From an uncultured Nesterenkonia sp. (GTDB taxonomy: Bacteria; Actinomycetota; Actinomycetes; Actinomycetales; Micrococcaceae): a stretch of 64,000 bases of DNA. The translations under genes and the position numbers were made by a program. The DNA is taken from NCBI GenBank assembly GCA_947494195.1, contig CANLUC010000002.1:434001-498000 (forward strand). Reading direction: 5' to 3'. The first letter of the stretch is position 1. Each line of letters begins with the position of its first letter. The notes beneath the pieces are model-generated. The model was not told the origin of the DNA. It made no database searches and worked only from the letters and a program-made list of their open reading frames with translations. Below are positions 1 through 64,000 of this stretch, piece by piece.

Positions 1-2
1 CC

Positions 3-701
3 ACCTCGGGCGAGGTCCGGGTTGCTGGAACGGAGCTGACCAGCCTCGATGACGCCGCCCTGCGGAAGGCCCGGCACCAGATGGGCATGATCTTCCAGGG
101 CTTCAACCTGGTCAACAACCTCACGGTGGCGCAGAATGTCGAGCTTTCGCTGAAGTTCGCCGGAGTGCGGGACCGTCGTGAACGCCTGCGCCGCGCCGCC
201 GAGGCCTTGGAGATCGTTGACATCACGGATAAGGCTGCGGTCTACCCCGCACAGCTCTCCGGCGGGCAGAAGCAGCGGGTGGCCATCGCTCGAGCTCTGG
301 CGACCAAGCCCGAGGTGCTGCTCTGCGATGAGCCGACCTCCGCGCTTGATCCCTTCACCACCGCAACCGTGCTGCAGTACCTGGCAGATGTGAACCGTGA
401 GTTCGGGATCACCGTGGTCATCGTGACCCACGAGATGGACGTCATCAAGGCCTTGGCGGACAACGTGGCCGTGATGGAGGACGGACGCGTCGTCGAGGAG
501 TTCCCCGCTCAGGAGCTGACGCGAGAGGGTTTCAACCCGCAGACCTCGATCGGACGGTACCTGCTCAGCGACGGCATCACGCTGGACCGGACGGGACGTT
601 CCCGCACGGACCTCCCTGCTCAGAGTCGTTCCGGCCCAGAGGATTCGGAATCGGTGCAGCAGAACGCCACGCTCGCCGGTGCAGCGGGAGGTGTTCGCTG
701 A
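3..701 (+). CDS. metN: MetN-like ABC transporter ATP-binding protein (5' truncated by window edge)
   Basis: The reading frame is open from base 3, so the true start and Walker A lie outside the window; 232 residues are visible. Seen: Q-loop FQGFNL, ABC signature LSGGQKQR, Walker B VLLCDEP with SALD, and the H-loop histidine in VTHE. The order and spacing match the methionine-uptake (MetN) and polar-amino-acid ATPase group. The polypeptide ends about 75 residues after the H-loop in a Ser/Arg/Gln-rich tail, so the C-terminal NIL/ACT methionine-sensing domain of long MetN proteins is absent. The stop shares one base with the start of the permease gene. The substrate is inferred from the MetI- and MetQ-like neighbours; the downstream monooxygenases suggest an oxidised organosulfur compound is possible. 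Confidence 0.85.
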   Translation, partial: TSGEVRVAGTELTSLDDAALRKARHQMGMIFQGFNLVNNLTVAQNVELSLKFAGVRDRRERLRRAAEALEIVDITDKAAVYPAQLSGGQKQRVAIARALATKPEVLLCDEPTSALDPFTTATVLQYLADVNREFGITVVIVTHEMDVIKALADNVAVMEDGRVVEEFPAQELTREGFNPQTSIGRYLLSDGITLDRTGRSRTDLPAQSRSGPEDSESVQQNATLAGAAGGVR

Positions 702-1369
702 TGGATCTCGTGATCGAACGTCTGCCTGAGATCTACCAGGCGATGCTGGAGACCTTCGCCATGATCGCAGTCGCCATTCCGGTGGCAGTCCTGCTCGGCA
801 CGCCACTCGGCATCTGGCTCTTCATCCACGCCCCCGACAGCCTCGCTCCGCGGCCACGCTCACACGCTGTGGTGTCCGGGCTGGTGAACATGATCAGATC
901 CTTCCCGTTCCTGATCCTGCTGATCGCCATCATTCCCTTCACCCGGTTCGTGGTCGGCACCTCGGTGGGAACTGCCGCGGTGATCGTGCCGCTGACCATC
1001 AACGCCATCCCCTATTTCGCTCGACTCGTGGAGCAGAACATCACCCAGCTGGGCTCTGGGGCCGTTGAGGCGTCCCGAGCTATGGGGGCCACGCAGCGCC
1101 AGATCATCCGCAATGTGCTTCTCGTGGATGCCAAGCCCGGCATCATCGGGTCCATCACCATCACGACGGTCAGCTTCATCTCCTATTCGGCGATGTCTGG
1201 ACTCGTCGGCGGCGGGGGCATCGGCGATCTCGCGATCCGCTACGGCTACTACCGCTACGAGACCCCCACCATGATCGCCGCGATCGTGCTCATGGTCCTG
1301 CTGGTGACCATCGTGCAATTCAGCGGAACTCGGATCGCCCGGGCGGCGGACCGACGCATCACCGCCTGA
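701..1369 (+). CDS. metI: MetI-like ABC transporter permease
   Basis: This 222-residue inner-membrane protein has about five hydrophobic segments and the permease EAA-type loop (EASRAMGATQRQIIRNVLL, about residues 124-142) that docks on the ATPase. The segment SYSAMSGLVGGGGIGDLAIRY is typical of MetI (D-methionine type) permeases. Its ATG overlaps the metN stop by one base, which indicates translational coupling. It should form the channel of the importer served by the two MetQ-like lipoproteins. Length and topology are normal for the family. Functional assignment to methionine-type uptake is good; the actual ligand is not proven. Confidence 0.88.
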   Translation: MDLVIERLPEIYQAMLETFAMIAVAIPVAVLLGTPLGIWLFIHAPDSLAPRPRSHAVVSGLVNMIRSFPFLILLIAIIPFTRFVVGTSVGTAAVIVPLTINAIPYFARLVEQNITQLGSGAVEASRAMGATQRQIIRNVLLVDAKPGIIGSITITTVSFISYSAMSGLVGGGGIGDLAIRYGYYRYETPTMIAAIVLMVLLVTIVQFSGTRIARAADRRITA

Positions 1370-1390
1370 CCTGCGTCATGGTCTGACCAG

Positions 1391-1424
1391 AATCACCGCC
1401 TGATCAGAATCACCGCCTGACCAG
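1391..1424 (+). repeat. Tandem 17-bp repeat after metI
   Basis: Two adjacent 17-base copies (AATCACCGCCTGAYCAG) follow a partial third copy formed by the last codons of metI (1358-1369, ATCACCGCCTGA). The copied unit includes the metI stop codon, so the repeat probably arose by local slippage duplication of the gene end. No function is evident. It lies in the 177-base gap before the first metQ. Confidence 0.7.
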
Positions 1425-1546
1425 CAGCGGTCGCCTCTTTCCCGACCACACCACACACCCCTGCGGCCGACGTCCGACGTCGCCCGTGGCACTTTCCCCT
1501 GTCCTGATCCCGGGCCGCAGGCCCAGCAACAGAAAGCAGCACCCTC

Positions 1547-2419
1547 ATGAATGCTCGACGTCCACTCCTCTTCACCGGCGCAGCCCTCTCAGTGGCCGCC
1601 CTGAGCCTCACCGGCTGCGGCTTCGTCGAGGACGATTCCACGATCAGCATCGTGGTCACCGAGTCAGCGCCGTTCCAGGAGCCGGCCGAGATCGCCGACG
1701 AGCTGCTCGAGGAGCAGGGCTACGAGCTCGACATCACCTATATGACGGACATCGTCCAGCCGAACCAGGTGGTCGACCAGGGGGAGTACGAAGGCAACTA
1801 CTTCCAGCACCTGGCGTATCTGAACAACTTCAACGAATCCAACGACACCGCCGTCGAGCCGCTGTTCTCGGTGTACTACGCGCCTGCGGGGCTCTTCTCC
1901 CTCGAACACGACTCTCTCGAAGACCTCCCCGACGGCGCTGAGATCAATCTTCCGGTGGACCCTTCGAACAACGGACGGGCGCTGCAGCTGCTCGCCGACG
2001 AGGGGCTGATCGAGATCGACGAGTCGGTCTCGGTCATCGACCTCACCCAGAACGACATCACGGACAATCCGCGGGACTTTCAGTTCGTCGAGACCGATCA
2101 GCAGTCGGCAGCCCAGGTGCTGCCCGACGTCGACGCCAGCTTCGCCTTCGTGCGGCTGATCGCCGAGGCCGACTACGACGTGGACGAGACCATGCTCAGC
2201 ATCGAGGACGGCCGCGAAGAGATCCGCACCCCCTTCACCTGTGTGGTGGCGGTCGGACCGGACGGCGTCACCGATGAGCAGGCCCAGGCGCTGCAGGACG
2301 CCTTCCAGTCCGAGGAGGTCGAGCAGTGGTTCGAGGACTACCAGGGCGGCGTCATCGACTACGCAGATTTCATCACCCTGGAGAACAACGAGGAGATCTG
2401 GGAGGACTTCACCTCATGA
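1547..2419 (+). CDS. metQ: MetQ/NlpA-family substrate-binding lipoprotein 1
   Basis: This is a 290-residue exported solute-binding protein. It starts with a short basic N-terminus, a hydrophobic core and the lipobox L-T-G-C (Cys24), so it should be lipidated outside the membrane. The mature protein carries NlpA/MetQ hallmarks: an early VVTESAPFQEP strand, a YMTDIVQPNQVV segment, FQHLAYL, INLPVDPSNNGRAL and a late DLTQNDITDNP segment. It is the first of two adjacent paralogues that share these motifs in order. The stop overlaps the next start (ATGA), so the two binding proteins are co-translated. Together with MetN and MetI they make an importer for methionine or a related sulfur compound. Confidence 0.87.
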   Translation: MNARRPLLFTGAALSVAALSLTGCGFVEDDSTISIVVTESAPFQEPAEIADELLEEQGYELDITYMTDIVQPNQVVDQGEYEGNYFQHLAYLNNFNESNDTAVEPLFSVYYAPAGLFSLEHDSLEDLPDGAEINLPVDPSNNGRALQLLADEGLIEIDESVSVIDLTQNDITDNPRDFQFVETDQQSAAQVLPDVDASFAFVRLIAEADYDVDETMLSIEDGREEIRTPFTCVVAVGPDGVTDEQAQALQDAFQSEEVEQWFEDYQGGVIDYADFITLENNEEIWEDFTS

Positions 2420-3318
2420 GCTCCGCAGACACCCACACACTCTCCCGGCGTCGAGTATTGAGCGGCTCACTGGGCATGGCCGTGCTGCTCGGCGTCGGGA
2501 GTCTCACCTCAGGCTGCGGACTCCTCGGCGCTCGCACCGAGGACCGCACGCTGCGGCTCGTCGTGACGGAGAACGCCCCCTTCCAGGAGCCCACTCGCAT
2601 CGCCGAGCGGATCCTGACGGAGCAGGGCTGGGACTTCAACGCCACCTACGTCACAGACATCATCCAGCCCAACCACGCCGTGAGCAACGGCGAGTATGAC
2701 GTCAACTTCTTCCAGAACATCAGTTATCTCCGCCAGTTCAACGAGGACAATGATCTGGACATCGAACCCATCTTCTTCATGTTCGAACAGCCCTCGGGAA
2801 TCTACTCGGAGCAATATGACTCGTTGGACGAGATCCCCGAGGGCGCGCAGATCGCGCTTCCGGTGGACACGGCGAACAACGGCCGAGGGATTCGCCTGCT
2901 GGCGCGTGCGGGACTGATCGAGATCGATGAATCCAAACATGTGGCCGCACTCAGCGTCCAGGACATCACCGCGAATCCGAAGAACTTCGAGTTCATCGAG
3001 GTCGACCAGCAGTCCGTGGGGCAGATCTATTCCGACGTCGACGCCGTCTTCGGCTTTGCGCGTCTGCTTGCTGAGATCGACGTGCTGCCTGATGAGGTCC
3101 TCATCATGGAATCCCCCGAGGAGGCGCTGCCCTTCGCGCTGGCAGTGTGTGCCAGGCCCGGGTTCCGGGAGGAACAGCCGGAGCGGTATGAGGCGCTGAA
3201 GTCCGCCTACCACTCGGACGAGGTGCGCGAGTGGTACGGAGAGTATCTGGACGGGCTGCTGACCCCTGCCTTCGACCGCGACATCGACCAGGCATGGGAG
3301 CAGGTGAACAGCGCATGA
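2416..3318 (+). CDS. metQ: MetQ/NlpA-family substrate-binding lipoprotein 2
   Basis: The ATG at 2416 overlaps the preceding stop (ATGA) and was chosen over upstream in-frame codons, which would translate the end of metQ1 out of frame. The 300-residue product has an RRR motif followed by a hydrophobic stretch and lipobox T-S-G-C (about residue 35), so Tat or Sec export with lipidation is plausible. It repeats the metQ1 motifs: VVTENAPFQEP, YVTDIIQPNHAV, FFQNISYL, ALPVDTANNGRG and VQDITANP. Two divergent copies suggest related but distinct ligands, or different affinities, feeding one permease. The stop again overlaps the next start (ATGA). Confidence 0.85.
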   Translation: MSSADTHTLSRRRVLSGSLGMAVLLGVGSLTSGCGLLGARTEDRTLRLVVTENAPFQEPTRIAERILTEQGWDFNATYVTDIIQPNHAVSNGEYDVNFFQNISYLRQFNEDNDLDIEPIFFMFEQPSGIYSEQYDSLDEIPEGAQIALPVDTANNGRGIRLLARAGLIEIDESKHVAALSVQDITANPKNFEFIEVDQQSVGQIYSDVDAVFGFARLLAEIDVLPDEVLIMESPEEALPFALAVCARPGFREEQPERYEALKSAYHSDEVREWYGEYLDGLLTPAFDRDIDQAWEQVNSA

Positions 3319-4499
3319 GCGCAGGACTTTCAGCGCAGCTGCTGACAGAGATCCGTGCGGGTGCAGTGCAGCGCGAGCTGGAGCGCACGCTGCCCTTCGA
3401 ACAGGTGGGCTGGCTCGACGAGGTGCGGTTCGGCGCGCTGCGCGTTCCCGTCGAATTCGGCGGACCAGGACTCAGCGTCGAGGAGCTCATCAGCGAGGTC
3501 ATCGCCCTCGCAGAGGCCGACTCGAACATCGCCCACCTCTACCGAGGCCATTTCGGCTTCGTGGAATCCCTGCGCTTCCAACCCGCAGAGACCAGGAAGA
3601 CCTGGTACTCACGAGTGCTCGAGGGCGCGACGATCGGAAATGCCTCCACCGAGAAGGGCGGCAACGCGCTGGGCAGTCTGAACACCACCCTGCACACCGA
3701 TGACTCCGGCCGCCAGGTGCTGAACGGGCAGAAGTACTACTCCACCGGCACGATCTTCTCCGACTACACCCGAGTCTCTGCGGCGCAGGCCCAAGAGCGC
3801 GAGGGTCGGCGCTTCGCCGTCGTCCCCACCGATGCCGCCGGGGTCACGCTGATGGATGACTGGGACGGCTTCGGACAGAAGCTGACCGGCACCGGCACCA
3901 CGGTGCTCGACGCCGTGGCGGTGGAGGACATCGCCGTGCTCGAGCGGCGGCCGGGAGACGCCGAATCAGTGCACGAGGCGGCGTTCTTCCAGCTCTACCT
4001 GCTTGCCGTGCAGGTGGGGATCGCCAGATCTGCGCTGGGCGACGCCACGGCCACGCTGGCTCGGCGGACCCGGACGTTCAACACCTCGGCCTCGGGCCTG
4101 CCCTTCAGCCAGGACCCTCTCATCCAGCAGATCATCGGCACCATGTCCTCGAAGACCTTCGTGGCCGAGTCCGCCGTGCTGGCAGCCGCACGAGTGCTCG
4201 ACCACGCGCTGGCGCCGAGCGTCGAAGCAGCGCAGCCCCATCAGGCCGAGATCGCCGTCGAGAAGGCGCAGGTCACCGTGCCGGAGCTGGTGCTCGCGGT
4301 GACCTCCGAACTCTTCCAGACCGTGGGTGCCTCTGCCACGGCGCGCACCAAGGCGCTGGACCGACACTGGCGCAATGCGCAGACCATCGCCACCCATAAC
4401 CCCATCGTCTTCCGGGCTCGGTCCCTCGGTGACTATGAGATCAACGGAATCCTGCCGGAAGGGCTCAATGCCATCGGCGAGGCCAAGGAGAAACGATGA
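3315..4499 (+). CDS. Acyl-CoA-dehydrogenase-fold flavin monooxygenase, DszC/SfnB-like
   Basis: The ATG at 3315 overlaps the metQ2 stop; the protein is 394 residues. It has the helical N-domain, central beta-domain and helical C-domain of the acyl-CoA dehydrogenase fold. The GNASTEKGG and GQKYYSTGTIFSDY segments (about residues 108-150) and the C-terminal LDRHWRNAQTIATHNP motif are characteristic of the DszC/SfnB group. That group uses reduced flavin and oxygen to oxidise sulfur or sulfone compounds rather than dehydrogenating acyl-CoA. It lies between the MetQ genes and an FMN monooxygenase, so it probably oxidises or desulfonates an imported organosulfur compound. No flavin reductase is present nearby, so one must be supplied from elsewhere. 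Confidence 0.8.
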   Translation: MSAGLSAQLLTEIRAGAVQRELERTLPFEQVGWLDEVRFGALRVPVEFGGPGLSVEELISEVIALAEADSNIAHLYRGHFGFVESLRFQPAETRKTWYSRVLEGATIGNASTEKGGNALGSLNTTLHTDDSGRQVLNGQKYYSTGTIFSDYTRVSAAQAQEREGRRFAVVPTDAAGVTLMDDWDGFGQKLTGTGTTVLDAVAVEDIAVLERRPGDAESVHEAAFFQLYLLAVQVGIARSALGDATATLARRTRTFNTSASGLPFSQDPLIQQIIGTMSSKTFVAESAVLAAARVLDHALAPSVEAAQPHQAEIAVEKAQVTVPELVLAVTSELFQTVGASATARTKALDRHWRNAQTIATHNPIVFRARSLGDYEINGILPEGLNAIGEAKEKR

Positions 4500-5860
4500 C
4501 GATCTACTTCAACGCCTTCGACATGCTGGTGCCGGTCCACCAGTCGCCAGGCCTCTGGCGGCACCCGGAATCGCGAGTCGAGGAGTTCGACACACTGCAC
4601 TACTGGACCGAACTCTCGCAGACCGTGGAGCGCGCCGGCTTCTCCTGCTTGTTCCTCGCGGACATTCCCGGTGTCTACGACGTCTATGGCGGCACCGCCG
4701 AAGCCGCAGCACGTGGGGGAGTGCAGTACCCGCTGCTTGACCCCCAGGTGATCGTGCCCGCCCTGGCCGCGGCCACCACACACCTGGGCTTCGGCCTGAC
4801 CGCCTCGGTCACCTACGAGGCTCCATACGCGCTCGCCCGACGTTTCGCCACCCTGGACCACCTCACCGGGGGCCGCATCGCCTGGAACATCGTCACCAGC
4901 TACCAGGACTCGGCTGCACGCAATCTCGGTCTGACCGAACAGATTCCTCACGATGAGCGCTACGACCGCGCCGATGAGTACCTGGAGGTCATGTACAAGC
5001 TCTTCGAGCACTCCATCGACGACGGCGCCGTCCTCGCGGACAAGTCCACGGGAGTCTTTGTCGACCCCGAGCGGGTCCACCCGATCGGTCACCAGGGCCG
5101 GTGGTTCACCGTCCCCGGGGAGATGCTCACGCATCCAGGACCGCAGCGCACTCCGTTGCTCTTTCAGGCGGGATCCTCGGCGCGCGGACAGCAGTTCGCC
5201 GTGGACCACGGGGAGGCCATCTTCGTGATCAGCTCCTCACCGGAGCGACTGGCACGGCAGGTCACCGATACGCGCGCCGCGCTGCTGCAGGCGCAGCGGG
5301 ATCCTGAATCGGTGAAGTTCTTCGCCATGGCCACGATCATCGTCGCGGAGACCGAGGCACTGGCCCAGGCTCGGCTTGAGGAGTATCGCGAGTATGTGGA
5401 CACTGCCTCGGCGCTGACCCTCTTCGGAGGCTGGACCGGCGTGGACCTCTCGGATCTCGACGAAGACGACGTGGTGGCCGATGTGCAGACGGAGGCAAAC
5501 CAATCAGCATTGGCGATGTTCACCCGGGACCCGGGCAAACGCTGGACCGTGCGGGACGTGGCCGAGTTCGTCTCCATCGGCGGCCGCGGACCGCTGATCG
5601 TCGGCGATCCGCGCCAGGTGGTGGACGAGCTCGTTCGGTTCAAGGAGATCTCCGGTGTCGACGGGTTCAACATCTCAGCAGCGGTGCGCCCGGCCGACTT
5701 CGAACGCTTCGAAGAGTTCGTCACTCCAGAGCTGCGCCGGCGCGGTCTGCTGCCAGAGAGCCCTGAGCACCCGGTGACCCTGCGTGAGTCTCTGCTCCAG
5801 GAAGGCCCACACCTGCGCCCGGATCACCCTGCGCGTCGTCTTGCGCGCCCTGCGCCCTGA
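4496..5860 (+). CDS. LLM-class FMN-dependent monooxygenase, NtaA/SnaA/DszA family
   Basis: This 454-residue protein starts on an ATG overlapping the previous stop. It has the bacterial-luciferase-like TIM barrel of the two-component NtaA/SnaA/SoxA(DszA) family. Diagnostic segments are FNAFDMLVPVHQSPGLWRHP at the N-terminus, SCLFLADIPGVYDVYGG (about 45-60), LDHLTGGRIAWNIVTS (about 118-134) and LLFQAGSSARG (about 221-231). Family members use FMNH2 and O2 to cleave C-S or C-N bonds, for example in sulfone, sulfonate or nitrilotriacetate breakdown. It is the last gene of the operon, so the pathway likely ends with sulfite release for assimilation. The exact substrate cannot be read from the sequence. 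Confidence 0.85.
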   Translation: MTIYFNAFDMLVPVHQSPGLWRHPESRVEEFDTLHYWTELSQTVERAGFSCLFLADIPGVYDVYGGTAEAAARGGVQYPLLDPQVIVPALAAATTHLGFGLTASVTYEAPYALARRFATLDHLTGGRIAWNIVTSYQDSAARNLGLTEQIPHDERYDRADEYLEVMYKLFEHSIDDGAVLADKSTGVFVDPERVHPIGHQGRWFTVPGEMLTHPGPQRTPLLFQAGSSARGQQFAVDHGEAIFVISSSPERLARQVTDTRAALLQAQRDPESVKFFAMATIIVAETEALAQARLEEYREYVDTASALTLFGGWTGVDLSDLDEDDVVADVQTEANQSALAMFTRDPGKRWTVRDVAEFVSIGGRGPLIVGDPRQVVDELVRFKEISGVDGFNISAAVRPADFERFEEFVTPELRRRGLLPESPEHPVTLRESLLQEGPHLRPDHPARRLARPAP

Positions 5861-5868
5861 CCGTTGGG

Positions 5869-7002
5869 TCAGCGTGACGCGCGGTGCAGCAGCTGGTCGA
5901 GGATCGGATCGTTGATCCGGCGCGCGGTGCCATAGGCGGGGTAGTGGAACTGCATGAGGTTCGCATAGGGATTCACGTCCAGCACCACGGCCTCCGCCGC
6001 CGACCCCAGCTCCGGTGCCAACATGTCCACCGCAGCGGCACCGAGCCCGGGCACCGCCAACAGTCCGTCTACCGCGAGATCCTTGAGCTCGTCGCTGAGC
6101 AGGTCCAGGACATCGACGGCGAGCCCTCCGCCGCGGGCGGTGTCCGCCGTCGGCGTGAGCAGCTGCAGCGCTCCGTGCTCAGGGACCGTCTCGGTCGTGA
6201 TTCCCATCGGTGCCAGGAAGGTGTCCGTGACACGCGGCTGCCGGGCCGCAAGATAGGCATTGGCCTGCCGGCGCTGGATCTCTTCGGCGGCCAGTTCGGC
6301 GGCCGTGCGCACACCGTCACCGATGACATAGAACGGGATGCGGGCGACGGCGCCGACCACCGTCTCACCGACCACGTAGGCGCGGATGTCCAGGCCGGGG
6401 CGGTGCTCCTCCACCATGATCACGTAGCGGGCGCTGGAGGTGGCCGAACGGGCCGCCATCGCGGAGGTCCAGGCCTGGCGCAGCTGCTCCCGCGTGGTGA
6501 TGTCTGTAGTGATGCCCCGGCCGGCGCGCCCGGCGGAGGGTTTGACCGTGACTGGCCCGTCGGACTTCTTCAGGTGCTGCACCGCGCGGGTGAACTCGGT
6601 GGGGTTGATCGCCCGTCCCTTGGGTGTCGGGACCTCCGCCGCCTGAAGGTATTTCTTCGTCATGGCCTTGGAGGCAGAGACCCGGCGTGCCTGATGACTG
6701 ACCAGAGAGGTCACCACTGTGTCCATCCCACCGACGACCATGCCGGAGAGGAAGAAGAGGACATTGGAGTCATTGATCTTCGTGATCGTCATCTTCTTGC
6801 GACGGGCGGCACGATGGAGCAGCATCTCATGGTCCATGATGTTCTGCCAGCGGTGCAGCTTCTCGAACGCGGGCTCCAGGTGCTCGGCGATGAAGCTCTC
6901 GAGCGGGCTTGGGGCGGCGCTGCGTTCCAGGGCGGGCCTGGCAGACGGTGCCGGGGGTGCGGTCTCGCTGACGGCCGTAGCGCTGTGATTATCGGGATGC
7001 AC
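5869..7002 (-). CDS. Cyanophycin-synthetase-like ATP-grasp peptide ligase
   Basis: The GTG at 7002 is preceded by a GAGGAG ribosome site and overlaps the upstream paralogue by 14 bases; no closer ATG exists. The 377-residue product resembles the central ATP-grasp part of CphA/MurD-ligase-associated enzymes. It shows a VGGMDTVVTSLVSHQARR segment, a KAMTKKYLQAAEVPTPKG strand, a glycine-rich ATP loop VKPSAGRAGRGIT, MVEEHRPGLDIRAYVVG, PFYVIGDGVRT, and a late metal-binding VLDVNPYANL. These imply ATP-dependent carboxylate-amine ligation through an acylphosphate. The acceptor and donor are unknown. It is co-transcribed with a degenerate paralogue at 6989-7894, with which it may form a heterodimer. 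Confidence 0.75.
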   Translation of the reverse strand: MHPDNHSATAVSETAPPAPSARPALERSAAPSPLESFIAEHLEPAFEKLHRWQNIMDHEMLLHRAARRKKMTITKINDSNVLFFLSGMVVGGMDTVVTSLVSHQARRVSASKAMTKKYLQAAEVPTPKGRAINPTEFTRAVQHLKKSDGPVTVKPSAGRAGRGITTDITTREQLRQAWTSAMAARSATSSARYVIMVEEHRPGLDIRAYVVGETVVGAVARIPFYVIGDGVRTAAELAAEEIQRRQANAYLAARQPRVTDTFLAPMGITTETVPEHGALQLLTPTADTARGGGLAVDVLDLLSDELKDLAVDGLLAVPGLGAAAVDMLAPELGSAAEAVVLDVNPYANLMQFHYPAYGTARRINDPILDQLLHRASR

Positions 7003-7894
7003 GAAGCAGAATCTCCTCAGCGATGGCTCCCGCGACGTCATGGGAGTCCCCATACGCGGGGTAGTGGGCGGGGCTGATGTCGGCCTCGGGCAGCACCGCC
7101 CGGACGAACGCGCCCTCGGCAGTCTCGATTTCCTCGACGTCCAGGTCGACGGCGGCGGCATTCAGTCCGGGCACCGCGGCCACCGCCTCGACGGCAAGTT
7201 CCCGCAACGAGTCGGGGAGCTCGGCGGTGAGATCGATGTGCAGGCCTCCGGCGGAGAGCTCCCGGGACTCACCGAGGAACACCGGCTCCTTCGCGGTCGG
7301 GACCCGTGTGTCCTCACTGGATCCCGTCGCCTGCGTCGTCGGCTCCCACTCCAGGGGGGAAGCGAGCAGGGCGTGCCGACCACGGGCCTCGGAATCCTTC
7401 TCCCGGAGCTCACGCAGGGTTGACGTTCCGTCGCCGAGGACCACGGGAGGCACTCGCAGCAGCGCGGCGCAGACGCGATCCCCGACGACGAAGACGCGGA
7501 CGCTGTTCGCGGGACGCGGCGAAGCCTGCGAGCTCGCGCCGGGCGCGGACGGCGGTTCCTCGGTGATCTGCGGCTCAGGCGCGGCCTCGGCGGCCTGCGG
7601 CTCCACGGCGATCTCCTGGATCTCCAGGTGCCTCCGCAGCAGGTTCTGATCAGCGGTGATGCGTCGTGCGTGGGCGCTGACCAGCGTGGTCACGGTGGCG
7701 TCCATCCCGCCGACCACCACGCCGCCGAAGACGAAGACCAGGCTGCGTTCACCGACGGGGCGCAGCTCCACGCGACGCCGACGCAGCGCCAGGCGGATGA
7801 GCTGATCGTGGCGTGGCACGTCGGCGCACGCGTTCATCGAACGGTTCGCGAGGGTGTCGATGATCATTCGTGCGTCGATGGTCTCAGGCGGCAT
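6989..7894 (-). CDS. Degenerate ATP-grasp paralogue (nucleotide-binding core missing)
   Basis: ATG at 7894 was chosen because a TATCCT -10 box ends seven bases upstream, fitting leaderless translation; a GTG at 7924 is the alternative. The 301-residue product aligns with the following gene at both ends: the VVGGMDATVTTLVSAHARRI segment, VRVFVVGDRV, PPVVLGDGTSTLREL, and the C-terminal HYPAYGDSHDVAGAI. The middle, where the active paralogue has the lysine strand and glycine-rich loop, is replaced by a short Pro/Ala/Glu-rich linker. The metal-binding VLDVNPYANL is likewise replaced. It therefore looks catalytically dead but is conserved in fold ends, suggesting a regulatory or structural partner. 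The name rests on the neighbour comparison. Confidence 0.65.
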   Translation of the reverse strand: MPPETIDARMIIDTLANRSMNACADVPRHDQLIRLALRRRRVELRPVGERSLVFVFGGVVVGGMDATVTTLVSAHARRITADQNLLRRHLEIQEIAVEPQAAEAAPEPQITEEPPSAPGASSQASPRPANSVRVFVVGDRVCAALLRVPPVVLGDGTSTLRELREKDSEARGRHALLASPLEWEPTTQATGSSEDTRVPTAKEPVFLGESRELSAGGLHIDLTAELPDSLRELAVEAVAAVPGLNAAAVDLDVEEIETAEGAFVRAVLPEADISPAHYPAYGDSHDVAGAIAEEILLRASR

Positions 7895-7901
7895 AGCTCT
7901 C

Positions 7902-7907
7902 AGGATA
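7902..7907 (-). promoter_or_regulatory. Leaderless -10 box TATCCT for degenerate ATP-grasp gene
   Basis: On the minus strand TATCCT ends seven bases before the ATG at 7894, placing the transcription start at or next to the start codon. No clear Shine-Dalgarno is present. Confidence 0.5.
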
Positions 7908-7981
7908 TAGGTTGGCCGTGGCACCTGCCCCGCGCATGGCGGGCAGGCACCACGGCCAGCTCAACGATTCAGCGCTCAGTC

Positions 7982-8386
7982 TCAGCTGCTGGAGCTGGAG
8001 CCGTTGTTCGAGTTCGAGCGTGTGCTGCTCGTCGTCGAGCCGGAGCTGGACCCGGACCCGGAGCTGGACCCGGAGGATGATCCGGTGGAGGATGAGCCCG
8101 ACTTCTTGGCAGTCTCCTCGACCCGGGCCGCGGCACCGACCGCGGCGTCAGCAACGGGGCCCTTGGCGTCTTCGGCGCGCTTCTTCACGGACCCTGCCGC
8201 CTCGGAGGCGTATTTCTTGGCGGTGTCCTCGGCCTTGGAGACCTGCTCCTGGACCTTGGGGTCCTTCCACTTCTCGGCGGCGTTCTTCCTCACGGTGCTG
8301 AGCGTGCGCTCAAATTCTGCCCTGCCTCGCTTGCTGCCGATGAGGTAGCCGATGGCGATGCCTGTGCCCAATGTGAACAGTTTCAT
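7982..8386 (-). CDS. YtxH-like small membrane-associated protein
   Basis: ATG at 8386 has GGAG six bases upstream and is preferred over a TTG two codons earlier. The 134-residue protein begins with one short hydrophobic segment (LFTLGTGIAIGYLIGSKRGR) typical of YtxH-family proteins. An alpha-helical Lys/Glu/Ala-rich segment follows (about 20-95) and then a low-complexity Ser/Gly/Thr/Asn tail of about 40 residues. Such proteins are membrane-tethered and often stress-linked, with no defined biochemistry. A plausible promoter lies at 8442-8471. The serine-rich tail is compositionally unusual but in frame with an ordinary stop. Confidence 0.7.
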   Translation of the reverse strand: MKLFTLGTGIAIGYLIGSKRGRAEFERTLSTVRKNAAEKWKDPKVQEQVSKAEDTAKKYASEAAGSVKKRAEDAKGPVADAAVGAAARVEETAKKSGSSSTGSSSGSSSGSGSSSGSTTSSTRSNSNNGSSSSS

Positions 8387-8441
8387 GATCAACTCCGTTC
8401 TGCCGATGACTGTGGTGCGTCTGTACTGCGTGACTGAATCG

Positions 8442-8471
8442 AACCTAGCCGGAACACCGGGTGTCTGTCAC
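8442..8471 (-). promoter_or_regulatory. Candidate promoter of the YtxH-like gene
   Basis: On the minus strand GTGACA (8471-8466) and TAGGTT (8447-8442) are separated by 18 bases and lie about 55 bases upstream of the start. The match to the housekeeping consensus is good at -10 and fair at -35. Confidence 0.4.
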
Positions 8472-8526
8472 GGCCATGACCGCTGAAGACCCCTGATAAG
8501 GCTCAGTTCTGCTCCGGATGAACAGC

Positions 8527-8949
8527 TCAGTGCAGCACCGCGGTCCGCGGATTGAGCTGATCAGTGGCTCCCGGCACGGGCTCGGCCGGATCATTGCCGA
8601 CCTGCACGATCCGATTCTGCCCGTCCACATGGACGACCTGGGGCTGGTGCGCGGCCAGCTCTGCTGCGTCGAGCATCACATAAGAGATCAGGATGACCAG
8701 GTCGTCCGGGTGCACCAGATGGGCGGCGGCGCCGTTGATGCCGATGACCCCGGTCCCGCGGGGTCCGGCGATGGTGTAGGTCTCGATCCGCGCACCGTTG
8801 GTGACGTCGACGACCTGCACCTTCTCGCCCTCGATGATTCCGGCAGCGTCCAGGAGGTCGGAGTCCACGGTGACCGAACCTACGTAGTGCAGGTCCGCGT
8901 GGGTGACCGTGGCGCGGTGGATCTTCCCGCCCATGACGGTCCTCAGCAT
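8527..8949 (-). CDS. panD: Aspartate 1-decarboxylase proenzyme
   Basis: PanD decarboxylates L-aspartate to beta-alanine for pantothenate and CoA synthesis. The ATG at 8949 gives 140 residues, normal for the family (about 126-140); upstream in-frame codons run into the neighbouring gene. The protein contains the self-processing Gly-Ser in YVGSVTVD (about residues 22-29), where the pyruvoyl group forms, the N-terminal [16 protein letters not shown] strand, and the [10 protein letters not shown] region lining the active site. The C-terminal 25 residues are a loose tail. It sits 58 bases downstream of the P-type ATPase gene; panB and panC are not in the window. Confidence 0.93.
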
Positions 8950-9007
8950 GAAGGGCTCACTTTCGACGAAGCCGGCGAAGCGCCGGGATGGATGAACAGG
9001 TTCCTCA

Positions 9008-11575
9008 TTATTCAGCGTTGACCCGCGCACGGGAATTCCCGGGGCCACCGCGGCGCTGAGCAAGCGCCCTGGTGGCCCGGCTTCCGACTTCCACCAGTCC
9101 GCAGCCCATGATGACGGAGACCACCGTGGCGCTCAGCAGTTCGGCAGAGGGCATCGCGAACAGGTGGTACTGCTGGGAGATCGGGACGAGCAGCACTGCG
9201 GCCAGGAGCAGGTACATGCAGCCGATGAGGGTCACTCGCAGCGGGGTCAGCGGACGCAGCGCCACGTTGAGCACCCAGAGGCCCACTGCTGTCAGGCACA
9301 GCGTCGCGGCAGTCTGGATCGCTGCAGCGGGCTCGGTCAGGTAGCGTCCGAACGCGCTGACTGTGATCACGCTCAGCACGATCGCCAGCGCCGTGGGGAT
9401 CGCGAAGACCACCGATCGGCGCAGGAACCCTGGTCGATACAGCCTGGGATTGGGCATCAGCGCCAGGAAGAAGGCCGGGCAGCCGAGCATCAGGAAGTCC
9501 ACCGTGGAGAATTGGCGCGGGAGGAAGGGGAACTCCCAGAACAACAGGCCGTACAGCAGGCCCAGCAGGATGGCGTAGGCGGTCTTGGAGAGGAACAGGT
9601 GCGCCACCCGCTCGGTGTTGGCGATGACCTTGCGTCCCTCGGCAAGCACGGAGGGCAGTCGGTCGAAGCGACCGTCCAACAGCACCATGCGGGACACCGC
9701 CTTGGTGGCCGGGGCGCCGTCGCCCATCGCGATTCCAAGGTCAGCCTTCTTCATGGCCAGCGCGTCATTGACGCCGTCGCCGGTCATCGCCACCACGTGC
9801 CCTGCGGACTTCAACGTCTCGACCATCAGCCGCTTCTGCTCGGGGGAGACCCGTCCGAACACGGAGTGGTGCTCCAGGACCTCGCGCAATGCAGCGCCGT
9901 CGCTGGGAAGCGTGGACGCGTCCACCGCATCGCCTTCCACCGCCATTCCCACTTCCCGGGCAACTGCCGCGGCGGTCTTGGGCGAGTCTCCGGAGATCAC
10001 CTTCAGCGCCACGTTCTGCTCGCGGAAATACTCCAGGGTGGCGCGGGCTTCGGGCCGGACATTCTCCTTGAACGTCAGCAGGGCCACCGGCGACATGTCC
10101 GGCGGGAGGTGCTCTCCACGCCCCAATGGTCCGGTGCCGCCAGGGACGATCGGCCCGTCCAGAGGGGCATGGGTGAGCAGCATGGTTCGCAGGCCGCGGC
10201 TGGAGAGGTCGTCCGTGCGGCGCAGCAGCGCTTCGACCTCTACGCCTGAGGCCACCGCATCCTGACGCAGCATCTCGGGGGCCCCGAGCACCCAGTGTCC
10301 CGCCAGGGCGCCGGCGTCCTCGGCGAAGGTCACCGCCGACCACCGGCGGGCCGAGGAGAACTGGACCTGGCTGGCGGCCCGATGCCGAGGCAGCGCCCCA
10401 TAGGGGGCTCGCAGTGCGGCGGCGGTGGGGTTCGCGTGCTCGTCGGCGCCGAAGAACGCCAGCGCCTGTTCCCATCCATCGGTTCCCTCCAGTGCGGTGG
10501 AGTCCGGGCCCCGATCCACCGCCGCCGGGCGCCCACGAGACGTCAACGGCGTCGCCCGGTGAAACGCGATGGTGCCATCGGTCAGTGTGCCGGTCTTGTC
10601 CAGACAGACCACGTCCACACGGGCGAGGATCTCCACTGCGGGCTGTTCCTGGATCAACACGTTCTGCCGGGAGAGCTTCACCGCGGCCACGGCGAAGGCG
10701 ATCGTGGTCATCAGCGCCAGACCCTGCGGGATCATCGCCGTCACGGAGGAGACCGCCGTGACCACGGCGTCGCGCCACTGCCCGGAGGCCCAGGCGGCGT
10801 TCCACCCGCCGAAGGCCTGCATCTGTCCGTTGAGCACCACGGCCACGATGGGCAGCAGGATGAGGGAGAGCCAGAAGGCGATCTTCTCGAGCGCGCGGCG
10901 CAGCTCCGAGTTGATCTTCTGGTAGCGCTTCGCCTCGGTGGCCAGCTTGACGGCGTGGGCGCGCTCTCCCACGGCGGTGACGCGGAACCGCCCCGAGCCC
11001 GCCACCACGGCGGTGCCTGAGAGCAGCTGCTCGTCACGGCGCTTCGGCACCGCATCGGATTCTCCGGTGAGCATGGACTCGTCCACGTCCAGGCCCGCAG
11101 CGCTGAGCACGGTGCCATCGGCCGGGACCTCATCGCCGCGGTGCAGCTCGATGACGTCGTCAAGGACGATCTGTTCGCGGTGGATCTCCAGCAGCATCCC
11201 GTCCCGCAGCGCACGGACGCTGTCCTGATGCAGCAGCGCGATGGCGTCCAGCTTGCGCTTGGCGCTGTATTCCTGGAACAGCCCGATGATCACGTTGGCC
11301 ACAGCGGCGACGGCGAAGAGCAGATCCAACCACCGGCCCAGCACGATGATGGCCAGCGCGCAGATACCGATGATGAGGTTGAACAACGTCATCAGGTGTG
11401 TGCGCAGGATCTCGGTGAGTGAACGAGAGGTGGTGCGGGGCTGGACATTCGCCAGCCCGAGTCGGTGACGTTCCAGGACCTGGACGGAGTTCAGGCCTTC
11501 CGATTCAAGGGTGGCAGGGTCCACTGCGGACCGGGTTTCCGCGGGGTCGCGGATCTCAGTCCTCTGGGCAGCCAC
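9008..11575 (-). CDS. P-type cation-transporting ATPase, CtpE-like
   Basis: The 855-residue protein starts at a GTG; TAGACT lies eight bases upstream, consistent with a leaderless start. It has the full P-type plan: two N-terminal transmembrane helices, actuator loop LTGES (about 172), M4 with MIPQGLAL (about 285), phosphorylation motif DKTGTLTDG (about 328), hinge GDGVNDA (about 590) and several C-terminal helices. The PQG in M4 and the [20 protein letters not shown] segment resemble mycobacterial CtpE, a calcium exporter, rather than heavy-metal ATPases, and no CPC motif or metal-binding domain is seen. Ca2+ transport is therefore the best inference; other divalent or monovalent ions remain possible. 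Confidence 0.85.
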
Positions 11576-11583
11576 AGGGCCAG

Positions 11584-11589
11584 AGTCTA
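11584..11589 (-). promoter_or_regulatory. Leaderless -10 box TAGACT for CtpE-like gene
   Basis: TAGACT on the minus strand ends eight bases before the GTG at 11575, and no ribosome-binding site is evident between them. Confidence 0.4.
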
Positions 11590-11601
11590 CCGTCCGGGCC
11601 T

Positions 11602-12678
11602 CTAGAGTTCGGGCGGCTCCGCGCCGGTCACCGAGACGATGAGTTCTTCGCCGCTGGCGCCGACCTCGACGTCCAGGTCAAACCCGACCTCGTGGCTCTC
11701 CTTCAGGCTCGCGCCGTCGTGGAAATGCCGAGAGTCGAAGTTGATCGTGGCTTCCATCTCGGTCTCAGAGGTCTCCCAGCCGTCCTCGTCGAAGCCGAGG
11801 GAGAGATCCTCCGGCTCCGGCATCTGCCAGGTGATCGACTCCGTGACCACCTGGTTCGGCGTGTTGATACCCATCGGGCAGCCCGCCGGCATCAGCACCT
11901 GCTGGTCAGCACAGCTGGCGAGGTACTCCTCGACCTCTTGGTGCAGGACCTCTTCGGCCGCCTCGGAGGCTTTCAGGTCGAGCGTGATCTGGTGCGTCTG
12001 CGTCTCGCCCTGCGCTCCGGCATCCTGGACCACCACATAGCGCGCCGTGCCCACAAGCCACTCGCTGTCCACCGCGATCTCGACGACAGCGGGGACGTAG
12101 GAGCGCAGGGTGGCGGTGTCGTCGACGAGGTTTACCGGCTCTCCGTTCACGTCGATCTGCGCGATGCCGCCCGCGGCGGCGCCCGGCACGTCGATCTGCA
12201 GCTGGCTCATCGCCCCGGAGGTCAGCTCCCAGTTCTTGAAGACGGCCAGGGTGGACTCATGCGACTCCATCGGCAGCCGCGTCTCGTAGTTCTCACCCTC
12301 CACCGTGAACTGCATGACGGCATCGCCGCCGCCCTCGGGGTCCTCCTCGAAGCGAGGACCCTCGATCGCGGTGCTGCTGGCCTGAAGGGGGGAGCCGTCG
12401 AGCAGGACGCTGTCCACGTTCTCCTCGCCGGCGGTGTCCAGGCCCTCGGCGTCGAAGAATCCCAGCGCCTCGGAGCCGCTTCCGCGACTGATCGAATCCC
12501 AGTATTCCTGGGCGGTGTGGCCCGGCGTGTAGATCTTCTCGCTCACCTGCCAGATGGCCGCGCCGCCGGCTGCCAGGGCCATGATCAGCGCCGCCACCCA
12601 GGCGAAGAGGACCACGCGGGAGGCGTGCGGCGAGTGCTCCGAGTCGTTTCTCGGAGGTGGGGGAGGGGCCTGCGACAT
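11602..12678 (-). CDS. Membrane-anchored extracytoplasmic protein of unknown function
   Basis: This 358-residue protein has a short cytoplasmic Pro-rich N-terminus, one transmembrane helix (about residues 22-44) and a large acidic outer domain. No enzyme motif was recognised. The domain contains three cysteines (two in ADQQ/MPAGCPMG-type context, about residues 260-275) that could form a disulfide. A stretch HTAQEYWDSISRGSGSEALGFF near the membrane resembles the start of proteins that follow Mce- or PknB-like anchors, but this is not diagnostic. The start is leaderless (TAGGCT seven bases upstream). It ends 26 bases before the ATPase start, so co-transcription is possible. Confidence 0.6.
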   Translation of the reverse strand: MSQAPPPPPRNDSEHSPHASRVVLFAWVAALIMALAAGGAAIWQVSEKIYTPGHTAQEYWDSISRGSGSEALGFFDAEGLDTAGEENVDSVLLDGSPLQASSTAIEGPRFEEDPEGGGDAVMQFTVEGENYETRLPMESHESTLAVFKNWELTSGAMSQLQIDVPGAAAGGIAQIDVNGEPVNLVDDTATLRSYVPAVVEIAVDSEWLVGTARYVVVQDAGAQGETQTHQITLDLKASEAAEEVLHQEVEEYLASCADQQVLMPAGCPMGINTPNQVVTESITWQMPEPEDLSLGFDEDGWETSETEMEATINFDSRHFHDGASLKESHEVGFDLDVEVGASGEELIVSVTGAEPPEL

Positions 12679-12685
12679 AGGGGCC

Positions 12686-12691
12686 AGCCTA
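12686..12691 (-). promoter_or_regulatory. Leaderless -10 box TAGGCT
   Basis: TAGGCT on the minus strand ends seven bases before the ATG at 12678 with no ribosome-binding site, consistent with leaderless transcription. Confidence 0.55.
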
Positions 12692-12736
12692 GCAATGACC
12701 CGGCGAGGCGATGACCGCGCAGCTCAGCCCAGCAGA

Positions 12737-13699
12737 TCAGCCCAGCAGCACCGCTACGAGCACCACCACAGGGATGGCCGCGATGGTGGTCAGCAGCACC
12801 GTGTCGCGCGCGATGACCTCCCCGGTCTGGTAGCGCACGGCGGCGACCAGCACGTTCTGTGCGCTGGGAAGGGCGGCGAGCACGACGGCGGCCAGCACCG
12901 CTGGACCGTCGAGACCGAAGAGCACGTCGGCCAGCAGCCAGGCCAGCAACGGATGCAGGATCAGCTTCAGCCCTGTGGCCAGAAGCACATCACGACGTCG
13001 GTCTGCCCGCTTGTCCAGCGGGTGGCTGCCGACCAGGGCCAGTCCGAACGCCAGCAGCATCAGCGGGATGGAGGCGCCCGCGACGAGCTCGATGGACTCC
13101 TGCACCGGCCCCGGGAAGCGCCAGTCCTGCCAGGAGAAGATCAGGCCCAGCAGAGCTCCGAGGATCATCGGGTTGACCGCCGACTGCCCCAGGCTGCGCA
13201 GGGTGGAGGTCCGCGGGTGGGGGCGCACCCGGGAGGCGCCGCCCTCATCCCTGCCGAGCAGGTCCAGGGCGGTGACGTAGATCGGGGTGTAGACGGCGAG
13301 CTGGAACATGATGATCGGCGCTGCCAGGGCGATGTCTCCCAGCACGTAGGCCGCGATCGGGAAACCGAGGTTCGCGGCGTTGACCAGCGAGCCGCTCATG
13401 CCGCCGATCATCAGATCGGAGCCGCTTCGGCCCTTGAGCAGCACCAGGCGGCCCAGCAGGATGTACACGCCCAGAGTCGTGAGTGCGCCGAGGCCCGCGA
13501 TGACGAACTGCGGGCCCAGCACCTGGCTCATCGACGAGTCCGAGATGGTGACGAACAGCAGGCAGGGTGAGGCGACGAAGAATGCGACGCGGCTGAGCAC
13601 CACCCGCGCGTCCGCGCCCAGTACGCCGAAGCGTCCGATGATCCAGCCGACCCCGATGATCAGCCAGATGACCAGGAAACCGGACAGGACCGCCCCCAT
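12737..13699 (-). CDS. AEC (auxin efflux carrier) family transporter
   Basis: This 320-residue integral membrane protein has about ten hydrophobic segments in two five-helix halves, the plan of the AEC/BASS-like carriers. It starts with GAVLSGFLVIWLIIGVGWI, and has the SGSLVNAANLGFPIAAYVLGD segment (about 128-148), where AEC proteins carry conserved Asn/Pro, plus a matching ALPSAQNVLVAAVRY region near the C-terminus. A GGGGAG ribosome site precedes the ATG at 13699. Bacterial members export or import organic anions such as malonate or malate; the substrate here is unknown. It stands alone between unrelated genes. Confidence 0.82.
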   Translation of the reverse strand: MGAVLSGFLVIWLIIGVGWIIGRFGVLGADARVVLSRVAFFVASPCLLFVTISDSSMSQVLGPQFVIAGLGALTTLGVYILLGRLVLLKGRSGSDLMIGGMSGSLVNAANLGFPIAAYVLGDIALAAPIIMFQLAVYTPIYVTALDLLGRDEGGASRVRPHPRTSTLRSLGQSAVNPMILGALLGLIFSWQDWRFPGPVQESIELVAGASIPLMLLAFGLALVGSHPLDKRADRRRDVLLATGLKLILHPLLAWLLADVLFGLDGPAVLAAVVLAALPSAQNVLVAAVRYQTGEVIARDTVLLTTIAAIPVVVLVAVLLG

Positions 13700-13819
13700 G
13701 TCTCTCCCCTCGGCCGCGCAGCGTAGATTCAGCTGCTCACTCTAGCTGGGGGAGGGCAGGGGCGGTCCCTGGGGAGTCATGAAGCCGTGCTCGCCGCTGC
13801 CCGTCGGCGAGCACTCAGC

Positions 13820-14281
13820 TCACTGCTGTGCTTCAGCGTCCTCTGCGGGGCTGATGAAATCGGTGCGGATGCGCTCCACGCCCTCGGCGGAGATCTGGAA
13901 GCCGTGCTCCTGGCCGGCGTCGATCATGATGCCGGCACCGGTGATGGACTGCACCACGGCCACGCCCGGAGCCTCGACCGCGTGCGGGGCGTGCTCCTTA
14001 TAGTCCTCGGGGATGTTCTCGCTGGTGCTGAAGAGCGCGATCAGCGGGTTTCCCTCGTTGTCCTGCAGCGTGAGGGGGTTCACCGATCCGGTCTCGTCGG
14101 TGACCTCCTCTGGACTGAGGAAGTAGACGCTGCTGGTCAGGAAGGTGCGGATGATCTCACCGGCCTGCGCCTTGCCGTCCTTGCCCTCGATCAGAATCTG
14201 CTCGAGCGTGCCGTTGGCACCCACGGTCTCGGTGTCCTGCTGTGGAGTCTGCTCTGGCTGGGTATTCGGGGTCTCAGTCAT
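13820..14281 (-). CDS. SseB N-terminal-domain-like protein
   Basis: This is a 153-residue soluble, acidic protein. After a Gln/Thr/Pro-rich N-terminus it shows LEQILIEGKDGKAQAGEIIRTFL, then SSVYFLSP, NPLTLQDNEGNPLIALFST, and GAGIMIDAGQEHGFQIS. This order (helix, strand, 'pl.l.d..G.p.i..FTs', 'G..InPg....') matches the SseB N-terminal domain found in many actinobacterial proteins of unknown biochemical role. It ends with a short acidic tail. It is transcribed away from dcd. No catalytic residues are predicted, and function is not assigned. Confidence 0.65.
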   Translation of the reverse strand: MTETPNTQPEQTPQQDTETVGANGTLEQILIEGKDGKAQAGEIIRTFLTSSVYFLSPEEVTDETGSVNPLTLQDNEGNPLIALFSTSENIPEDYKEHAPHAVEAPGVAVVQSITGAGIMIDAGQEHGFQISAEGVERIRTDFISPAEDAEAQQ

Positions 14282-14371
14282 ACCTCTACGCGATCATGGA
14301 CGCGCGCAGAATGCAATGCGGGCTGGCCTGCACCGCAGCGCCCGTAGGGCTGCCATGCGGTCGGGGTGCGG

Positions 14372-14377
14372 TATTTT
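14372..14377 (+). promoter_or_regulatory. Leaderless -10 box TATTTT for dcd
   Basis: TATTTT ends six bases before the GTG at 14384. This supports GTG 14384 as the start and a leaderless mRNA. Confidence 0.5.
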
Positions 14378-14383
14378 GAGCGG

Positions 14384-14962
14384 GTGCTGCTATCTGATCG
14401 AGACATCCGAGCCGAGATCGACGCCGAGCGGATCACGTTGGACCCGCTGGACCGTTCGATGATCCAGCCCTCGAGCGTGGACGTGCGCCTGGAGCGCATG
14501 TTCCGACTCTTCGACAACCACAAATACGCTCACATCGACCCCTCCCTGGATCAGCCGGATCTGACCCGACTGGTCGAGGTGGATCCTGATGAGCCTTTCA
14601 TCCTGCACCCGGGAGAGTTCGTGCTGGGTGCGACCTACGAGACGGTCACCCTCCCGGACGACGTCGCGGCTCGGCTCGAGGGGAAGAGCTCACTGGGACG
14701 CCTGGGCCTGTTGACCCACTCCACCGCCGGCTTCATCGACCCGGGGTTCTCGGGCCAGGTCACCCTGGAGCTGTCGAACATGGCGACGCTGCCGATCAAG
14801 CTGTGGCCCGGATCGAAGATCGGGCAGCTCTGCTTCTTCCGACTGACATCACCGGCCGAGCATTCCTATGGCGCGGGAGCTCATCAGTCCCGGTATCAGG
14901 GCCAGCGTGGTCCCACGGCCTCACGCAGCCACGCGAACTTCCACCGCACCCGCGTCGAGTAG
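14384..14962 (+). CDS. dcd: dCTP deaminase
   Basis: Dcd deaminates dCTP to dUTP, and in actinobacteria often on to dUMP, feeding thymidylate synthesis. The GTG at 14384 gives 192 residues, the usual length. The protein begins [11 protein letters not shown] and has [10 protein letters not shown] (about 30-39), [25 protein letters not shown] with the catalytic glutamate region (about 104-117), [14 protein letters not shown] and the C-terminal [11 protein letters not shown] tail that closes over the substrate. All are typical Dcd motifs. It is divergently arranged from the SseB-like gene, with a leaderless promoter. Confidence 0.95.
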
Positions 14963-15046
14963 GCCGCAGCCAGGCCTGGATCGGAGTCAGGCCGAGGTCG
15001 GAGCCAGACCGGGGCCTGCGCCAGCCAGGGTTCATGCCCACCGGCC

Positions 15047-16420
15047 TCAGCTGCCGCGCAGGATCCGATGCTCCCGCATCTTCGCCGGCCCGGTCGGGTT
15101 GTGCACCAGCGCCAGGGTGGCCAGGCCGGCGGTGAGGATCACCACCACGCCGATGATGATGGCCTTATCGTCCCCACCTGCTGTGAACAGCAGCAGCGCG
15201 ATCAGCCCCGGGGTCAGGAAGGACACGCTGCGGCCAGCCGTGGCGTAGAGGCCGAACAGCTCACCGGCCCGGCTCGGGGGAGCGAGCCTGGCCAGGAACG
15301 CCCGGGAGGAGGACTGGGCGGGTCCGACGAAGACGCACAGCATGAGTCCGAAGATCCAGAACGCCGTCTGCGGTGTCAGCACGAGCGGACCGATGCTGCG
15401 CTGCACATCGAGGAAGTACAGGATCGCCGCGGTGAGGATCAGCGCGGTGACACAGGTGGCGATCACTCGACGCGGGCCCACCCGGTCATCGAACCACCCG
15501 CCGATGAACGCTCCGGCGGCGGCGGCCACATTGCCGGCGATGCCGAAGAGCAGGATGTCTGAGGTGGTGAACCCGAAGACCGTGACGCCCAGGATCGCGC
15601 CGTAGGTGAAGACGGCCGAGAGGCCGTCGCGGTAGATCGCCGAGGAGACCAGGAACCAGAAGGTGTTGCGATCCTCGGCCCAGAGCCCGATGACCAGTCC
15701 GATGAGTCGGCGATAGGACTCCAGGATGCTCACCTTCTCCTCCACAACACGCTGGTCCGCTGTCTTCATCGGGGTCAGCAGCAGCGGGAGCGAGAAGATC
15801 AGGAACCACGCGGCGGCCACCAGGGCCACCGCCCGGACGTTGACCATCTCGTCCTCGCCGAGTCCGAACAGGTGCGGCGGCTCCCCGGCCACCAGGCCGA
15901 AGTAGACGATGGCCAGGATCACGATGCCGCCGAGGTATCCGGAGCCCCAGCCGATGCCGGAGACACGGCCCATCCGTTCAGAATCCGAGATATCGGTGAT
16001 CATCGAGTTGTAGTTCAGGTTCGCGAACTCATCGAAGAGAGTCATTGTGGCCATCAGCGTGACACCGAGCACGAGATAGGCCTGGTCTGGCTTCACGAAG
16101 AAGCAGGCGGCCACCAGCGCGATGACGATCATGGTGTTGATGACGAGCCAGCGTCGTCGTCGGCCGCCGTTGTCGGCGCGCTGTCCGATCACCGGAGCGG
16201 TGAGTGCGATGATGAGTCCCGCGATGGTGTTTGCGGTGGTCAGATATTGCGTCCCCTGCCCGCCGGGCCCGACGGCGTCGGCGATGTAGGTGCCGAAGAC
16301 GAAGGTCACCATGACCGCGCTGACGGTCGCGTTGCCCCAGCTCCAGAGGCTCCAGATGGCGATGAGCCGCTTCTTCAGCGGAGCTGGAGCTGGTGCCTGA
16401 GCGGACTCGGTGCTGGTCAT
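15047..16420 (-). CDS. MFS transporter, Atg22/UMF1 type
   Basis: The ATG at 16420 gives a 457-residue protein with about twelve transmembrane helices. The open frame upstream of this ATG runs antisense through mrpA and is not coding. The N-terminus IWSLWSWGNATVSAVMVTFVFG and the early loop GQRADNGGRRRRW match the Atg22-like/UMF1 subgroup of the major facilitator superfamily, whose substrates may include amino acids. Motif-A-like GGWFDDRVGPRRV occurs between helices 8 and 9. The start is leaderless, with TACTAT six bases upstream, and the divergent mrpA start is 114 bases away. Confidence 0.82.
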   Translation of the reverse strand: MTSTESAQAPAPAPLKKRLIAIWSLWSWGNATVSAVMVTFVFGTYIADAVGPGGQGTQYLTTANTIAGLIIALTAPVIGQRADNGGRRRRWLVINTMIVIALVAACFFVKPDQAYLVLGVTLMATMTLFDEFANLNYNSMITDISDSERMGRVSGIGWGSGYLGGIVILAIVYFGLVAGEPPHLFGLGEDEMVNVRAVALVAAAWFLIFSLPLLLTPMKTADQRVVEEKVSILESYRRLIGLVIGLWAEDRNTFWFLVSSAIYRDGLSAVFTYGAILGVTVFGFTTSDILLFGIAGNVAAAAGAFIGGWFDDRVGPRRVIATCVTALILTAAILYFLDVQRSIGPLVLTPQTAFWIFGLMLCVFVGPAQSSSRAFLARLAPPSRAGELFGLYATAGRSVSFLTPGLIALLLFTAGGDDKAIIIGVVVILTAGLATLALVHNPTGPAKMREHRILRGS

Positions 16421-16426
16421 GGGCGC

Positions 16427-16432
16427 ATAGTA
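16427..16432 (-). promoter_or_regulatory. Leaderless -10 box TACTAT for MFS gene
   Basis: On the minus strand TACTAT ends six bases before the ATG at 16420. A weak -35 candidate, TTCAAT, lies 16 bases further upstream. Confidence 0.55.
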
Positions 16433-16534
16433 ACGCTGGTTTGTTAACATTGAAGGGATTGCCGCCGCTGACCCTGGTTCCAGGAACTCGCAGTTGGGCG
16501 TGCGAGGCACAGGCGATGGAGAGGAGCGGAGTCG

Positions 16535-19500
16535 ATGATCCTTGGGATGCTCACGGCGCTCTTCGCGGTCAGCATCCTGACCCCGTTCATGTTCCAGCGG
16601 TTCGGACGCCGCACCTTCTTCCTCCTCGCAGCCGTTCTGACCGCGGCGCTGGTCTGGATCCTCAGCTATGTCCCTGCGGTGCTCGCGGCGGACCAGGCAG
16701 CCGCGATCGGCGAGCCCAATGCGCCTCCGGCCGAGGTCATGGAGTGGATCCCGCAGTTCGGCGTGGAGCTGGCGTTCCGCGTCGACGCGCTCGCGCTGGC
16801 GATGTCGGTGCTCATCCTGGGCGTGGGTGCGCTGGTCATGCTCTACTGCGCCCGGTACTTCGCGACCTCGGAGCGGGCTGCCGGTCCCTTCGCCGCAGAG
16901 CTCTTCGCCTTCGCCGCCTCGATGCTCGGGCTGGTGCTCTCCGATGACCTGGTCATGCTCTTCGTGTTCTGGGAGCTCACCACGATCCTCTCCTTCCTGC
17001 TGATCGGCTTCTCGGCACACCGCATCTACGCCCGCCGCTCCGCCATCCAGGCGCTGATCGTGACGACCTTCGGCGGACTCGCCATGCTCGTGGGTCTGGT
17101 CTGGCTCGGCGAGCTCACCGGAAGCTACCGACTCTCCGAGGTCCTCACCGCCGGTCCGGGCCTGCTTGCTGACCCGAGCACGGCGACCGCCGTGGACATC
17201 GCGGTGGCACTGGTCCTGCTGGGGGCCCTCTCGAAGTCGGCGCTCGTGCCCTTCCACTTCTGGCTGCCCGCTGCGATGGCGGCGCCGACCCCGGTCTCGG
17301 CGTATCTCCACGCCGCCGCCATGGTCAAGGCTGGTGTCTACCTGGTGGCGCGCTTCGCTCCGGGATTCCACGAATCCACCTTCTGGCTGCCGCTGGTGCT
17401 CGGGCTGGGACTGATCACCATGCTGGTCGGGGCCTGGCGGGCCCTGCGACAGACCGATATCAAACTGATCCTCGCCTATGGCACGGTCTCCCAGCTGGGC
17501 TTCCTGGTCATGATCAACGGGCTGGGAACCGAGGACGCGGCGCTCGCGGGCCTCGCCATGCTGCTGGCGCACGGGTTGTTCAAGGCCGCGCTGTTCATGG
17601 TGGTCGGGATCATCGACCACCAGTCGGGCACGCGCGACCTGCGGAAGCTCTCCGGGCTCGGCCGCTCGCAGAGGCCGCTGTTCCTCGTCGCGCTGATCTC
17701 CACCGCTTCGATGGCCGGACTGCCTCCGTTGTTCGGCTTCGTGGCCAAGGAGGTCGTGTTCGAGTCCTTCTTCAGCTACGCCGAGGCCACCAGCTCCTCC
17801 TCGCTGCTGACCCTGGGCTGGCTGGTCGTGGCCGGCGTCGTCCTCGGCTCGGCGCTGACCGTGGCGTACTCCGCTCGCTTCCTCTGGGGGGCCTTCGCCA
17901 CGAAGCGTCCCGTCCCCGGGGTGGCCGTGGCGCGCACCGTCTTCCACGGCCCGGTGCCGCGGGTGTTCCTCGCCGCTCCGATGATCCTGACCGCGTTCAC
18001 AGTGGTGCTGGCGCTGGTCCCGCAGCCGGTGCAGGCGCTCGCGGAATCCTTCTCGACGCTCTTCGATCCGATGGAGCCCGGGGTGGAGGCGACCTACCTC
18101 GCTCTCTGGCCCGGGCTGACCCCCGTGCTGGGGCTCTCCGTGCTCACCTGGGTGCTCGGTTTTGCCCTGTTCCGGGTGCGTGACGCGTTCGGCAGGCTGC
18201 AGGCGAACGTCCCCGCCGTCGTCGAGGCCGAACGCGGGTATCGCGGCACCGTGCGCGGCGTGGACCTGCTCTCCTCCTGGGTCACCGCGCGGACGCAGCG
18301 CGGCGCGCTGGGCTGGTATCTGTTCATCATCCTTGCAGTGGCCACGTTGGTGCCGCTCGCCGTGGTGATCTTCGGAGCACCCGGGGGGCGCAGCCTCGCG
18401 GAGCGAGCGTCGTTGGACTCGGTGATCATCGCGGAGCAGCCGCTGCAGATCGTGCTCGCTCTGGTGATCCTCGCCGGCGCCTCGGGCGCGATCTGGGCGC
18501 CCAAGCGCTTCATGGCAGTGCTCATGGTCTCCATGTGTGGTTGGGGGATCGCCGGCATCTTCGCCCTCCAGGGCGCCCCCGACCTTGCGCTGACTCTGCT
18601 GCTGGTGGAGTCGATCGTGCTGGTGGTCTTCGTGCTCGCGCTGCGCAGCCTGCCCGCCGGGATCTGGACGCAGAGCCCCACGCGCTTCAAGTTCGGCCGC
18701 GCGCTGCTCGGCATCGGCTTCGGAGTGGTGATGATGGTCGTCGCCGCGATGTCCATGGACGCCCGCATCGCTGAGCCCATCTCGATGGAGTTCCCCTGGA
18801 TGGCCTACGAAATAGGACAGGGCGCCAACATCGTCAACGTCACGCTGGTGGACCTGCGTGTCTGGGACACCTTCGGGGAGATCACCGTGCTAGCGGCGGC
18901 GGCCACCGGCATCGCCTCCTTGATCTTCGTCAAACGCCGTGATGTCCAGCGCCGCGAGCTCCACGAGGTCCCCAGCGGCACGGTGGGCCGTGTGCTCTCG
19001 GACAAGGCGCTGTCCCCGCGACAGTTCAGGGAGATCAAGGTCGCCCGTTCCTTCGCCACGGTGGCCAGGGAGGCCTGGCTCGTGGCCGGGCGCACCGTGG
19101 CTCCGGAACACCGCAGCATCGTCTTCGAAGTCGTCACCCGCCTCATGTTCCACGGCATCATCATGATCTCGCTCTACCTGCTGCTCGCGGGTCACAACCT
19201 TCCCGGCGGCGGCTTCGCCGGTGGTCTGCTGGCCGGGCTGGCGTTCGTGCTGCGCTACCTGGCGGGTGGGCGCTATGAGCTGGAGGCCGCCATCCCCTTC
19301 TCCGCTGGAGCGTTGATGGGCTGGGGGCTCGCCGTCGCCTGCTTCACCGGGCTCGTGCCGCTGCTCGCCGGCGGGCAGGCCTTTCAGTCCTTCGACGTCG
19401 AGCTCACCCTGCCGCTCTTCGGCTACCACCACTTCGTCTCGGCCGTCCTCTTTGATGTGGGGGTCTACCTCGTGGTGATCGGGCTGATCGTCGACATTCT

Positions 19501-19609
19501 GCGCAGCCTGGGCTCGGAGATCGATGTGCGCAGCGAGCGGGAGGGCCAGCGAGCCTCCTCGCCCGGTCACGGCATCCACGGCGAGACCTCCGCGGGGGTG
19601 GCGCGATGA
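16535..19609 (+). CDS. mrpA: Mrp Na+/H+ antiporter subunit A with fused MrpB-like domain
   Basis: This 1024-residue multispanning protein is the NuoL-like core of the Mrp antiporter, which exports Na+ in exchange for H+. A GGAG ribosome site precedes the ATG. The N-terminal two thirds carry complex-I-type motifs: a conserved acidic residue in LFVFWELTTILSFLLIGF (about 146-163), lysine and proline in SKSALVPFHFWLPAAMAAPTP (about 234-254), and HAAAMVKAG. A middle MrpA-specific region follows. The C-terminal part (about 860-1000, including AGHNLPGGGFAGGLLAG) corresponds to the separate MrpB subunit of bacilli. The stop overlaps the mrpC start. The complex likely supports pH and salt tolerance. 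Confidence 0.95.
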   Translation: MILGMLTALFAVSILTPFMFQRFGRRTFFLLAAVLTAALVWILSYVPAVLAADQAAAIGEPNAPPAEVMEWIPQFGVELAFRVDALALAMSVLILGVGALVMLYCARYFATSERAAGPFAAELFAFAASMLGLVLSDDLVMLFVFWELTTILSFLLIGFSAHRIYARRSAIQALIVTTFGGLAMLVGLVWLGELTGSYRLSEVLTAGPGLLADPSTATAVDIAVALVLLGALSKSALVPFHFWLPAAMAAPTPVSAYLHAAAMVKAGVYLVARFAPGFHESTFWLPLVLGLGLITMLVGAWRALRQTDIKLILAYGTVSQLGFLVMINGLGTEDAALAGLAMLLAHGLFKAALFMVVGIIDHQSGTRDLRKLSGLGRSQRPLFLVALISTASMAGLPPLFGFVAKEVVFESFFSYAEATSSSSLLTLGWLVVAGVVLGSALTVAYSARFLWGAFATKRPVPGVAVARTVFHGPVPRVFLAAPMILTAFTVVLALVPQPVQALAESFSTLFDPMEPGVEATYLALWPGLTPVLGLSVLTWVLGFALFRVRDAFGRLQANVPAVVEAERGYRGTVRGVDLLSSWVTARTQRGALGWYLFIILAVATLVPLAVVIFGAPGGRSLAERASLDSVIIAEQPLQIVLALVILAGASGAIWAPKRFMAVLMVSMCGWGIAGIFALQGAPDLALTLLLVESIVLVVFVLALRSLPAGIWTQSPTRFKFGRALLGIGFGVVMMVVAAMSMDARIAEPISMEFPWMAYEIGQGANIVNVTLVDLRVWDTFGEITVLAAAATGIASLIFVKRRDVQRRELHEVPSGTVGRVLSDKALSPRQFREIKVARSFATVAREAWLVAGRTVAPEHRSIVFEVVTRLMFHGIIMISLYLLLAGHNLPGGGFAGGLLAGLAFVLRYLAGGRYELEAAIPFSAGALMGWGLAVACFTGLVPLLAGGQAFQSFDVELTLPLFGYHHFVSAVLFDVGVYLVVIGLIVDILRSLGSEIDVRSEREGQRASSPGHGIHGETSAGVAR

Positions 19610-20130
19610 CGATCAACCTCACGCTGCTGATCCTCATGGGGGCGCTCTTCGCGATCGGGATCTACCTGCTGCTCGAACGCTCGCTGACCCGGGTGCTGCT
19701 CGGGATCATCCTGATCTCCAATGCGGTGAACCTGCTGCTGCTGCAGACGGCCGGACGGGCAGGTCTCGCCCCGCTCTATGACCCGGAGATCCCTGCCGAG
19801 GACTATCTGGACCCGCTCCCGCAGGCGCTGCTGCTCACCGCGATCGTCATCGCCTTCGCACTGGTGAGCTTCATGCTCGCGCTGATCTACCGCTCCTGGG
19901 TGCTGGCCCGCCAGGATGAGCTCGCCGACGATGAGGAGGACCGCCGCGTGGCGTCCTATGCCGGCGCCTACGACGCAGAGGAGGACGCCTCGGCCGAGGA
20001 CGAGACCACGGAGTTCGCCGATGAGACCGACGCCGTCGGACGCGCGATGCTCAATCCGCGCCGCGGCGCCGATGAGGACGCACCCGATCCCGGCAACGGC
20101 CCCGCCATCGCAGAGCAGGGGGAGCGCTGA
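19606..20130 (+). CDS. mrpC: Mrp antiporter subunit C with acidic C-terminal tail
   Basis: This NuoK-like subunit has three transmembrane helices in its first about 105 residues (LILMGALFAIGIYLLLERSL, LGIILISNAVNLLLL, ALLLTAIVIAFALVSFMLAL). The ATG overlaps the mrpA stop. At 174 residues it is longer than typical MrpC (about 110-130), because the C-terminus carries about 60 extra residues rich in Asp and Glu (for example EEDASAEDETTEFADE). The tail lies on the cytoplasmic side if topology is standard. It ends one base into the mrpD start. Confidence 0.93.
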   Translation: MTINLTLLILMGALFAIGIYLLLERSLTRVLLGIILISNAVNLLLLQTAGRAGLAPLYDPEIPAEDYLDPLPQALLLTAIVIAFALVSFMLALIYRSWVLARQDELADDEEDRRVASYAGAYDAEEDASAEDETTEFADETDAVGRAMLNPRRGADEDAPDPGNGPAIAEQGER

Positions 20131-21866
20131 TGGTCACCGAACTCCTGAGCTTCACCCCGCTGGCAGTGCTCATTCCCTTCTTCGGGGCGGCCTTCGCCTT
20201 CGCGTTCTACCGCAACAAGTCGACCCAGCGCGCGATCGCGATCGGCGCGCTGATCCTCACCGTGATCCTGGAGGTCACGCTGCTGGCCCAGGTCTGGTAC
20301 GGCGGTGCCCACGCGGTGCATCTGGCCGGCTGGCCCGCGCCGTTCGGGATCGTCATGGTCATCGACCGGTTTGCCGCCCTGATGCTCGTGGTCTCCTCGA
20401 TCATCACCCTGTGCGTGCTGCTCTACGCCGTCGGCCAGGGTGCCGCGGAGGAGAAGGAGGACTCGGGTCCGGTCTCGATCTTCTACCCCACCTACCTGAT
20501 TCTCGTCGCGGGCGTCTCCAACGCCTTCCTCGCCGGGGATCTGTTCAACCTCTATGTGGGTTTCGAGATCTTCCTGACCGCCTCCTACGTCCTGCTCACC
20601 CTCGGCGGCGGCGAGTCTCGCATCAGGGCGGGAGTCACCTATGTGGTGGTCTCGATCATCTCCTCGATGCTGTTCCTGATCGCGATCGGCATGATCTACG
20701 CCGCCACCGGCACCGTGAACCTCGCCGACCTGGCGCTGAAGCTCGGTGATCTCGACCTGAGCACCCAGCTGATCCTGCATGTGATGCTGCTCGTGGCGTT
20801 CGGGATCAAGGCGGCGGTCTTCCCGCTGGCCTTCTGGCTCCCCGACTCCTATCCGACGGCCCCGGCCCCGGTCACGGCGGTGTTCGCCGGGCTGCTCACG
20901 AAGGTGGGCATCTACGCGATCATCCGCACCGAGACGCTGCTGTTCCCCGGGGAGCGGATCAACACGGCGCTGATGATCGTCGCCGCACTGACCATGATTG
21001 TGGGCATCCTGGGTGCCCTCGCCCAGGCGGACATCAAACGTATGCTCTCCTTCACGCTGATCAGCCATATCGGCTATCTGGTCTTCGGCCTCGCGCTGAG
21101 CTCGATCATCGGCATGGCGGCGACGATCTACTACGTGGCCCACCACATCACCATCCAGACCACACTGTTCCTGGTCACGGGGCTCATCGAACGACGTTCC
21201 GGCACCTCCAATGTGCTCCGGCTCGGCGGCCTGGCGAAGATCTCCCCGGTGCTGGGTCTGCTCTTCTTCATCCCGGCGATGAACCTCGCGGGCATCCCGC
21301 CCTTCTCCGGCTTCATCGGAAAACTGGGAATGCTGCAGGGCGGCATCGCGGAGAACACCTGGATCACCTGGACCCTGGTCTTCGCCTCGGTGCTCACCTC
21401 CCTGCTCACGCTCATGGCGGTGGCCAGGATCTGGACCCGCGGATTCTGGCGCAAGCCGGAGGATGCCGATGAGGCACCGGAGCGTCAGCTGATGTCCAAG
21501 ACGCTGGCCCACGCTCGGGCGGCCAACAAGCGCTATCTGCCGATGTCCATGGTGGCGCCGACGGCGGCCCTGGTCGCGATGTCGCTGGCCTTCACGGTCT
21601 TCGCCGGGCCGCTGATGGACTTCTCCCGTGCCGCGGCCCAGGACATGTATGAGCGCACCCCGTATCTGGAGGCGGTGTTCGGCCCGGAGCGTTCCGAGGG
21701 AGTCCGCGAGGAGCTCGAGGACTTCGCGGCCACCTTCCTGATCGACTACGAGACCGGCGACGGCGGGGCCGCAGAACACGCCCCCGTGGAGACCTCGTTG
21801 CAGCCCGACGACGAAGCGGCCGAGGTAGTCCCCGAGATCACCGATGAGAGTGATGATCACCGATGA
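20130..21866 (+). CDS. mrpD: Mrp antiporter subunit D
   Basis: This 578-residue NuoN/NuoM-like subunit forms the second ion-translocating core of the antiporter. It has about 14 transmembrane helices, the conserved acidic residue in LFNLYVGFEIFLTASYVLLT (about 147-166), and FGIKAAVFPLAFWLPDSYPTAPAPVTAVFAGLLTKVG-type sequence (about 228-265) with the key lysine. The last about 75 residues form an Asp/Glu-rich cytoplasmic extension. The start overlaps the mrpC stop by one base and the stop overlaps mrpE (ATGA), fitting one translationally coupled operon. Confidence 0.94.
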   Translation: MVTELLSFTPLAVLIPFFGAAFAFAFYRNKSTQRAIAIGALILTVILEVTLLAQVWYGGAHAVHLAGWPAPFGIVMVIDRFAALMLVVSSIITLCVLLYAVGQGAAEEKEDSGPVSIFYPTYLILVAGVSNAFLAGDLFNLYVGFEIFLTASYVLLTLGGGESRIRAGVTYVVVSIISSMLFLIAIGMIYAATGTVNLADLALKLGDLDLSTQLILHVMLLVAFGIKAAVFPLAFWLPDSYPTAPAPVTAVFAGLLTKVGIYAIIRTETLLFPGERINTALMIVAALTMIVGILGALAQADIKRMLSFTLISHIGYLVFGLALSSIIGMAATIYYVAHHITIQTTLFLVTGLIERRSGTSNVLRLGGLAKISPVLGLLFFIPAMNLAGIPPFSGFIGKLGMLQGGIAENTWITWTLVFASVLTSLLTLMAVARIWTRGFWRKPEDADEAPERQLMSKTLAHARAANKRYLPMSMVAPTAALVAMSLAFTVFAGPLMDFSRAAAQDMYERTPYLEAVFGPERSEGVREELEDFAATFLIDYETGDGGAAEHAPVETSLQPDDEAAEVVPEITDESDDHR

Positions 21867-22534
21867 AGCGACCCAAGACTCCGCTGCGGCTCGAGCTCCC
21901 GCTGATCGTCTTCCTGGGCTTCTTCTGGATGGCGATCTGGCGTGACTTCACACTGGGCACGCTGATCATCGGGCTGATCTACGCGACCATCATCGTGCGC
22001 GTGTTCTACCTCCCTCCGCTGCGCGGCAGCGGGCGGCTGAACCCCCTCTGGGGGGCGATGTTCACGGCGCGCTTCCTGGTGAAGACGGTGACGGCCTCGT
22101 TCCAGGTCTCCTGGCTCTCGGTGGTCACCGGACCGCGGGTGAGGAACTCCGTCATCTCGGTCCAGCTGCGCAGCCACGATGACCTCATCGTCACACTCAC
22201 CGGACACACTCTCTCCCTGGTGCCGGGCTCCCTGGTCCTCGATGTGGACCGGACGACGGCGACGCTCTACCTCCACGCACTCGATGTCACCTCCGATGAG
22301 GACGCAGAGAAGATCCGCCTGGACGCGCTGACGACGGAGGCGCTGATCATCCGGACCTGCGGCAGCCGCTCCGATCTCGCAGTGGTCAAGGCGGAGAAGC
22401 GCCTCGGCAGGATGTCGGGGTTCTCCAAGACCGAGCGTGAAGCGCCCTTCCGCCGTCACGGACCCGCCGAGGTGCACGGGGGCGGCGACTCCGCGTCGGA
22501 CGCGCGGATCACCATCGAGGAGGTGGAGGACTGA
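21863..22534 (+). CDS. mrpE: Mrp antiporter subunit E
   Basis: This is a 223-residue subunit with two N-terminal hydrophobic segments (LIVFLGFFWMAIWRDFTLGTL, IIGLIYATIIVRVFYL) and a soluble domain. It contains the diagnostic NSVISVQLRSHDDLIVTLTGHTLSLVPGS-type strand pattern (about 97-125) and LYLHALDV that identify MrpE. The C-terminal about 50 residues (TEREAPFRRHG onward) extend past the usual family end. It overlaps mrpD at the start and abuts mrpF (TGATG) at the end. MrpE helps assemble the complex. Confidence 0.92.
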   Translation: MKRPKTPLRLELPLIVFLGFFWMAIWRDFTLGTLIIGLIYATIIVRVFYLPPLRGSGRLNPLWGAMFTARFLVKTVTASFQVSWLSVVTGPRVRNSVISVQLRSHDDLIVTLTGHTLSLVPGSLVLDVDRTTATLYLHALDVTSDEDAEKIRLDALTTEALIIRTCGSRSDLAVVKAEKRLGRMSGFSKTEREAPFRRHGPAEVHGGGDSASDARITIEEVED

Positions 22535-23157
22535 TGCTCGAGACCGCAGTGCACATCACCCAGGTGCTGCTCGCCCTGGGCGCCGCAGGCACCGTCTACC
22601 GGATCTACAAGGGCCCCTCGGTGCTGGACCGAGTGATCAGCCTCGACGTCATGCTCATCATCGTCGCCTCGATGATGATCGTGGACATGGTGATCAACGA
22701 TCACCAGGACTTCATCCTCTTTGTGGTGGTCACCGCGGTGATCGGATTCCTGGGCGCCGTCGCGATCGCCCGCTATGTGGTGGTGCGCTCTCCCGAGGAG
22801 GTCGTACCCGATGCTCCCGCACACGACCCGGTCCCCTTCCCGCCCGCTGTTCCGGTCAGCAGCTCGTCCCAGCAGGCGGGCGAACCCGAGACCCCGCATC
22901 AGCCGATCTCCACCCCGGTGATGCCCGGCGTCGGGCCGCTGGAGGACGAGTCCACCTCGTGGTTCTCGGCGCTGGCCCGGTCAGGCTTCACGCCGAAGCG
23001 GCGCGAGGGCCCCATGCCTGAGGAGGCGGAGCCGGAGTCACAGCAGCCGCCGGCACCGGAGTCCCCGCAGCCGCCGGAGCCGGAGTCACAGCCCGATTCC
23101 ACGCCGAAGCCTGAGTCGACGTCATCCCCCCAGCAGCAGGAGGACCGCGATGCTTGA
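22534..23157 (+). CDS. mrpF: Mrp antiporter subunit F with long Pro/Glu-rich tail
   Basis: The first about 90 residues are an ordinary MrpF: three helices, with YKGPSVLDRVISLDVMLIIV (about 26-45) and VMIVDMV/GFLGAVAIARYVV segments. Family members are usually about 90 residues; this one is 207. The additional about 115 residues are disordered-looking, with repeated Pro-Glu-Ser units (PPAPESPQPPEPESQ) rather than a known domain. The start overlaps the mrpE stop by one base, and the stop lies eight bases inside mrpG. The tail is in frame and GC-typical, so it is not an obvious frameshift artefact. Confidence 0.92.
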   Translation: MLETAVHITQVLLALGAAGTVYRIYKGPSVLDRVISLDVMLIIVASMMIVDMVINDHQDFILFVVVTAVIGFLGAVAIARYVVVRSPEEVVPDAPAHDPVPFPPAVPVSSSSQQAGEPETPHQPISTPVMPGVGPLEDESTSWFSALARSGFTPKRREGPMPEEAEPESQQPPAPESPQPPEPESQPDSTPKPESTSSPQQQEDRDA

Positions 23158-23536
23158 GTCACCCACCGCAGACGTGATCCTGGACGCCCTGGCGTCGGTG
23201 CTGCTGGTGGTCGGTGGACTGATGTCCCTTGCCGCCGGCATCGGACTGGTTCGGCTGCCGGATCTGCATTCGCGCATGCACGCGGCCACCAAGCCCCAGG
23301 TGCTGGGCCTGCTCGCGCTGCTTCTGGCGGCCGCGATCACCTGGCGATCCTGGGAGCAGGTGCCGATCGTGGTGCTCGCCTGGGGTCTGCTGCTGCTCAC
23401 CGCTCCGGTCAGCGCCCACGTGGTGGGCCGCTCGGGCTACCGCACCAAACACATGCGCCGGGACCTGCTGACCCACGACGAGCTGGCCAGTGCGGTGGAG
23501 CGGATCAGCCGGGAACAGCCGCCCAACCGCGGCTGA
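23150..23536 (+). CDS. mrpG: Mrp antiporter subunit G
   Basis: This 128-residue subunit has three transmembrane helices. The segment LAAGIGLVRLPDLHSRMHAATKPQVLG (about 24-50) is the MrpG signature. It overlaps mrpF by eight bases and ends the operon. A short basic/polar C-terminal region follows the last helix. Downstream is a short tandem repeat and then the convergent thiamine-precursor transporter genes. Confidence 0.93.
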   Translation: MLESPTADVILDALASVLLVVGGLMSLAAGIGLVRLPDLHSRMHAATKPQVLGLLALLLAAAITWRSWEQVPIVVLAWGLLLLTAPVSAHVVGRSGYRTKHMRRDLLTHDELASAVERISREQPPNRG

Positions 23537-23547
23537 CCGATCGCTGC

Positions 23548-23603
23548 TGACGGATCGCGGCCGATGGGTCGCTCCTGACGGATCGCGGCCGACGGATCGC
23601 TCC
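23548..23603. repeat. 28-bp tandem repeat between mrpG and the ECF transporter genes
   Basis: Two adjacent 28-base copies begin TGACGGATCGCGGCCGA and differ at two positions, preceded by a partial copy that starts at the mrpG stop codon. The array fills most of the 99-base convergent gap. No hairpin terminator is obvious; slippage duplication of the gene end is likely. Confidence 0.7.
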
Positions 23604-23635
23604 GCCAGGTGAGCAGCCCGTCCGCATGCCCGGGT

Positions 23636-26029
23636 TCAGGACCAGACGAAGTTCCAGGTGCCCGCTGCGACGGCTGCGCAGACGGCCGCGGCCCCGATCA
23701 GGGCGCCCCCCAGGATGACCGGCAGATCTGCTGCGTGGAATCGGGCGGCACGAGCCCACGTCCGCCTGCCGGCGCCGAACCCACGGGATTCCATCGTCAC
23801 TGCAAGTCGAGTGGCCATGCGGATCGCCTGGACCAGCAGCCCGAACGCCTGCGAGAGTGTGCTGCGCAGCCGCTGCCTGGCGCCGCCGTGGGCACCCACT
23901 CCGCGCGCACGCCGCGCATGGCCCAGCGTGGTCCAGTGCTCGGCGAGGAGTCCCAGCAGCCGCATCGCCGCCAGGGCGCCGAGCACGAACCGAGCCGGCA
24001 GTCGCAGCTGCTGCGCCAGCGCGTCTGCCAGGTCTGTCGGGTCAGTGGTGGAGAAGATGATCACCGAGGGCAGCACGATCGCGAAGGCACGTGCCCCGAG
24101 CGCCAGGCCCAGCGCGAGGGATCCCTCGCTGATCGTGGTGAATCCCAGATCGACGAGCACCGCTCCTGACTCCTCGGCGGCCAGCGCCGTGCCCCAGGCG
24201 GCCACCACCGCCCCCAGCGCGAAGGGCCACATGAGTCTGAACAGCCCCGCGGCGCGGATGCCCGCCAGCGGCAGCGCAGCCAGGCTCGCGAGCACGACGA
24301 CGCCGGCGCTCACCACGTCGATGGTCATCACCAATGCCGCCGTGATCAGGAAGACGGCGATGAGCTTGGCCAGCGCATTGCGTCGACCCAGCCAGGAATC
24401 CGCCCGCATCCCACCGAAGAGTTCGCCGGCGGCTGGGGCTTCGGGTGGGGGAGTGTCGCGACTGAGCTCGAGCTCCCGCGCCTGGAGGCCGCGCAGGAAG
24501 GCGGCGTCGTGAGTGACGGCCAGGACGGTGCCTCCCGCGTCGACGTGTTCCCGGAGCAAGGAGATGAGCTCGCGGAACGTGTGTGCGTCCTGCCCGAACG
24601 TGGGCTCATCGAGCATCAGCAGTTCGGGCCCCGCCGCCAGCACCGTGCCCACCGAGAGCCGCCTCTTCTCCCCTCCGGAGAGTGTGAAGGGATTCGCCTG
24701 AGCCAGGGCGCGCAGCCCCAACCGGTCCAGCAGCAGCTGCACGCGAGCGTCGATCTCGGCCGGGGTGTAGAGAGGTTCCGCCGTGCCGGGGACCTTGGCC
24801 TGCTCAGCACCGAGTGCAAGCTCCGCGGCGACGCTGCCGCGCACGAACTGATGCTCCGGCTCCTGAAAGACCATGCCGATCCGAGCCACGAGATCAGCGG
24901 ATCGCCACTCGTGGGGATCGGCGGCCAGCAGCTGACCCGGCCCATCTCCCTTGAGCCCGGCGGTGGCCGTGAGGGTTCCTCCATGAGCCGGAAGCAGTCC
25001 GGCCAGGGTCAGCAGCAGCGTGGATTTTCCGGCACCATTGGCGCCGGTGATCCCCAGCGTCTCTCCGCGACGGATCTCGACCTCGACGCCGGTCAGCGTC
25101 GGCGGGGCGATGGAGCCGCGCCGCCATCGCGTGGTGGGGGAATGCCTGCCCACTGCCAGTTTGCCGGCATGCAGCAGCAGCTCCCCCTGCTGGTCAGGGC
25201 ACTGGGGTTCCTTCAGCGGGTCCTCCTGGTCAGCACCTGCGCCGCGGGGGATGCTCAGTCCATGCAGCGGGTCTCGACCCGGCACCCAGAGGCCCATGCT
25301 GGAGAGCTCGTCGCCGAGGGCTTGGTCCGTGCGGATCTGCGCCGCCGGGCTGCGGCGACGAACTCCCGCCCCGGTCTCCAGGACCACGAGCGTGTCCATG
25401 TGCTCCGCCCAGATCTCGAGCCGGTGTTCGACCACGATCACCGTGGCGCCGGTGAGCTCTGCTGCCCGGAGCACCGCATTGCGGACCTGCCGCACTCCGG
25501 CCGGGTCCAGATTCGCCGTGGGCTCATCCAGCAGCAGCAGCCCCGGCCGCATGGCAAGGATTCCAGCGAGGGCCAGCCGCTGTTTCTGACCGCCGGAGAG
25601 CTTGGCACTGGGATGCTCGAGTTCGAATCCGCTGAGCCCCACAGCTTCCAGCGCACTGTCCACGCGGTCCCAGATCTCAGCACGCGGCACGGCGAGGTTC
25701 TCGGCGGCGAAGGCCACGTCGTCGCCGATGCGGGAGAGCACCACCTGGGACTCCGGATCCTGCTGCATGAGCCCCGCGCGGCCCCTGGCCTGCTCGGCGG
25801 GAACCCCGTCCAGCAGCAGCTGCCCGGCAGCCTGGGCATCCTCATCGTGCAGGACGCCCGCCAACCCATGCAGCAGAGTGGACTTGCCGGCTCCGGAGGC
25901 TCCGGCCAGCAGCACCTTCTCCCCAGCGGAGATCTGCAGGTCCAGCGCCGCGATCGCGGGGGTCTCCCGCTCGGCGTGCTGCCAGCTCCAGCCCTCGGCC
26001 GCCACGGCGACGCCAGGGGCTTCACCCAC
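23636..26029 (-). CDS. ECF transporter single-chain A-A'-T fusion (YkoD-YkoC fused)
   Basis: GTG at 26029 overlaps the ykoE stop by eight bases; further upstream frame is antisense noise. The 797-residue protein holds two ATPases and a membrane component. ATPase 1 has Walker A GASGAGKS (43-50), signature LSGGQKQR (about 150) and DEPTANLD. ATPase 2 has GANGAGKS (about 330), LSGGEKRR (about 450) and DEPTFGQD. From about residue 540 there are five or six helices and the two Ala/Ser-Arg-Gly coupling motifs of EcfT (ARRARG about 704, ESRGFG about 740). In Bacillus these are separate ykoD and ykoC genes. With YkoE it should energise uptake of thiamine or its hydroxymethylpyrimidine precursor. Confidence 0.88.
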   Translation of the reverse strand: MGEAPGVAVAAEGWSWQHAERETPAIAALDLQISAGEKVLLAGASGAGKSTLLHGLAGVLHDEDAQAAGQLLLDGVPAEQARGRAGLMQQDPESQVVLSRIGDDVAFAAENLAVPRAEIWDRVDSALEAVGLSGFELEHPSAKLSGGQKQRLALAGILAMRPGLLLLDEPTANLDPAGVRQVRNAVLRAAELTGATVIVVEHRLEIWAEHMDTLVVLETGAGVRRRSPAAQIRTDQALGDELSSMGLWVPGRDPLHGLSIPRGAGADQEDPLKEPQCPDQQGELLLHAGKLAVGRHSPTTRWRRGSIAPPTLTGVEVEIRRGETLGITGANGAGKSTLLLTLAGLLPAHGGTLTATAGLKGDGPGQLLAADPHEWRSADLVARIGMVFQEPEHQFVRGSVAAELALGAEQAKVPGTAEPLYTPAEIDARVQLLLDRLGLRALAQANPFTLSGGEKRRLSVGTVLAAGPELLMLDEPTFGQDAHTFRELISLLREHVDAGGTVLAVTHDAAFLRGLQARELELSRDTPPPEAPAAGELFGGMRADSWLGRRNALAKLIAVFLITAALVMTIDVVSAGVVVLASLAALPLAGIRAAGLFRLMWPFALGAVVAAWGTALAAEESGAVLVDLGFTTISEGSLALGLALGARAFAIVLPSVIIFSTTDPTDLADALAQQLRLPARFVLGALAAMRLLGLLAEHWTTLGHARRARGVGAHGGARQRLRSTLSQAFGLLVQAIRMATRLAVTMESRGFGAGRRTWARAARFHAADLPVILGGALIGAAAVCAAVAAGTWNFVWS

Positions 26030-26651
26030 GCGGCGTGCCGCCCAGCAGCATCGGTTCGCGGTGGGCGCGACGTGAGGCCAGCGGCCCCAGCACGGAGGAG
26101 GCTGCGAGCCCACGCGTGGCGAGCCAGGGCAGCACTCCGGCGATGACCGCCCCGGAGAGGGCGAAGCAGGAGATGTGGATGATGGTCTCGAGCGGTGCGT
26201 AGGCATACATCGGCACGATCCAGTGGTACGTGATGCCGCCGGTCAGCCCCGAGGCCGCGCCGGCGAGCATCGCGAACTCCAGGCTGAACCTGCGGTAGAG
26301 CACCGCGAGGAAGACCAGCTCGGCACCGAGTCCCTGCATGAAGCCGGAGGAGAGGACCGTCAGCCCCCACTGAGAGCCGAGCAGCGCGGAGATCGCCGCC
26401 GCGACCATCTCGCAGTAGATGGCGGCACCGGGTTTACGGATCACCAGCGCGCCGAGTACCGCCGGAAAGAGCCACATGCCGTGCACGAGGGTCTCCACGG
26501 GCGGGTAGAAGACGAAGAGGTTCCCGATGAGGTGATAGCTGAGGTTCCAGCCCCAGAAGATGACACCTGAGGCGACGGCGAGCACCGAGGCCACCACGAT
26601 ATCGGAGACCGTCCAGGACCATGACCTGGTGGTTGTCTTTCTGCTGCTCAT
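26022..26651 (-). CDS. ykoE: ECF transporter substrate-binding (S) component YkoE
   Basis: ATG at 26651 follows a GGGAG ribosome site by eight bases and gives 209 residues. The protein has about six transmembrane helices and the YkoE-type segments SDIVVASVLAVASGVIFWGWN near the N-terminus, PPVETLVHGMWLFPAVLGALVIRKPGAA-like sequence (about 55-85), and GLGAELVFLAVLYRRF. YkoE binds thiamine or its pyrimidine moiety. The gene is the first of a two-gene operon directly below a TPP riboswitch, which independently supports the ligand. The predicted membrane partner and ATPases are fused in the next gene. Confidence 0.88.
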   Translation of the reverse strand: MSSRKTTTRSWSWTVSDIVVASVLAVASGVIFWGWNLSYHLIGNLFVFYPPVETLVHGMWLFPAVLGALVIRKPGAAIYCEMVAAAISALLGSQWGLTVLSSGFMQGLGAELVFLAVLYRRFSLEFAMLAGAASGLTGGITYHWIVPMYAYAPLETIIHISCFALSGAVIAGVLPWLATRGLAASSVLGPLASRRAHREPMLLGGTPRG

Positions 26652-26743
26652 GATGCTTCTCCCTGTACAGGTGAGGGCGGACCAGGAGCACGCAGGAGGA
26701 AAGCTGCTGCTCACAAGCATCAGCATCCGAGTGCAGAATCTCG

Positions 26744-26870
26744 ACTTCCTTCGCAGGTCCTAACCTGATCAGGTTCGAGGGTCTGGGCCTTCAGCCCACT
26801 CTCAGCGTCCTGGCGGTGACATCACAGCTGGTCAGCTGTGCCTGGCACCGAGGGGCGCTCCCCTGTCGTG
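26744..26870 (-). promoter_or_regulatory. TPP (THI-box) riboswitch upstream of ykoE
   Basis: Read on the minus strand, the region holds the conserved TPP aptamer blocks in order: GGGGAGC near the 5' end (about 26865), CGCTGAGAG (about 26803), ACCCTCGAACCTGATCAGG (about 26775) and ACCTGCGAAGGAAG (about 26745). The variable P3 arm is a GCACAGCTGACCAGCTGTG-type hairpin. It ends about 90 bases before the ykoE start, leaving room for an expression platform that could occlude the GGGAG ribosome site. Binding of thiamine pyrophosphate is expected to switch the operon off. Confidence 0.93.
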
Positions 26871-26933
26871 TCTCAAATGACGTGCACTAGAGTAGCACCA
26901 GAGACACTCGAACCACCTGCAACGGAGGACACT

Positions 26934-27203
26934 GTGGACAAGCTTCTCGATAAGGGCATGGCTCTTGGGATCTCACTGGGCGGTGGCTTCATCGCCACTC
27001 GGCTCTTCGACTTCGTGTGGAAGAAGGCCACCGGCGACGACGCCCCCAGGGTGGCCAATGATGAGATGACGCTCAAGCGTGCACTCGCCTTCTCCATCGG
27101 CTCAGCGGTGGTCTCGGCAGCCGTGCAGGTGCTCTCCCAGCGCGGCGCGAGCTCCACGGTGAAGAAGATGCGCAGCAAGTTCGGAGCCGGTTCCGAGGTC
27201 TGA
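26934..27203 (+). CDS. DUF4235 family small membrane protein
   Basis: GTG at 26934 follows a GGAGG site by five bases and gives 89 residues. The sequence LISLGGGFIATRLFDFVWKKATGDDAP-type region and the second half KRALAFSIGSAVVSAAVQVLSQRG match DUF4235 proteins, which are small, probably two-helix membrane proteins widespread in actinobacteria with unknown role. A TAGAGT -10 candidate lies at 26888-26893. It ends four bases before the nitrilase-family gene, so the two are probably co-transcribed. Confidence 0.75.
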   Translation: MDKLLDKGMALGISLGGGFIATRLFDFVWKKATGDDAPRVANDEMTLKRALAFSIGSAVVSAAVQVLSQRGASSTVKKMRSKFGAGSEV

Positions 27204-27207
27204 TCCG

Positions 27208-28023
27208 ATGCGCATCGCTGCTGCTCAGATCACCACCGGCCCTGATCCGGAGGCCAATCTCGCGCTGATGCGCGAGTACACCTACCGTGCCTCCTATGCC
27301 GGCGCGAAGGTCGTGGTCTTTCCCGAGGCGACCCAGCGGGCCTTCGGGCACCCGCTGCCGCCCATCGCAGAACCCGTGACCGGTCCCTGGGCCGAGGCGG
27401 TGCGTCGATTGGCCCGCGAGTTCCGCATCGTGATCGTCGCAGGGATGTTCACCCCGGGCGTTCCGAGCGCGGACGGGCACCCTCGAGTGGTGAACACGCT
27501 GCTCGCCGTAGGGCCGGATGCGGACATCGATGTGGCCTACGACAAGATCCACCTCTACGATGCCTTCGGCTTCAAGGAGTCCGACGGCGTCCAGGCCGGT
27601 CGAAGCCCCGCCCAGTTCCAGCTGGACGGCGTCACGTTCGGCCTGGCAACCTGCTATGACATCCGGTTCCCGAACCTCTTCGTCGCGCACGCTCGGTCGG
27701 GCGCCCACGTGACCCTGGTGCCCGCCTCATGGGGCGCGGGGGAGGGAAAGCTCGACCAGTGGCGGCTGTTGGCGCGGGCGAGGGCGCTGGACTCCACTCA
27801 GTACATCCTCGCCTGTGGCCAGGCAGACCCGGCGGCGGCCGGCGTCGAGTCGATCCAGGGCGCACCCACCGGAGTGGGTCATTCGATGCTCGTCTCCCCC
27901 CTGGGGGTGCCGCTCGCAGAGGCCGGCGACGCACCGGAGCTGCTGCTCGCCGAGGTCGACCCAGCGGTGGTCTCTCACACCCGGACCATGGTGCCGGTGC
28001 TGGAGAACGCGCGTCAGTTCTGA
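27208..28023 (+). CDS. Carbon-nitrogen hydrolase (nitrilase superfamily)
   Basis: This 271-residue cytosolic enzyme carries the nitrilase catalytic triad: Glu in VVFPEAT (about 42), Lys in YDKIHLYDAF (about 113) and Cys in ATCYDIRFP (about 149). It hydrolyses a C-N bond through a cysteine thioester. The HLYDAFGFKESDGVQAG stretch and overall length resemble the Nit1/Nit2-like omega-amidase and deaminated-glutathione amidase branch. In an organism likely lacking glutathione, omega-amidase activity on 2-oxoglutaramate-type substrates is the safer guess. It follows the DUF4235 gene closely. Confidence 0.82.
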   Translation: MRIAAAQITTGPDPEANLALMREYTYRASYAGAKVVVFPEATQRAFGHPLPPIAEPVTGPWAEAVRRLAREFRIVIVAGMFTPGVPSADGHPRVVNTLLAVGPDADIDVAYDKIHLYDAFGFKESDGVQAGRSPAQFQLDGVTFGLATCYDIRFPNLFVAHARSGAHVTLVPASWGAGEGKLDQWRLLARARALDSTQYILACGQADPAAAGVESIQGAPTGVGHSMLVSPLGVPLAEAGDAPELLLAEVDPAVVSHTRTMVPVLENARQF

Positions 28024-28080
28024 GCGTCCCGAAAAGGACCAGACGCTGAACCTCTCCGGAACGTCCTGACGCGCGGCGCG

Positions 28081-29037
28081 CTAGTCCACCGGGTGATTGA
28101 CCGGCAGATCCTGGTCCAGGAAGCTGTTCAGCGTGGCGGTGAGCTCCGGGTCCACCGCGAGACGGTGCTCATCCAGGCGCTCCACGGGCGCGGCGAGCCG
28201 CACCGAGGAGAGCAGCCACAGGTGATCGGCCGTGTAGAGGTCCTCTGGGGTCAGCGGCCCGTAGCCGAGCTTCCATCCCGCACGCTCGGCGGCGGTGAAG
28301 ATGGCTCCCTGCGTGGTGCCGGGAAGGATGCCCGTCTCCAGCACAGGGGTGATCAGCGTCGGCGGCTCACCCTCGGCGCCGCGCCTGGCGATCAGCACCG
28401 TGGAGGTCGGTCCTTCAAGCACCTGGCCGTCGGAGGTGGTGAAGATGACGTCGTCGAACCCGTGGGCATCGGCATGCCGCAGCGCGGCCATGTTCACCGC
28501 GTAGCTCAGCGTCTTCGCGCCCAGCACCAGCCAAGGGGCCCGTTCAGCGGCGGTGGAGTCGTATCCGCGGTCCAGCAGGGTGACCGCCAGCGGCGTCCCG
28601 CGGTTCGCGCGCATGGACTCCGCCACCGGGGTCAGCGTGGCCCAGTAGGTTCCGGCGAAGGCTGGGTCCTCAGAGGCAGGTTCACCCTCGACGCCGCGGG
28701 TGGCCACCAGCTTGATCGCCAGCTCCTCCGGCACGCCGCCGCGGGCCCGGTACTCCTCGAGGCCCAGTCCGATCGCGGCCTCCCAAGACTCTGCCGGCGG
28801 GATGCCGATATCCAGGATGCCAGCTGACCGGCGCAACCGTGCCAGATGCGCGTCGAGCTTCCGCGGAGTCCCGTTGACCGCCAGCATGGTCTCAAAGATG
28901 CCGTCTCCGCGCACAGCACCGAGGTCTGTGATGCGCAGTTGGGGCTGGTGCGGGTCGAATACCAGTCCGGAGGTGTGTTCGGCGTCGATCCGTACAGCGA
29001 CGGCGGCCACGGAGTCATCGCGAAAGTGCTCAGCCAT
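28081..29037 (-). CDS. pabC: Aminotransferase class IV, probable 4-amino-4-deoxychorismate lyase
   Basis: This 318-residue PLP enzyme of fold type IV has VRGDGIFETM (about 43-52), the PLP lysine in LGAKTLSY (about 175) and the LEGPTSTVLI / GILPGTTQGAIF phosphate-cup motifs (about 205-240). The family includes branched-chain aminotransferases, D-amino-acid aminotransferases and PabC, which makes 4-aminobenzoate for folate. The separate pabB gene 2.6 kb away supports PabC. The start is leaderless, with TAGGCT six bases upstream of the ATG. Confidence 0.8.
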   Translation of the reverse strand: MAEHFRDDSVAAVAVRIDAEHTSGLVFDPHQPQLRITDLGAVRGDGIFETMLAVNGTPRKLDAHLARLRRSAGILDIGIPPAESWEAAIGLGLEEYRARGGVPEELAIKLVATRGVEGEPASEDPAFAGTYWATLTPVAESMRANRGTPLAVTLLDRGYDSTAAERAPWLVLGAKTLSYAVNMAALRHADAHGFDDVIFTTSDGQVLEGPTSTVLIARRGAEGEPPTLITPVLETGILPGTTQGAIFTAAERAGWKLGYGPLTPEDLYTADHLWLLSSVRLAAPVERLDEHRLAVDPELTATLNSFLDQDLPVNHPVD

Positions 29038-29043
29038 GGCTAC

Positions 29044-29049
29044 AGCCTA
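29044..29049 (-). promoter_or_regulatory. Leaderless -10 box TAGGCT for pabC
   Basis: TAGGCT on the minus strand ends six bases before the ATG at 29037; no ribosome-binding site intervenes. Confidence 0.55.
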
Positions 29050-29138
29050 GCGCCTGCACGCCCGTGGCGAGGCCCGAGTGTGCTGGGCACCCAGCGAGCA
29101 CCCAGTAAGCTGTCCCAGAAGGGTTTGGAGGCGATGAC

Positions 29139-30632
29139 GTGCTGTGGCCGATAAGCGGGTTGGGGATCGAGTCCCTCCCGCAGTGGATCTTTCTGAGCAT
29201 CCTGGTGCTGGAGGTCGGAATCAGGGTGGCCGTGATCGGCATCATCCCGGACAATCGACGACCGAACACCGCCATGGCCTGGCTGCTGGCAGTCTTCTTC
29301 ATCCCCGCGGTCGCCCTGCCGCTGTTCCTGCTGATCGGTCGCAGCAAGCTCTCCTCGCGACGTCAGGAGCGCCAGCGCGGGATCAATGAGGCGCTGCTGG
29401 AGGCCACCAGCCATATGGATCTCTCGGATCAGCTCCGTGACTACGACGAGCAGCTCAGCGCCACCGCGGTGATGAACCGGAACCTCGGCGCGTTCCCCAT
29501 CCAGGAGGGCAACCAGCTGACGCTGATCTCCGACTATCAGGAGACCTTCAACTGGCTCGTGGATCAGATCGACGAGGCGCGCGAATATGTCCACGTCCTC
29601 TTCTACATCATCGGCGACGACCCGGAATACACCGGCCCTGTGCTCGACGCCTTGGAGCGCGCGGCGCAGCGCGGCGTCAAGGTCCGTCTGCTCTTCGACC
29701 ACCTCGGCACCGCCCGCGTGCACGGATACCGCAGGCTCAAGCGACGACTGCGCGCCTCGCAGATCGAGTGGCACCGGGTGCTGCCGGTGCGTCCGCTGCG
29801 TCGCCGCTTCTCGCGCCTGGATCTGCGCAATCACCGCAAGATCGTCGTCATCGATGGGCTCACGGCGCTCACCGGGTCCACGAATCTCATCGAGCCGCAC
29901 TACCAGCGTGCCTCCGCCGTGCGGATGGGGCGCGCCTGGGTGGAGCTCAACGTGGTGCTCACCGGCCCTGCGGTGACCGGACTCGACATCGTCTTCGCCT
30001 CCGACTGGTACGCAGAGACCAATGAGAACCTGGGCGAGAAGCTGCTGGTGGACCTCGAGGCGGACGAGGCGGCCTCCGGAGGCAGTCTGGTGCAGGTGGT
30101 CCCCTCCGGGCCAGGATTCCCCGACGAGAACAACCTCCGACTCTTCAATGATCTGATCTACCAGGCCACGGACCGGATCGTGATCTCCACCCCCTACCTG
30201 GTGCCTGATGATTCCCTGCTCTACGCACTGACCAATGCGGCACACCGCAACGTGGAGGTTCTGGTGCTGGTCTCGAAGAAGGCAGACCAGTTCACGGTTC
30301 AGCACGCCCAGCAGTCCTACTACCAGATCCTGCTCGAGGCAGGCGTGCGAATCTTCCGCTATCCGGACCCTGACGTGCTCCACGCGAAGTTCATGATCAT
30401 CGACGACGACGTCGCCGTGCTCGGCTCCTCGAATATGGACATGCGCTCCTTCTCGCTGAACCTGGAAGTGACGCTGATGATCGTCGACGACGCCAAGGTT
30501 GCCGAGATCGAGCAGGTCTTCGCCCGCTACCTCATGCTCTCCACCGAACTGGACCTTGCGCAGTGGTCGAGGCGCCCCTGGTATGTCCGATACCTGGACA
30601 ACACCTTCCGGCTCACTTCTGCCCTCCAATAG
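29139..30632 (+). CDS. cls: Cardiolipin synthase (phospholipase D family)
   Basis: GTG at 29139 has GGAGG about eight bases upstream. The 497-residue membrane protein starts with two transmembrane helices (PLDc_N type, about 10-65) and then two HxKxxxxD catalytic motifs: NHRKIVVIDG (about 230) and HAKFMIIDD (about 414), each followed by the usual GSTN/GSSNMD segment. This is the bacterial Cls plan: condensation of two phosphatidylglycerols into cardiolipin and glycerol at the membrane. Cardiolipin levels matter under salt stress, which fits the neighbouring Mrp system, though no regulatory link is visible. Confidence 0.9.
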   Translation: MLWPISGLGIESLPQWIFLSILVLEVGIRVAVIGIIPDNRRPNTAMAWLLAVFFIPAVALPLFLLIGRSKLSSRRQERQRGINEALLEATSHMDLSDQLRDYDEQLSATAVMNRNLGAFPIQEGNQLTLISDYQETFNWLVDQIDEAREYVHVLFYIIGDDPEYTGPVLDALERAAQRGVKVRLLFDHLGTARVHGYRRLKRRLRASQIEWHRVLPVRPLRRRFSRLDLRNHRKIVVIDGLTALTGSTNLIEPHYQRASAVRMGRAWVELNVVLTGPAVTGLDIVFASDWYAETNENLGEKLLVDLEADEAASGGSLVQVVPSGPGFPDENNLRLFNDLIYQATDRIVISTPYLVPDDSLLYALTNAAHRNVEVLVLVSKKADQFTVQHAQQSYYQILLEAGVRIFRYPDPDVLHAKFMIIDDDVAVLGSSNMDMRSFSLNLEVTLMIVDDAKVAEIEQVFARYLMLSTELDLAQWSRRPWYVRYLDNTFRLTSALQ

Positions 30633-30810
30633 TCCCCATGCCCGCCGCCCATGCCGGCAGCCCGAGCACGTTGACACGGCCGACCGGCCGACCGGCCGTC
30701 CTCGCCCGTGCCCCTGGGGCCGACTTCCTGCGGCGTTATATACTCTCTGCGGTGAAGTCCGGGTATGCCCCGGCCCCCTTGCACCGTGCACCGATGAGAC
30801 CTGAGGAAAC

Positions 30811-31710
30811 ATGTCCCGAATGCGTTCTGCCGCTCGAGGAGCCGCGCCGCCCAAGGCGCGCGCTACCGGGTTCGCGGCGCTGATCGCCGCCGCCGCGCTC
30901 TCACTGACAGGCTGCGCGCAGGGTGCCGGGGATCCGAGTCTCGCCAGTGATTCAGCCTCCGCGGCTGACCCCACCGGTCCCGCGGCCCCATCGGATGGCG
31001 CCGAGGCCGGTGCCTCATCCAGTGATTCCGAGTCCGGGTCCAGTGATCCCGCGTCCGGTGCCTCGAGCGCGCCGACGGAGGAAGGCTCTGAGTCCGAGAG
31101 CGAGCCCGAGGAGCTGCTCGAGGAACAGGAGATCGCGGAGATCCTGCTGACCGAGAGCGAGCTGCCCTTCACCCCGGACCGCCACTCAACCTTCACCGGA
31201 CTGGATTTCTTCCAGGAGCAGCTGGCGGTCGGCGCGGACGTCTATACCGAGAACTTCGGCGAGGGAGCCTGCGCCGCGGCGATGGACCGGGTCAACGCCG
31301 AGCTGGTCGGGGAGAGCCCGCAGGGCGGCGTCGTCCAGGAGTACGAGCACCAGCTCGAGGACCGCACCGAAAGCCTCTACGTATGGATGCTGGGCCTCGA
31401 GGAGCCTCAGGACTCCGCGGCCGTCTGGGAACAGGTGCTTGACCATTGCGCGGACACGCCGCTCCGCGGCGAGACAGACTCGGTGCGCGTGAAGCCCTTT
31501 GAGGTTCGAGAATTCGAGGGCATCGAGCTGGACATGGATGTCCACAACGGCGAGGGCATGGTTGAGGTGCTCGGCTACTCCGCGAGCCTGGACTATGGCA
31601 GGCATCTGCTGATGGTGAGCGCGGCGAACATGAAGGCCGAGACGTTCAGCACCATCGTGGAGCTGCAGGCCGACAAGCTCGCCACCTACCGCTACGAGAA
31701 CGGCGACTGA
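30811..31710 (+). CDS. Acidic lipoprotein of unknown function
   Basis: This 299-residue secreted protein has a basic N-terminus, a hydrophobic segment and lipobox L-T-G-C (about Cys35). A Ser/Asp/Glu-rich linker of about 75 residues follows and then a compact domain (about 110-299) with two conserved-looking cysteines in GACAAAMD and DHCADTP that could pair. No known domain was recognised; its architecture recalls sensor-domain lipoproteins of the LpqN/PknH type, but sequence support is weak. GAGGA precedes the ATG. Its last 19 bases overlap the convergent pabB end, so the genes share a transcription-termination zone. Confidence 0.6.
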   Translation: MSRMRSAARGAAPPKARATGFAALIAAAALSLTGCAQGAGDPSLASDSASAADPTGPAAPSDGAEAGASSSDSESGSSDPASGASSAPTEEGSESESEPEELLEEQEIAEILLTESELPFTPDRHSTFTGLDFFQEQLAVGADVYTENFGEGACAAAMDRVNAELVGESPQGGVVQEYEHQLEDRTESLYVWMLGLEEPQDSAAVWEQVLDHCADTPLRGETDSVRVKPFEVREFEGIELDMDVHNGEGMVEVLGYSASLDYGRHLLMVSAANMKAETFSTIVELQADKLATYRYENGD

Positions 31711-33371
31711 GACGCTGGACTGGGCTGCAGCACCGGATCTTCGGAGCCGCCCCGCTCCGGAAACTGCGCTCCGAGCGCGGCCAGCACGCCGCGCGATTTC
31801 ACCTTGACCTCCTCCCACTCCTGTTCCGGGTCGGAGTCGGCCGTGATCGCTCCTCCCAGTCCGAGGTGGAGCCTGCGGGATTCCGCGCCTCCGGTGAGGA
31901 CGGCGGTGCGGATCAGCACCGCCAGATCGGCGGCTCCGTTGCTGCTGAAGTACCCCGCCACCCCCGAGTAGGGTCCGCGCGCCCCGGATTCCAGGCGTTC
32001 CAGGATGTCCATGGTGGAGATCTTCGGCGCTCCGGTCATGGATCCGGGAGGAAAGGCGTCGGCGATGACTCGCGCCCGGGAGGTCCCTGCAGGGATCCTC
32101 GCGCTGATGGTGGAGACCAGCTGATGCACCGTGGGATAGCTCTCCACGGCGCAGAGCCGCTCGGTGCGCAGGCTGCCGGGGATCGCGTGGATGGAGAGGT
32201 CATTGCGTACCAGGTCCGCGATCATCACGTTCTCGGCGCGGTCCTTCGGATGGGTCGCGAGATCCTCCGCCAGGCGTCGATCCTCGGCGGCGGTCCGGCC
32301 CCGGGGACGTGTCCCCTTGATCGGCTCGGAACGCAGCGTGCCGCCCTGGCTGATGCTCAGAAATCGCTCCGGTGACGTGGACGCCACCTCGGTCTCCCCG
32401 ATCCGCAGGAACTGGGTGAAGGGTGCCCGGTTCTGCGCCCGCAGCGTTTTGAAGAGCTCGACGCCGCGGCCGGTGGGTTCGGCGCTCGCCGGCACCGTGC
32501 CCAGGGTTGCGGTCACCGCGGTGGTCAGGCAGATCTCATAGCTGTTGCCGGCGGTGATCTCGCGCTGCGCAGCTTCGATCGTCGCGAGATACGCACTGCG
32601 CGAGTCCCGGCTCTCCAGGTCCTCGAGTCTCAGCCGATGGTCATGGTGCTCGAGCTCTGTCACGCTCTCTGTCTCGGCGAATCGCAGCTGGGACAGCGCC
32701 TGCCGCACCAGGTCCGACCACCTTGCGGCATCCGGTGCCGCCGACTCCAGCCACTGCAGCTCGAGCTGGCCGCTGTGGTGGTGCAGGACCACCGCGTGGG
32801 TGGCGCGGAAGAGACTGGCCTCTTCGGTCGGCAGGCTTCCTCGGGCCGAGGCCGGTGTCACGGGGGAGCCGGCCTCACGCTTGAGCTCGTAGCCGAGCCA
32901 CCCCACCCAGCCCAGACGGAAGCTGGGGGTGTCCGAGGAGTCCTCGTGGGACTCCGGCTGCTCGTGAGCCTGCCGGCCGCCTGGCCGCAGGCCGTCGGCT
33001 CGCTGCTCACCGGTCCAGTTCTGCTCGAGCCAGGAGAAGAACGGCTGATCCTGCATCTTCGCCCCTGCCGTGGTCACGAGGGTCGTCACCCCGTCGGTGT
33101 GGCTGACCGTGCTGGCGTGCTCGCCGAAGGAGAAGGCGAGGATGCTCTGTGCGCTGCGGCTCGGGTTCTCGGTGTGCGCATGGTCGCTGCTGTCGAGCAG
33201 GGCGGCAGGGGCCCCCGGCAGCAGGGCGCTCAATGCCGTGAACAGGCTCAGGGCCAGGTCTTCGGGACCAGGAGTGCCGGATTCAGCGTCGTCGCTCTCC
33301 TCGTGCTGCTCGAGGATGCTGCTGCGAAACTGAGCTTCCGCCACTGAGAAGGCCTGTCCCGCCGCTGTCAT
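31692..33371 (-). CDS. pabB: Aminodeoxychorismate synthase component I
   Basis: This 559-residue chorismate-utilising enzyme has a variable N-terminal domain and the catalytic C-terminal domain. Motifs: GNSYEICLT (about 272-280), PIKGTRPRG with the lysine nucleophile that marks PabB instead of the alanine of TrpE (about 352-360), DRAENVMIADLVRNDL (about 380-395), and FPPGSMTGAPK with VAGYFSSNGAADLAVLIRT near the end. With a glutamine amidotransferase it makes 4-amino-4-deoxychorismate, the PabC substrate, for folate. No amidase domain is fused. The N-terminal 130 residues are unusually acidic. Confidence 0.9.
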   Translation of the reverse strand: MTAAGQAFSVAEAQFRSSILEQHEESDDAESGTPGPEDLALSLFTALSALLPGAPAALLDSSDHAHTENPSRSAQSILAFSFGEHASTVSHTDGVTTLVTTAGAKMQDQPFFSWLEQNWTGEQRADGLRPGGRQAHEQPESHEDSSDTPSFRLGWVGWLGYELKREAGSPVTPASARGSLPTEEASLFRATHAVVLHHHSGQLELQWLESAAPDAARWSDLVRQALSQLRFAETESVTELEHHDHRLRLEDLESRDSRSAYLATIEAAQREITAGNSYEICLTTAVTATLGTVPASAEPTGRGVELFKTLRAQNRAPFTQFLRIGETEVASTSPERFLSISQGGTLRSEPIKGTRPRGRTAAEDRRLAEDLATHPKDRAENVMIADLVRNDLSIHAIPGSLRTERLCAVESYPTVHQLVSTISARIPAGTSRARVIADAFPPGSMTGAPKISTMDILERLESGARGPYSGVAGYFSSNGAADLAVLIRTAVLTGGAESRRLHLGLGGAITADSDPEQEWEEVKVKSRGVLAALGAQFPERGGSEDPVLQPSPASQSPFS

Positions 33372-33409
33372 GGGTCAAGGATGGCACAGGCTCCCCACCT
33401 GCGCCGCGC

Positions 33410-33415
33410 TACGAT
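33410..33415 (+). promoter_or_regulatory. Leaderless -10 box TACGAT for TetR gene
   Basis: TACGAT ends seven bases before the ATG at 33423, arguing for that start codon among three nearby in-frame candidates. Confidence 0.5.
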
Positions 33416-33422
33416 GTCGCTC

Positions 33423-34058
33423 ATGGCATGTGAGGCACAGCGATCCGGCACTGCGGAACCGCGTCGGGGGCGGCCGCGCAGCGAAGCATCCCATCAGGCG
33501 GTCCTCGATGCCACATCTCGGCTGCTGAGCCAGAGCTCCTACGAGGAGCTGACGGTGGAGGCCATCGCCTCGGAGGCGGGCGTCAGCAAGCAGACCATCT
33601 ACCGCTGGTGGAGATCCAAGGCTCTGGTGGTGCTCGAGGTCATGCTCACCGGCGACGCGGAGTTCGAGATCGTTCCTATGCCCTCCACCGGCGATCTCCG
33701 CCGGGACTGCCTCAGCTGGGTCCGTTCCATGCTGGTGGAAGCGTTCCAGGAGACCCATGTAGGAATGGCGCGCAGTCTCGTCGTGGCAGGCCTGCAGGGC
33801 GACGCCGGCACAGAGCACCTGCTTCAGCGGGCCAGCATGTGGGACCACGGTCCGCTCGCCGAAAGGCTGCGCGAGGCGGAGCGGGCTGGTGAGCTGCGCG
33901 AGGGTGTCGACATCGCCGCGGCGGCCTCGGCCATGGGGGATCCGCTGATCTTTCGGATGCTCATCGGCTCTGCCCCGCCGCTGAGCTGGGCCGAGTCGCT
34001 TGTCGATGTCGTGGTGACGGGCCTTCTGCGTCCGGCTGAAGCCTCTCGGTCCTCCTGA
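33423..34058 (+). CDS. TetR family transcriptional regulator
   Basis: ATG at 33423 was chosen from several in-frame codons because TACGAT lies seven bases upstream; 33414 is possible. The 211-residue protein has an N-terminal GRPRSEASHQAVLDAT helix and the HTH EAIASEAGVSKQTIYRWWRSKALVV (about 39-63), typical of TetR repressors, then an all-helical ligand domain. An 82-base gap separates it from the MMPL transporter gene in the same direction, so it is the likely local repressor of that pump. A pair of GAAATTC/GAATTTC arms in the gap is a candidate operator. Confidence 0.85.
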   Translation: MACEAQRSGTAEPRRGRPRSEASHQAVLDATSRLLSQSSYEELTVEAIASEAGVSKQTIYRWWRSKALVVLEVMLTGDAEFEIVPMPSTGDLRRDCLSWVRSMLVEAFQETHVGMARSLVVAGLQGDAGTEHLLQRASMWDHGPLAERLREAERAGELREGVDIAAAASAMGDPLIFRMLIGSAPPLSWAESLVDVVVTGLLRPAEASRSS

Positions 34059-34066
34059 GCTGCCAT

Positions 34067-34110
34067 GAAATTCGTCACATATGGTACGCAGACGCCGCTG
34101 AGTGAATTTC
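34067..34110. promoter_or_regulatory. Candidate TetR operator (inverted repeat) before MMPL gene
   Basis: GAAATTC (34067-34073) and GAATTTC (34104-34110) are exact reverse complements 30 bases apart; the adjoining bases (GTCAC versus AGTG) extend the symmetry partly. They lie just upstream of the TATGAT -10 box. The spacing is long for one TetR dimer, so two half-sites or chance are alternatives. Confidence 0.3.
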
Positions 34111-34128
34111 GAGACGCGGCGTTCCGTT

Positions 34129-34134
34129 TATGAT
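34129..34134 (+). promoter_or_regulatory. Leaderless -10 box TATGAT for MMPL gene
   Basis: TATGAT, close to the consensus TATAAT, ends six bases before the ATG at 34141, with no ribosome-binding site between. Confidence 0.6.
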
Positions 34135-34140
34135 CGACCC

Positions 34141-36657
34141 ATGGCAAAGCTCCTTTATCGTCTCGGCCTGCTGTCTGCACGCCGAGCCAAGACGGTCGTC
34201 GCAGCGTGGTTCGTCCTGCTCGCCCTCGCTGTCAGCTCATTCCTCGCCTTCGGCGGTCAGCTGACAGACCAGATCAGCCTTCCCGACCTCGAGACCACCA
34301 AGGTGGCGGATCGACTGGCGGAGGAGATGCCGGATTCCGGCGGAGGCAATGCCTCGGCGCTGCTGCGCACGCAGGACGGTGAACCGTTCACGCAGGAGCA
34401 GAAGGATGAGATCGCCGCTCTCATGGAGGAGCTCGAGTCCGACGAGGCCATCAGCAGTGTGACGGATCCCTTCGCCACGCAGGCTGAGCTGGACGATGCG
34501 CGCAGCGAGATCGCCGATGGTCAGGACGAGCTCGACGCCGGTCGCGAGGAGCTCGAGTCCAACCGCGAGGAGCTCGAGGCTGGACTCGATCAGCTCGAGC
34601 AGGGCCAGGAGCAGCTCGACGAGGCGATCGCCCAGGCCCGTGAGCAGGGCATCTACGAGGCCGCCGCGCCGCAGTTCGAAGCCCAGCAGGCCGAGATCGA
34701 CGCCAATCGCGAGGCGCTCGAAGAAGGTCAGGAGGAGCTCTCCTCCGGGGAGGATGATCTCTCCGAGGCCCAGAGCGAACTGGATCGCGGCGAGGCGCTG
34801 CTGGAGCTCTCCTCCGGCGCGCAGGTCCTCTCCGATGAGGGCGATGTCGCGGTGCTGATGATCAATTTCAGTGAGCCCATGGAGAGTGTGGGCACCGAGG
34901 AGCTCTCTTCCATCTCTGAGGAGCTGAGCAACGCCGACATCGACGGCGTGGACGCGCTTCCAGGCGGTGACCTCGACATGGAGCTTCCGCACCTGTTCTC
35001 GGTGGCAGAGCTCATCGGTCTGCTGATCGCCGCAGCCGTGCTGCTGATCATGCTGGGCACGTTCATCGGCGCAGGTCTCCCGCTGCTCAACGCCCTGGTG
35101 GGCGTGGGCGTCGGCGTCGCCGGCGCGATGGCCCTCTCCGGCGTCGTCGAGATGATGTCGATGACTCCCATCCTGGGCCTGATGCTCGGCCTTGCGGTCG
35201 GCATCGACTACTGCCTGTTCATCATTCACCGGCATCGTCGCCAGTTGAAGGAAGGCATGCCCCTCCACGACTCCATTGCCCTTGCCACCGGCACTGCGGG
35301 CAATGCTGTCGTCTTCGCCGGGGCCACCGTGGTGATCGCTCTGCTGGCGCTCAACGTCACCGGTCTGCCGTTCCTGGCGCTGATGGGCACGGTCGCGGCC
35401 GCCTGCGTCGCCATCGCGGTGGTGATCGCCGTGACGATGACCCCCGCGATGCTCTCGATCGTCGGCCACAAGATCCTGCGCGGCAAGGAACGGCGCCACA
35501 TGGGCGACTTCCGGTCGAAGCAGGTCACCGAACCGATGGGCCACGGCAAGGCAGTGGTCATCGCGGCGTTGGCGCTGCTGGGACTCGGTGTGCTCTCGGT
35601 TCCGACCTTCGATCTGCGCCTGGGGCTGCCCGATGCCAGCTCAAATGCTGAAGATTCGGCTTCCTATCAGGCGTACCACGCCACTGAAGAGGCTTTTGGA
35701 GCCGGAGTCAACGGGCCGCTGCTGGTGCTGGCGGACATGCCGGCGGGCCTCGACGACGCCGCCGCCCAGGACTATCAGATCGAGATCGGCAACGAGCTGC
35801 TTGCCAATGACTCCATCGCCTCAGCGGTGCCGGCGGCCTTGAACGATGACAACACGCTCGGCGTCTTCCAGGTCATCCCAGAGGACGGCCCGGCGGCGGA
35901 GTCCACCGAGGAGCTTGTGCACGAGTTCCGGGCCGGTGGGATGCTGGATGGCACCGAGGCGGCCGACGTCGAACTCTCCGTGGCCGGCATGACCGCGGCG
36001 CAGGTCGACATGTCTGATGTGATCTCCGATGCCCTCCCGCTGTACCTCGCGCTGGTCATCGGGCTCTCACTGCTGCTGATGATCATGGTCTTCCGTTCGA
36101 TCCTGCTTCCGGTGATCGCCACTCTCGGGTTCATCGGTTCCTTCGCAGCGGCGGTGGGCATCGTCGTCGCCGTCTTCCAGTGGGGCTGGTTCGCCGATCT
36201 CGTCGGTGTCACCGAACCGGGTCCGATCGTGACCTTCCTGCCGGTGCTCATGGTCGGCATCCTCTTCGGGCTGGCGATGGACTACCAGCTGTTCACCGCT
36301 TCGGGCATGCGGGAGGCTTACGCCCACGGCTCTGCACCGCGGTTGGCGGTGCGCCAGGGCCTGCACGCCGGGCGCTCCGTGGTCACCGCCGCGGCGCTGA
36401 TCATGTCCTCGGTCTTCGCCGGGTTCATCTTCACCGACGATCCGATGATCGCCTCCATGGGTCTGGGGCTCTCAGTGGGTGTGCTGCTCGATGCCTTCGT
36501 GGTGCGGCTGCTGCTGGTGCCCGCGCTCCTGCATCTCGCGGGGCCGGCGGCCTGGTGGCTGCCCAAGTGGATGGATCGCATCATTCCCGATGTGGACGTC
36601 GAGGGCGCCAAGCTCGAGCGCAAGATGGTCGACGATTCCGCGGGCCGGGATATCTGA
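34141..36657 (+). CDS. MMPL/RND-type membrane transporter with coiled-coil outer domain
   Basis: This 838-residue protein has two repeats of the RND/MMPL membrane domain, about 11-12 helices in total, with GLAVGIDYCLFIIHRHR (about 348-364) and the equivalent GLAMDYQLFTASGMREAY late in the second half. These charged helix segments are typical proton-relay sites of MMPL proteins. The first outer loop (about 118-230) is a long heptad-like region of repeated Glu-Leu/Gln-Leu units (for example DAGREELESNREELEAGL), predicted to be a coiled coil as in YdfJ/YdgH-type and type VII-linked proteins. Substrates of this class are lipids or drugs. A TetR gene precedes it and a terminator follows. Confidence 0.88.
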   Translation: MAKLLYRLGLLSARRAKTVVAAWFVLLALAVSSFLAFGGQLTDQISLPDLETTKVADRLAEEMPDSGGGNASALLRTQDGEPFTQEQKDEIAALMEELESDEAISSVTDPFATQAELDDARSEIADGQDELDAGREELESNREELEAGLDQLEQGQEQLDEAIAQAREQGIYEAAAPQFEAQQAEIDANREALEEGQEELSSGEDDLSEAQSELDRGEALLELSSGAQVLSDEGDVAVLMINFSEPMESVGTEELSSISEELSNADIDGVDALPGGDLDMELPHLFSVAELIGLLIAAAVLLIMLGTFIGAGLPLLNALVGVGVGVAGAMALSGVVEMMSMTPILGLMLGLAVGIDYCLFIIHRHRRQLKEGMPLHDSIALATGTAGNAVVFAGATVVIALLALNVTGLPFLALMGTVAAACVAIAVVIAVTMTPAMLSIVGHKILRGKERRHMGDFRSKQVTEPMGHGKAVVIAALALLGLGVLSVPTFDLRLGLPDASSNAEDSASYQAYHATEEAFGAGVNGPLLVLADMPAGLDDAAAQDYQIEIGNELLANDSIASAVPAALNDDNTLGVFQVIPEDGPAAESTEELVHEFRAGGMLDGTEAADVELSVAGMTAAQVDMSDVISDALPLYLALVIGLSLLLMIMVFRSILLPVIATLGFIGSFAAAVGIVVAVFQWGWFADLVGVTEPGPIVTFLPVLMVGILFGLAMDYQLFTASGMREAYAHGSAPRLAVRQGLHAGRSVVTAAALIMSSVFAGFIFTDDPMIASMGLGLSVGVLLDAFVVRLLLVPALLHLAGPAAWWLPKWMDRIIPDVDVEGAKLERKMVDDSAGRDI

Positions 36658-36671
36658 GTCCAGACATGAGA

Positions 36672-36706
36672 ATGCCCGGCGCCGCGCGAGCGGTGGCCGG
36701 GCATTT
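36672..36706 (+). terminator. Hairpin terminator after MMPL gene
   Basis: ATGCCCGGC and GCCGGGCAT form a perfect nine-base-pair stem around a GC-rich loop, followed by TTCTCT. It lies 15 bases past the MMPL stop and can also serve the convergent HAD gene. Confidence 0.75.
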
Positions 36707-36785
36707 CTCTGTCCTCCTCGGAGCGCTCGAGATCAGCGCGCCGAGGGCTGTCTGCCGGGGTGGGTAGGTGAGGTGGGCTGGGGCC

Positions 36786-37601
36786 TCAGTCGTCCTCGTC
36801 CCCACCCGGCAGGGGTTCATCCAGCAGCTCATAGACGCCGTCGATGATGCGGTTCGGGCGGAAGGGGAAGTCGGCGATGCTGGCCCGGCTGGAGAGTCCC
36901 GTCATCACCAGGATGGTGTGCATCCCGGCCTCCATGCCAGCGACGATGTCGGTGTCCATCCGGTCACCGATCATGGCCGTCTCCATGGAGTGTGCGCCGA
37001 GGTGGTTCAGCGCAGACCGGAACATCATCGGGTTCGGCTTTCCCACGACGTAGGGTTCCCGGCCCGTGGCCTTGGTGATGAGTGAGGCGATCGCGCCGGT
37101 CGCCGGCAGGACTCCCTCGGCGCTGGGCCCGGTGGCATCCGGATTGGTGAGGATGAATCGGGCGCCGTTGTTGATCAGCCGTACGGCCTTGGTGATCGCC
37201 TCGAAGCTGTAATTCCGCGTCTCACCCACGACCACGTAATCAGGGTTGGTCTCGGTCATGATGAACCCCGCCGCGTGGATGGCGGTGGTCAGGCCGGCTT
37301 CACCGATGACATAGCAGCTGCCCTGGGCGTTGGACTCCGGGTCGATCTGATTTGCGAGGAAGGTGGCGCTCGCGAGTGCAGAGGTCCAGATCCGTTCCTC
37401 GGGCACGACGAGCCCGGAGTGACGCAGCCTCGCGCTGAGATCCCTTGCAGTGAAGATGGAGTTGTTCGTCAGCACCAGATAGGGGAGATCCTGTCGCCTC
37501 CACTGCTCCAGAAGCTCGGCGGCACCAGGGAGCGCCTCCTGCTCCCGGACGAGGACGCCGTCCATATCGGTCAGCCAGCATTCAATGTTCTCACCATTCA
37601 T
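36786..37601 (-). CDS. HAD-IIA family phosphatase (NagD-like)
   Basis: This 271-residue cytosolic enzyme has HAD motif I DMDGVL (about 12-17), motif II LTNNS (about 45), an inserted IIA cap, the lysine in VGKPNPMMF (about 190) and motif IV IGDRMDTDIVAG (about 214-225). NagD-like phosphatases hydrolyse nucleoside monophosphates or small sugar phosphates such as 2-phosphoglycolate or glycerol phosphate. The segment RNYSFEAITKAVRLINNGARFILTN is typical. The leaderless ATG at 37601 has TAGGAT six bases upstream. It stands alone, so the substrate cannot be inferred from context. Confidence 0.88.
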   Translation of the reverse strand: MNGENIECWLTDMDGVLVREQEALPGAAELLEQWRRQDLPYLVLTNNSIFTARDLSARLRHSGLVVPEERIWTSALASATFLANQIDPESNAQGSCYVIGEAGLTTAIHAAGFIMTETNPDYVVVGETRNYSFEAITKAVRLINNGARFILTNPDATGPSAEGVLPATGAIASLITKATGREPYVVGKPNPMMFRSALNHLGAHSMETAMIGDRMDTDIVAGMEAGMHTILVMTGLSSRASIADFPFRPNRIIDGVYELLDEPLPGGDEDD

Positions 37602-37607
37602 GCCCTG

Positions 37608-37613
37608 ATCCTA
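37608..37613 (-). promoter_or_regulatory. Leaderless -10 box TAGGAT for HAD phosphatase gene
   Basis: TAGGAT on the minus strand ends six bases before the ATG at 37601. Confidence 0.55.
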
Positions 37614-37726
37614 TGTCCTTCGCCTGTGGGCCCACTAGGAGGCAGATGCCGGTCGCCGCTCGAGCACGCCTCGGCCGATTCCCAGGGCCGCCGGATCGCG
37701 AGCTCTTGACCCTTCTGGACCTCTAT

Positions 37727-37750
37727 GGTTCATTAGTACAGTAATTAACC
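37727..37750. promoter_or_regulatory. Palindromic operator upstream of the YtrA-like GntR operon
   Basis: A 24-base imperfect palindrome has outer arms GGTT and AACC and inner ATTA and TAAT, with most mismatches near the centre. It lies 58 bases upstream of the GntR start and 16 bases after a TTGACC -35-like hexamer (37706-37711), so it overlaps the likely -10 region. YtrA-type GntR repressors bind operators of this general form (GT...AC half-sites), which makes autoregulation likely. Its AT-richness contrasts with the surroundings. Confidence 0.6.
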
Positions 37751-37807
37751 ATCGAGGTAGCTGACTGGCTATGCTGTTGTCGTTGCCGAACGAAAGGTGG
37801 TCAGTCC

Positions 37808-38158
37808 GTGGAAGAGGGTCGCGCACTGTTCGTGCAGATCGCGGAGCAGCTGGAGGCGTCCGTGCTGGACGGCTCGCTGGCTGAAGGCGAACGCGCCCCC
37901 TCGACCAATGAGCTCGCCACCTTCCATCGCATCAACCCGGCGACGGCGGCCAAGGGGATCAACCTCCTGGTGGACCGCGGGATCCTGGTCAAGCGACGGG
38001 GGCTCGGCATGTTCGTCGCCCCGGGTGCCCAGGAGGTGCTCACCGCGCAGCGTCGCCAGCAGTTTGCCGCGGCCTACCTCGATCCGATCCTCACCGAAGC
38101 CCGCGCCGTCGGGCTCTCGGTGGACACCATCATCGAGATGCTTCGCTCACGGGCGTGA
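37808..38158 (+). CDS. GntR family regulator, YtrA subfamily
   Basis: GTG at 37808 follows an AAAGGTGG site. The 116-residue protein is the short YtrA type: a winged HTH with LAEGERAPSTNELATFHRINPATAAKGINLLVDRGILVKRRGLGMFV (about 24-72, split here only by reading) and a short dimerisation helix, without the large ligand domain of FadR or HutC proteins. YtrA regulators control adjacent ABC transporter genes in response to cell-wall antibiotics or unknown cues. The ABC ATPase gene follows 35 bases downstream, and a palindrome upstream is a fitting operator. Confidence 0.88.
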   Translation: MEEGRALFVQIAEQLEASVLDGSLAEGERAPSTNELATFHRINPATAAKGINLLVDRGILVKRRGLGMFVAPGAQEVLTAQRRQQFAAAYLDPILTEARAVGLSVDTIIEMLRSRA

Positions 38159-38193
38159 ACAACGTGCCGAAGCGCTGAAGGAAGGAGGCGGAC

Positions 38194-39135
38194 ATGAGGA
38201 CCGCCATCGAAATCACCGGGGTCTCGCGGCGCTATCGCAGCATGACTGCACTGGACAACGTCTCACTGAGCCTGGAGAAGGACACCATCCACGGACTGCT
38301 GGGTCGCAACGGCGCCGGGAAGACGACGCTGATGTCCATCGCCACGGCCCAGGACTGGCCCAGCGCGGGAGAGGTGAAGATCCTCGGCATGCGTCCGCAC
38401 GAGAACGAACAGGTGCTGCCGCAGATCTGCTTCGTGCGTGAAGAGCAGCGCTACATCGACGACGCACTTGCCCGGCACGCCTTCGCCGCCGCGGCCCGAG
38501 CCTTTCCCCGCTGGGATGACGATCTGGCCACCTCACTCGCGAGAGACTTCAGGGTCCCGGAGAAGACCCGGATCAAGAAGATGTCTCGCGGACAGCGCTC
38601 GGCCGTGGGAGTCATCATCGGGATCGCCTCACGCGCCGAGGTGACCTTCTTCGATGAACCGTACATGGGCCTCGACGCCGTCGCCCGGCAGCTCTTCTAC
38701 GACCGGCTGCTGGCTGATTACGCGGAGCACCCGCGGACAGTGGTCATCTCCTCCCATCTGATCGACGAGATTGCTCACCTGATTGAGAACGTGGTGGTCA
38801 TCGACCAGGGGAAGATCCTCCTCCAGGAGCCCGTGGAACAGCTCCGCGACCGTGCGGTCACGCTGGTGGGCCGGGCGGATGCCGTCGCCGAGATCGCTGG
38901 CACCCGGGAGGTGCTGCATCAGGAGTCGATGGGACGGATCGTGCGGACCACGGTCCTGGGCGCACTCGACGACGCGGAACGACGAGCCGTGAAGGAGCGG
39001 GAGGTGGAGCTCGTTCCGGTCTCGCTGCAGCAGCTGATCGTGCGCCTCACGGCACGCGAAGAAGCGCCGATGAACTCCACGACGAACCCCGCGATGAACT
39101 CGACGACGAACCCCGCGCAGGAGGTGGCCCGATGA
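38194..39135 (+). CDS. ABC transporter ATP-binding protein (YtrB-like)
   Basis: This 313-residue ATPase has Walker A GRNGAGKTT (about 37-45), signature MSRGQRSA (about 129-136), Walker B VTFFDEPYMGLDA (about 150-162) and H-loop SSHLIDE. The EPYMGLDAVAR wording matches YtrB/multidrug-type ATPases of GntR-controlled operons. The C-terminus carries a tandem duplication of the eight residues MNSTTNPA just before the stop. A GGAGG site precedes the ATG, and the stop overlaps the permease start (ATGA). It presumably powers export together with the downstream membrane protein. Confidence 0.88.
   Translation: MRTAIEITGVSRRYRSMTALDNVSLSLEKDTIHGLLGRNGAGKTTLMSIATAQDWPSAGEVKILGMRPHENEQVLPQICFVREEQRYIDDALARHAFAAAARAFPRWDDDLATSLARDFRVPEKTRIKKMSRGQRSAVGVIIGIASRAEVTFFDEPYMGLDAVARQLFYDRLLADYAEHPRTVVISSHLIDEIAHLIENVVVIDQGKILLQEPVEQLRDRAVTLVGRADAVAEIAGTREVLHQESMGRIVRTTVLGALDDAERRAVKEREVELVPVSLQQLIVRLTAREEAPMNSTTNPAMNSTTNPAQEVAR
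39070..39117 (+). repeat. In-frame 24-bp tandem duplication in ABC ATPase gene
   Basis: Two 24-base copies differ at one base and each encodes MNSTTNPA near the C-terminus of the ATPase. This is a recent slippage duplication in a non-catalytic tail. Confidence 0.85.
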
Positions 39136-39911
39136 GCAGCGCAGCAGTTCACTCCGAGGCGGCGAAGCCGGTCCATGCGGACCTGGCATCGCGGTCGAGC
39201 TTCGCCAGGGTTCCAGCAGCGTTCAAGCTGCAGTTCACCGTCCCCTCCGCCATGATCGGTGTGCCGCTGATCGTGTTCTTCGGCGCCTGGGCGGTGGCCA
39301 TAGTAATCGGACTGTGGATCCGGCACCTCGCCGACGGCGAGGGGGAGCCGTTCTATACCGGGGCGTCCCAGGCGACCATCTGGTGCCTGCTCTTCATGGC
39401 CGCCTACTCGGCCTCGCACACCTTCCCGTTCTCGATGGCGTTGAGCTACAGCCGACGCGTCTTCGTGCTGGGAGCATTCCTTGCCTTTGCAGCGATCTCG
39501 GCAGGCTTCGGCGCCCTGTTCTCGGTCGCCATCCTCCTTGAACGGGCGACAGCAGGATTCTGGGCGGAGAGCTACACCTTCGATCTCCCGCTGATGACAC
39601 AGAACGCCGGTGTTCTGGGAGCAGGTCTGATGGCAGGCGCCGTGTGCCTGTCGTCGATGATGATCGGCTTCTTCTGGTCGATCCTGTATCGCCGCGTCAG
39701 CCTCGCCATGCTGTGGCTGACGGCGTTGGCAGTGATGTCGGCGCTGGTCGTGATCGTCATGGTGATCACGCAGAACGACTGGTGGCCCCATGTGGGGGAC
39801 TGGTTGGCGGTGCAGAGCTCCTACACGTTCGCAGGCTGGGTGCTTCTGCTCACTCTGGGCCTGACCGTCCTGAACTACGTGGTCATCCGACGAGCAGTCC
39901 CGACCCCCTGA
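39132..39911 (+). CDS. ABC transporter membrane subunit
   Basis: This 259-residue protein has about six transmembrane helices (for example MIGVPLIVFFGAWAVAIVIGL, AFLAFAAISAGFGALFSVAIL, VMSALVVIVMVI) and no recognisable extracytoplasmic domain. Its ATG overlaps the ATPase stop, so the two should assemble into one transporter. Sequence resembles uncharacterised permeases of YtrA-regulated operons more than classical ABC-2 exporters. Substrate unknown; antibiotic or envelope-stress response is an inference from the regulator type. It ends 38 bases before the first structured repeat. Confidence 0.72.
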   Translation: MSSAAVHSEAAKPVHADLASRSSFARVPAAFKLQFTVPSAMIGVPLIVFFGAWAVAIVIGLWIRHLADGEGEPFYTGASQATIWCLLFMAAYSASHTFPFSMALSYSRRVFVLGAFLAFAAISAGFGALFSVAILLERATAGFWAESYTFDLPLMTQNAGVLGAGLMAGAVCLSSMMIGFFWSILYRRVSLAMLWLTALAVMSALVVIVMVITQNDWWPHVGDWLAVQSSYTFAGWVLLLTLGLTVLNYVVIRRAVPTP

Positions 39912-39948
39912 ACGAACTGCCAGACGGCGGCCGGCTCTGATCGCGACG

Positions 39949-40038
39949 CATAAGAAAGGAGTCCCGGATCGGCCAGCGTGAGGGGGACGCTATATCGGCC
40001 GATCCGGGACTCCCGAATCACTCGCACCTTGATGAGGT
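39949..40038 (-). ncRNA. Predicted small RNA, hairpin family copy 1
   Basis: On the minus strand: TAGAGT (40050-40045) as a -10 box, a 15-base spacer, the conserved 16-mer AAGGTGCGAGTGATTC (40029-40014), then a perfect 15-base-pair stem (40010-39996 with 39973-39959) and a CCTTTCTT tract. The hairpin tip is AGCGT, a CCCCCTC loop and ACGCT. The stem sequence differs from copy 2 but remains fully paired. The whole occupies the gene-free stretch 39912-40282 with copy 2. Promoter use and strand are inferred. Confidence 0.5.
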
Positions 40039-40119
40039 AGTACCTACTCTAGGAAGTCTTCTTGAACGGGTACTTGCAATGAGCTGTTAAGTCACTGGGA
40101 ATATCGGCTGCATCGAGCG

Positions 40120-40207
40120 GACAAGAAGAAGCCCCGAGTCGGCCAGCGTGAGGGACGCTATATATGGCCGACTCGGGGCTTCCGAATCACTCGCACCTTG
40201 ATGAGGT
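40120..40207 (-). ncRNA. Predicted small RNA, hairpin family copy 2
   Basis: The layout is the same as copy 1: TAGAGT (40219-40214), 15 bases, the identical 16-mer (40198-40183), a perfect 16-base-pair stem (40180-40165 with 40143-40128) and a CTTCTTCTTG tail. The tip has AGCGT and ACGCT around CCCTC. Sequence between the -10 box and the 16-mer is almost identical to copy 1 (ACTACCTCATC). Its 3' end lies 70 bases upstream of copy 1's -10 box, so the two are separate tandem units. Confidence 0.5.
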
Positions 40208-40282
40208 AGTCATGACTCTACTGACGATTCTTGGCAGTTCTCGGTGCAAATCCTGGGAAGTTCCTGGGTCTTTTCCCGGACG

Positions 40283-40645
40283 CTATTTCCCGTCAGGCCG
40301 AGGGGCCCCGGGGTGAAGAATGAGGCGGTCCCCGTCGAGCGAGATCTGGTGGGTCTTGACCGGCGTGAGGGCAGGCAGGGTCTCCGGGACCCCCGTACGC
40401 AGACAGAACGCGGAGGCGTGCATGGGGCACTCCAGGGTGTCCTCCTCCACGTAGCCGTCGGAGAGCGACACCGCTTCGTGTGAGCAGGTGTCATCCAAGG
40501 CGTAGAAGCCGCCGTCCTCCGCGTGGACGACTGCGATGTCGTCATCCCAGCCAGTGGTCTCCGCCGCGACTCGAAACACCTCCCCTTCTGGATACTGGGC
40601 CGCAGGGCCGAGGTCGACAGGGGGGAGTGGTTCAGTCGATGACAT
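40283..40645 (-). CDS. Rieske-type [2Fe-2S] ferredoxin
   Basis: This 120-residue protein is a single Rieske domain with the cluster ligands CSH (about 53-55) and CPMH (about 74-77), the His residues completing Cys2His2 coordination. It resembles the soluble ferredoxin subunit of non-heme iron oxygenases and the small Rieske protein often carried in suf operons. No oxygenase, reductase or suf gene is next to it here, so the electron partner is unknown. An AGAGG site precedes the ATG. It lies between small-RNA copies 2 and 3, on the same strand as both. Confidence 0.87.
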   Translation of the reverse strand: MSSTEPLPPVDLGPAAQYPEGEVFRVAAETTGWDDDIAVVHAEDGGFYALDDTCSHEAVSLSDGYVEEDTLECPMHASAFCLRTGVPETLPALTPVKTHQISLDGDRLILHPGAPRPDGK

Positions 40646-40698
40646 GGAATGCCTCTCACAGAGATGAATATGTTCTGCCTGTATTGTCTCAGCGCGCG

Positions 40699-41085
40699 TC
40701 AGTACCCGCGCAGCTCCTCGAGCTGGCGCCGTTCTCGTTTGGTCGGACGACCCGCGCCGCGCTCTCGCACAGGAAGACCGACGTCACGGGGTCGAATACG
40801 CTCCGGGGAGTGGTCGCGGTAGGCCTGCTGGGCCACGGGAGCTCCCACCCGCTTGGAATGCGTATGGACGATGTCGAGGATCAGCTCGTGTCCGGGTCGC
40901 CGCACATGGATGCGCGTTCCAGGGCGGACTCGCACCGAGGCCTTGACCGGATCTCCATCTATGGTGATGTGCCCGGCACGACAGGCTGAGGTGGCGGCGG
41001 ATCGCGTCTTGAACAGTCGCACGGACCAGAGCCAGGCATCGATGCGAACCGGGGCACGCGGACCGGTGGGGGCGGTCTCAGTCAT
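40699..41085 (-). CDS. S4-domain RNA-binding protein (Hsp15-like)
   Basis: This 128-residue basic protein has an N-terminal S4 domain: RIDAWLWSVRLFKTRSAATSACRAGHI (about 14-40) followed by the DGDPVKASVRVRPGT turn. The rest is an Arg-rich tail (GRPTKRERRQLEEL). This is the Hsp15/HslR and RqcP group, which binds stalled 50S subunits with peptidyl-tRNA in ribosome rescue. The start is leaderless (TAGACT six bases upstream). Small-RNA copy 3 ends about 33 bases upstream and points toward it. Confidence 0.85.
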   Translation of the reverse strand: MTETAPTGPRAPVRIDAWLWSVRLFKTRSAATSACRAGHITIDGDPVKASVRVRPGTRIHVRRPGHELILDIVHTHSKRVGAPVAQQAYRDHSPERIRPRDVGLPVRERGAGRPTKRERRQLEELRGY

Positions 41086-41091
41086 CTCACC

Positions 41092-41097
41092 AGTCTA
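41092..41097 (-). promoter_or_regulatory. Leaderless -10 box TAGACT for S4 protein gene
   Basis: TAGACT on the minus strand ends six bases before the ATG at 41085. GGTGAG directly before the ATG could also act as a weak ribosome site. Confidence 0.45.
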
Positions 41098-41117
41098 GGA
41101 GCAGTCCGGCGGGCGTG

Positions 41118-41205
41118 TGGAATGCACAGACCCCGCGCCCGGAATGTGAGGGGACACTGTTCCGTGACGCGGGGTCTGTTGAATCACTCGCACCTTCAAG
41201 AGGCA
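41118..41205 (-). ncRNA. Predicted small RNA, hairpin family copy 3
   Basis: This diverged copy keeps the framework: TAGTGT (41217-41212), exactly 15 bases, the same 16-mer AAGGTGCGAGTGATTC (41196-41181), then a 12-base-pair outer stem (41179-41168 with 41137-41126), an inner CGGAA/TTCCG stem and a TCCCCT loop. The 3' tail is less T-rich than in copies 1 and 2. The stem sequence is entirely different from the other copies but still paired, which argues for selection on structure. Confidence 0.45.
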
Positions 41206-41267
41206 CTCCTGACACTAGGGCTGCTCTTTGGGTGAAGAGTGGATGCCTCCTGGGCGGAGCCTGGACC

Positions 41268-41918
41268 TCAGTCTTCAGTGCCTGCCTCGCCCTGACTCTG
41301 ATTGTGGTATTCGCCTTCACAGAATTCTACAGTGAGCCATCCCTCTACCGGTTCTGCTGCCACAAGAACCGCTTCTTCATCCAGATCTTCAACCTGCGTG
41401 TTCAGCAGGTTAAGAATGTTCTCGAGCGGGTCACGCAATTCCTCAGGAACGAGTACATATGTCTGCTCGACAGCCAAGTATGCTTCGTCCAGCACGTCTT
41501 GTTCTTCGACACCTTGATTCATATCTGAGCGCAGTCCATCAACCATTGAACCGACGGAGAGACATGTTTCTTCCTCGGAGAAATATGCACCGAGTTCTTC
41601 GGTTCTTTCCATGTCCATTGCGTCAGGGTCCGGCAGTTCATCGTCGGGCTCTGCCTCAGAGGGGTCTTCCCCTCCAGGCTCAGAGTCCGCGCCACCTTCC
41701 GGGTCAGCAGCCTGTGTCTCGGCGGGTTCAACTTCTTCCGAGGTGACGCTGGACGGGCTCGAAGAGTCACTGGAGCTGGAGCTCGGCTCCTCCTCCACGG
41801 CGCAGCTGACGAGCATCAGGGGCGCGATCGCCGCCATCGAGAGAGCGGCGCGGAGGCGGTTCGGGAACGGGTGGGAGTCTCGTACCCGAACCGTCGGAGG
41901 AGCAGGAAACAGGTTCAT
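41268..41918 (-). CDS. Acidic lipoprotein of unknown function
   Basis: This 216-residue exported protein has a long basic N-terminus, hydrophobic core and lipobox L-V-S-C (about Cys39). A Ser/Glu/Asp/Pro-rich linker (about 40-100) follows, then a small helical domain with two cysteines (EETCLSVG and EFCEGEY) that probably pair. No family was recognised. CACACT six bases upstream may be a leaderless -10 box. Its design (lipid anchor, acidic linker, small cysteine-paired domain) resembles the lipoprotein at 30811-31710, but no sequence homology is evident. GC content falls slightly near the 3' end. Confidence 0.6.
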   Translation of the reverse strand: MNLFPAPPTVRVRDSHPFPNRLRAALSMAAIAPLMLVSCAVEEEPSSSSSDSSSPSSVTSEEVEPAETQAADPEGGADSEPGGEDPSEAEPDDELPDPDAMDMERTEELGAYFSEEETCLSVGSMVDGLRSDMNQGVEEQDVLDEAYLAVEQTYVLVPEELRDPLENILNLLNTQVEDLDEEAVLVAAEPVEGWLTVEFCEGEYHNQSQGEAGTED

Positions 41919-42028
41919 GGGTCCAGTGTGGCACGTCGCTTCGGCAATGGGTCACGAACGCATCACAATGCTCTTCAAGGTCGGAAAGCGTGGCGTTGAT
42001 CTACAACGGGACTGAGATACTTCTAACA

Positions 42029-42093
42029 AGAGGGCAGTGTGACGCACCCTGAATGTCCTGCGGTAGTGACATTCGGCTGTTGCACTGCCCTCT
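42029..42093. repeat. Long nested palindrome in the leader region
   Basis: An outer 11-base inverted repeat, AGAGGGCAGTG (42029-42039) and CACTGCCCTCT (42083-42093), encloses an inner GAATGTC (42051-42057) and GACATTC (42068-42074). Both arms are perfect. It lies in the gene-free 41919-42514 stretch, about 420 bases upstream of the cell-wall enzyme gene. It may be a bidirectional terminator, a small structured RNA or the remnant of a short mobile repeat; there is no T tract on the plus strand and CTTGTT follows on the minus strand. Confidence 0.6.
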
Positions 42094-42514
42094 CCCCATG
42101 GGCCCAGGTCAACCCCGGTCAGCCGCGGACAAGCGACCGTTGAACACCCGCGCGGTAATCACTGCGTGATGGAACAGCTGCTCCCTCGATACCGCGATCA
42201 CATACTGGTTAAAGTTCGACTGGAAGCTTTTTTGGAATCCCTTGTCAGCTGCATCTATTCATAGGTTAGAGTAGTCCTGACTCGGCAGGCTGTACGCGTA
42301 GGCTTCCCATCTTCAAGTACAGTTCGCTGCTTCCCCAGTCGCCCATATCTGCTTATGAATATCGTGCCTGCGCTTGTTGCCGCACGCTGGTCCTCGCCCC
42401 CTCAAGGGGATTCTCTGGTGTCCTATCTGGAAAAGAGGTTCAGCAGCTGCCACAGGCGTTTGTCCTCGTATTCATGGAGCCGTTCGGATGTGAACGACTA
42501 GTGAGGAATCAGCT
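42094..42514 (+). other. Long gene-free leader before the cell-wall enzyme gene
   Basis: There is no convincing ORF in the 596 bases between the lipoprotein and the GTG at 42515. Beyond the palindrome, the part from 42180 to 42300 is comparatively AT-rich and contains TTGTCA (42242-42247) and TAGAGT (42267-42272), a weak promoter pair 19 bases apart. That would give a leader of about 235 bases. Such long leaders before Rpf/NlpC-type genes often carry cyclic-di-AMP riboswitches, but the conserved core of that class is not recognisable here. Confidence 0.4.
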
Positions 42515-45500
42515 GTGCCGAAAAAACTCTCTTCTGCCGTTGTCGGCACTCTTGCCGTCGGCCTGACCATGCCGCTGACTGCCAACGCCGCAGCAGCCGC
42601 TCCCACCGATCTGGCTCCGCTGCCCGCGACAGGGGTGGACACCACAGCGGCCAGTGCAGCGAGCTTGAGCACCGTCGACATCTCCGCCACGCGCAATGCG
42701 ACGCAGTTCCGCTACCCGCTCGCCCAGCGGTCCTTCAGCTACACCTCTCCCTACGGCGCACGCTGCATGCCGGTCCAGGGAGCATCCACCTATCACCTGG
42801 GTCAGGACCTCGGTGCTGCGAACAACAGCCCCATCTACTCGGTGGCCGACGGCACCGTGGTGCGCACGTTCAGCGGTAACCGGTACCAGGCCGGATACGT
42901 CGTGATCCAGCATCGGATCGACGGCAAGACCTTCTACAGCGCCTACTTCCACATGTGGGACGCGAACACGCACGTGAGGACGGGGCAGACGGTCAAGGCC
43001 GGACAGACCATTGCGCGGGTCGGCAGCTCGGGCCCGTCGACGGCCCCTCACCTGCATCTGGAGATCTGGGAAGGCGCGTGGCTCAGCGGCAAGTCGCACA
43101 ATCCGACCACCTGGCTCGCCCAGCGCGGGATCAACCTGCGCTCGGCTGCGACCTCGGTCATGAACATCTCGGCACCTGCCTCGTGTGACTACTACACCGC
43201 CACGTCCACTCCGCTGCGTTCCAGCGCGAGCAGCTCGAGCTCGGTGATCATGCAGCTCGCTGCAGGGACTGCGCTGACTGCAGTTCCAGGTGACATCAGC
43301 AATTCGATGGTGCGGGTCAAGACCAATGGGCGGACCGGCTGGGTCGCGCACTCCGCGGTCACCCCGTCGCGGCCCAGCGGCTCCAGCGGCGGCACGATTC
43401 CGGCGTCCAGCGCTCCCAAGGGCACCTCGGTGACTCCCACGAAGTACCAGACGACGACGACGCTGAACGCACGAAGCGGCCCTGGCGCCAACTACGGGGT
43501 GCTCCAGGGGTTGGCCACGGGTACCGAGGTCACGGTGACCGCCAAGTACGGCAGCTGGCTGAAGTTCAGTCGCAACGGGCAGACCGTCTGGTCCCACGGC
43601 GACTTCCTCAAGAAGGTCTCGAGCTCCTCGACGACCACCCCAGCGACGTCGGACAGCTCGGTCGCCAAAGCCAGTGGTACCTATAAGGTCCAGCCTGGCG
43701 GGCGACTGAATGTGCGCACCGGTGCAGGGACCTCGAACTCGGTGGCCAAGACGCTGGCGCCGGGCACCACGATCAAGGTCAATGGCAAGCTGGGCTCCTG
43801 GCTCCGGTTCGATGACGGTTCGCGCAATCTGTGGGTGCACAAGAACTACGTGAACGCGGTCAGCACGGGCTCCGGATCCGGCTCCGAGGCAGTCCCCGGG
43901 GTCAGCTCGGCCAGTGGCACCTATAAGGTCCAGCCTGGCGGACGGCTGAATGTGCGCACCGGTGCAGGGACCTCGAACTCGGTGGCCAAGACGCTGGCGC
44001 CGGGCACCACGATCAAGGTCAACGGCAAGCTGGGCTCCTGGCTCCGGTTCGATGACGGTTCGCGCAATCTGTGGGTGCACAAGAACTACGTGAACAAGGT
44101 CACCGCTTCTGCCCCTGCGTCCAGCAGTGGGGTCAGCTCGGCCAGTGGTACCTATAAGGTCCAGCCTGGCGGGCGACTGAATGTGCGCACCGGTGCAGGG
44201 ACCTCGAACTCGGTGGCCAAGACGCTGGCGCCGGGCACCACGATCAGGGTCAATGGCAAGCTGGGTTCTTGGCTCCGGTTCAGTGACGGTTCGCGCAATC
44301 TGTGGGTGCACCAGAATTACGTGAACCAGGTCACCGCTTCTGCTCCCGCGTCGAGTAGCTCGGTTGCCAAAGCCAGTGGCACCTTTAAGGTCCAGCCTGG
44401 CGGGCGACTGAATGTGCGCACCGGTGCAGGGACCTCGAACTCGGTGGCCAAGACGCTGGCGCCGGGCACCACGATCAAGGTCAACGGCAAGCTGGGCTCC
44501 TGGCTCCGGTTCGATGACGGTTCGCGCAATCTGTGGGTGCACAAGAACTACGTGAACAAGGTCACCGCTTCTGCCCCTGCGTCCAGCAGCGGGGTCACCA
44601 AGGCCAGTGGCAGCTACAAGGTCCAGAGTGGCGTCAATCTGAATGTGCGTACCGAGGCGACTACTTCGAGCTCCAAGGTCACGACGCTCAAGCCGGGAAC
44701 GACTATCAAGGTGACCGGTAAGAAGGGCTCCTGGCTCAGCTACAAGGACGGTTCTCGCACCGTGTGGGTCCATTCGGGCTACCTGGACAAGGTCAGCGCA
44801 TCGAAGAGCACCGGCTCCGGATCCGGCTCCGAGACAGTCCCCGGGGGTACCGAATATTCGCAGTCCTCCGCCAGCACAACTTCAAACGGCACCTATAAGG
44901 TCAGCAGCGGCGTGCAGCTGAATGCCCGGACAGGCGCTGGCACCTCGAACGCCAGTGTGAAGATGCTCAAGCCCGGTACCACGGTGAAGGTCACCGGCGA
45001 GAAGGAGGATTGGGTCAGCTTCAAGGATGGTTCCCGCACCCTGTGGGTACATTCGGACTATCTGACGAAGGCGTCTTCCTCCACGTCCACCTCCCCGAGC
45101 AAAAAGTCGGACAGCAAATCGAGCAGCTCCTCCTCGAAGTCCTCGTCCAGTTCGACGACGGCTGCGAGTGGCTCGTTCCAGGTGAAGTCCGGCATCTCGC
45201 TGAATGCGCGGACCGGGGCCAGCACCTCGAGTTCGAGTGCGAAGGTGCTCAAGGCTGGCACGAAGGTCTCCGTCACCGGGAAGAAGGGTGAGTGGGTCAG
45301 TTTCAAGGACGGCTCGCGGACCCTGTGGGTGCATTCGGGCTATCTGGTCAAGGCCTCGGCGAGCGGTTCATCGGGCAGCTCTTCTTCGAGCAGCTCGTCG
45401 TCCAGCACCTCCTCCTCGAAGTCCTCGTCCAGTTCGACGACGGCTGCGAGCGGCTCGTTCCAGGTGAAGTCCGGCATCTCGCTGAATGCGCGGACCGGGG

Positions 45501-46828
45501 CCAGCACCTCGAGTTCGAGCGCGAAGGTGCTCAAAGCTGGCACGAAGGTCTCTGTCACCGGGAAGAAGGGTGAGTGGGTCAGCTTCAAGGACGGCTCGCG
45601 GACCCTGTGGGTGCATTCGGGCTACCTGGTCAAGGCCTCGTCTGCGGGATCCTCGAGCGGCTCCTCCTCCAGCAGCGACTCGGGCAGCACCTCGTCAAAG
45701 CCAGCCCAGAGCTCGAACTCTTCGTCCATAAACTCTGCCAGCGGGACTTACCACGTCAGGAGCGGTGTCTATCTGAACGCGCGCAGTGGGCCGGGCCTCT
45801 CGAACCGAGTGGTGCTCAATCTCAACCCCAAGCGCGAGATCCAGGTCACCGGGCGCAGCGGCGATTGGATGAGATTCACCTACAGCGGCAAGGACGTCTG
45901 GGTCACCGCCGAGTTCCTCGAAAAGGGCCCGGCCCGTGATGCAGCGCCATCGGGCTCCGACGGATCCACGAGCGCACCGGCCAAGAAGGCCAACTCCACG
46001 AACAGCAGCAGCAAGGCTGTGGGCACTGCCTACAGCACGAATGCCGTGAATGTGCGGATGGGCCCCAGCGTCAATCACAGCGCGATGTTCTCAGTGAGGT
46101 CGGGCACCAAGGTCGAGCTGCTGGAGAAGAAGAAGGACGGCTGGCAGGAGGTCAGGGTCAACGGAGCCACGGGCTGGATGTCCGCCCAGCTGCTGACGAG
46201 CAAGGCGCCGAGCTCCACCGGCCCGGCGAACTCGGGAAGCTCAGGATCCTCCGGCTCCACCAGCGGTTCGGGCAGCTCGAGCTCCTCGAATATGCACGCC
46301 AAGAGCAAGAACGGGCCGTACAGCGCGATCTGGGACAAGCTCGCGCAGTGTGAGTCCGGCCAGAACTGGAAGATCGACACCGGCAACGGCTTCTACGGAG
46401 GGGTGCAGTTCAGCCCGGAGTCCTGGGAAGCCGTCGGCGGGTCCGGCTTCCCGCACGAGGCCAGCCGAGAAGAGCAGATCAAGCGCGCCTACCTGCTGTA
46501 CAAGAAGCAGGGTTGGAACGCATGGCCGCTGTGCAACGCCAAGCTGGGTCTCAAGGGTGATCCAGGCGGGTACGGGGATGACTACTACCGGGTCCATCCC
46601 AACGCGAAGACTGCCTCAACGCTCACCCAGGCGGAGTCCTGGACTGCCACGTACAGCGTGCCGCTGCGCGAATCGGCAGCGACCTCCAGCGACAAGCTGG
46701 TCCAGGTCCCGCGCGGTGCCGAGCTCAAGCAGCTCAAGCGCGATGGTTCCTGGCTGAAGGTGGAGTACACCTCAGGCGGGGACACCCACACCGGCTGGGT
46801 GAACACCAGCTACATCTCCCAGGCCTGA
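42515..46828 (+). CDS. Secreted multidomain cell-wall enzyme: M23 peptidase, 13 SH3b repeats, Rpf-type domain
   Basis: GTG at 42515 follows GAGGA by eight bases. The 1437-residue protein has a signal peptide (1-30), an M23/LytM endopeptidase with YHLGQD (about 91-96) and HLHLEIW (about 180), then twelve bacterial SH3 domains (starting near 225, 309, 389, 469, 546, 623, 701, 792, 887, 981, 1077, 1169). A resuscitation-promoting-factor-like lysozyme domain follows (about 1265-1345; WDKLAQCESGQNW with the catalytic Glu, GFYGGVQFSPESW), and a thirteenth SH3 near 1372. It should cut both peptide and glycan strands of peptidoglycan while binding the wall. Ser/Thr/Ala linkers join the SH3 units. Four central SH3 copies are almost identical in DNA. 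Confidence 0.9.
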   Translation: MPKKLSSAVVGTLAVGLTMPLTANAAAAAPTDLAPLPATGVDTTAASAASLSTVDISATRNATQFRYPLAQRSFSYTSPYGARCMPVQGASTYHLGQDLGAANNSPIYSVADGTVVRTFSGNRYQAGYVVIQHRIDGKTFYSAYFHMWDANTHVRTGQTVKAGQTIARVGSSGPSTAPHLHLEIWEGAWLSGKSHNPTTWLAQRGINLRSAATSVMNISAPASCDYYTATSTPLRSSASSSSSVIMQLAAGTALTAVPGDISNSMVRVKTNGRTGWVAHSAVTPSRPSGSSGGTIPASSAPKGTSVTPTKYQTTTTLNARSGPGANYGVLQGLATGTEVTVTAKYGSWLKFSRNGQTVWSHGDFLKKVSSSSTTTPATSDSSVAKASGTYKVQPGGRLNVRTGAGTSNSVAKTLAPGTTIKVNGKLGSWLRFDDGSRNLWVHKNYVNAVSTGSGSGSEAVPGVSSASGTYKVQPGGRLNVRTGAGTSNSVAKTLAPGTTIKVNGKLGSWLRFDDGSRNLWVHKNYVNKVTASAPASSSGVSSASGTYKVQPGGRLNVRTGAGTSNSVAKTLAPGTTIRVNGKLGSWLRFSDGSRNLWVHQNYVNQVTASAPASSSSVAKASGTFKVQPGGRLNVRTGAGTSNSVAKTLAPGTTIKVNGKLGSWLRFDDGSRNLWVHKNYVNKVTASAPASSSGVTKASGSYKVQSGVNLNVRTEATTSSSKVTTLKPGTTIKVTGKKGSWLSYKDGSRTVWVHSGYLDKVSASKSTGSGSGSETVPGGTEYSQSSASTTSNGTYKVSSGVQLNARTGAGTSNASVKMLKPGTTVKVTGEKEDWVSFKDGSRTLWVHSDYLTKASSSTSTSPSKKSDSKSSSSSSKSSSSSTTAASGSFQVKSGISLNARTGASTSSSSAKVLKAGTKVSVTGKKGEWVSFKDGSRTLWVHSGYLVKASASGSSGSSSSSSSSSSTSSSKSSSSSTTAASGSFQVKSGISLNARTGASTSSSSAKVLKAGTKVSVTGKKGEWVSFKDGSRTLWVHSGYLVKASSAGSSSGSSSSSDSGSTSSKPAQSSNSSSINSASGTYHVRSGVYLNARSGPGLSNRVVLNLNPKREIQVTGRSGDWMRFTYSGKDVWVTAEFLEKGPARDAAPSGSDGSTSAPAKKANSTNSSSKAVGTAYSTNAVNVRMGPSVNHSAMFSVRSGTKVELLEKKKDGWQEVRVNGATGWMSAQLLTSKAPSSTGPANSGSSGSSGSTSGSGSSSSSNMHAKSKNGPYSAIWDKLAQCESGQNWKIDTGNGFYGGVQFSPESWEAVGGSGFPHEASREEQIKRAYLLYKKQGWNAWPLCNAKLGLKGDPGGYGDDYYRVHPNAKTASTLTQAESWTATYSVPLRESAATSSDKLVQVPRGAELKQLKRDGSWLKVEYTSGGDTHTGWVNTSYISQA
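43661..44570 (+). repeat. Four near-identical SH3-encoding DNA repeats
   Basis: Units starting near 43681, 43921, 44152 and 44383 (periods about 240, 231 and 231 bases) share a core of roughly 190 bases with only a few substitutions. Linkers between them vary. The copies indicate recent unequal recombination, so copy number may vary between strains and assemblies. Confidence 0.9.
45160..45640 (+). repeat. Second pair of near-identical SH3-encoding repeats
   Basis: Units beginning at about 45164 and 45446 (period 282 bases) are nearly identical over about 190 bases plus part of the serine linker. They form a family distinct from the 43661-44570 repeats, so two independent amplifications occurred in one gene. 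Confidence 0.88.
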
Positions 46829-46848
46829 GCCCAGAGCTCAGTCCTGAC

Positions 46849-46900
46849 ACGACGGCGGGCACGACTCACTCATTCGCGGGTGAGTCGCGTCCGCCGTCGT
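46849..46900. terminator. Bidirectional hairpin terminator between cell-wall enzyme gene and hisD
   Basis: ACGACGGCGG pairs with CCGCCGTCGT, and an inner GACTCAC pairs with GTGAGTC, giving a long stem in the convergent gap of 77 bases. It can serve both genes. Confidence 0.8.
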
Positions 46901-46905
46901 CGTGT

Positions 46906-48213
46906 TCAGCGGAAGCGTGCCTCGACGGCTTCACCATGGGCCGGCAGGCCTTCCGCCTGGGCCAGCGCCATGACGTGTGCAGCCACCTGCCGGAGTCCTG
47001 ATTCGCCGTAGTGGATGACCTGCTGGGAGCGCAGGAAGCTGGAGACATTCAGCCCCGAGGAGTACGCCGAGGCACCTCCGGTGGGAAGCACATGGTTGGA
47101 TCCCGCGCAGTAGTCACCCAGCGAGACCGGGGTGAAATCTCCGAGGAACACGGCTCCCGCGTTGTGGATCTCCTCGACCACGGCGGCGTCGTCGGCGGTC
47201 ATCACTTCCAGGTGCTCCGCGCCATAGGCGTTGGCGATCTCCACCGCCTGTTCCATGGTGTCGACCACCAGCACCGCGGACTGGGATCCCGTCAGCGCCT
47301 GCTTCACACGCTCTGCGTGCAAGGTGCTGCGCGCCTGGACCTCGACCTGCTCCATCACGGCCTCGGCCAGCGGCATCGAGGTCGTCACCAGCACCGCCGC
47401 GGCGAGCGCATCGTGCTCGGCCTGGGAGATCAGGTCGGACGCGATCAAGGGGGCCTTGGCCGTCTCATCAGCGAGCACCATGATCTCCGTGGGGCCAGCC
47501 TCGGCATCGATGCCGACCACGCCCTGCACGGCGCGCTTGGCGGTGGCGACGAAGATATTGCCCGGCCCGGTGATCAGCGACACCGGGGGGCAGACCTGTG
47601 TCCCCGACTCATCGCGGGCGCCGTAGGCGAACATCCCCACTGCCTGGGCACCGCCCACGGCGTAGACCTCCTCGATGCCCAGCAGATGGGCGGCACCGAG
47701 GATGGTCGGGTGGGGGAGCCCGCCGAAGTCCTTCTGCGGCGGGGAGGCGATCGCCAGGGAACGCACGCCGGCCACCTGCGCGGGCACCACGTTCATCACC
47801 ACAGAGGACGGGTACACCGCCTGTCCGCCGGGGACATAGAGGCCGACTCGGCGGATCGGCGTCCAACGATTGGTCACCCGAGCATCGGGTCCTGGTGAGA
47901 CCACCGAGGCGGCCGGAAGCTGAGCGTTGTGCACCTCACGGGCCCGCAGGATCAGCGTCTCCAGCGCTTCTCTGACCTCTGCGGACAGCTGGTCTGCGGC
48001 TTCGCGCAGCCTCTCCGCAGGCACACGGATCGAGGGAGGGCGCACGCCGTCGAACTTCTCGGAGTACTGCATCAGCGCCGAGACCCCGTGCTGACGGACA
48101 TCATCGAGGATCGGGGCAACGGTCTCGATGGTGGCCGAGATGTCCTGGGAGGCGCGGGGGAGCACGGAAGCGGCGTCGACCGAGCTTCCGCGCAGGTCTT
48201 TGAGAGTGAGCAT
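46906..48213 (-). CDS. hisD: Histidinol dehydrogenase
   Basis: HisD oxidises L-histidinol to L-histidine in two NAD+-dependent steps. ATG at 48213 was chosen because the product (435 residues) starts at the normal point, MLTLKDLRG; longer frames add unrelated sequence. Motifs: GLYVPGGQAVYPSSVVMNVVPA (about 122-143), GPGNIFVATAKRAV (about 212-225), the Zn-site-containing DLISQAEHDALA (about 260-271) and HNAGAVFLGDFTPVSLGDYCAGSNHVLPTGG near the C-terminus with a catalytic His. No other his gene is present in the window, although in many relatives hisC and hisB follow. Confidence 0.96.
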   Translation of the reverse strand: MLTLKDLRGSSVDAASVLPRASQDISATIETVAPILDDVRQHGVSALMQYSEKFDGVRPPSIRVPAERLREAADQLSAEVREALETLILRAREVHNAQLPAASVVSPGPDARVTNRWTPIRRVGLYVPGGQAVYPSSVVMNVVPAQVAGVRSLAIASPPQKDFGGLPHPTILGAAHLLGIEEVYAVGGAQAVGMFAYGARDESGTQVCPPVSLITGPGNIFVATAKRAVQGVVGIDAEAGPTEIMVLADETAKAPLIASDLISQAEHDALAAAVLVTTSMPLAEAVMEQVEVQARSTLHAERVKQALTGSQSAVLVVDTMEQAVEIANAYGAEHLEVMTADDAAVVEEIHNAGAVFLGDFTPVSLGDYCAGSNHVLPTGGASAYSSGLNVSSFLRSQQVIHYGESGLRQVAAHVMALAQAEGLPAHGEAVEARFR

Positions 48214-48318
48214 CTCCCCATTGTCTCCACTGGCGCACGTTGTTGCCCACTTCGTGACGTGAGAGCCCACACACCGGACGCGCGGGGAGATCTCAGTAGC
48301 CATTCAGAAGCCCATGGC

Positions 48319-49869
48319 ATGATGCTGGCCATGGCCTTTTCCCTCATGGATATCTTCTCAACGCCATGGGCGCACACTGTGCCCCTGATCCTCGGTGCTG
48401 CCCCGGGAGAGGGTGCTGCCCCGGGAGAGGGTGAGCCCACCGGGGGAGTGGACGAAGTGGTCGAGGAGAGCGTGCCCGATGGCGTGGAGAGCCTGCTCTA
48501 CCAGCAGGGGCCGGTCTTCGGCATCCTCACCGGGATAGCTCTGGCGGTGGTGATCGCACTGGCGGTCACGATTCTCTCTTCGATGGTCCTGAAACAGATC
48601 TTCCGGCACAACGACCATGTGAAGCACGCGATCAACCGCACCCGAACCCCGCTGTTCATCACGCTCGTGCTGATCGGCTCGTGGCTGACACTGCGGATCA
48701 CCGCCGAAGCCACCGAGTGGTTTCCCCCGGTCTCCTTCGCCCTGCTGGTGGCGGTGGTCATCGGAGTGGCCTGGTGGGCCCTGCGGATCGTGCGGATCGC
48801 CGAGGCCATGATCCAGTCGCAGTACATCGGGTATGTCGATGGCGAGCTGGACGTCGAGGATCGGCGGGGGCGCCGTCTCTCCACCCAGGTCTCACTGATC
48901 CGCCGAATCCTGACCGCGGTGATCATCACCCTGGCGGTGGCGGCGATCCTGCTGATGATCCCTCAGGTGCGCACGCTCGGGGCGGGGCTCATCGCCTCGG
49001 CCGGTGTGGCCTCAGTGGTGGTGGGCTTGGCCATGCAGTCTGTGCTCACCAACGTCTTCGCGGGCATCCAGCTGGCCTTCACCGACTCCATCCGTGCGGG
49101 CGACGTGGTGGTGGTGGAGGGGAACTACGGCTCCGTGGAAGACATCACGCTGACCGCCGTGGTGATCAAATCCTGGGACGAGCGTCGGTTCATCTACCCC
49201 TCCAGCTACTTCGTGGCGACCCCCTTCGAGAACTGGACGCGAGTGGGTACCGAGATTCTCGGCACGGTGGAGCTCGACGTGGACTGGAGGGTGCCGATGG
49301 ACCCGCTGCGCGCCCGGCTGAAGCGACTGCTGGACTCTGCGGAGCTGTGGGACGGACGCGACTACTCCTTGCAGGTCACCGACGCAGTGGGCGGGATGGT
49401 CAAGGCCCGGGTCGTCGTGTCAGCGCGCAACTCCGGAGAGCTGTGGGACCTGCGCTGCCTCATCCGTGAGGACCTGGTGAACTACCTCCGCGCAGAGCAT
49501 CCCTATGCGGTCTTCACCCAGCGCATGCTGCTCAGCAACGAGGAGGCTCTGGTGAAGACTCCCGACCCCGTCAGCACCGGCAAGGTGGGGGTGGTGGACT
49601 CCAGCGTTGACTCCCAACCGGTCACGCAGGCGGGAGAAGGCGCCTCGGTGTTCACCGGATCGATCGCCGCGGTGCAGCGCAACCGAGAATTCTCCGGCCC
49701 CGGCGAAAGCGCCTACCGCGAGCGGATGGAACGCCAGGAGGACCGCAGTGAGATCGAGGCGGACGGGACTGCCAATGCCGAGGACCTGGAGAAGAAGGTG
49801 AACGCCGAGGAGGAGACCTTCTCGGCGGCAGCCACCCGCCGGCCCGGCGAGGCGGCACCGCCGCGCTGA
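48319..49869 (+). CDS. MscS-family mechanosensitive ion channel
   Basis: ATG at 48319 has AGAAG seven bases upstream; 48331 is an alternative. The 516-residue protein has a short outer N-terminus with a duplicated AAPGEG unit, about four transmembrane helices, and the pore-lining TM3 sequence AGVASVVVGLAMQSVLTNVFAG (about 228-249, quoted in parts: AGVASVVVGLAMQ). The beta-rich cytoplasmic domain follows (AGDVVVVEGNYGSVEDITL, about 262-280). The last about 100 residues are an acidic, disordered tail. MscS channels release solutes upon hypo-osmotic shock. It diverges from hisD by 105 bases. Confidence 0.9.
   Translation: MMLAMAFSLMDIFSTPWAHTVPLILGAAPGEGAAPGEGEPTGGVDEVVEESVPDGVESLLYQQGPVFGILTGIALAVVIALAVTILSSMVLKQIFRHNDHVKHAINRTRTPLFITLVLIGSWLTLRITAEATEWFPPVSFALLVAVVIGVAWWALRIVRIAEAMIQSQYIGYVDGELDVEDRRGRRLSTQVSLIRRILTAVIITLAVAAILLMIPQVRTLGAGLIASAGVASVVVGLAMQSVLTNVFAGIQLAFTDSIRAGDVVVVEGNYGSVEDITLTAVVIKSWDERRFIYPSSYFVATPFENWTRVGTEILGTVELDVDWRVPMDPLRARLKRLLDSAELWDGRDYSLQVTDAVGGMVKARVVVSARNSGELWDLRCLIREDLVNYLRAEHPYAVFTQRMLLSNEEALVKTPDPVSTGKVGVVDSSVDSQPVTQAGEGASVFTGSIAAVQRNREFSGPGESAYRERMERQEDRSEIEADGTANAEDLEKKVNAEEETFSAAATRRPGEAAPPR
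48394..48429 (+). repeat. In-frame 18-bp tandem duplication near MscS N-terminus
   Basis: Two perfect 18-base copies (GGTGCTGCCCCGGGAGAG) encode the repeated AAPGEG segment in the extracytoplasmic N-terminal region. Confidence 0.85.
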
Positions 49870-49888
49870 GGCTCAGGCCCCTTGGACC

Positions 49889-50827
49889 TCAGGTCGGCGG
49901 CGGGGGTGGGGTGGCTCGGCCCTTGCCGGCCTTTGAGGCACTCTTGGCCTTCGCCGCCTTATAGGCGTCCACGGTGTTGATCGCTTCCGTGGTGGGCTCT
50001 GCGGTGCCGTCGGCGGAGGTGCCGTACTCCGCCCCGGGCGCCGTCGACTCGCCGCTTTCTGAGTCGCTGGTCCGCTTGTCCACGGCCCACTGCACCATCG
50101 AATCCGGCATGAACCGCAGCCCCGCGGTGAGCATCTGATAGCTGCGCGCCGGAACGCAGATGGCAGCGCCCTGGGCATTGGCGGTCAGCGCCTCGCGCAC
50201 GACGTCGTCGGCGTCCAGCCACATCCAGCGTTTCGCGGCCTTGACGGTGATGCCGGATCGCTGGTGGAACTCGGTCCGCACCAGACCCGGCACCAGGGCT
50301 GTCACGGTCACCCCGCGGGAGCGGAGCTGGCTGTGCAGGCCCTTGGAGAAGTTGATCACCCAGGACTTCGCCGCAGAGTAGGTCCCGGTGGGGGTATACC
50401 CCGCCACCGACGCCACGTTGATGATGCGCCCGCCGCGCCGCCGGGCCATGGCCGTGGCCGCGGTGTGCGAGAGCTCGAGCGTGGTCTGCACGTGCAGGCG
50501 CAGAAGCTTGCGCTCATCCTCGAGATCGGAGTCGATGAAGTCCGTGGCCAGTCCGTGCCCCGCATTGTTCACCAGCAGATGGACCGGGTGCGCGCGGTCG
50601 GCCAGGCGCTCCTGGACCGCCGCCACGCCGTCGTCGGTGACCAGGTCCGCCACGATCACGGAGGTCCCCACGCCATATTGCGAGGACATCGACTCCGCCT
50701 GCATCCGCAGCCGGTCGCCGTCGCGCGCGACCAGGACCAGGTCGTACCCCTGGGCGGCCAGCTGACGTGCGAACGCAGCGCCGAGGCCGGCGGTGGAACC
50801 GGTGATGACAGCCGTGTGGTTGCTCAT
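49889..50827 (-). CDS. Short-chain dehydrogenase/reductase
   Basis: This 312-residue SDR has the NADP(H)-binding TGSTAGLGAAFA motif (about 9-20), VNNAGHG (about 90-96), the catalytic Ser in NVASVAGY and YSAAK (about 156-160). It belongs to the DltE/YqjQ-like group with a C-terminal extension. The last about 60 residues are Thr/Ala/Lys-rich and end in a proline stretch, which is unusual and probably unstructured. The start is leaderless, with TAGGAT seven bases upstream. Substrate unknown. Confidence 0.88.
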   Translation of the reverse strand: MSNHTAVITGSTAGLGAAFARQLAAQGYDLVLVARDGDRLRMQAESMSSQYGVGTSVIVADLVTDDGVAAVQERLADRAHPVHLLVNNAGHGLATDFIDSDLEDERKLLRLHVQTTLELSHTAATAMARRRGGRIINVASVAGYTPTGTYSAAKSWVINFSKGLHSQLRSRGVTVTALVPGLVRTEFHQRSGITVKAAKRWMWLDADDVVREALTANAQGAAICVPARSYQMLTAGLRFMPDSMVQWAVDKRTSDSESGESTAPGAEYGTSADGTAEPTTEAINTVDAYKAAKAKSASKAGKGRATPPPPPT

Positions 50828-50834
50828 GGTGGAT

Positions 50835-50840
50835 ATCCTA
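50835..50840 (-). promoter_or_regulatory. Leaderless -10 box TAGGAT for SDR gene
   Basis: TAGGAT on the minus strand ends seven bases before the ATG at 50827. Confidence 0.5.
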
Positions 50841-50944
50841 GAGTGCCCAGATGTGCAGCGGGTCCAGTATTGTTCAGGGTCTATTCAGACTTGCCGGAGA
50901 AGCCCGGATCTGCGGCCATCGAGTCGTACCCGTCAGGAGGATCA

Positions 50945-51349
50945 GTGCGCTGGAAGAGACGCCCCGCGTGGGGAGGCCGTCCACTGGGTGCCGATGAATG
51001 GGCGGTCCTGCAGGCAGAGATCGTGGCAGGAGACCTGATAGCTGTGGACGACGCCGTGGAAGAGATCACGGGGTTCATGGACCCCTTCCGCGAAGACCTC
51101 GACGGGAGCCCCGTCGTCGGCGTCACGGATGGTCAGCTCGCCGTGGTGAAGGAACAGGTCACCGATGCGCGTGGCCGACGCGCACTGGCGCTCTCGCTCT
51201 ACGCCGCCGGCGTGGCAGGGTCCAGTCCCGATGCCTTCGCGCGGCTGAACTCGGCGGCCTCGGCTCTGGTGGACTACCTCAACGCGGAAGGGATCGTGGT
51301 GGACTCGATCAGCTGGACCGAGTCGGGCCCGATCAAGCGGCCCTTCTAG
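50945..51349 (+). CDS. Small conserved-looking protein of unknown function
   Basis: GTG at 50945 follows a strong CAGGAGG site; the open frame upstream is antisense to the SDR gene. The 134-residue acidic cytosolic protein begins with a basic RWKRRPAW segment and contains LQAEIVAGDLIAVDDAVEEITGF and a helical ALALSLYAAGVAGSSPDAFARLNSAASALVDYLNA half. It ends SWTESGPIKRPF. No family was recognised and no catalytic motif is visible. It is convergent with the metallo-beta-lactamase-fold gene. Confidence 0.6.
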   Translation: MRWKRRPAWGGRPLGADEWAVLQAEIVAGDLIAVDDAVEEITGFMDPFREDLDGSPVVGVTDGQLAVVKEQVTDARGRRALALSLYAAGVAGSSPDAFARLNSAASALVDYLNAEGIVVDSISWTESGPIKRPF

Positions 51350-51362
51350 CCTCAAGATCGCC

Positions 51363-51378
51363 GAGCACCGAGGTGCTC
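51363..51378. terminator. Short palindrome between convergent genes
   Basis: The 16-base perfect palindrome GAGCACCGAGGTGCTC lies between the stops of the small unknown gene and the MBL hydrolase gene. The loop would be very tight, so termination is only a possibility. Confidence 0.35.
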
Positions 51379-52196
51379 TAGCGCGGGCCCCGCTCGCCCA
51401 ATCGCTGCAGGTGATCGAGCTGCGCCGCTGCAATCTTGGTGGTGACGCCTGCGGGGAGGCCGCTGCGCTCCCCGTAGATCATCTCCCCCAGCGTCGCGGC
51501 GCTGATCTCTGTCTCGGCCCGGTCCGCGTCGCGCAGCAGGCCGCGAACCTGGTCCAGCCGCTGAAGCCGGTGTTCCAGATAGCGCTCGGCCACAGCTGCC
51601 ACGCTGTCCTGCTCCGGGCCGTGAGCCGGCAGCAGGCGGGCCGCGGTGTACCGGCGCAGGCGCTCCAGGCTGTGCAGATAATCAGTGAGGGTGCCGTCGG
51701 GATGATCCAGCATGGTGGTGCCCTCGCCCAGGATCGTGTCCCCGGTGATCATCGCCTCAGCCTCAGCTCGAGTCTCATCGCGCAGCCACAGACTCACCGA
51801 ATCCGAGGTGTGGCCGGGGGTGTGCAGCACCTGAAGGTGCAGGCTGCCGAGGTTCAGCACCTCTCCGTCGGTGAGCGGAGCAGCAGGTGAGGAATCGAGG
51901 GCGAGACACTGCGCGCCGTCGTGACCGCGGACCGGCGCGGCGAAGGCCTCGCTGAACTCGGCAGCGGCACCGGTGTGGTCGGTGTGACGGTGTGTGACCA
52001 GGATCTGGGTCACCGTTCGAGAGCCGACGGCGGCGCGCACCTGCGCCAGATGCCCCGGGTGATCCGCCGGCCCGGGATCCACGATGATCGCCTCGGAGAC
52101 CTCCTCGCCGCCGAGGACGTAGGTGTTGGTCCCCTGCAGCGTCATGGGAGAAGGGTTGTCACAGGTGATCCGTCTCACTGGTCGCGCCTCAGGCAT
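51378..52196 (-). CDS. Metallo-beta-lactamase-fold hydrolase (LACTB2/glyoxalase II-like)
   Basis: ATG at 52196 is preferred to a GTG two codons upstream because TAGGCT lies six bases before it. The 272-residue enzyme has THRHTDHTG, the HxHxDH di-zinc motif (about 68-76), LHTPGHTSDSVSLWL with another metal His, ITGDTILGEG with the bridging Asp and LLPAHGPEQ with the last His. The C-terminal ERYLEHRLQRLDQVRGLL helix-turn region is the winged-helix tail of LACTB2-type proteins. Family members hydrolyse thioesters or RNA; the substrate is not predictable. Confidence 0.87.
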   Translation of the reverse strand: MPEARPVRRITCDNPSPMTLQGTNTYVLGGEEVSEAIIVDPGPADHPGHLAQVRAAVGSRTVTQILVTHRHTDHTGAAAEFSEAFAAPVRGHDGAQCLALDSSPAAPLTDGEVLNLGSLHLQVLHTPGHTSDSVSLWLRDETRAEAEAMITGDTILGEGTTMLDHPDGTLTDYLHSLERLRRYTAARLLPAHGPEQDSVAAVAERYLEHRLQRLDQVRGLLRDADRAETEISAATLGEMIYGERSGLPAGVTTKIAAAQLDHLQRLGERGPR

Positions 52197-52202
52197 GGGC
52201 AC

Positions 52203-52208
52203 AGCCTA
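52203..52208 (-). promoter_or_regulatory. Leaderless -10 box TAGGCT for MBL hydrolase gene
   Basis: TAGGCT on the minus strand ends six bases before the ATG at 52196. It is mirrored by an identical hexamer on the plus strand for the divergent gene. Confidence 0.55.
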
Positions 52209-52253
52209 CCGATGCGGGCCCCAGGCGCACCGATCCCGCCAGTTCCAGACGCG

Positions 52254-52259
52254 TAGGCT
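52254..52259 (+). promoter_or_regulatory. Leaderless -10 box TAGGCT for glutathionyl-hydroquinone reductase-like gene
   Basis: TAGGCT ends six bases before the ATG at 52266. The two divergent -10 boxes are 45 bases apart, so RNA polymerases would compete for this 69-base intergenic region. Confidence 0.55.
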
Positions 52260-52265
52260 GAGCCC

Positions 52266-53399
52266 ATGGCCGAGAACAGCGAACCGAAGAAGACCGCAGG
52301 CACCGAGCACTCCACGAAGGGTGCATACGTGACCGGAGGCGAGTTCACCCGGGACACCAACTACATCGAGGATCGCGTCGTCGCGGACCCGGAGGCGGCG
52401 CGCGCCGCCTCCCCGGAGGAGTCATCCTCGATCGGAGATCCTCGCGCAGCAGGCCTCACCGAAGGAGGCCAGGCCTGGCCGGTGGAGCCCGGGCGCTATC
52501 GCCTCGTCGCCGCGCGCGCCTGCCCCTGGGCGCATCGCTCGATCATCATCCGCCGCCTGCTCGGCCTCGAGGACGCGATCTCGCTGGGAACTCCCGGGCC
52601 CACGCATGACGCACGCTCCTGGACCTTCGACCTGGACGACGGCGGGGTGGACCCTGTCCTGGGCACCGAACGGCTGCAGGAGAACTACTTCGCCCGCTTC
52701 CCCGACTACCCCCGCGGGATCACGGTCCCGGCGCTGGTGGACGTGCCCTCCGGCGGGGTGGTCACCAACAACTATCCGCAGCTGACCTTCGACCTCTCCA
52801 CCCAGTGGCGCGAGCATCACCGCGCGGGCGCACCCGATCTGCTCCCCGAGGACAAGATCGAGGAGATGCTTCCGGTGATCAAGCGGATCTTCACCGAGGT
52901 CAACAACGGCGTCTACCGCGCGGGCTTCGCCGGCTCGCAGAGCGCCTACCAGGAGGCCTACGACCGGCTCTTCACGGCTCTGGACTGGCTGGAGGAGCGC
53001 CTCGATTCCAGCCGCTACCTGATGGGAGAGCACATCACCGAGGCCGATGTCCGGCTCTTCACCACGCTGGTCCGCTTCGACCCGGTGTACCACGGCCATT
53101 TCAAGTGCAACCGGAACAAGCTCTCCGAGATGCCGAACCTGTGGGCCTACGCCAGGGATCTCTTCCAGACCCCCGGATTAGGCGACACGGTGGACTTCGA
53201 TCAGATCAAGCGCCACTACTACGAGGTTCACGAAGACATCAACCCGACCCAGATCGTCCCGGCCGGACCGGACCTGGAGAACTGGCTGAGCGAGCACGGC
53301 CGCGAAGCCCTCGGCGGCTCACCCTTCGGGGAAGGTTCCGCTCCCGGGCCGATCGCCGAATCGGAGCAGCCTCCGGGAGCCAACCCGCTCTACCGCTGA
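52266..53399 (+). CDS. Glutathionyl-hydroquinone reductase-like protein (YqjG/ECM4 family)
   Basis: This 377-residue protein has a thioredoxin-like N-domain with the family active-site motif ACPWAHR (Cys about 85), the RRLLGLEDAISLGTPGP segment, TVPALVDV, and a GST-type helical C-domain with VNNGVYRAGFAGSQSAYQEAY (about 215-235) and LEERL/RYLMGEHITEADVRLFTTLVRFDPVYHGHFKCN. The family reduces thiol-conjugated hydroquinones. Actinobacteria generally make mycothiol rather than glutathione, so the natural thiol may differ. The N-terminal about 45 residues and last 30 are extra, acidic or proline-rich. Confidence 0.88.
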   Translation: MAENSEPKKTAGTEHSTKGAYVTGGEFTRDTNYIEDRVVADPEAARAASPEESSSIGDPRAAGLTEGGQAWPVEPGRYRLVAARACPWAHRSIIIRRLLGLEDAISLGTPGPTHDARSWTFDLDDGGVDPVLGTERLQENYFARFPDYPRGITVPALVDVPSGGVVTNNYPQLTFDLSTQWREHHRAGAPDLLPEDKIEEMLPVIKRIFTEVNNGVYRAGFAGSQSAYQEAYDRLFTALDWLEERLDSSRYLMGEHITEADVRLFTTLVRFDPVYHGHFKCNRNKLSEMPNLWAYARDLFQTPGLGDTVDFDQIKRHYYEVHEDINPTQIVPAGPDLENWLSEHGREALGGSPFGEGSAPGPIAESEQPPGANPLYR

Positions 53400-53541
53400 G
53401 GCCCTCGAGGCTGCCGCGTCAGCCTCGGCCCGTGGGCTCCAGGGGGCGTCGGCCGCTCAGCCCGCCGGGTTCAGTACTGCACTGCCCACCGGTAGGGTTG
53501 CTGGTGAGACAAGCACAGCGGTATGCGAACGGGAGGGCTCA

Positions 53542-54333
53542 ATGTCCGCATCAGATCAACTCGACGGCCCCTTTCAGCAGCGATTCGTTGCTATGGGGGA
53601 TTCCTTCACCGAGGGCGTGGCGGACATTGACCCGTCGAGCCCCAATGGGGTGCGCGGCTGGGCCGACCGGGTGGCCGGTCAGCTGATATCCAATGACTCC
53701 TCCTGGGGCTATGCAAACCTCGCCGTGCGGGGCAAGAAGCTGCAGCAGGTCTTCGACGAGCAGCTGGACCCGGCGATCGGGCTCGAGCCGACACTGGTCA
53801 CCGTCTACGCCGGCGGCAACGACATCCTGCGCCCCACGGTCAACATCGACGGCCTCATGGAGCGCTACCGCTGGGGCGTGGAGAAGCTCATGAGCACCGG
53901 TGCGCGCGTGGTGCTCTTCACCGGGTTCGACTCCGGACAGGCTCCGCTGTTCAAAGCGACCCGCGGCCGGACGGCGATCTACAACGAGCATGTGCGCAAG
54001 ATCGCCGCCGACTTCGAGCTGGACCTGGTGGACTTCTGGCATATGCGGGAGTTCCAGGACTGGCGCTACTGGGATGTGGATCGCATGCACCTGGGCATCG
54101 CCGGGCACATGCTCATGGCCAAGAAGGTGCTCCAGGTGCTCGGCGAGAAGGATGAGATCGAGGATCCAGAGATCGAGGAGTCCCCGGTGGCCTCGCTGTC
54201 GGAACGGCTCATCGGTGAGGTGACCTGGACCCGGGACTACCTCTACCCGTGGCTGAAGCGCCGGGTCACCGGCACCTCCTCCGGGGATGACATGTCCCCG
54301 AAGTACCCGCGGCTCACCTCCAGGGTCTGGTAG
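53542..54333 (+). CDS. SGNH/GDSL-family hydrolase
   Basis: A GGGAGGG site precedes the ATG. The 263-residue protein has block I GDSFTEG (about 18-24) with the nucleophilic Ser, the Gly of block II in NLAVRGKK, GGNDILRP (block III, about 93-100) and the DRMHLGIAGH block V with catalytic Asp/His (about 178-187). There is no signal peptide, so it acts in the cytosol, probably as an esterase or lipase-like acylhydrolase. A TAGGGT -10-like box lies about 45 bases upstream. The C-terminal about 60 residues extend beyond the core. Confidence 0.86.
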   Translation: MSASDQLDGPFQQRFVAMGDSFTEGVADIDPSSPNGVRGWADRVAGQLISNDSSWGYANLAVRGKKLQQVFDEQLDPAIGLEPTLVTVYAGGNDILRPTVNIDGLMERYRWGVEKLMSTGARVVLFTGFDSGQAPLFKATRGRTAIYNEHVRKIAADFELDLVDFWHMREFQDWRYWDVDRMHLGIAGHMLMAKKVLQVLGEKDEIEDPEIEESPVASLSERLIGEVTWTRDYLYPWLKRRVTGTSSGDDMSPKYPRLTSRVW

Positions 54334-54394
54334 GCCCCAGGCTTCAGCTCTCAGCCCGAGCGTCGCGCTCCTGGCCCGCGACACTTGCTCGCGA

Positions 54395-54438
54395 TCCTGA
54401 CTCGCGCTCCTGACTCGCGATACGGCGGCTCAGCCGCC
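54395..54438. repeat. Short direct repeats and hairpin at the gabT 3' end
   Basis: TCCTGACTCGCG occurs at 54395-54406 and 54408-54419, after related partial copies. GGCGGC/GCCGCC then form a six-base stem (54424-54438) around the gabT stop. This may terminate gabT. Confidence 0.5.
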
Positions 54439-55728
54439 GACGACGGCGCTCACCGTCTCGGACCACAGTGCGACAGCCTGGTCCACCTCGGACTCGGAGA
54501 CCACCAGCGCGGGGATGAAGCGCACCACCTCGCCCCAGGAGCCGCAGATCAGCAGCAGCAGACCGCGCCGCGCCGCCTCCTGCTGCACCGCCGTCGCGGT
54601 GGCCGGATCGGGGGCGCCGTGGGCGTCGCGGAACTCGTTGCCCACCATCAGGCCGAGTCCGCGCACCTCGGCGATGCGCTGCGCGCCCGCGGACTCATTC
54701 GCGGTCGCCGCCACCTCTCGCAGTCCCGCCCGGAGCTGCTCGCCGCGGACGGCAGAGTTCTCCACCAGGCCCTCATCGGCGATCACGTCGAGCGTCGCCA
54801 CTGCCGCGGCACAGGCCACCGCATTGGCGCCGTAGGTTCCTCCCTGCGAGCCCGGCCAGGCTTTTGCCATGAGCTCGGCCGAGGCCGCGATGCCGGAGAT
54901 GGGGAAGCCGGAGGCGATGCCCTTGGCGAACATCATGATGTCTGCCAGCGGCTTGGCGTCCGCCGGGCTGAAGTGCTCGTGCCCCCAGAACCGGCCGGTG
55001 CGCCCGAATCCGGTCTGCACCTCGTCGACGATCAGCAGGATCCCGTGCCGATCCGCCCGTTCGCGCAGGCCCGCGAAGAAGCGCTCGTTGCCCGGGACGT
55101 AGCCGCCCTCACCGAGCACCGGCTCCACCATGAAGGCGGCGGTGTCTGCTGGATTCGACTGCGTCTGCAGCAGCAGGTCCAGCTCATGGAGTGCGAAATC
55201 AGTGGCCTGCTCCTGGTCCCAGCCGTACTCGCGGTAATGGCTGGGGTTCGGGAACGGTGCGACCATCACCCCGGACATCAGCGGGCTGAATCCTGCCCGG
55301 AACTTGGTGCCCGAGGTGGTCATGGACGCCGCGGCCACCGTGCGGCCGTGGAACCCGCCCTGGAAGACCACGATGTTCGGACGCCCGGTGGCCTGGCGGG
55401 CAAGCCGCAGGGCGGCTTCGGCAGCCTCGGATCCCGAGTTGGAGAAGAAGACGGAGTCCAGCCCGACCGGCAGCACCTCGGAGAGCTTCTCGGTGAGCTG
55501 GAGCAGGGGCTGATGCATGATCGTCGTGTACTGGCCATGGATGAGCTGACCGACCTGCTCCTGCGCTGCGGCGACCACCCGCGGGTGGCAGTGTCCGGTG
55601 TTCGTCACGCCGATGCCTGCGGTGAAGTCGAGGTGCGGCTGCCCGGACTCGTCGTAGAGCCACACTCCCTCACCCCGGGTCGCGACCAGGGGGGTTGCCT
55701 GCTTCAGGAGGGGGGAGAGGGTCGCCAT
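54430..55728 (-). CDS. gabT: Class III aminotransferase, probable 4-aminobutyrate transaminase
   Basis: ATG at 55728 has AAAGGTG nine bases upstream and gives 432 residues. This is a PLP enzyme of fold type I: SNSGSEAAEAALRLAR (about 105-120), GGFHGRT (about 133), DEVQTGFGRTG (about 240-250) and the PLP lysine in MMFAKGIASGFP (about 271). It transfers the amino group of 4-aminobutyrate or a similar omega-amine to 2-oxoglutarate. The divergent aldehyde dehydrogenase gene supports a GABA-to-succinate pathway; putrescine or ornithine-type substrates remain possible. A palindromic operator sits just upstream. Confidence 0.85.
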   Translation of the reverse strand: MATLSPLLKQATPLVATRGEGVWLYDESGQPHLDFTAGIGVTNTGHCHPRVVAAAQEQVGQLIHGQYTTIMHQPLLQLTEKLSEVLPVGLDSVFFSNSGSEAAEAALRLARQATGRPNIVVFQGGFHGRTVAAASMTTSGTKFRAGFSPLMSGVMVAPFPNPSHYREYGWDQEQATDFALHELDLLLQTQSNPADTAAFMVEPVLGEGGYVPGNERFFAGLRERADRHGILLIVDEVQTGFGRTGRFWGHEHFSPADAKPLADIMMFAKGIASGFPISGIAASAELMAKAWPGSQGGTYGANAVACAAAVATLDVIADEGLVENSAVRGEQLRAGLREVAATANESAGAQRIAEVRGLGLMVGNEFRDAHGAPDPATATAVQQEAARRGLLLLICGSWGEVVRFIPALVVSESEVDQAVALWSETVSAVVGG

Positions 55729-55743
55729 CGTGTGCACCTTTCG

Positions 55744-55757
55744 GATTGTTGACAATC
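55744..55757. promoter_or_regulatory. Palindromic operator upstream of gabT
   Basis: GATTGT-TG-ACAATC is a perfect 6-2-6 inverted repeat of the GntR/FadR-like TTGT..ACAA type. On the minus strand a promoter with TGGTCA (55799-55794) and TAGCCT (55776-55771), 17 bases apart, would start transcription just before it, so a bound repressor would block elongation. No regulator gene is adjacent. Confidence 0.6.
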
Positions 55758-55770
55758 TTGCGTCCGGACT

Positions 55771-55799
55771 AGGCTAGCGCGCATAGCGGCACATGACCA
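55771..55799 (-). promoter_or_regulatory. Candidate gabT promoter
   Basis: TGGTCA and TAGCCT on the minus strand are separated by 17 bases. The predicted start lies near 55764, immediately upstream of the palindrome. Confidence 0.45.
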
Positions 55800-55905
55800 G
55801 TGCAGCAGGTGACCCAGGACCCGCCGGCACAGCCTGAGGCGCCGGCGTCATCCGGGCCGCTGACGCAACCCGAACACACCAGATGCCCCGGGCAGGCGGG
55901 CGGCG

Positions 55906-55911
55906 TAGGCT
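55906..55911 (+). promoter_or_regulatory. Candidate gabD -10 box TAGGCT
   Basis: TAGGCT lies 47 bases before the gabD ATG and matches the hexamer used by several other genes here, but this transcript would carry a leader with a GAGGAGG ribosome site. No good -35 is visible. Confidence 0.35.
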
Positions 55912-55958
55912 GAGCGAGCAGGCCCACCGACGCCCGGTACACCTCTTGAGGAGGACGC

Positions 55959-57437
55959 ATGGCAGAACAGACCATCACTGCGGAACGCGAGGCCAGCCTG
56001 ATCCAGGCTGTGCCGAAGCAGCTCTACATCAATGGAGAGTGGGTGGACGCCCAGGGCAAGGCCACCTTGGAGGTCATCGACCCCTCCACCGGCAAGCCGC
56101 TCTGCGCCGTCGCCGACGCCTCCGAGCAGGACGGATGGGACGCGCTGAAGGCAGCCGAGGCCGCCCAGCCCGGACTCGCGGCGATGGCGCCGCGGGAACG
56201 AGCGAACATCTTGATGCGCGCCTTCGAGCTCATGCATGAGCGCAAGGATGACCTCGCGCTGCTGATGACCCTGGAGATGGGCAAGCCGCTGAGCGACTCC
56301 TACGGCGAGGTCACCTACGCCGCAGAGTTCTTCCGGCACTTCGCCGAGGAGGCGACCCGGATCAGCGGGAGCTACCAGACCGCCCCCGCCGGCAATGCGC
56401 GCTTCCTCGTCTCGAAGCAGCCCGTGGGGCCCTCCATCCTCATCACCCCGTGGAACTTCCCGCTGGCCATGGGTACGCGCAAGCTGGGACCGGCGATCGC
56501 CGCCGGCTGCACCTCCGTGCTCAAGCCTGCTGAGCTGACCCCGCTCTCCATGCTGGCGCTCGCAGACATCCTGCATGAGGCGGGGCTGCCCGCCGGAGCG
56601 GTCAACATCCTGGTGACCTCGACCTCGGGCAAGGTCATGGAGCCGCTCATCCGTTCGGGCATCGCTCGCAAGCTCTCCTTCACCGGGTCCACCGGTGTCG
56701 GCCGCAAGCTGCTCGAGCAGGCCTCGCAGCATGTTCTGCGCACCTCCATGGAGCTTGGCGGCAACGCAGGTTTCGTGGTCTTTGAGGACGCCGATCTCGA
56801 GGCTGCGGTGCAGGGCGCGCTGCTGGCCAAGATGCGCAACACCGGAGAGGCCTGCACGGCGGCCAACCGCATCTTCGTCCACCGCAGCGTGATGGATGAG
56901 TTCGCTCAGAAGCTCTCTGCCGAGCTGGAGAAGCTGCCGCTGGGCCGCGGTGTGGAGGACGGCGTGCGCGTCGGCCCGCTGGTGGACGCCAAGCAGCTGA
57001 ACAAGGTCGATGAGCTGGTCACCGACGCGGTCGACGGCGGCGCGAAGGTGCTGCTGGGAGGCAGGCCGGTGGACCGCGAGGGTTACTTCTATCCGCCCAC
57101 GATCCTCACCGACATTCCTGAGGGCGCGCGGATGCGGGATGAGGAGATCTTCGGACCCGTGGCTCCGCTGACCGCCTTCGACACCGAGGAGGAGGTCGTC
57201 GAGTGGATCAACGCCACTGAATACGGTCTGGTCAACTACGTCTACACGGAGAGCCTGCGCCGCGGCATCCGAGTGGCCGAAGCAGTGGAGTCCGGAATGG
57301 TGGGCCTGAATCAGGGCGCCGTCTCCAACCCGGCAGCCCCCTTCGGCGGAATCAAGGAGTCCGGACTGGGCCGCGAGGGCGGTGACATCGGCATCGAGGA
57401 GTTCCTTGAGACCAAGTACATCGGCATCGCCATGTGA
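55959..57437 (+). CDS. gabD: Succinate-semialdehyde dehydrogenase (NAD(P)+)
   Basis: This 492-residue aldehyde dehydrogenase has the NAD(P)-binding FTGSTGVG (about 244-251), the general base Glu in ELGGNAGF (about 266-273), the catalytic Cys in NTGEACTAANR (about 298) and EEIFGPV near residue 396. The GEACTAANR wording and NQGAVSNPAAPFGGIKESGLGREG C-terminus (quoted in part) are typical of succinate-semialdehyde dehydrogenases, which oxidise the GabT product to succinate. GAGGAGG precedes the ATG. A strong hairpin terminator follows 47 bases after the stop. Confidence 0.9.
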   Translation: MAEQTITAEREASLIQAVPKQLYINGEWVDAQGKATLEVIDPSTGKPLCAVADASEQDGWDALKAAEAAQPGLAAMAPRERANILMRAFELMHERKDDLALLMTLEMGKPLSDSYGEVTYAAEFFRHFAEEATRISGSYQTAPAGNARFLVSKQPVGPSILITPWNFPLAMGTRKLGPAIAAGCTSVLKPAELTPLSMLALADILHEAGLPAGAVNILVTSTSGKVMEPLIRSGIARKLSFTGSTGVGRKLLEQASQHVLRTSMELGGNAGFVVFEDADLEAAVQGALLAKMRNTGEACTAANRIFVHRSVMDEFAQKLSAELEKLPLGRGVEDGVRVGPLVDAKQLNKVDELVTDAVDGGAKVLLGGRPVDREGYFYPPTILTDIPEGARMRDEEIFGPVAPLTAFDTEEEVVEWINATEYGLVNYVYTESLRRGIRVAEAVESGMVGLNQGAVSNPAAPFGGIKESGLGREGGDIGIEEFLETKYIGIAM

Positions 57438-57650
57438 ACAGCGCGGTGACGATCCGGGCGAGGCACGTCTGATCCTCCTTGCCGAGCGGGCCCAGACTCC
57501 TTCCGAGGAGCTGGGCCCGCTCTGCTCTCGCCCCCTCGGTGGGCGCAGCATCGTCGCCGCCCGGAGGGTGCGCTCGGTGAGGCGCTGCGGAAGCCGTGTA
57601 CAGGCTCCGGGAATGGATTCCGCGGGGGTGTGGTTGGACCGGGAGTAGAA
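57438..57650 (+). other. Gene-free stretch between gabD and the dnaK regulatory region
   Basis: The 321-base gap from 57438 to 57758 contains the gabD terminator (57484-57522), the HAIR elements and the dnaK promoter. The part from 57523 to 57650 shows no coding signal or repeat that I can support. Confidence 0.6.
57484..57522 (+). terminator. Hairpin terminator after gabD
   Basis: GAGCGGGCCCAG and CTGGGCCCGCTC form a perfect 12-base-pair stem with a 15-base loop, followed by TGCTCTCG. Confidence 0.8.
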
Positions 57651-57671
57651 GTTGAGTCGACTTCACTCAAG
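57651..57671. promoter_or_regulatory. HAIR element 1 (HspR operator)
   Basis: GTTGAGT-N7-ACTCAAG matches the HspR inverted repeat CTTGAGT-N7-ACTCAAG except for the first base. It lies just upstream of the -35 box of the dnaK promoter. Confidence 0.85.
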
Positions 57672-57676
57672 TCAGT

Positions 57677-57704
57677 TTGACACCGCGTCGAACGAGGATA
57701 AGAC
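57677..57704 (+). promoter_or_regulatory. dnaK promoter
   Basis: TTGACA at 57677-57682 is a perfect -35 hexamer, and TAAGAC at 57699-57704 is the best -10 at 16-base spacing. HAIR elements flank the pair on both sides. Confidence 0.6.
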
Positions 57705-57724
57705 TTGAGCGTAGTTCGCTCAAC
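57704..57724. promoter_or_regulatory. HAIR element 2 (HspR operator)
   Basis: CTTGAGC-N7-GCTCAAC is a second, slightly diverged HspR-type inverted repeat. It overlaps the -10/transcription-start region, the position expected for direct repression. Confidence 0.8.
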
Positions 57725-57758
57725 GCAGCTCTCGACTCAGCTCTCGAAAGGAGTTCGT

Positions 57759-59609
<1,851 letters not shown>

Positions 59610-59621
59610 GGGGTCTGACTC

Positions 59622-60458
59622 ATGGCAGATCATAAGAACCCTGAGGTCCCCAGCGGCGAAGAGCCCGAGGAACAGGACCCGGTGCAGGACCCCTTGGCTC
59701 AGGCTGAGAAGATCCTGCAGGACCTTCCAGTGGAGGACGCACAGGACACCGAGACGATCGGGGCCGAGGGCAACGCCGAGAACTACGGCGCGGCCGGCGA
59801 TCCGGTCACCGAGGAAGAGGCCGCAGGCGTCTCCTCCGAGGATCTCGACCCCAGGGTCGCCGAGGAGCCGGAGCTGCAGCAGGTGACCGGTGACGAAGGC
59901 ATCACCGGGGGTGTCGAGACTGAGCCCGAGGAGCGCATCGAAGCAGCTGATGAGTTCCTCCGCGGCACCGAGGAGGAGGAGATCGCCGAGGCGGCTATGG
60001 CATCAGAAGATGAGGCAACCACTGCCGAGGACGCTGTGCGCGAAGCGGAGCTGCAGGCTGACCTGCAGCGACTCCAGGCCGAGTATGTGAACTATCGCCG
60101 CCGCGTGGAACGAGATCGGGCCACAGAGCGCGACCGGACCAAGGGCCAGCTCGTCACCGAGCTCCTGCCGGTTCTGGATGACATCTCCTCGGCCCGCCAG
60201 GCGGGCGATCTCGAGGAGGGTCCCTTCGCCCACATCGCCTCACGGTTGGAGTCGGTGCTGCAGCAGCAGGGCCTCGTGGTGGTGGGGGAGATCGGTGAAG
60301 CCTTCGATCCCAACCAGCACGAAGCCATCATGGCCCAGCCTCATGAGGAGATCCCCGCCGATCATGTGGCCGTCGTGCTGCGTGCCGGCTATCGCCACGG
60401 TGACCGCCTGCTTCGGGCGGCCCAGGTGATGGTCTCCTCAGGACCCGCCGAGAGCTGA
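59622..60458 (+). CDS. grpE: Nucleotide exchange factor GrpE
   Basis: This 278-residue protein starts 12 bases after dnaK. The first about 145 residues are extremely acidic and low in hydrophobicity. They lead into the GrpE core: a coiled coil with [23 protein letters not shown] (about 145-167, quoted in parts), [16 protein letters not shown] and the C-terminal beta-domain with [13 protein letters not shown] and [18 protein letters not shown]. Typical GrpE is about 180-220 residues, so the acidic extension is long. GrpE releases ADP from DnaK and acts as a thermosensor. Confidence 0.96.
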
Positions 60459-60486
60459 ACGAGAAACAAGGAAGGAGGGAGGCGCC

Positions 60487-61494
60487 ATGGCCTCACAGGA
60501 CTGGATCGATAAAGATTTCTATGCCATCCTCGGCGTCTCCCGCGATGCCTCCGAGGAGGACATCAAGAAGGCGTACCGGAAGCTCGCTCGGAAGCATCAT
60601 CCCGATAAGAACCCCGGGGACGATGCCTCCGAGCAGAGGTTCAAGGACATCGCCGAGGCCCACTCCGTGCTGGGTGACAAGAAACAGCGCGAACAGTACG
60701 ACGCCGTCCGCGCCATGGGCTCGGGCGCCCGATTCTCGGGTGGCCCGGGCCCCGGCGGAGCCGGCGGAGGTTTCGAGGATCTCTTCGGAAACCTCTTCAA
60801 CGGCGGCTCCGGCGGCGGCTTCGGTCGCGGCGGTGGCAGCCAGTCCGCAGGCGGCCCCGACCTCTCCGACATCTTCGGTGGCGGAGGCTTCGGCGGGGGC
60901 GGCTTCGGTGGTCGATTCGGCGGCGGCGGCGCGCCCGCCAAGGGGGCAGACCGCACCTCCAAGACCACGATCTCCTTCGGTGGTTCCATTCGCGGCACCA
61001 CCGTGGGGCTCCGTGAGCCCAGCGGGAGCGTCATCGACGTCCGGATCCCCGCAGGGATCCGCGCCGGACAGAAGGTCCGGGTCAAGGGCAAGGGTCAGCG
61101 CGGCCCCGGAGGCTCCGGTGACCTGCTCGTCGAGGTGGCCATCTCCCCGCACAAGTTCTTTGAACGGGTGGACGACGATATTCGCATCCACCTGCCCGTG
61201 GCCTTCGACGAGGCGGCGCTGGGCACCAACGTCCAGGTGCCGACGGTGCACGGCGAAAAGGTGCACATCAAGATTCCGGCGGGCACAGCGACCGGTCGGG
61301 TGCTGCGTCTGAAGGGACACGGCGTGCGCCGCAGAGAGAAGGGCCGCGAAGTCTCCGGCGATATGCTGGTGACCGTCGAGGTCCAGGTGCCGAAGGATCT
61401 TCCCGACGAGGCCCTGGACGCGATCAAGGCGTATGCGGAGGCCACCAAGGGGATGGATCCCCGGAAAGGCCTAGAGGCCAAGGCGGTGCTGTGA
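60487..61494 (+). CDS. dnaJ: DnaJ-type co-chaperone without zinc finger
   Basis: GGAGGGAGG precedes the ATG. The 335-residue protein has an N-terminal J domain (about 8-75) with HHPDKNPG carrying the HPD motif that stimulates DnaK. A long Gly/Phe-rich stretch follows (about 80-155), then the C-terminal substrate-binding domains with [19 protein letters not shown]-type sequence (about 180-200). No CxxCxGxG motifs are present, so this is a type II (CbpA-like) protein rather than the zinc-finger DnaJ. The stop overlaps the hspR start (GTGA). Confidence 0.93.
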
Positions 61495-61961
61495 TCATGG
61501 ATGCTCGGATGAGGCTCGACGCGCGGATGCTTGAGGCGGACCAGCGGCATGCGCCGATGTTCGTCATCTCCGTGGCGGCCGAGCTCGCCGATATGCACCC
61601 CCAGACCCTGCGGCAGTATGACCGCATCGGCCTGGTCACCCCACGCCGCCAGGGCGGGCGTCACCGCAGATACTCCCCGTACAACATCGAGCAGCTCCGC
61701 CAGATCCAGCAGTTCTCCCAGGAGGGCGTCTCGCTTGAGGGCATCCGCCGGATCCTCGAGCTGCAGAATCGGGTGGAGGTCCTGGAAGAGACCGTGGACG
61801 TGCTCCGCCACGAGCTGCGCGAATCCGAACGGCACTCCACCAAGCCCCGGATCTTCGCCGTCGGCCCTCATGGGGACGTGGTCACCGTGGCTCGCGGTCG
61901 CCGGCCTCGGGCGAACACCCAGGCCCTGGTCCTGTGGGAGCCTGGCCGGCGCCGTCGCTGA
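61491..61961 (+). CDS. hspR: Heat-shock repressor HspR (MerR family)
   Basis: GTG at 61491 overlaps the dnaJ stop; ATG at 61497 is the alternative. The 156-residue protein has the MerR-type [24 protein letters not shown] (about 29-48, slightly abbreviated here) and the wing [17 protein letters not shown] dimerisation helix ends in [21 protein letters not shown]. It binds HAIR elements such as the two upstream of dnaK and is the last gene of the dnaK operon, giving autoregulation. The basic [22 protein letters not shown]-terminus (about 21 residues, abbreviated) fits HspR proteins. Confidence 0.95.
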
Positions 61962-62043
61962 AATCGATCCCCGTGCGGGCGTCTGACCTGCACTCAGCGA
62001 GTCCTCCATGTCCCGAGCGGTGGTCCCCGGGATACTGGAGGAC

Positions 62044-63987
62044 ATGTCTGTTTCGAAGCTCCCCCGGTCCATCTCCGTCGGTGCCCTGGGAGCCGCGACA
62101 GTTCTGATGCTTGCAGGCTGCGGCGCTGAGCCCTCCGAGACGGTCGACGACGCCGCAGAGTCGCTGGCCACCGCCGTGAGCACAGGAGACTTCTCCGAGC
62201 TGGGCTTCGCCTCCGGCGACGCGGCATCCCTGGCAGCCGCCGTGGAGAACCTGCATGAGCCGCTCGGAGAGATCGACCCCACGGTCACCACAGGTGAGAT
62301 CACTCTGGATGAGCCGGGGGACGATTCCCCACGACCGGTCACCGCCACCGTCGAACTGCAGCACACCTGGGAGCTCGAGGACCTGGGCATCGACGGGGAG
62401 ACCTGGAGCTACGACACCACGGCCGAACTGGTCTATGACCAGGAGACCGAGACCTGGTCCGTGGAGGGCACGCCCGAGATCATCTTCCCTGACTACACCG
62501 GAGACCAGACGCTGGACCTGGTGACCACCTCGGCCGACCGCGGCCGCATCATGGACGATGACGGACGTGCGATGGTCTACAACCGCGACGTGGTGCGGCT
62601 CGGCATCGACAAGGCCCAGCTTGCGCAGGACGGGGAGCCGGCCGACGAGGAGAGGCTGCGCTCTTCCGCCGAGGAGCTTGCCGAGCTGGTCGGCCGGGAC
62701 CCGGGTGACTACGCAGACATCGTCGTGGCCGGAGGCGAGATGGCCTTCGTCGAGGCGATCACGCTGCGCCGCGAGGAGAGTGAGGTCACCGCCACCGAGG
62801 TCGAACAGATCCCCGGCGCCGCCTCCATCTATGACCAGATGCCGCTTGCCGATTCGCGTGATTTCGCCCCGCTGCTGTTGGGCCGGGTGGGGCCGGTCAC
62901 CGCAGAGATCCTCGAGTCCGATCCGAGCCTCTCGGTGGGAGACACGGTGGGCCTCACCGGGATCCAGGCCGCCTACGAGGACACGCTCCGCGGAACCCCG
63001 GGCATGGAGATCCAGTTCAACGGCGAGACACAGTTCGCCGTGGAGCCCGAAGCCGGTGAGGACCTCGACACCACGATGGTGCCGCGGCTGCAGAACCTTG
63101 CCCAGGACATCGCCGACGACCAGGACACCACCGCCGGGATCGTCGCCATCCGCCCCTCCGACGGCGGCATCCTTGCAGCCGCCAGCCACGACCCCGAAGG
63201 CGGGTACGTCCCGGTCGCCACCCAGTCCACCTACGCTCCGGGGTCCACCTTCAAGGTGGTCTCCTCCCTGGCGTTGCTCCGCAGCGGTCTCACGCCGGAA
63301 TCCTCGGTGGAATGCACCGAGGGCACCACTGTGAACGGGCAGCAGTTCGGCAACTACTCCGGCTTCCCTCCGGCGTACCTGGGCACCATCGAGTTCCGTG
63401 ATGCGGTGGCAGTCTCCTGCAACACCGTCTTCGCCGACGCCTATGACGATGTGACCTCCGAAGAGGTCCACCAGGCCGCAGTGGATCTGGGGCTGCGCGA
63501 GGATCCCAGCATCGGCGTCCCGGCCCGCATGGGTTCGATCCCCTCGGACTCCGAGGAGAACCTCCACGCCTCCAACCTCTTCGGTCAGGGCAATGTGGAG
63601 GCCTCCCCCCTGGGGATGGCCACGGTCACCGCCTCCATCGCGGCGGGGGAGACCATTCAGCCTCACCTCGTGGTGCCCGAGGAGGCGCCGGATGCTCCTG
63701 AGGGCGGCGTCACCGAGCAGGAGGCTGAAGACCTGCGCACGCTGATGACCGACACGGTGAACTTCGGCTCCCTGGAGTCCATGGGGGACGTGCCGGGCGA
63801 GCCGATCTATGCGAAGACCGGCACGGCGGAGCGGGGCGAGGGCGACGACGCATACTCCCACACCTGGGCCATCGCCATGCAGGGGGACCTCGCCGTCGCG
63901 ATCTTCCTGGAGGAGGGTGAGTTCGGCGGATCTACCAACGGCCCGCTGCTCCAGGAGTTCCTCGAGGGCGCCTCCGCTATCCTGTAG
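62044..63987 (+). CDS. Lipoprotein-anchored class B penicillin-binding protein (transpeptidase)
   Basis: ATG at 62044 follows GGAGG. The 647-residue protein starts with a signal peptide ending in lipobox L-A-G-C (about Cys22), so it is lipid-anchored rather than held by a transmembrane helix. An NTF2-like MecA_N domain (about 30-150), a PBP dimerisation domain and the transpeptidase follow: SxxK in PGSTFKVVSS (Ser about 398), SxN in SCNTVF (about 458) and KTGTAE (about 591). It cross-links peptidoglycan outside the membrane and is a beta-lactam target. The MecA_N fold is shared with PBP2a-type proteins, but resistance cannot be inferred. The gene ends 13 bases before the window end. Confidence 0.9.
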   Translation: MSVSKLPRSISVGALGAATVLMLAGCGAEPSETVDDAAESLATAVSTGDFSELGFASGDAASLAAAVENLHEPLGEIDPTVTTGEITLDEPGDDSPRPVTATVELQHTWELEDLGIDGETWSYDTTAELVYDQETETWSVEGTPEIIFPDYTGDQTLDLVTTSADRGRIMDDDGRAMVYNRDVVRLGIDKAQLAQDGEPADEERLRSSAEELAELVGRDPGDYADIVVAGGEMAFVEAITLRREESEVTATEVEQIPGAASIYDQMPLADSRDFAPLLLGRVGPVTAEILESDPSLSVGDTVGLTGIQAAYEDTLRGTPGMEIQFNGETQFAVEPEAGEDLDTTMVPRLQNLAQDIADDQDTTAGIVAIRPSDGGILAAASHDPEGGYVPVATQSTYAPGSTFKVVSSLALLRSGLTPESSVECTEGTTVNGQQFGNYSGFPPAYLGTIEFRDAVAVSCNTVFADAYDDVTSEEVHQAAVDLGLREDPSIGVPARMGSIPSDSEENLHASNLFGQGNVEASPLGMATVTASIAAGETIQPHLVVPEEAPDAPEGGVTEQEAEDLRTLMTDTVNFGSLESMGDVPGEPIYAKTGTAERGEGDDAYSHTWAIAMQGDLAVAIFLEEGEFGGSTNGPLLQEFLEGASAIL

Positions 63988-64000
63988 CGGTGACTTTCCA

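Follow-up and report, generated by a model that had tools for sequence, protein, structure and literature searches.

Three intergenic units on the minus strand of the 64,000-nucleotide stretch of Nesterenkonia DNA analyzed here (the window) appear to be members of a family of sibling small RNA (sRNA) genes that extends across the Micrococcaceae, bacteria of soil and skin, each of them probably a free-standing gene with its own promoter and a predicted product of about 87–89 nt. The reading that we favor, and hold to be probable, is that these siblings are driven by a response regulator and repress genes for nutrient uptake; transcription, the binding protein, pairing in vivo and the direction of regulation are what we infer here from the layout and conservation of the sequences. 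The initial annotation of this DNA, which had proposed a family of hairpin RNAs that mask ribosome sites with C-rich loops, is confirmed in its observation of hairpin-RNA units and partly supported in its interpretation.

The units are recognized by a 16-mer, AAGGTGCGAGTGATTC, which had been annotated as common to all three; the window's genome contains it exactly three times, in each case on the minus strand (40015–40030, 40184–40199 and 41181–41196). As also annotated, a −10-like hexamer precedes the 16-mer with 15 bases in between in each copy (TAGAGT, TAGAGT and TAGTGT in copies 1, 2 and 3). The CAARRA element claimed upstream of the hexamer is present in all copies (CAAGAA, CAAGAA and CAAAGA), at a spacing of 7 bases rather than 8. 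On the minus strand the copies fold at −56.2, −56.8 and −56.2 kcal/mol (z-scores −6.1, −7.5 and −6.1), none of 200 shuffles being as good for any copy. Their apical loops are all C-rich, and their stems are indeed paired, with an outer helix of 14–19 pairs before an inner helix, longer than the 12–16 pairs first given. T-rich tails were rightly assigned to two copies, 1 and 2, that of copy 3 being weak, and the transcript length of about 85–90 nt first proposed agrees with the present prediction.

The transcript of copy 1 is predicted at 39950..40038 (−), its start at about 40038 being placed from the −10 box; it ends in a U-rich tail at 39950–39957 (CCTTTCTTAT) and begins with a constant 5′ module at 40015..40037 (CCTCATC followed by the 16-mer). 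Its hexamer lies at 40046..40051, recognized by positional conservation across 34 units, and its putative operator at 40054..40106, with 11-bp tandem repeats including the CAAGAA at 40059–40064 (operator model match G000:C2:474045-474107, E 4.1e-8). Copy 2 is predicted at 40120..40207 (−), with its module at 40184..40206, hexamer at 40215..40220 and operator at 40223..40275 (CAGGAACTTCCCAGG ... CAAGAA; E 1.6e-8), and copy 3 at 41118..41204 (−), with the module variant CCTCTTG at 41181..41203 and hexamer at 41212..41217; the modules and hexamers of both copies are likewise placed by the 16-mer and by conservation among the Nesterenkonia units. The operator of copy 3, at 41220..41272, is weaker (E 1.0e-5) and overlaps the 3′ end of a lipoprotein-like ORF at 41268–41918. 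The training set of the operator model includes all three window copies. Copies 1 and 2 separate the ends of two convergent reading frames, one without a family match and preceded by an ABC ATPase gene, the other encoding a Rieske [2Fe-2S] protein (40283..40645 (−); PF00355, 3e-17). Copy 3 lies between the lipoprotein-like ORF and the start of a gene for an S4-domain, Hsp15-like protein (40699..41085 (−); PF01479, 6.8e-11), which serves as a synteny anchor.

The distribution of the units points to a real gene family rather than chance, since the 16-mer (with at most one mismatch) is carried by 29 of the 30 Nesterenkonia genomes and the reversed pattern by none. Positive genomes have 1–7 sites, a few of which (e.g., in G009 and G024) turned out to be something other than sRNA genes. 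Across the Micrococcaceae the pattern of the 5′ module, again with at most one mismatch, occurs in 104 of 149 genomes and 26 of 32 genera; its control gave no matches. The covariance-model search of relatives suggested in the initial annotation, run with a model (A1) built from 34 non-redundant Nesterenkonia units, extends this to 116 of the 149 genomes and 29 of the 32 genera at E ≤ 0.01. Copy number in the family reaches 8 per genome, many genomes having a single copy, and many of the species keep the copies in synteny around the S4 gene, at a distance of about 1 kb from each other. A scan of a genome collection by name found at least 119 stretches with the motif, and 79 of the 80 titled ones come from what we take, by their organism names, to be Micrococcaceae; the genera among the matches listed include Arthrobacter, Glutamicibacter, Paeniglutamicibacter, Micrococcus, Citricoccus, Zhihengliuella, Kocuria, Auritidibacter, Yaniella and Nesterenkonia. 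The remaining titled one is an Ignavibacteria record (L081); it was taken as a chance match because neither a GC-rich hairpin nor an operator surrounds the motif, and it is left out of the unit counts. Among 394 genomes sampled class-wide at up to two mismatches, exact matches occur only in two Nesterenkonia genomes, and three other genomes have matches with one or two mismatches vs. six genomes for the reversed control. Outside the Micrococcaceae, matches in the samples searched are thus only at chance level. There are also natural losses within the family: the Nesterenkonia genome G017 is without the 16-mer and the genera g6, g7 and g12 are without the module.

What is constant in the family is the 5′ module, i.e., a mini-hairpin followed by GUGCGAGUGAU, rather than the apical loop. 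The module reads CCUC-A/U-U-C/G-AAGGUGCGAGUGAU and can form a 5′ mini-hairpin (ACCU/AGGU) that leaves GUGCGAGUGAU exposed as a putative seed. CCTC-T and AGGTGCGAGTGAT are identical in all 34 non-redundant Nesterenkonia units; since these units were retrieved through the 16-mer, its invariance there is partly by construction, and only CCTC-T is an independent observation. The whole module is unchanged in 22 of the 22 best covariance-model loci of other genera, which share no sequence in the second hairpin. The fourth position of the mini-hairpin is mostly C opposite A, with U-A in 11 units and C-G in 9. The long GC-rich hairpin is unrelated in sequence between genera, yet it re-pairs, as the initial annotation had maintained for the window: in 103 units differing by more than 30%, own arms pair at a mean of −32.3 kcal/mol and swapped arms at −19.3. 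Because all stems are GC-rich, 78% of swapped arms still pair at −15 or better. The 3′ end is T-rich, with a mean of 4.6 T in 12 positions (101 units).

These patterns bear on the mechanism first proposed, namely base pairing of G-rich Shine-Dalgarno (SD) sequences with the C-rich apical loop, as has been reported for 6C RNA and the staphylococcal C-loop RNAs. All three loops in the window are C-rich. In a crude fold, CCC falls in the main apical loop of 90 of 133 non-redundant units, and GCGTCCCC(C)CTCACGC shows good conservation among Nesterenkonia units. However, 43 of the 133 units lack CCC in that loop by the same fold, and a strict count finds 26 without any unpaired CCC in the 75 nt after the module. 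Such units, e.g., in Glutamicibacter, Zhihengliuella, Micrococcus lylae and some Arthrobacter, have terminators with other loops and keep the 5′ module, so that the C-rich loop cannot be the shared function. As the common mechanism it was accordingly rejected, and we regard it as an unlikely account of the family; it may matter within Nesterenkonia, and it may be a second, lineage-specific seed.

The constancy of the module could also be explained if it were a protein-binding site, with the RNAs titrating a protein or being chaperoned by it, the S4-domain protein being one example. The conservation of hairpin and linker over 26 genera is consistent with this, as is the tandem duplication of the seed element AGGTGCGAGTGATGA, seen in 8 of 190 units (the six printed belong to Micrococcus/Citricoccus or to genus g4). 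The S4 gene is adjacent to an sRNA in genera g1, g4 and g21, in the latter two again about 75–80 bp from a copy, and G017 is without both the S4 gene and the 16-mer. An obligate partnership with the S4 protein, which looked strong inside the genus in view of G017, nevertheless fails over the Micrococcaceae: genomes of g26 and g31 that have the sRNA have no S4 match, and g6, g7 and g12 have the S4 gene without the module. This explanation also leaves the complementary sites at transporter starts described below without an account, and we consider it unlikely.

The second conserved part of the units lies upstream. There, tandem 11-bp repeats of the form CAGG-AAACTYC-CAGG, the last being CAAGG or CAAGAA, end 7 nt before the −10. 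In 106 non-redundant upstreams the periodicity stands out against shuffles at lags of 11 (z 15.2), 22 (z 10.2) and 33 (z 6.6), and no other lag from 4 to 34 is above z 2.6. Since it is the last of this set of repeats, the CAARRA element is part of the operator. The −10 itself is TANNNT at −21 to −16, with T-21 in 97%, A-20 in 91% and T-16 in 91% of the 34 Nesterenkonia units. No convincing −35 was found at the units and a sigma-70 scan called no promoter there, which fits an activator-dependent promoter with a poor −35 without proving it. An 11-bp period upstream of the −10 is typical of activators of the OmpR/PhoB family, CiaR being one of them, and the predicted operator is typical of a response regulator of this type.

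A model of the operator (A3), built on sequence only from 36 sRNA upstreams (5 of the 41 listed were omitted by eye, mostly for a shifted register), has 77 matches at E ≤ 1e-3 in the 30 Nesterenkonia genomes, and 76 of these are at sRNA genes. In 75 the 16-mer follows 15–26 nt downstream (72 at 15–16); the remaining two are a site in G028 with a two-mismatch copy of the 16-mer and one, G018:C55, without any (E 7.9e-4). The recovery of the training sites is by construction, and the result lies in the near-absence of the operator elsewhere. Three weaker matches (E 0.0014–0.04; G008 and G022) are sRNA genes with a GAGG variant; others in G015, G019 and G017 are not at sRNA genes. Conversely, 75 of the 89 listed 16-mer sites carry the operator at E ≤ 1e-3; several of the other 14 score more weakly, and at least two (G009 and G024) are not genes, being the opposite strand of a candidate target leader. 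A search for a regulon of protein genes with this model gave G018:C55, one site in G015 at E 0.0097 and the rest at E 0.03 or weaker. In Nesterenkonia the operator is thus, by the model, essentially private to the sRNA genes, and the gene family together with its operator is strongly supported by these comparisons. A weak operator site common to G000, G009 and G024 lies between genes that presumably encode a symporter-like protein and a metallo-hydrolase-like protein. A comparison of the OmpR-type regulators of G000 and G017 did not single out the one that binds the operator: G017, which lacks the 16-mer, keeps most of them, L240 of G000 has no close counterpart (best 54%), and there are two G000 paralogues where G017 has one.

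The same observations make it very improbable that the units are repeats at the ends of mobile elements (REP or MITE) or plain bidirectional terminators without a transcript of their own. Inverted repeats with GC-rich stems in several intergenic copies are what such elements would present, and the failure of the sigma-70 scan to call promoters is in keeping with them. Against this, operator and −10 are coupled at a fixed spacing, the synteny around the S4 gene is conserved in many species, the hairpin varies in sequence between copies with the module constant, and the exact pattern is absent from the viral contigs searched. The origin as mobile-element ends that the initial annotation had named as an alternative is, on these grounds, not supported.

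Pairing of the seed with mRNAs would predict its complement at translation starts. An exploratory 12-mer search gave 22 matches in 17 of the 30 Nesterenkonia genomes, some of them at starts, with ATGAATCACTCGCACC at starts in four genomes. The word ATCACTCGCA was then counted in 11 Nesterenkonia genomes, chosen as relatives after the exploratory search (six of them had 12-mer matches). Of its 102 matches, 44 are at sRNA genes and 58 were examined further. Neither the total of 58, which is near the uniform-base expectation of about 60, nor the 5 matches of the reversed word, which differs in codon make-up and for that reason was given no weight, is weighed as evidence. As to position, 20 of the 58 sites are in sense orientation and between −50 and +25 relative to a start (our own calls from a codon-usage gene caller) vs. 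3.3% of random positions, most of the others being inside or antisense to coding regions. Counted by orthology group (46 groups, L411 being counted apart from the L371 group), 11 are in sense at starts (3.7% expected) and none in antisense (p 7e-7); a wider start window gives 14 groups in sense and 1 in antisense, and 9 of 40 groups remain (p 1.2e-5) once those seen in the exploratory search are removed.

The genes of these 11 groups belong to the Pfam families SBP_bac_5, DctP, BCCT, ABC_sub_bind, SBP_bac_1 (twice), Sugar_tr/MFS, DUF4212 (presumably a symporter subunit), DUF4041 and Uricase, one being without a family. Eight of them resemble transporters or solute-binding proteins, and 5 of the 11 are lipoprotein-like by a rule that picks out 14 of 398 genes. 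The SBP_bac_5 candidate, of the oligopeptide type, is found in the window's genome and three relatives. Sites at genes for TctC, Peripla_BP_4 and NlpA-type binding proteins and for a small lipoprotein fell outside the count, either by a small distance or because the caller had overlooked the gene.

Beyond this set of genomes the signal was not recovered. In 11 Nesterenkonia genomes outside it, 1 of 12 12-mer sites is at a start and two more resemble diverged sRNA genes. In three other genera (400 kb each, 1.2 Mb and 1012 starts in all), the 8-mer TCACTCGC has 1 start match (shuffled words average 1.35), and there are no start matches of 9- or 10-mers, at a low power given the roughly 0.7 expected for a 10-mer. 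In 118 named loci (0.92 Mb) there is no start match, and most matches are further sRNA genes. In 400 kb of the window's genome together with the window, only the oligopeptide-binding gene matches the full seed; in the samples from the three genera, the named loci and the window's genome, the rough expectation for a 10-mer is about one site or less. A ranking by duplex energy in 400 kb of the same genome shows no bias to lipoproteins (p 0.62) and is uninformative. Because these samples show no further enrichment, the claim of targeting is limited to one Nesterenkonia clade: seed targeting of the starts of uptake genes is a computational prediction from one genus and mostly from that clade. This restriction is also what one would expect if the ATCACTCGCA sites had nothing to do with the sRNA and were instead a leader motif or an operator in the DNA, the targets of the sRNA then lying elsewhere. 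However, the sites are specific in orientation, as the 11 sense and 0 antisense groups indicate, and several lie beside the SD or in the first codons (as with ATGAATCACTCGCACC), which is unusual for operators; we therefore judge this explanation improbable.

Under the favored reading of regulator-driven sibling sRNAs, then, a response regulator of the OmpR/PhoB type would bind the 11-bp tandem repeats directly upstream of a −10 without a good −35 and so switch on all sRNA copies together. Each RNA would consist of the 5′ mini-hairpin (ACCU...AGGU), the exposed seed GUGCGAGUGAU and a long intrinsic-terminator hairpin under little constraint in sequence. Acting in trans, the seed would pair with a AUCACUCGCA(CC) stretch located on or immediately ahead of the start codon in mRNAs of uptake transporters, solute-binding lipoproteins among them, most likely blocking their translation and possibly tuning nutrient uptake.

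Such an arrangement would parallel several known systems. The csRNAs of Streptococcus comprise several sibling genes per genome in changing contexts; CiaR acts on them through a direct repeat of 11-bp period, TTTAAG-N5-TTTAAG, located some 10 nt ahead of the −10, and many of them combine two stem-loops with a conserved single-stranded stretch that can pair with translation starts (PMC3091779, PMC8186281). Four of six named possible targets are membrane or transporter genes, csRNA5 is internally duplicated, and CiaR also drives protein genes, 5 of its 15 promoters driving sRNAs (PMC3091779, PMC8186281). The present family is alike in its siblings, an operator of 11-bp period near the −10 and duplicated members. 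Its predicted architecture of mini-hairpin, GUGCGAGUGAU and terminator hairpin may be a counterpart of the csRNA layout, the complement being enriched at starts in one genus and unseen in small samples of others. The family differs in its phylum, being found in Micrococcaceae, whereas the csRNAs occur in streptococci under CiaRH; in its operator, which reads CAGGAAACTYC/CAAGG despite the same period; and in its seed, that of the csRNAs being aimed at SD/AUG. Moreover, CiaR serves protein genes too, whereas here almost every strong operator sits at an sRNA. AbcR1 and AbcR2, siblings in tandem in Agrobacterium and Sinorhizobium, repress mRNAs of ABC transporters and other metabolic genes at the ribosome site (PMC8844928, PMC4211561). 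They differ in pairing through two C-rich anti-SD motifs, in control by the LysR-type LsrB and RpoH1, and in having two copies. No AbcR match was found with Rfam, and the constant stretch here is GUGCGAGUGAU. As seed, operator and host differ, the family is neither csRNA nor AbcR.

Among Gammaproteobacteria, Qrr, OmrA/OmrB and GcvB are likewise sibling copies with a conserved core, unrelated to the present RNAs in sequence. OmrA/OmrB are under OmpR control, GcvB targets transporters, and all of these RNAs are Hfq-dependent. The Qrr copies are driven by the response regulator LuxO (PMC4211561). Closer to home, none of the three units matches any family of Rfam release 15 at threshold, as the initial annotation had supposed. 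Actinobacterial 6C RNA has C-rich loops; the units were rightly set apart from it, the 6C model being unmatched at gathering in the window and at E ≤ 10 in 39900–41300. Both 6C RNA and the mycobacterial F6/SfdS are alike to the family as high-GC actinobacterial sRNAs, F6 having a GCCCCG stem. F6/SfdS (RF01791) was tried as an identity and rejected, scoring 27.6 bits vs. a cut-off of 46, with 25.7 on the opposite strand, and no F6 match over the cut-off was found in the 30 Nesterenkonia genomes. F6 is described as SigF-driven and located between fadA2 and fadE5 (PMC8557902). Streptomyces sRNAs with C-rich loops, reported in PMC3765725, were compared here only via the class-wide pattern search.

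With several related genes per genome that share a constant stretch, the units have the general features of sibling sRNAs and would represent a new family of this kind in Actinobacteria, working like the csRNAs and AbcR1/2. We further advance, as a tentative proposal just short of probable, that a Micrococcaceae-wide two-component system acts almost only via these siblings, whose single seed serves as an uptake rheostat over solute-binding proteins in the manner of GcvB, AbcR and the csRNAs and with an independent origin. If true, this would add another independent example of nutrient uptake under the control of sibling sRNAs, and the sRNA genes would mark a route to a response regulator and its signal. 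Seed-based sRNA regulation is, to our knowledge, little explored in Actinobacteria; this family is directly testable because it offers a constant seed, a marking operator, predicted targets and natural losses. At the level of listings and abstracts, no description of such an RNA was found in the open-licence literature. PMC6696678 mentions four intergenic sRNAs, given no names, in an Arthrobacter strain, and these possibly overlap with the present family.

Across the 30 Nesterenkonia genomes searched for the 16-mer, the constant stretch near the 5' end of the predicted sRNAs, G017 is the only one in which it was not found, and the S4-domain gene (window 40699-41085, minus strand), which in other genomes is flanked by sRNA copies, is likewise missing from it. 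Judged at the sequence level by the 16-mer and the S4-domain gene, G017 is a natural loss strain.

Beyond the sRNAs themselves, a weak operator of the sRNA type (11-bp tandem repeats) lies at G000:C1:594692-594721 in the genome of the window, with E values of 0.04-0.08 when the orthologous sites in two other Nesterenkonia genomes, G024 and G009, are included. The site falls within a conserved intergenic region, and the protein gene beside it, which from its sequence we take to be symporter-like, is a possible member of the regulon.

Relatives also carry variants of the sRNA. A second subfamily, characterised by ACCTTCTCAAGGTGCGAGTGAT, where the closing pair is U-A, or by a similar sequence, occurs near the first in L088, L094, L119, L132, L136 and other loci; its members were detected as reverse-strand matches and are also present in a further Micrococcaceae genus, g23. 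In the Micrococcus/Citricoccus-type sRNAs of L050, L052, L053, L056, L083 and L149, the seed element is tandemly repeated.

A further long intergenic hairpin, GAGGGCAGTG...CACTGCCCTC, occupies window 42030-42092 (plus-strand fold z -3.2), upstream of a large plus-strand ORF (42515-46828) coding for a 1437-aa protein in which an M23 peptidase is combined with 13 bacterial SH3 stretches and, at the C-terminal end, a transglycosylase-like domain. Since a pattern taken from this hairpin recurs in the relatives' loci L015, L266 and L267, it is conserved at least there. Elsewhere in the window, a minus-strand TPP riboswitch (26729-26874) matches its Rfam model at 54.7 bits, barely above the threshold of 54.3.
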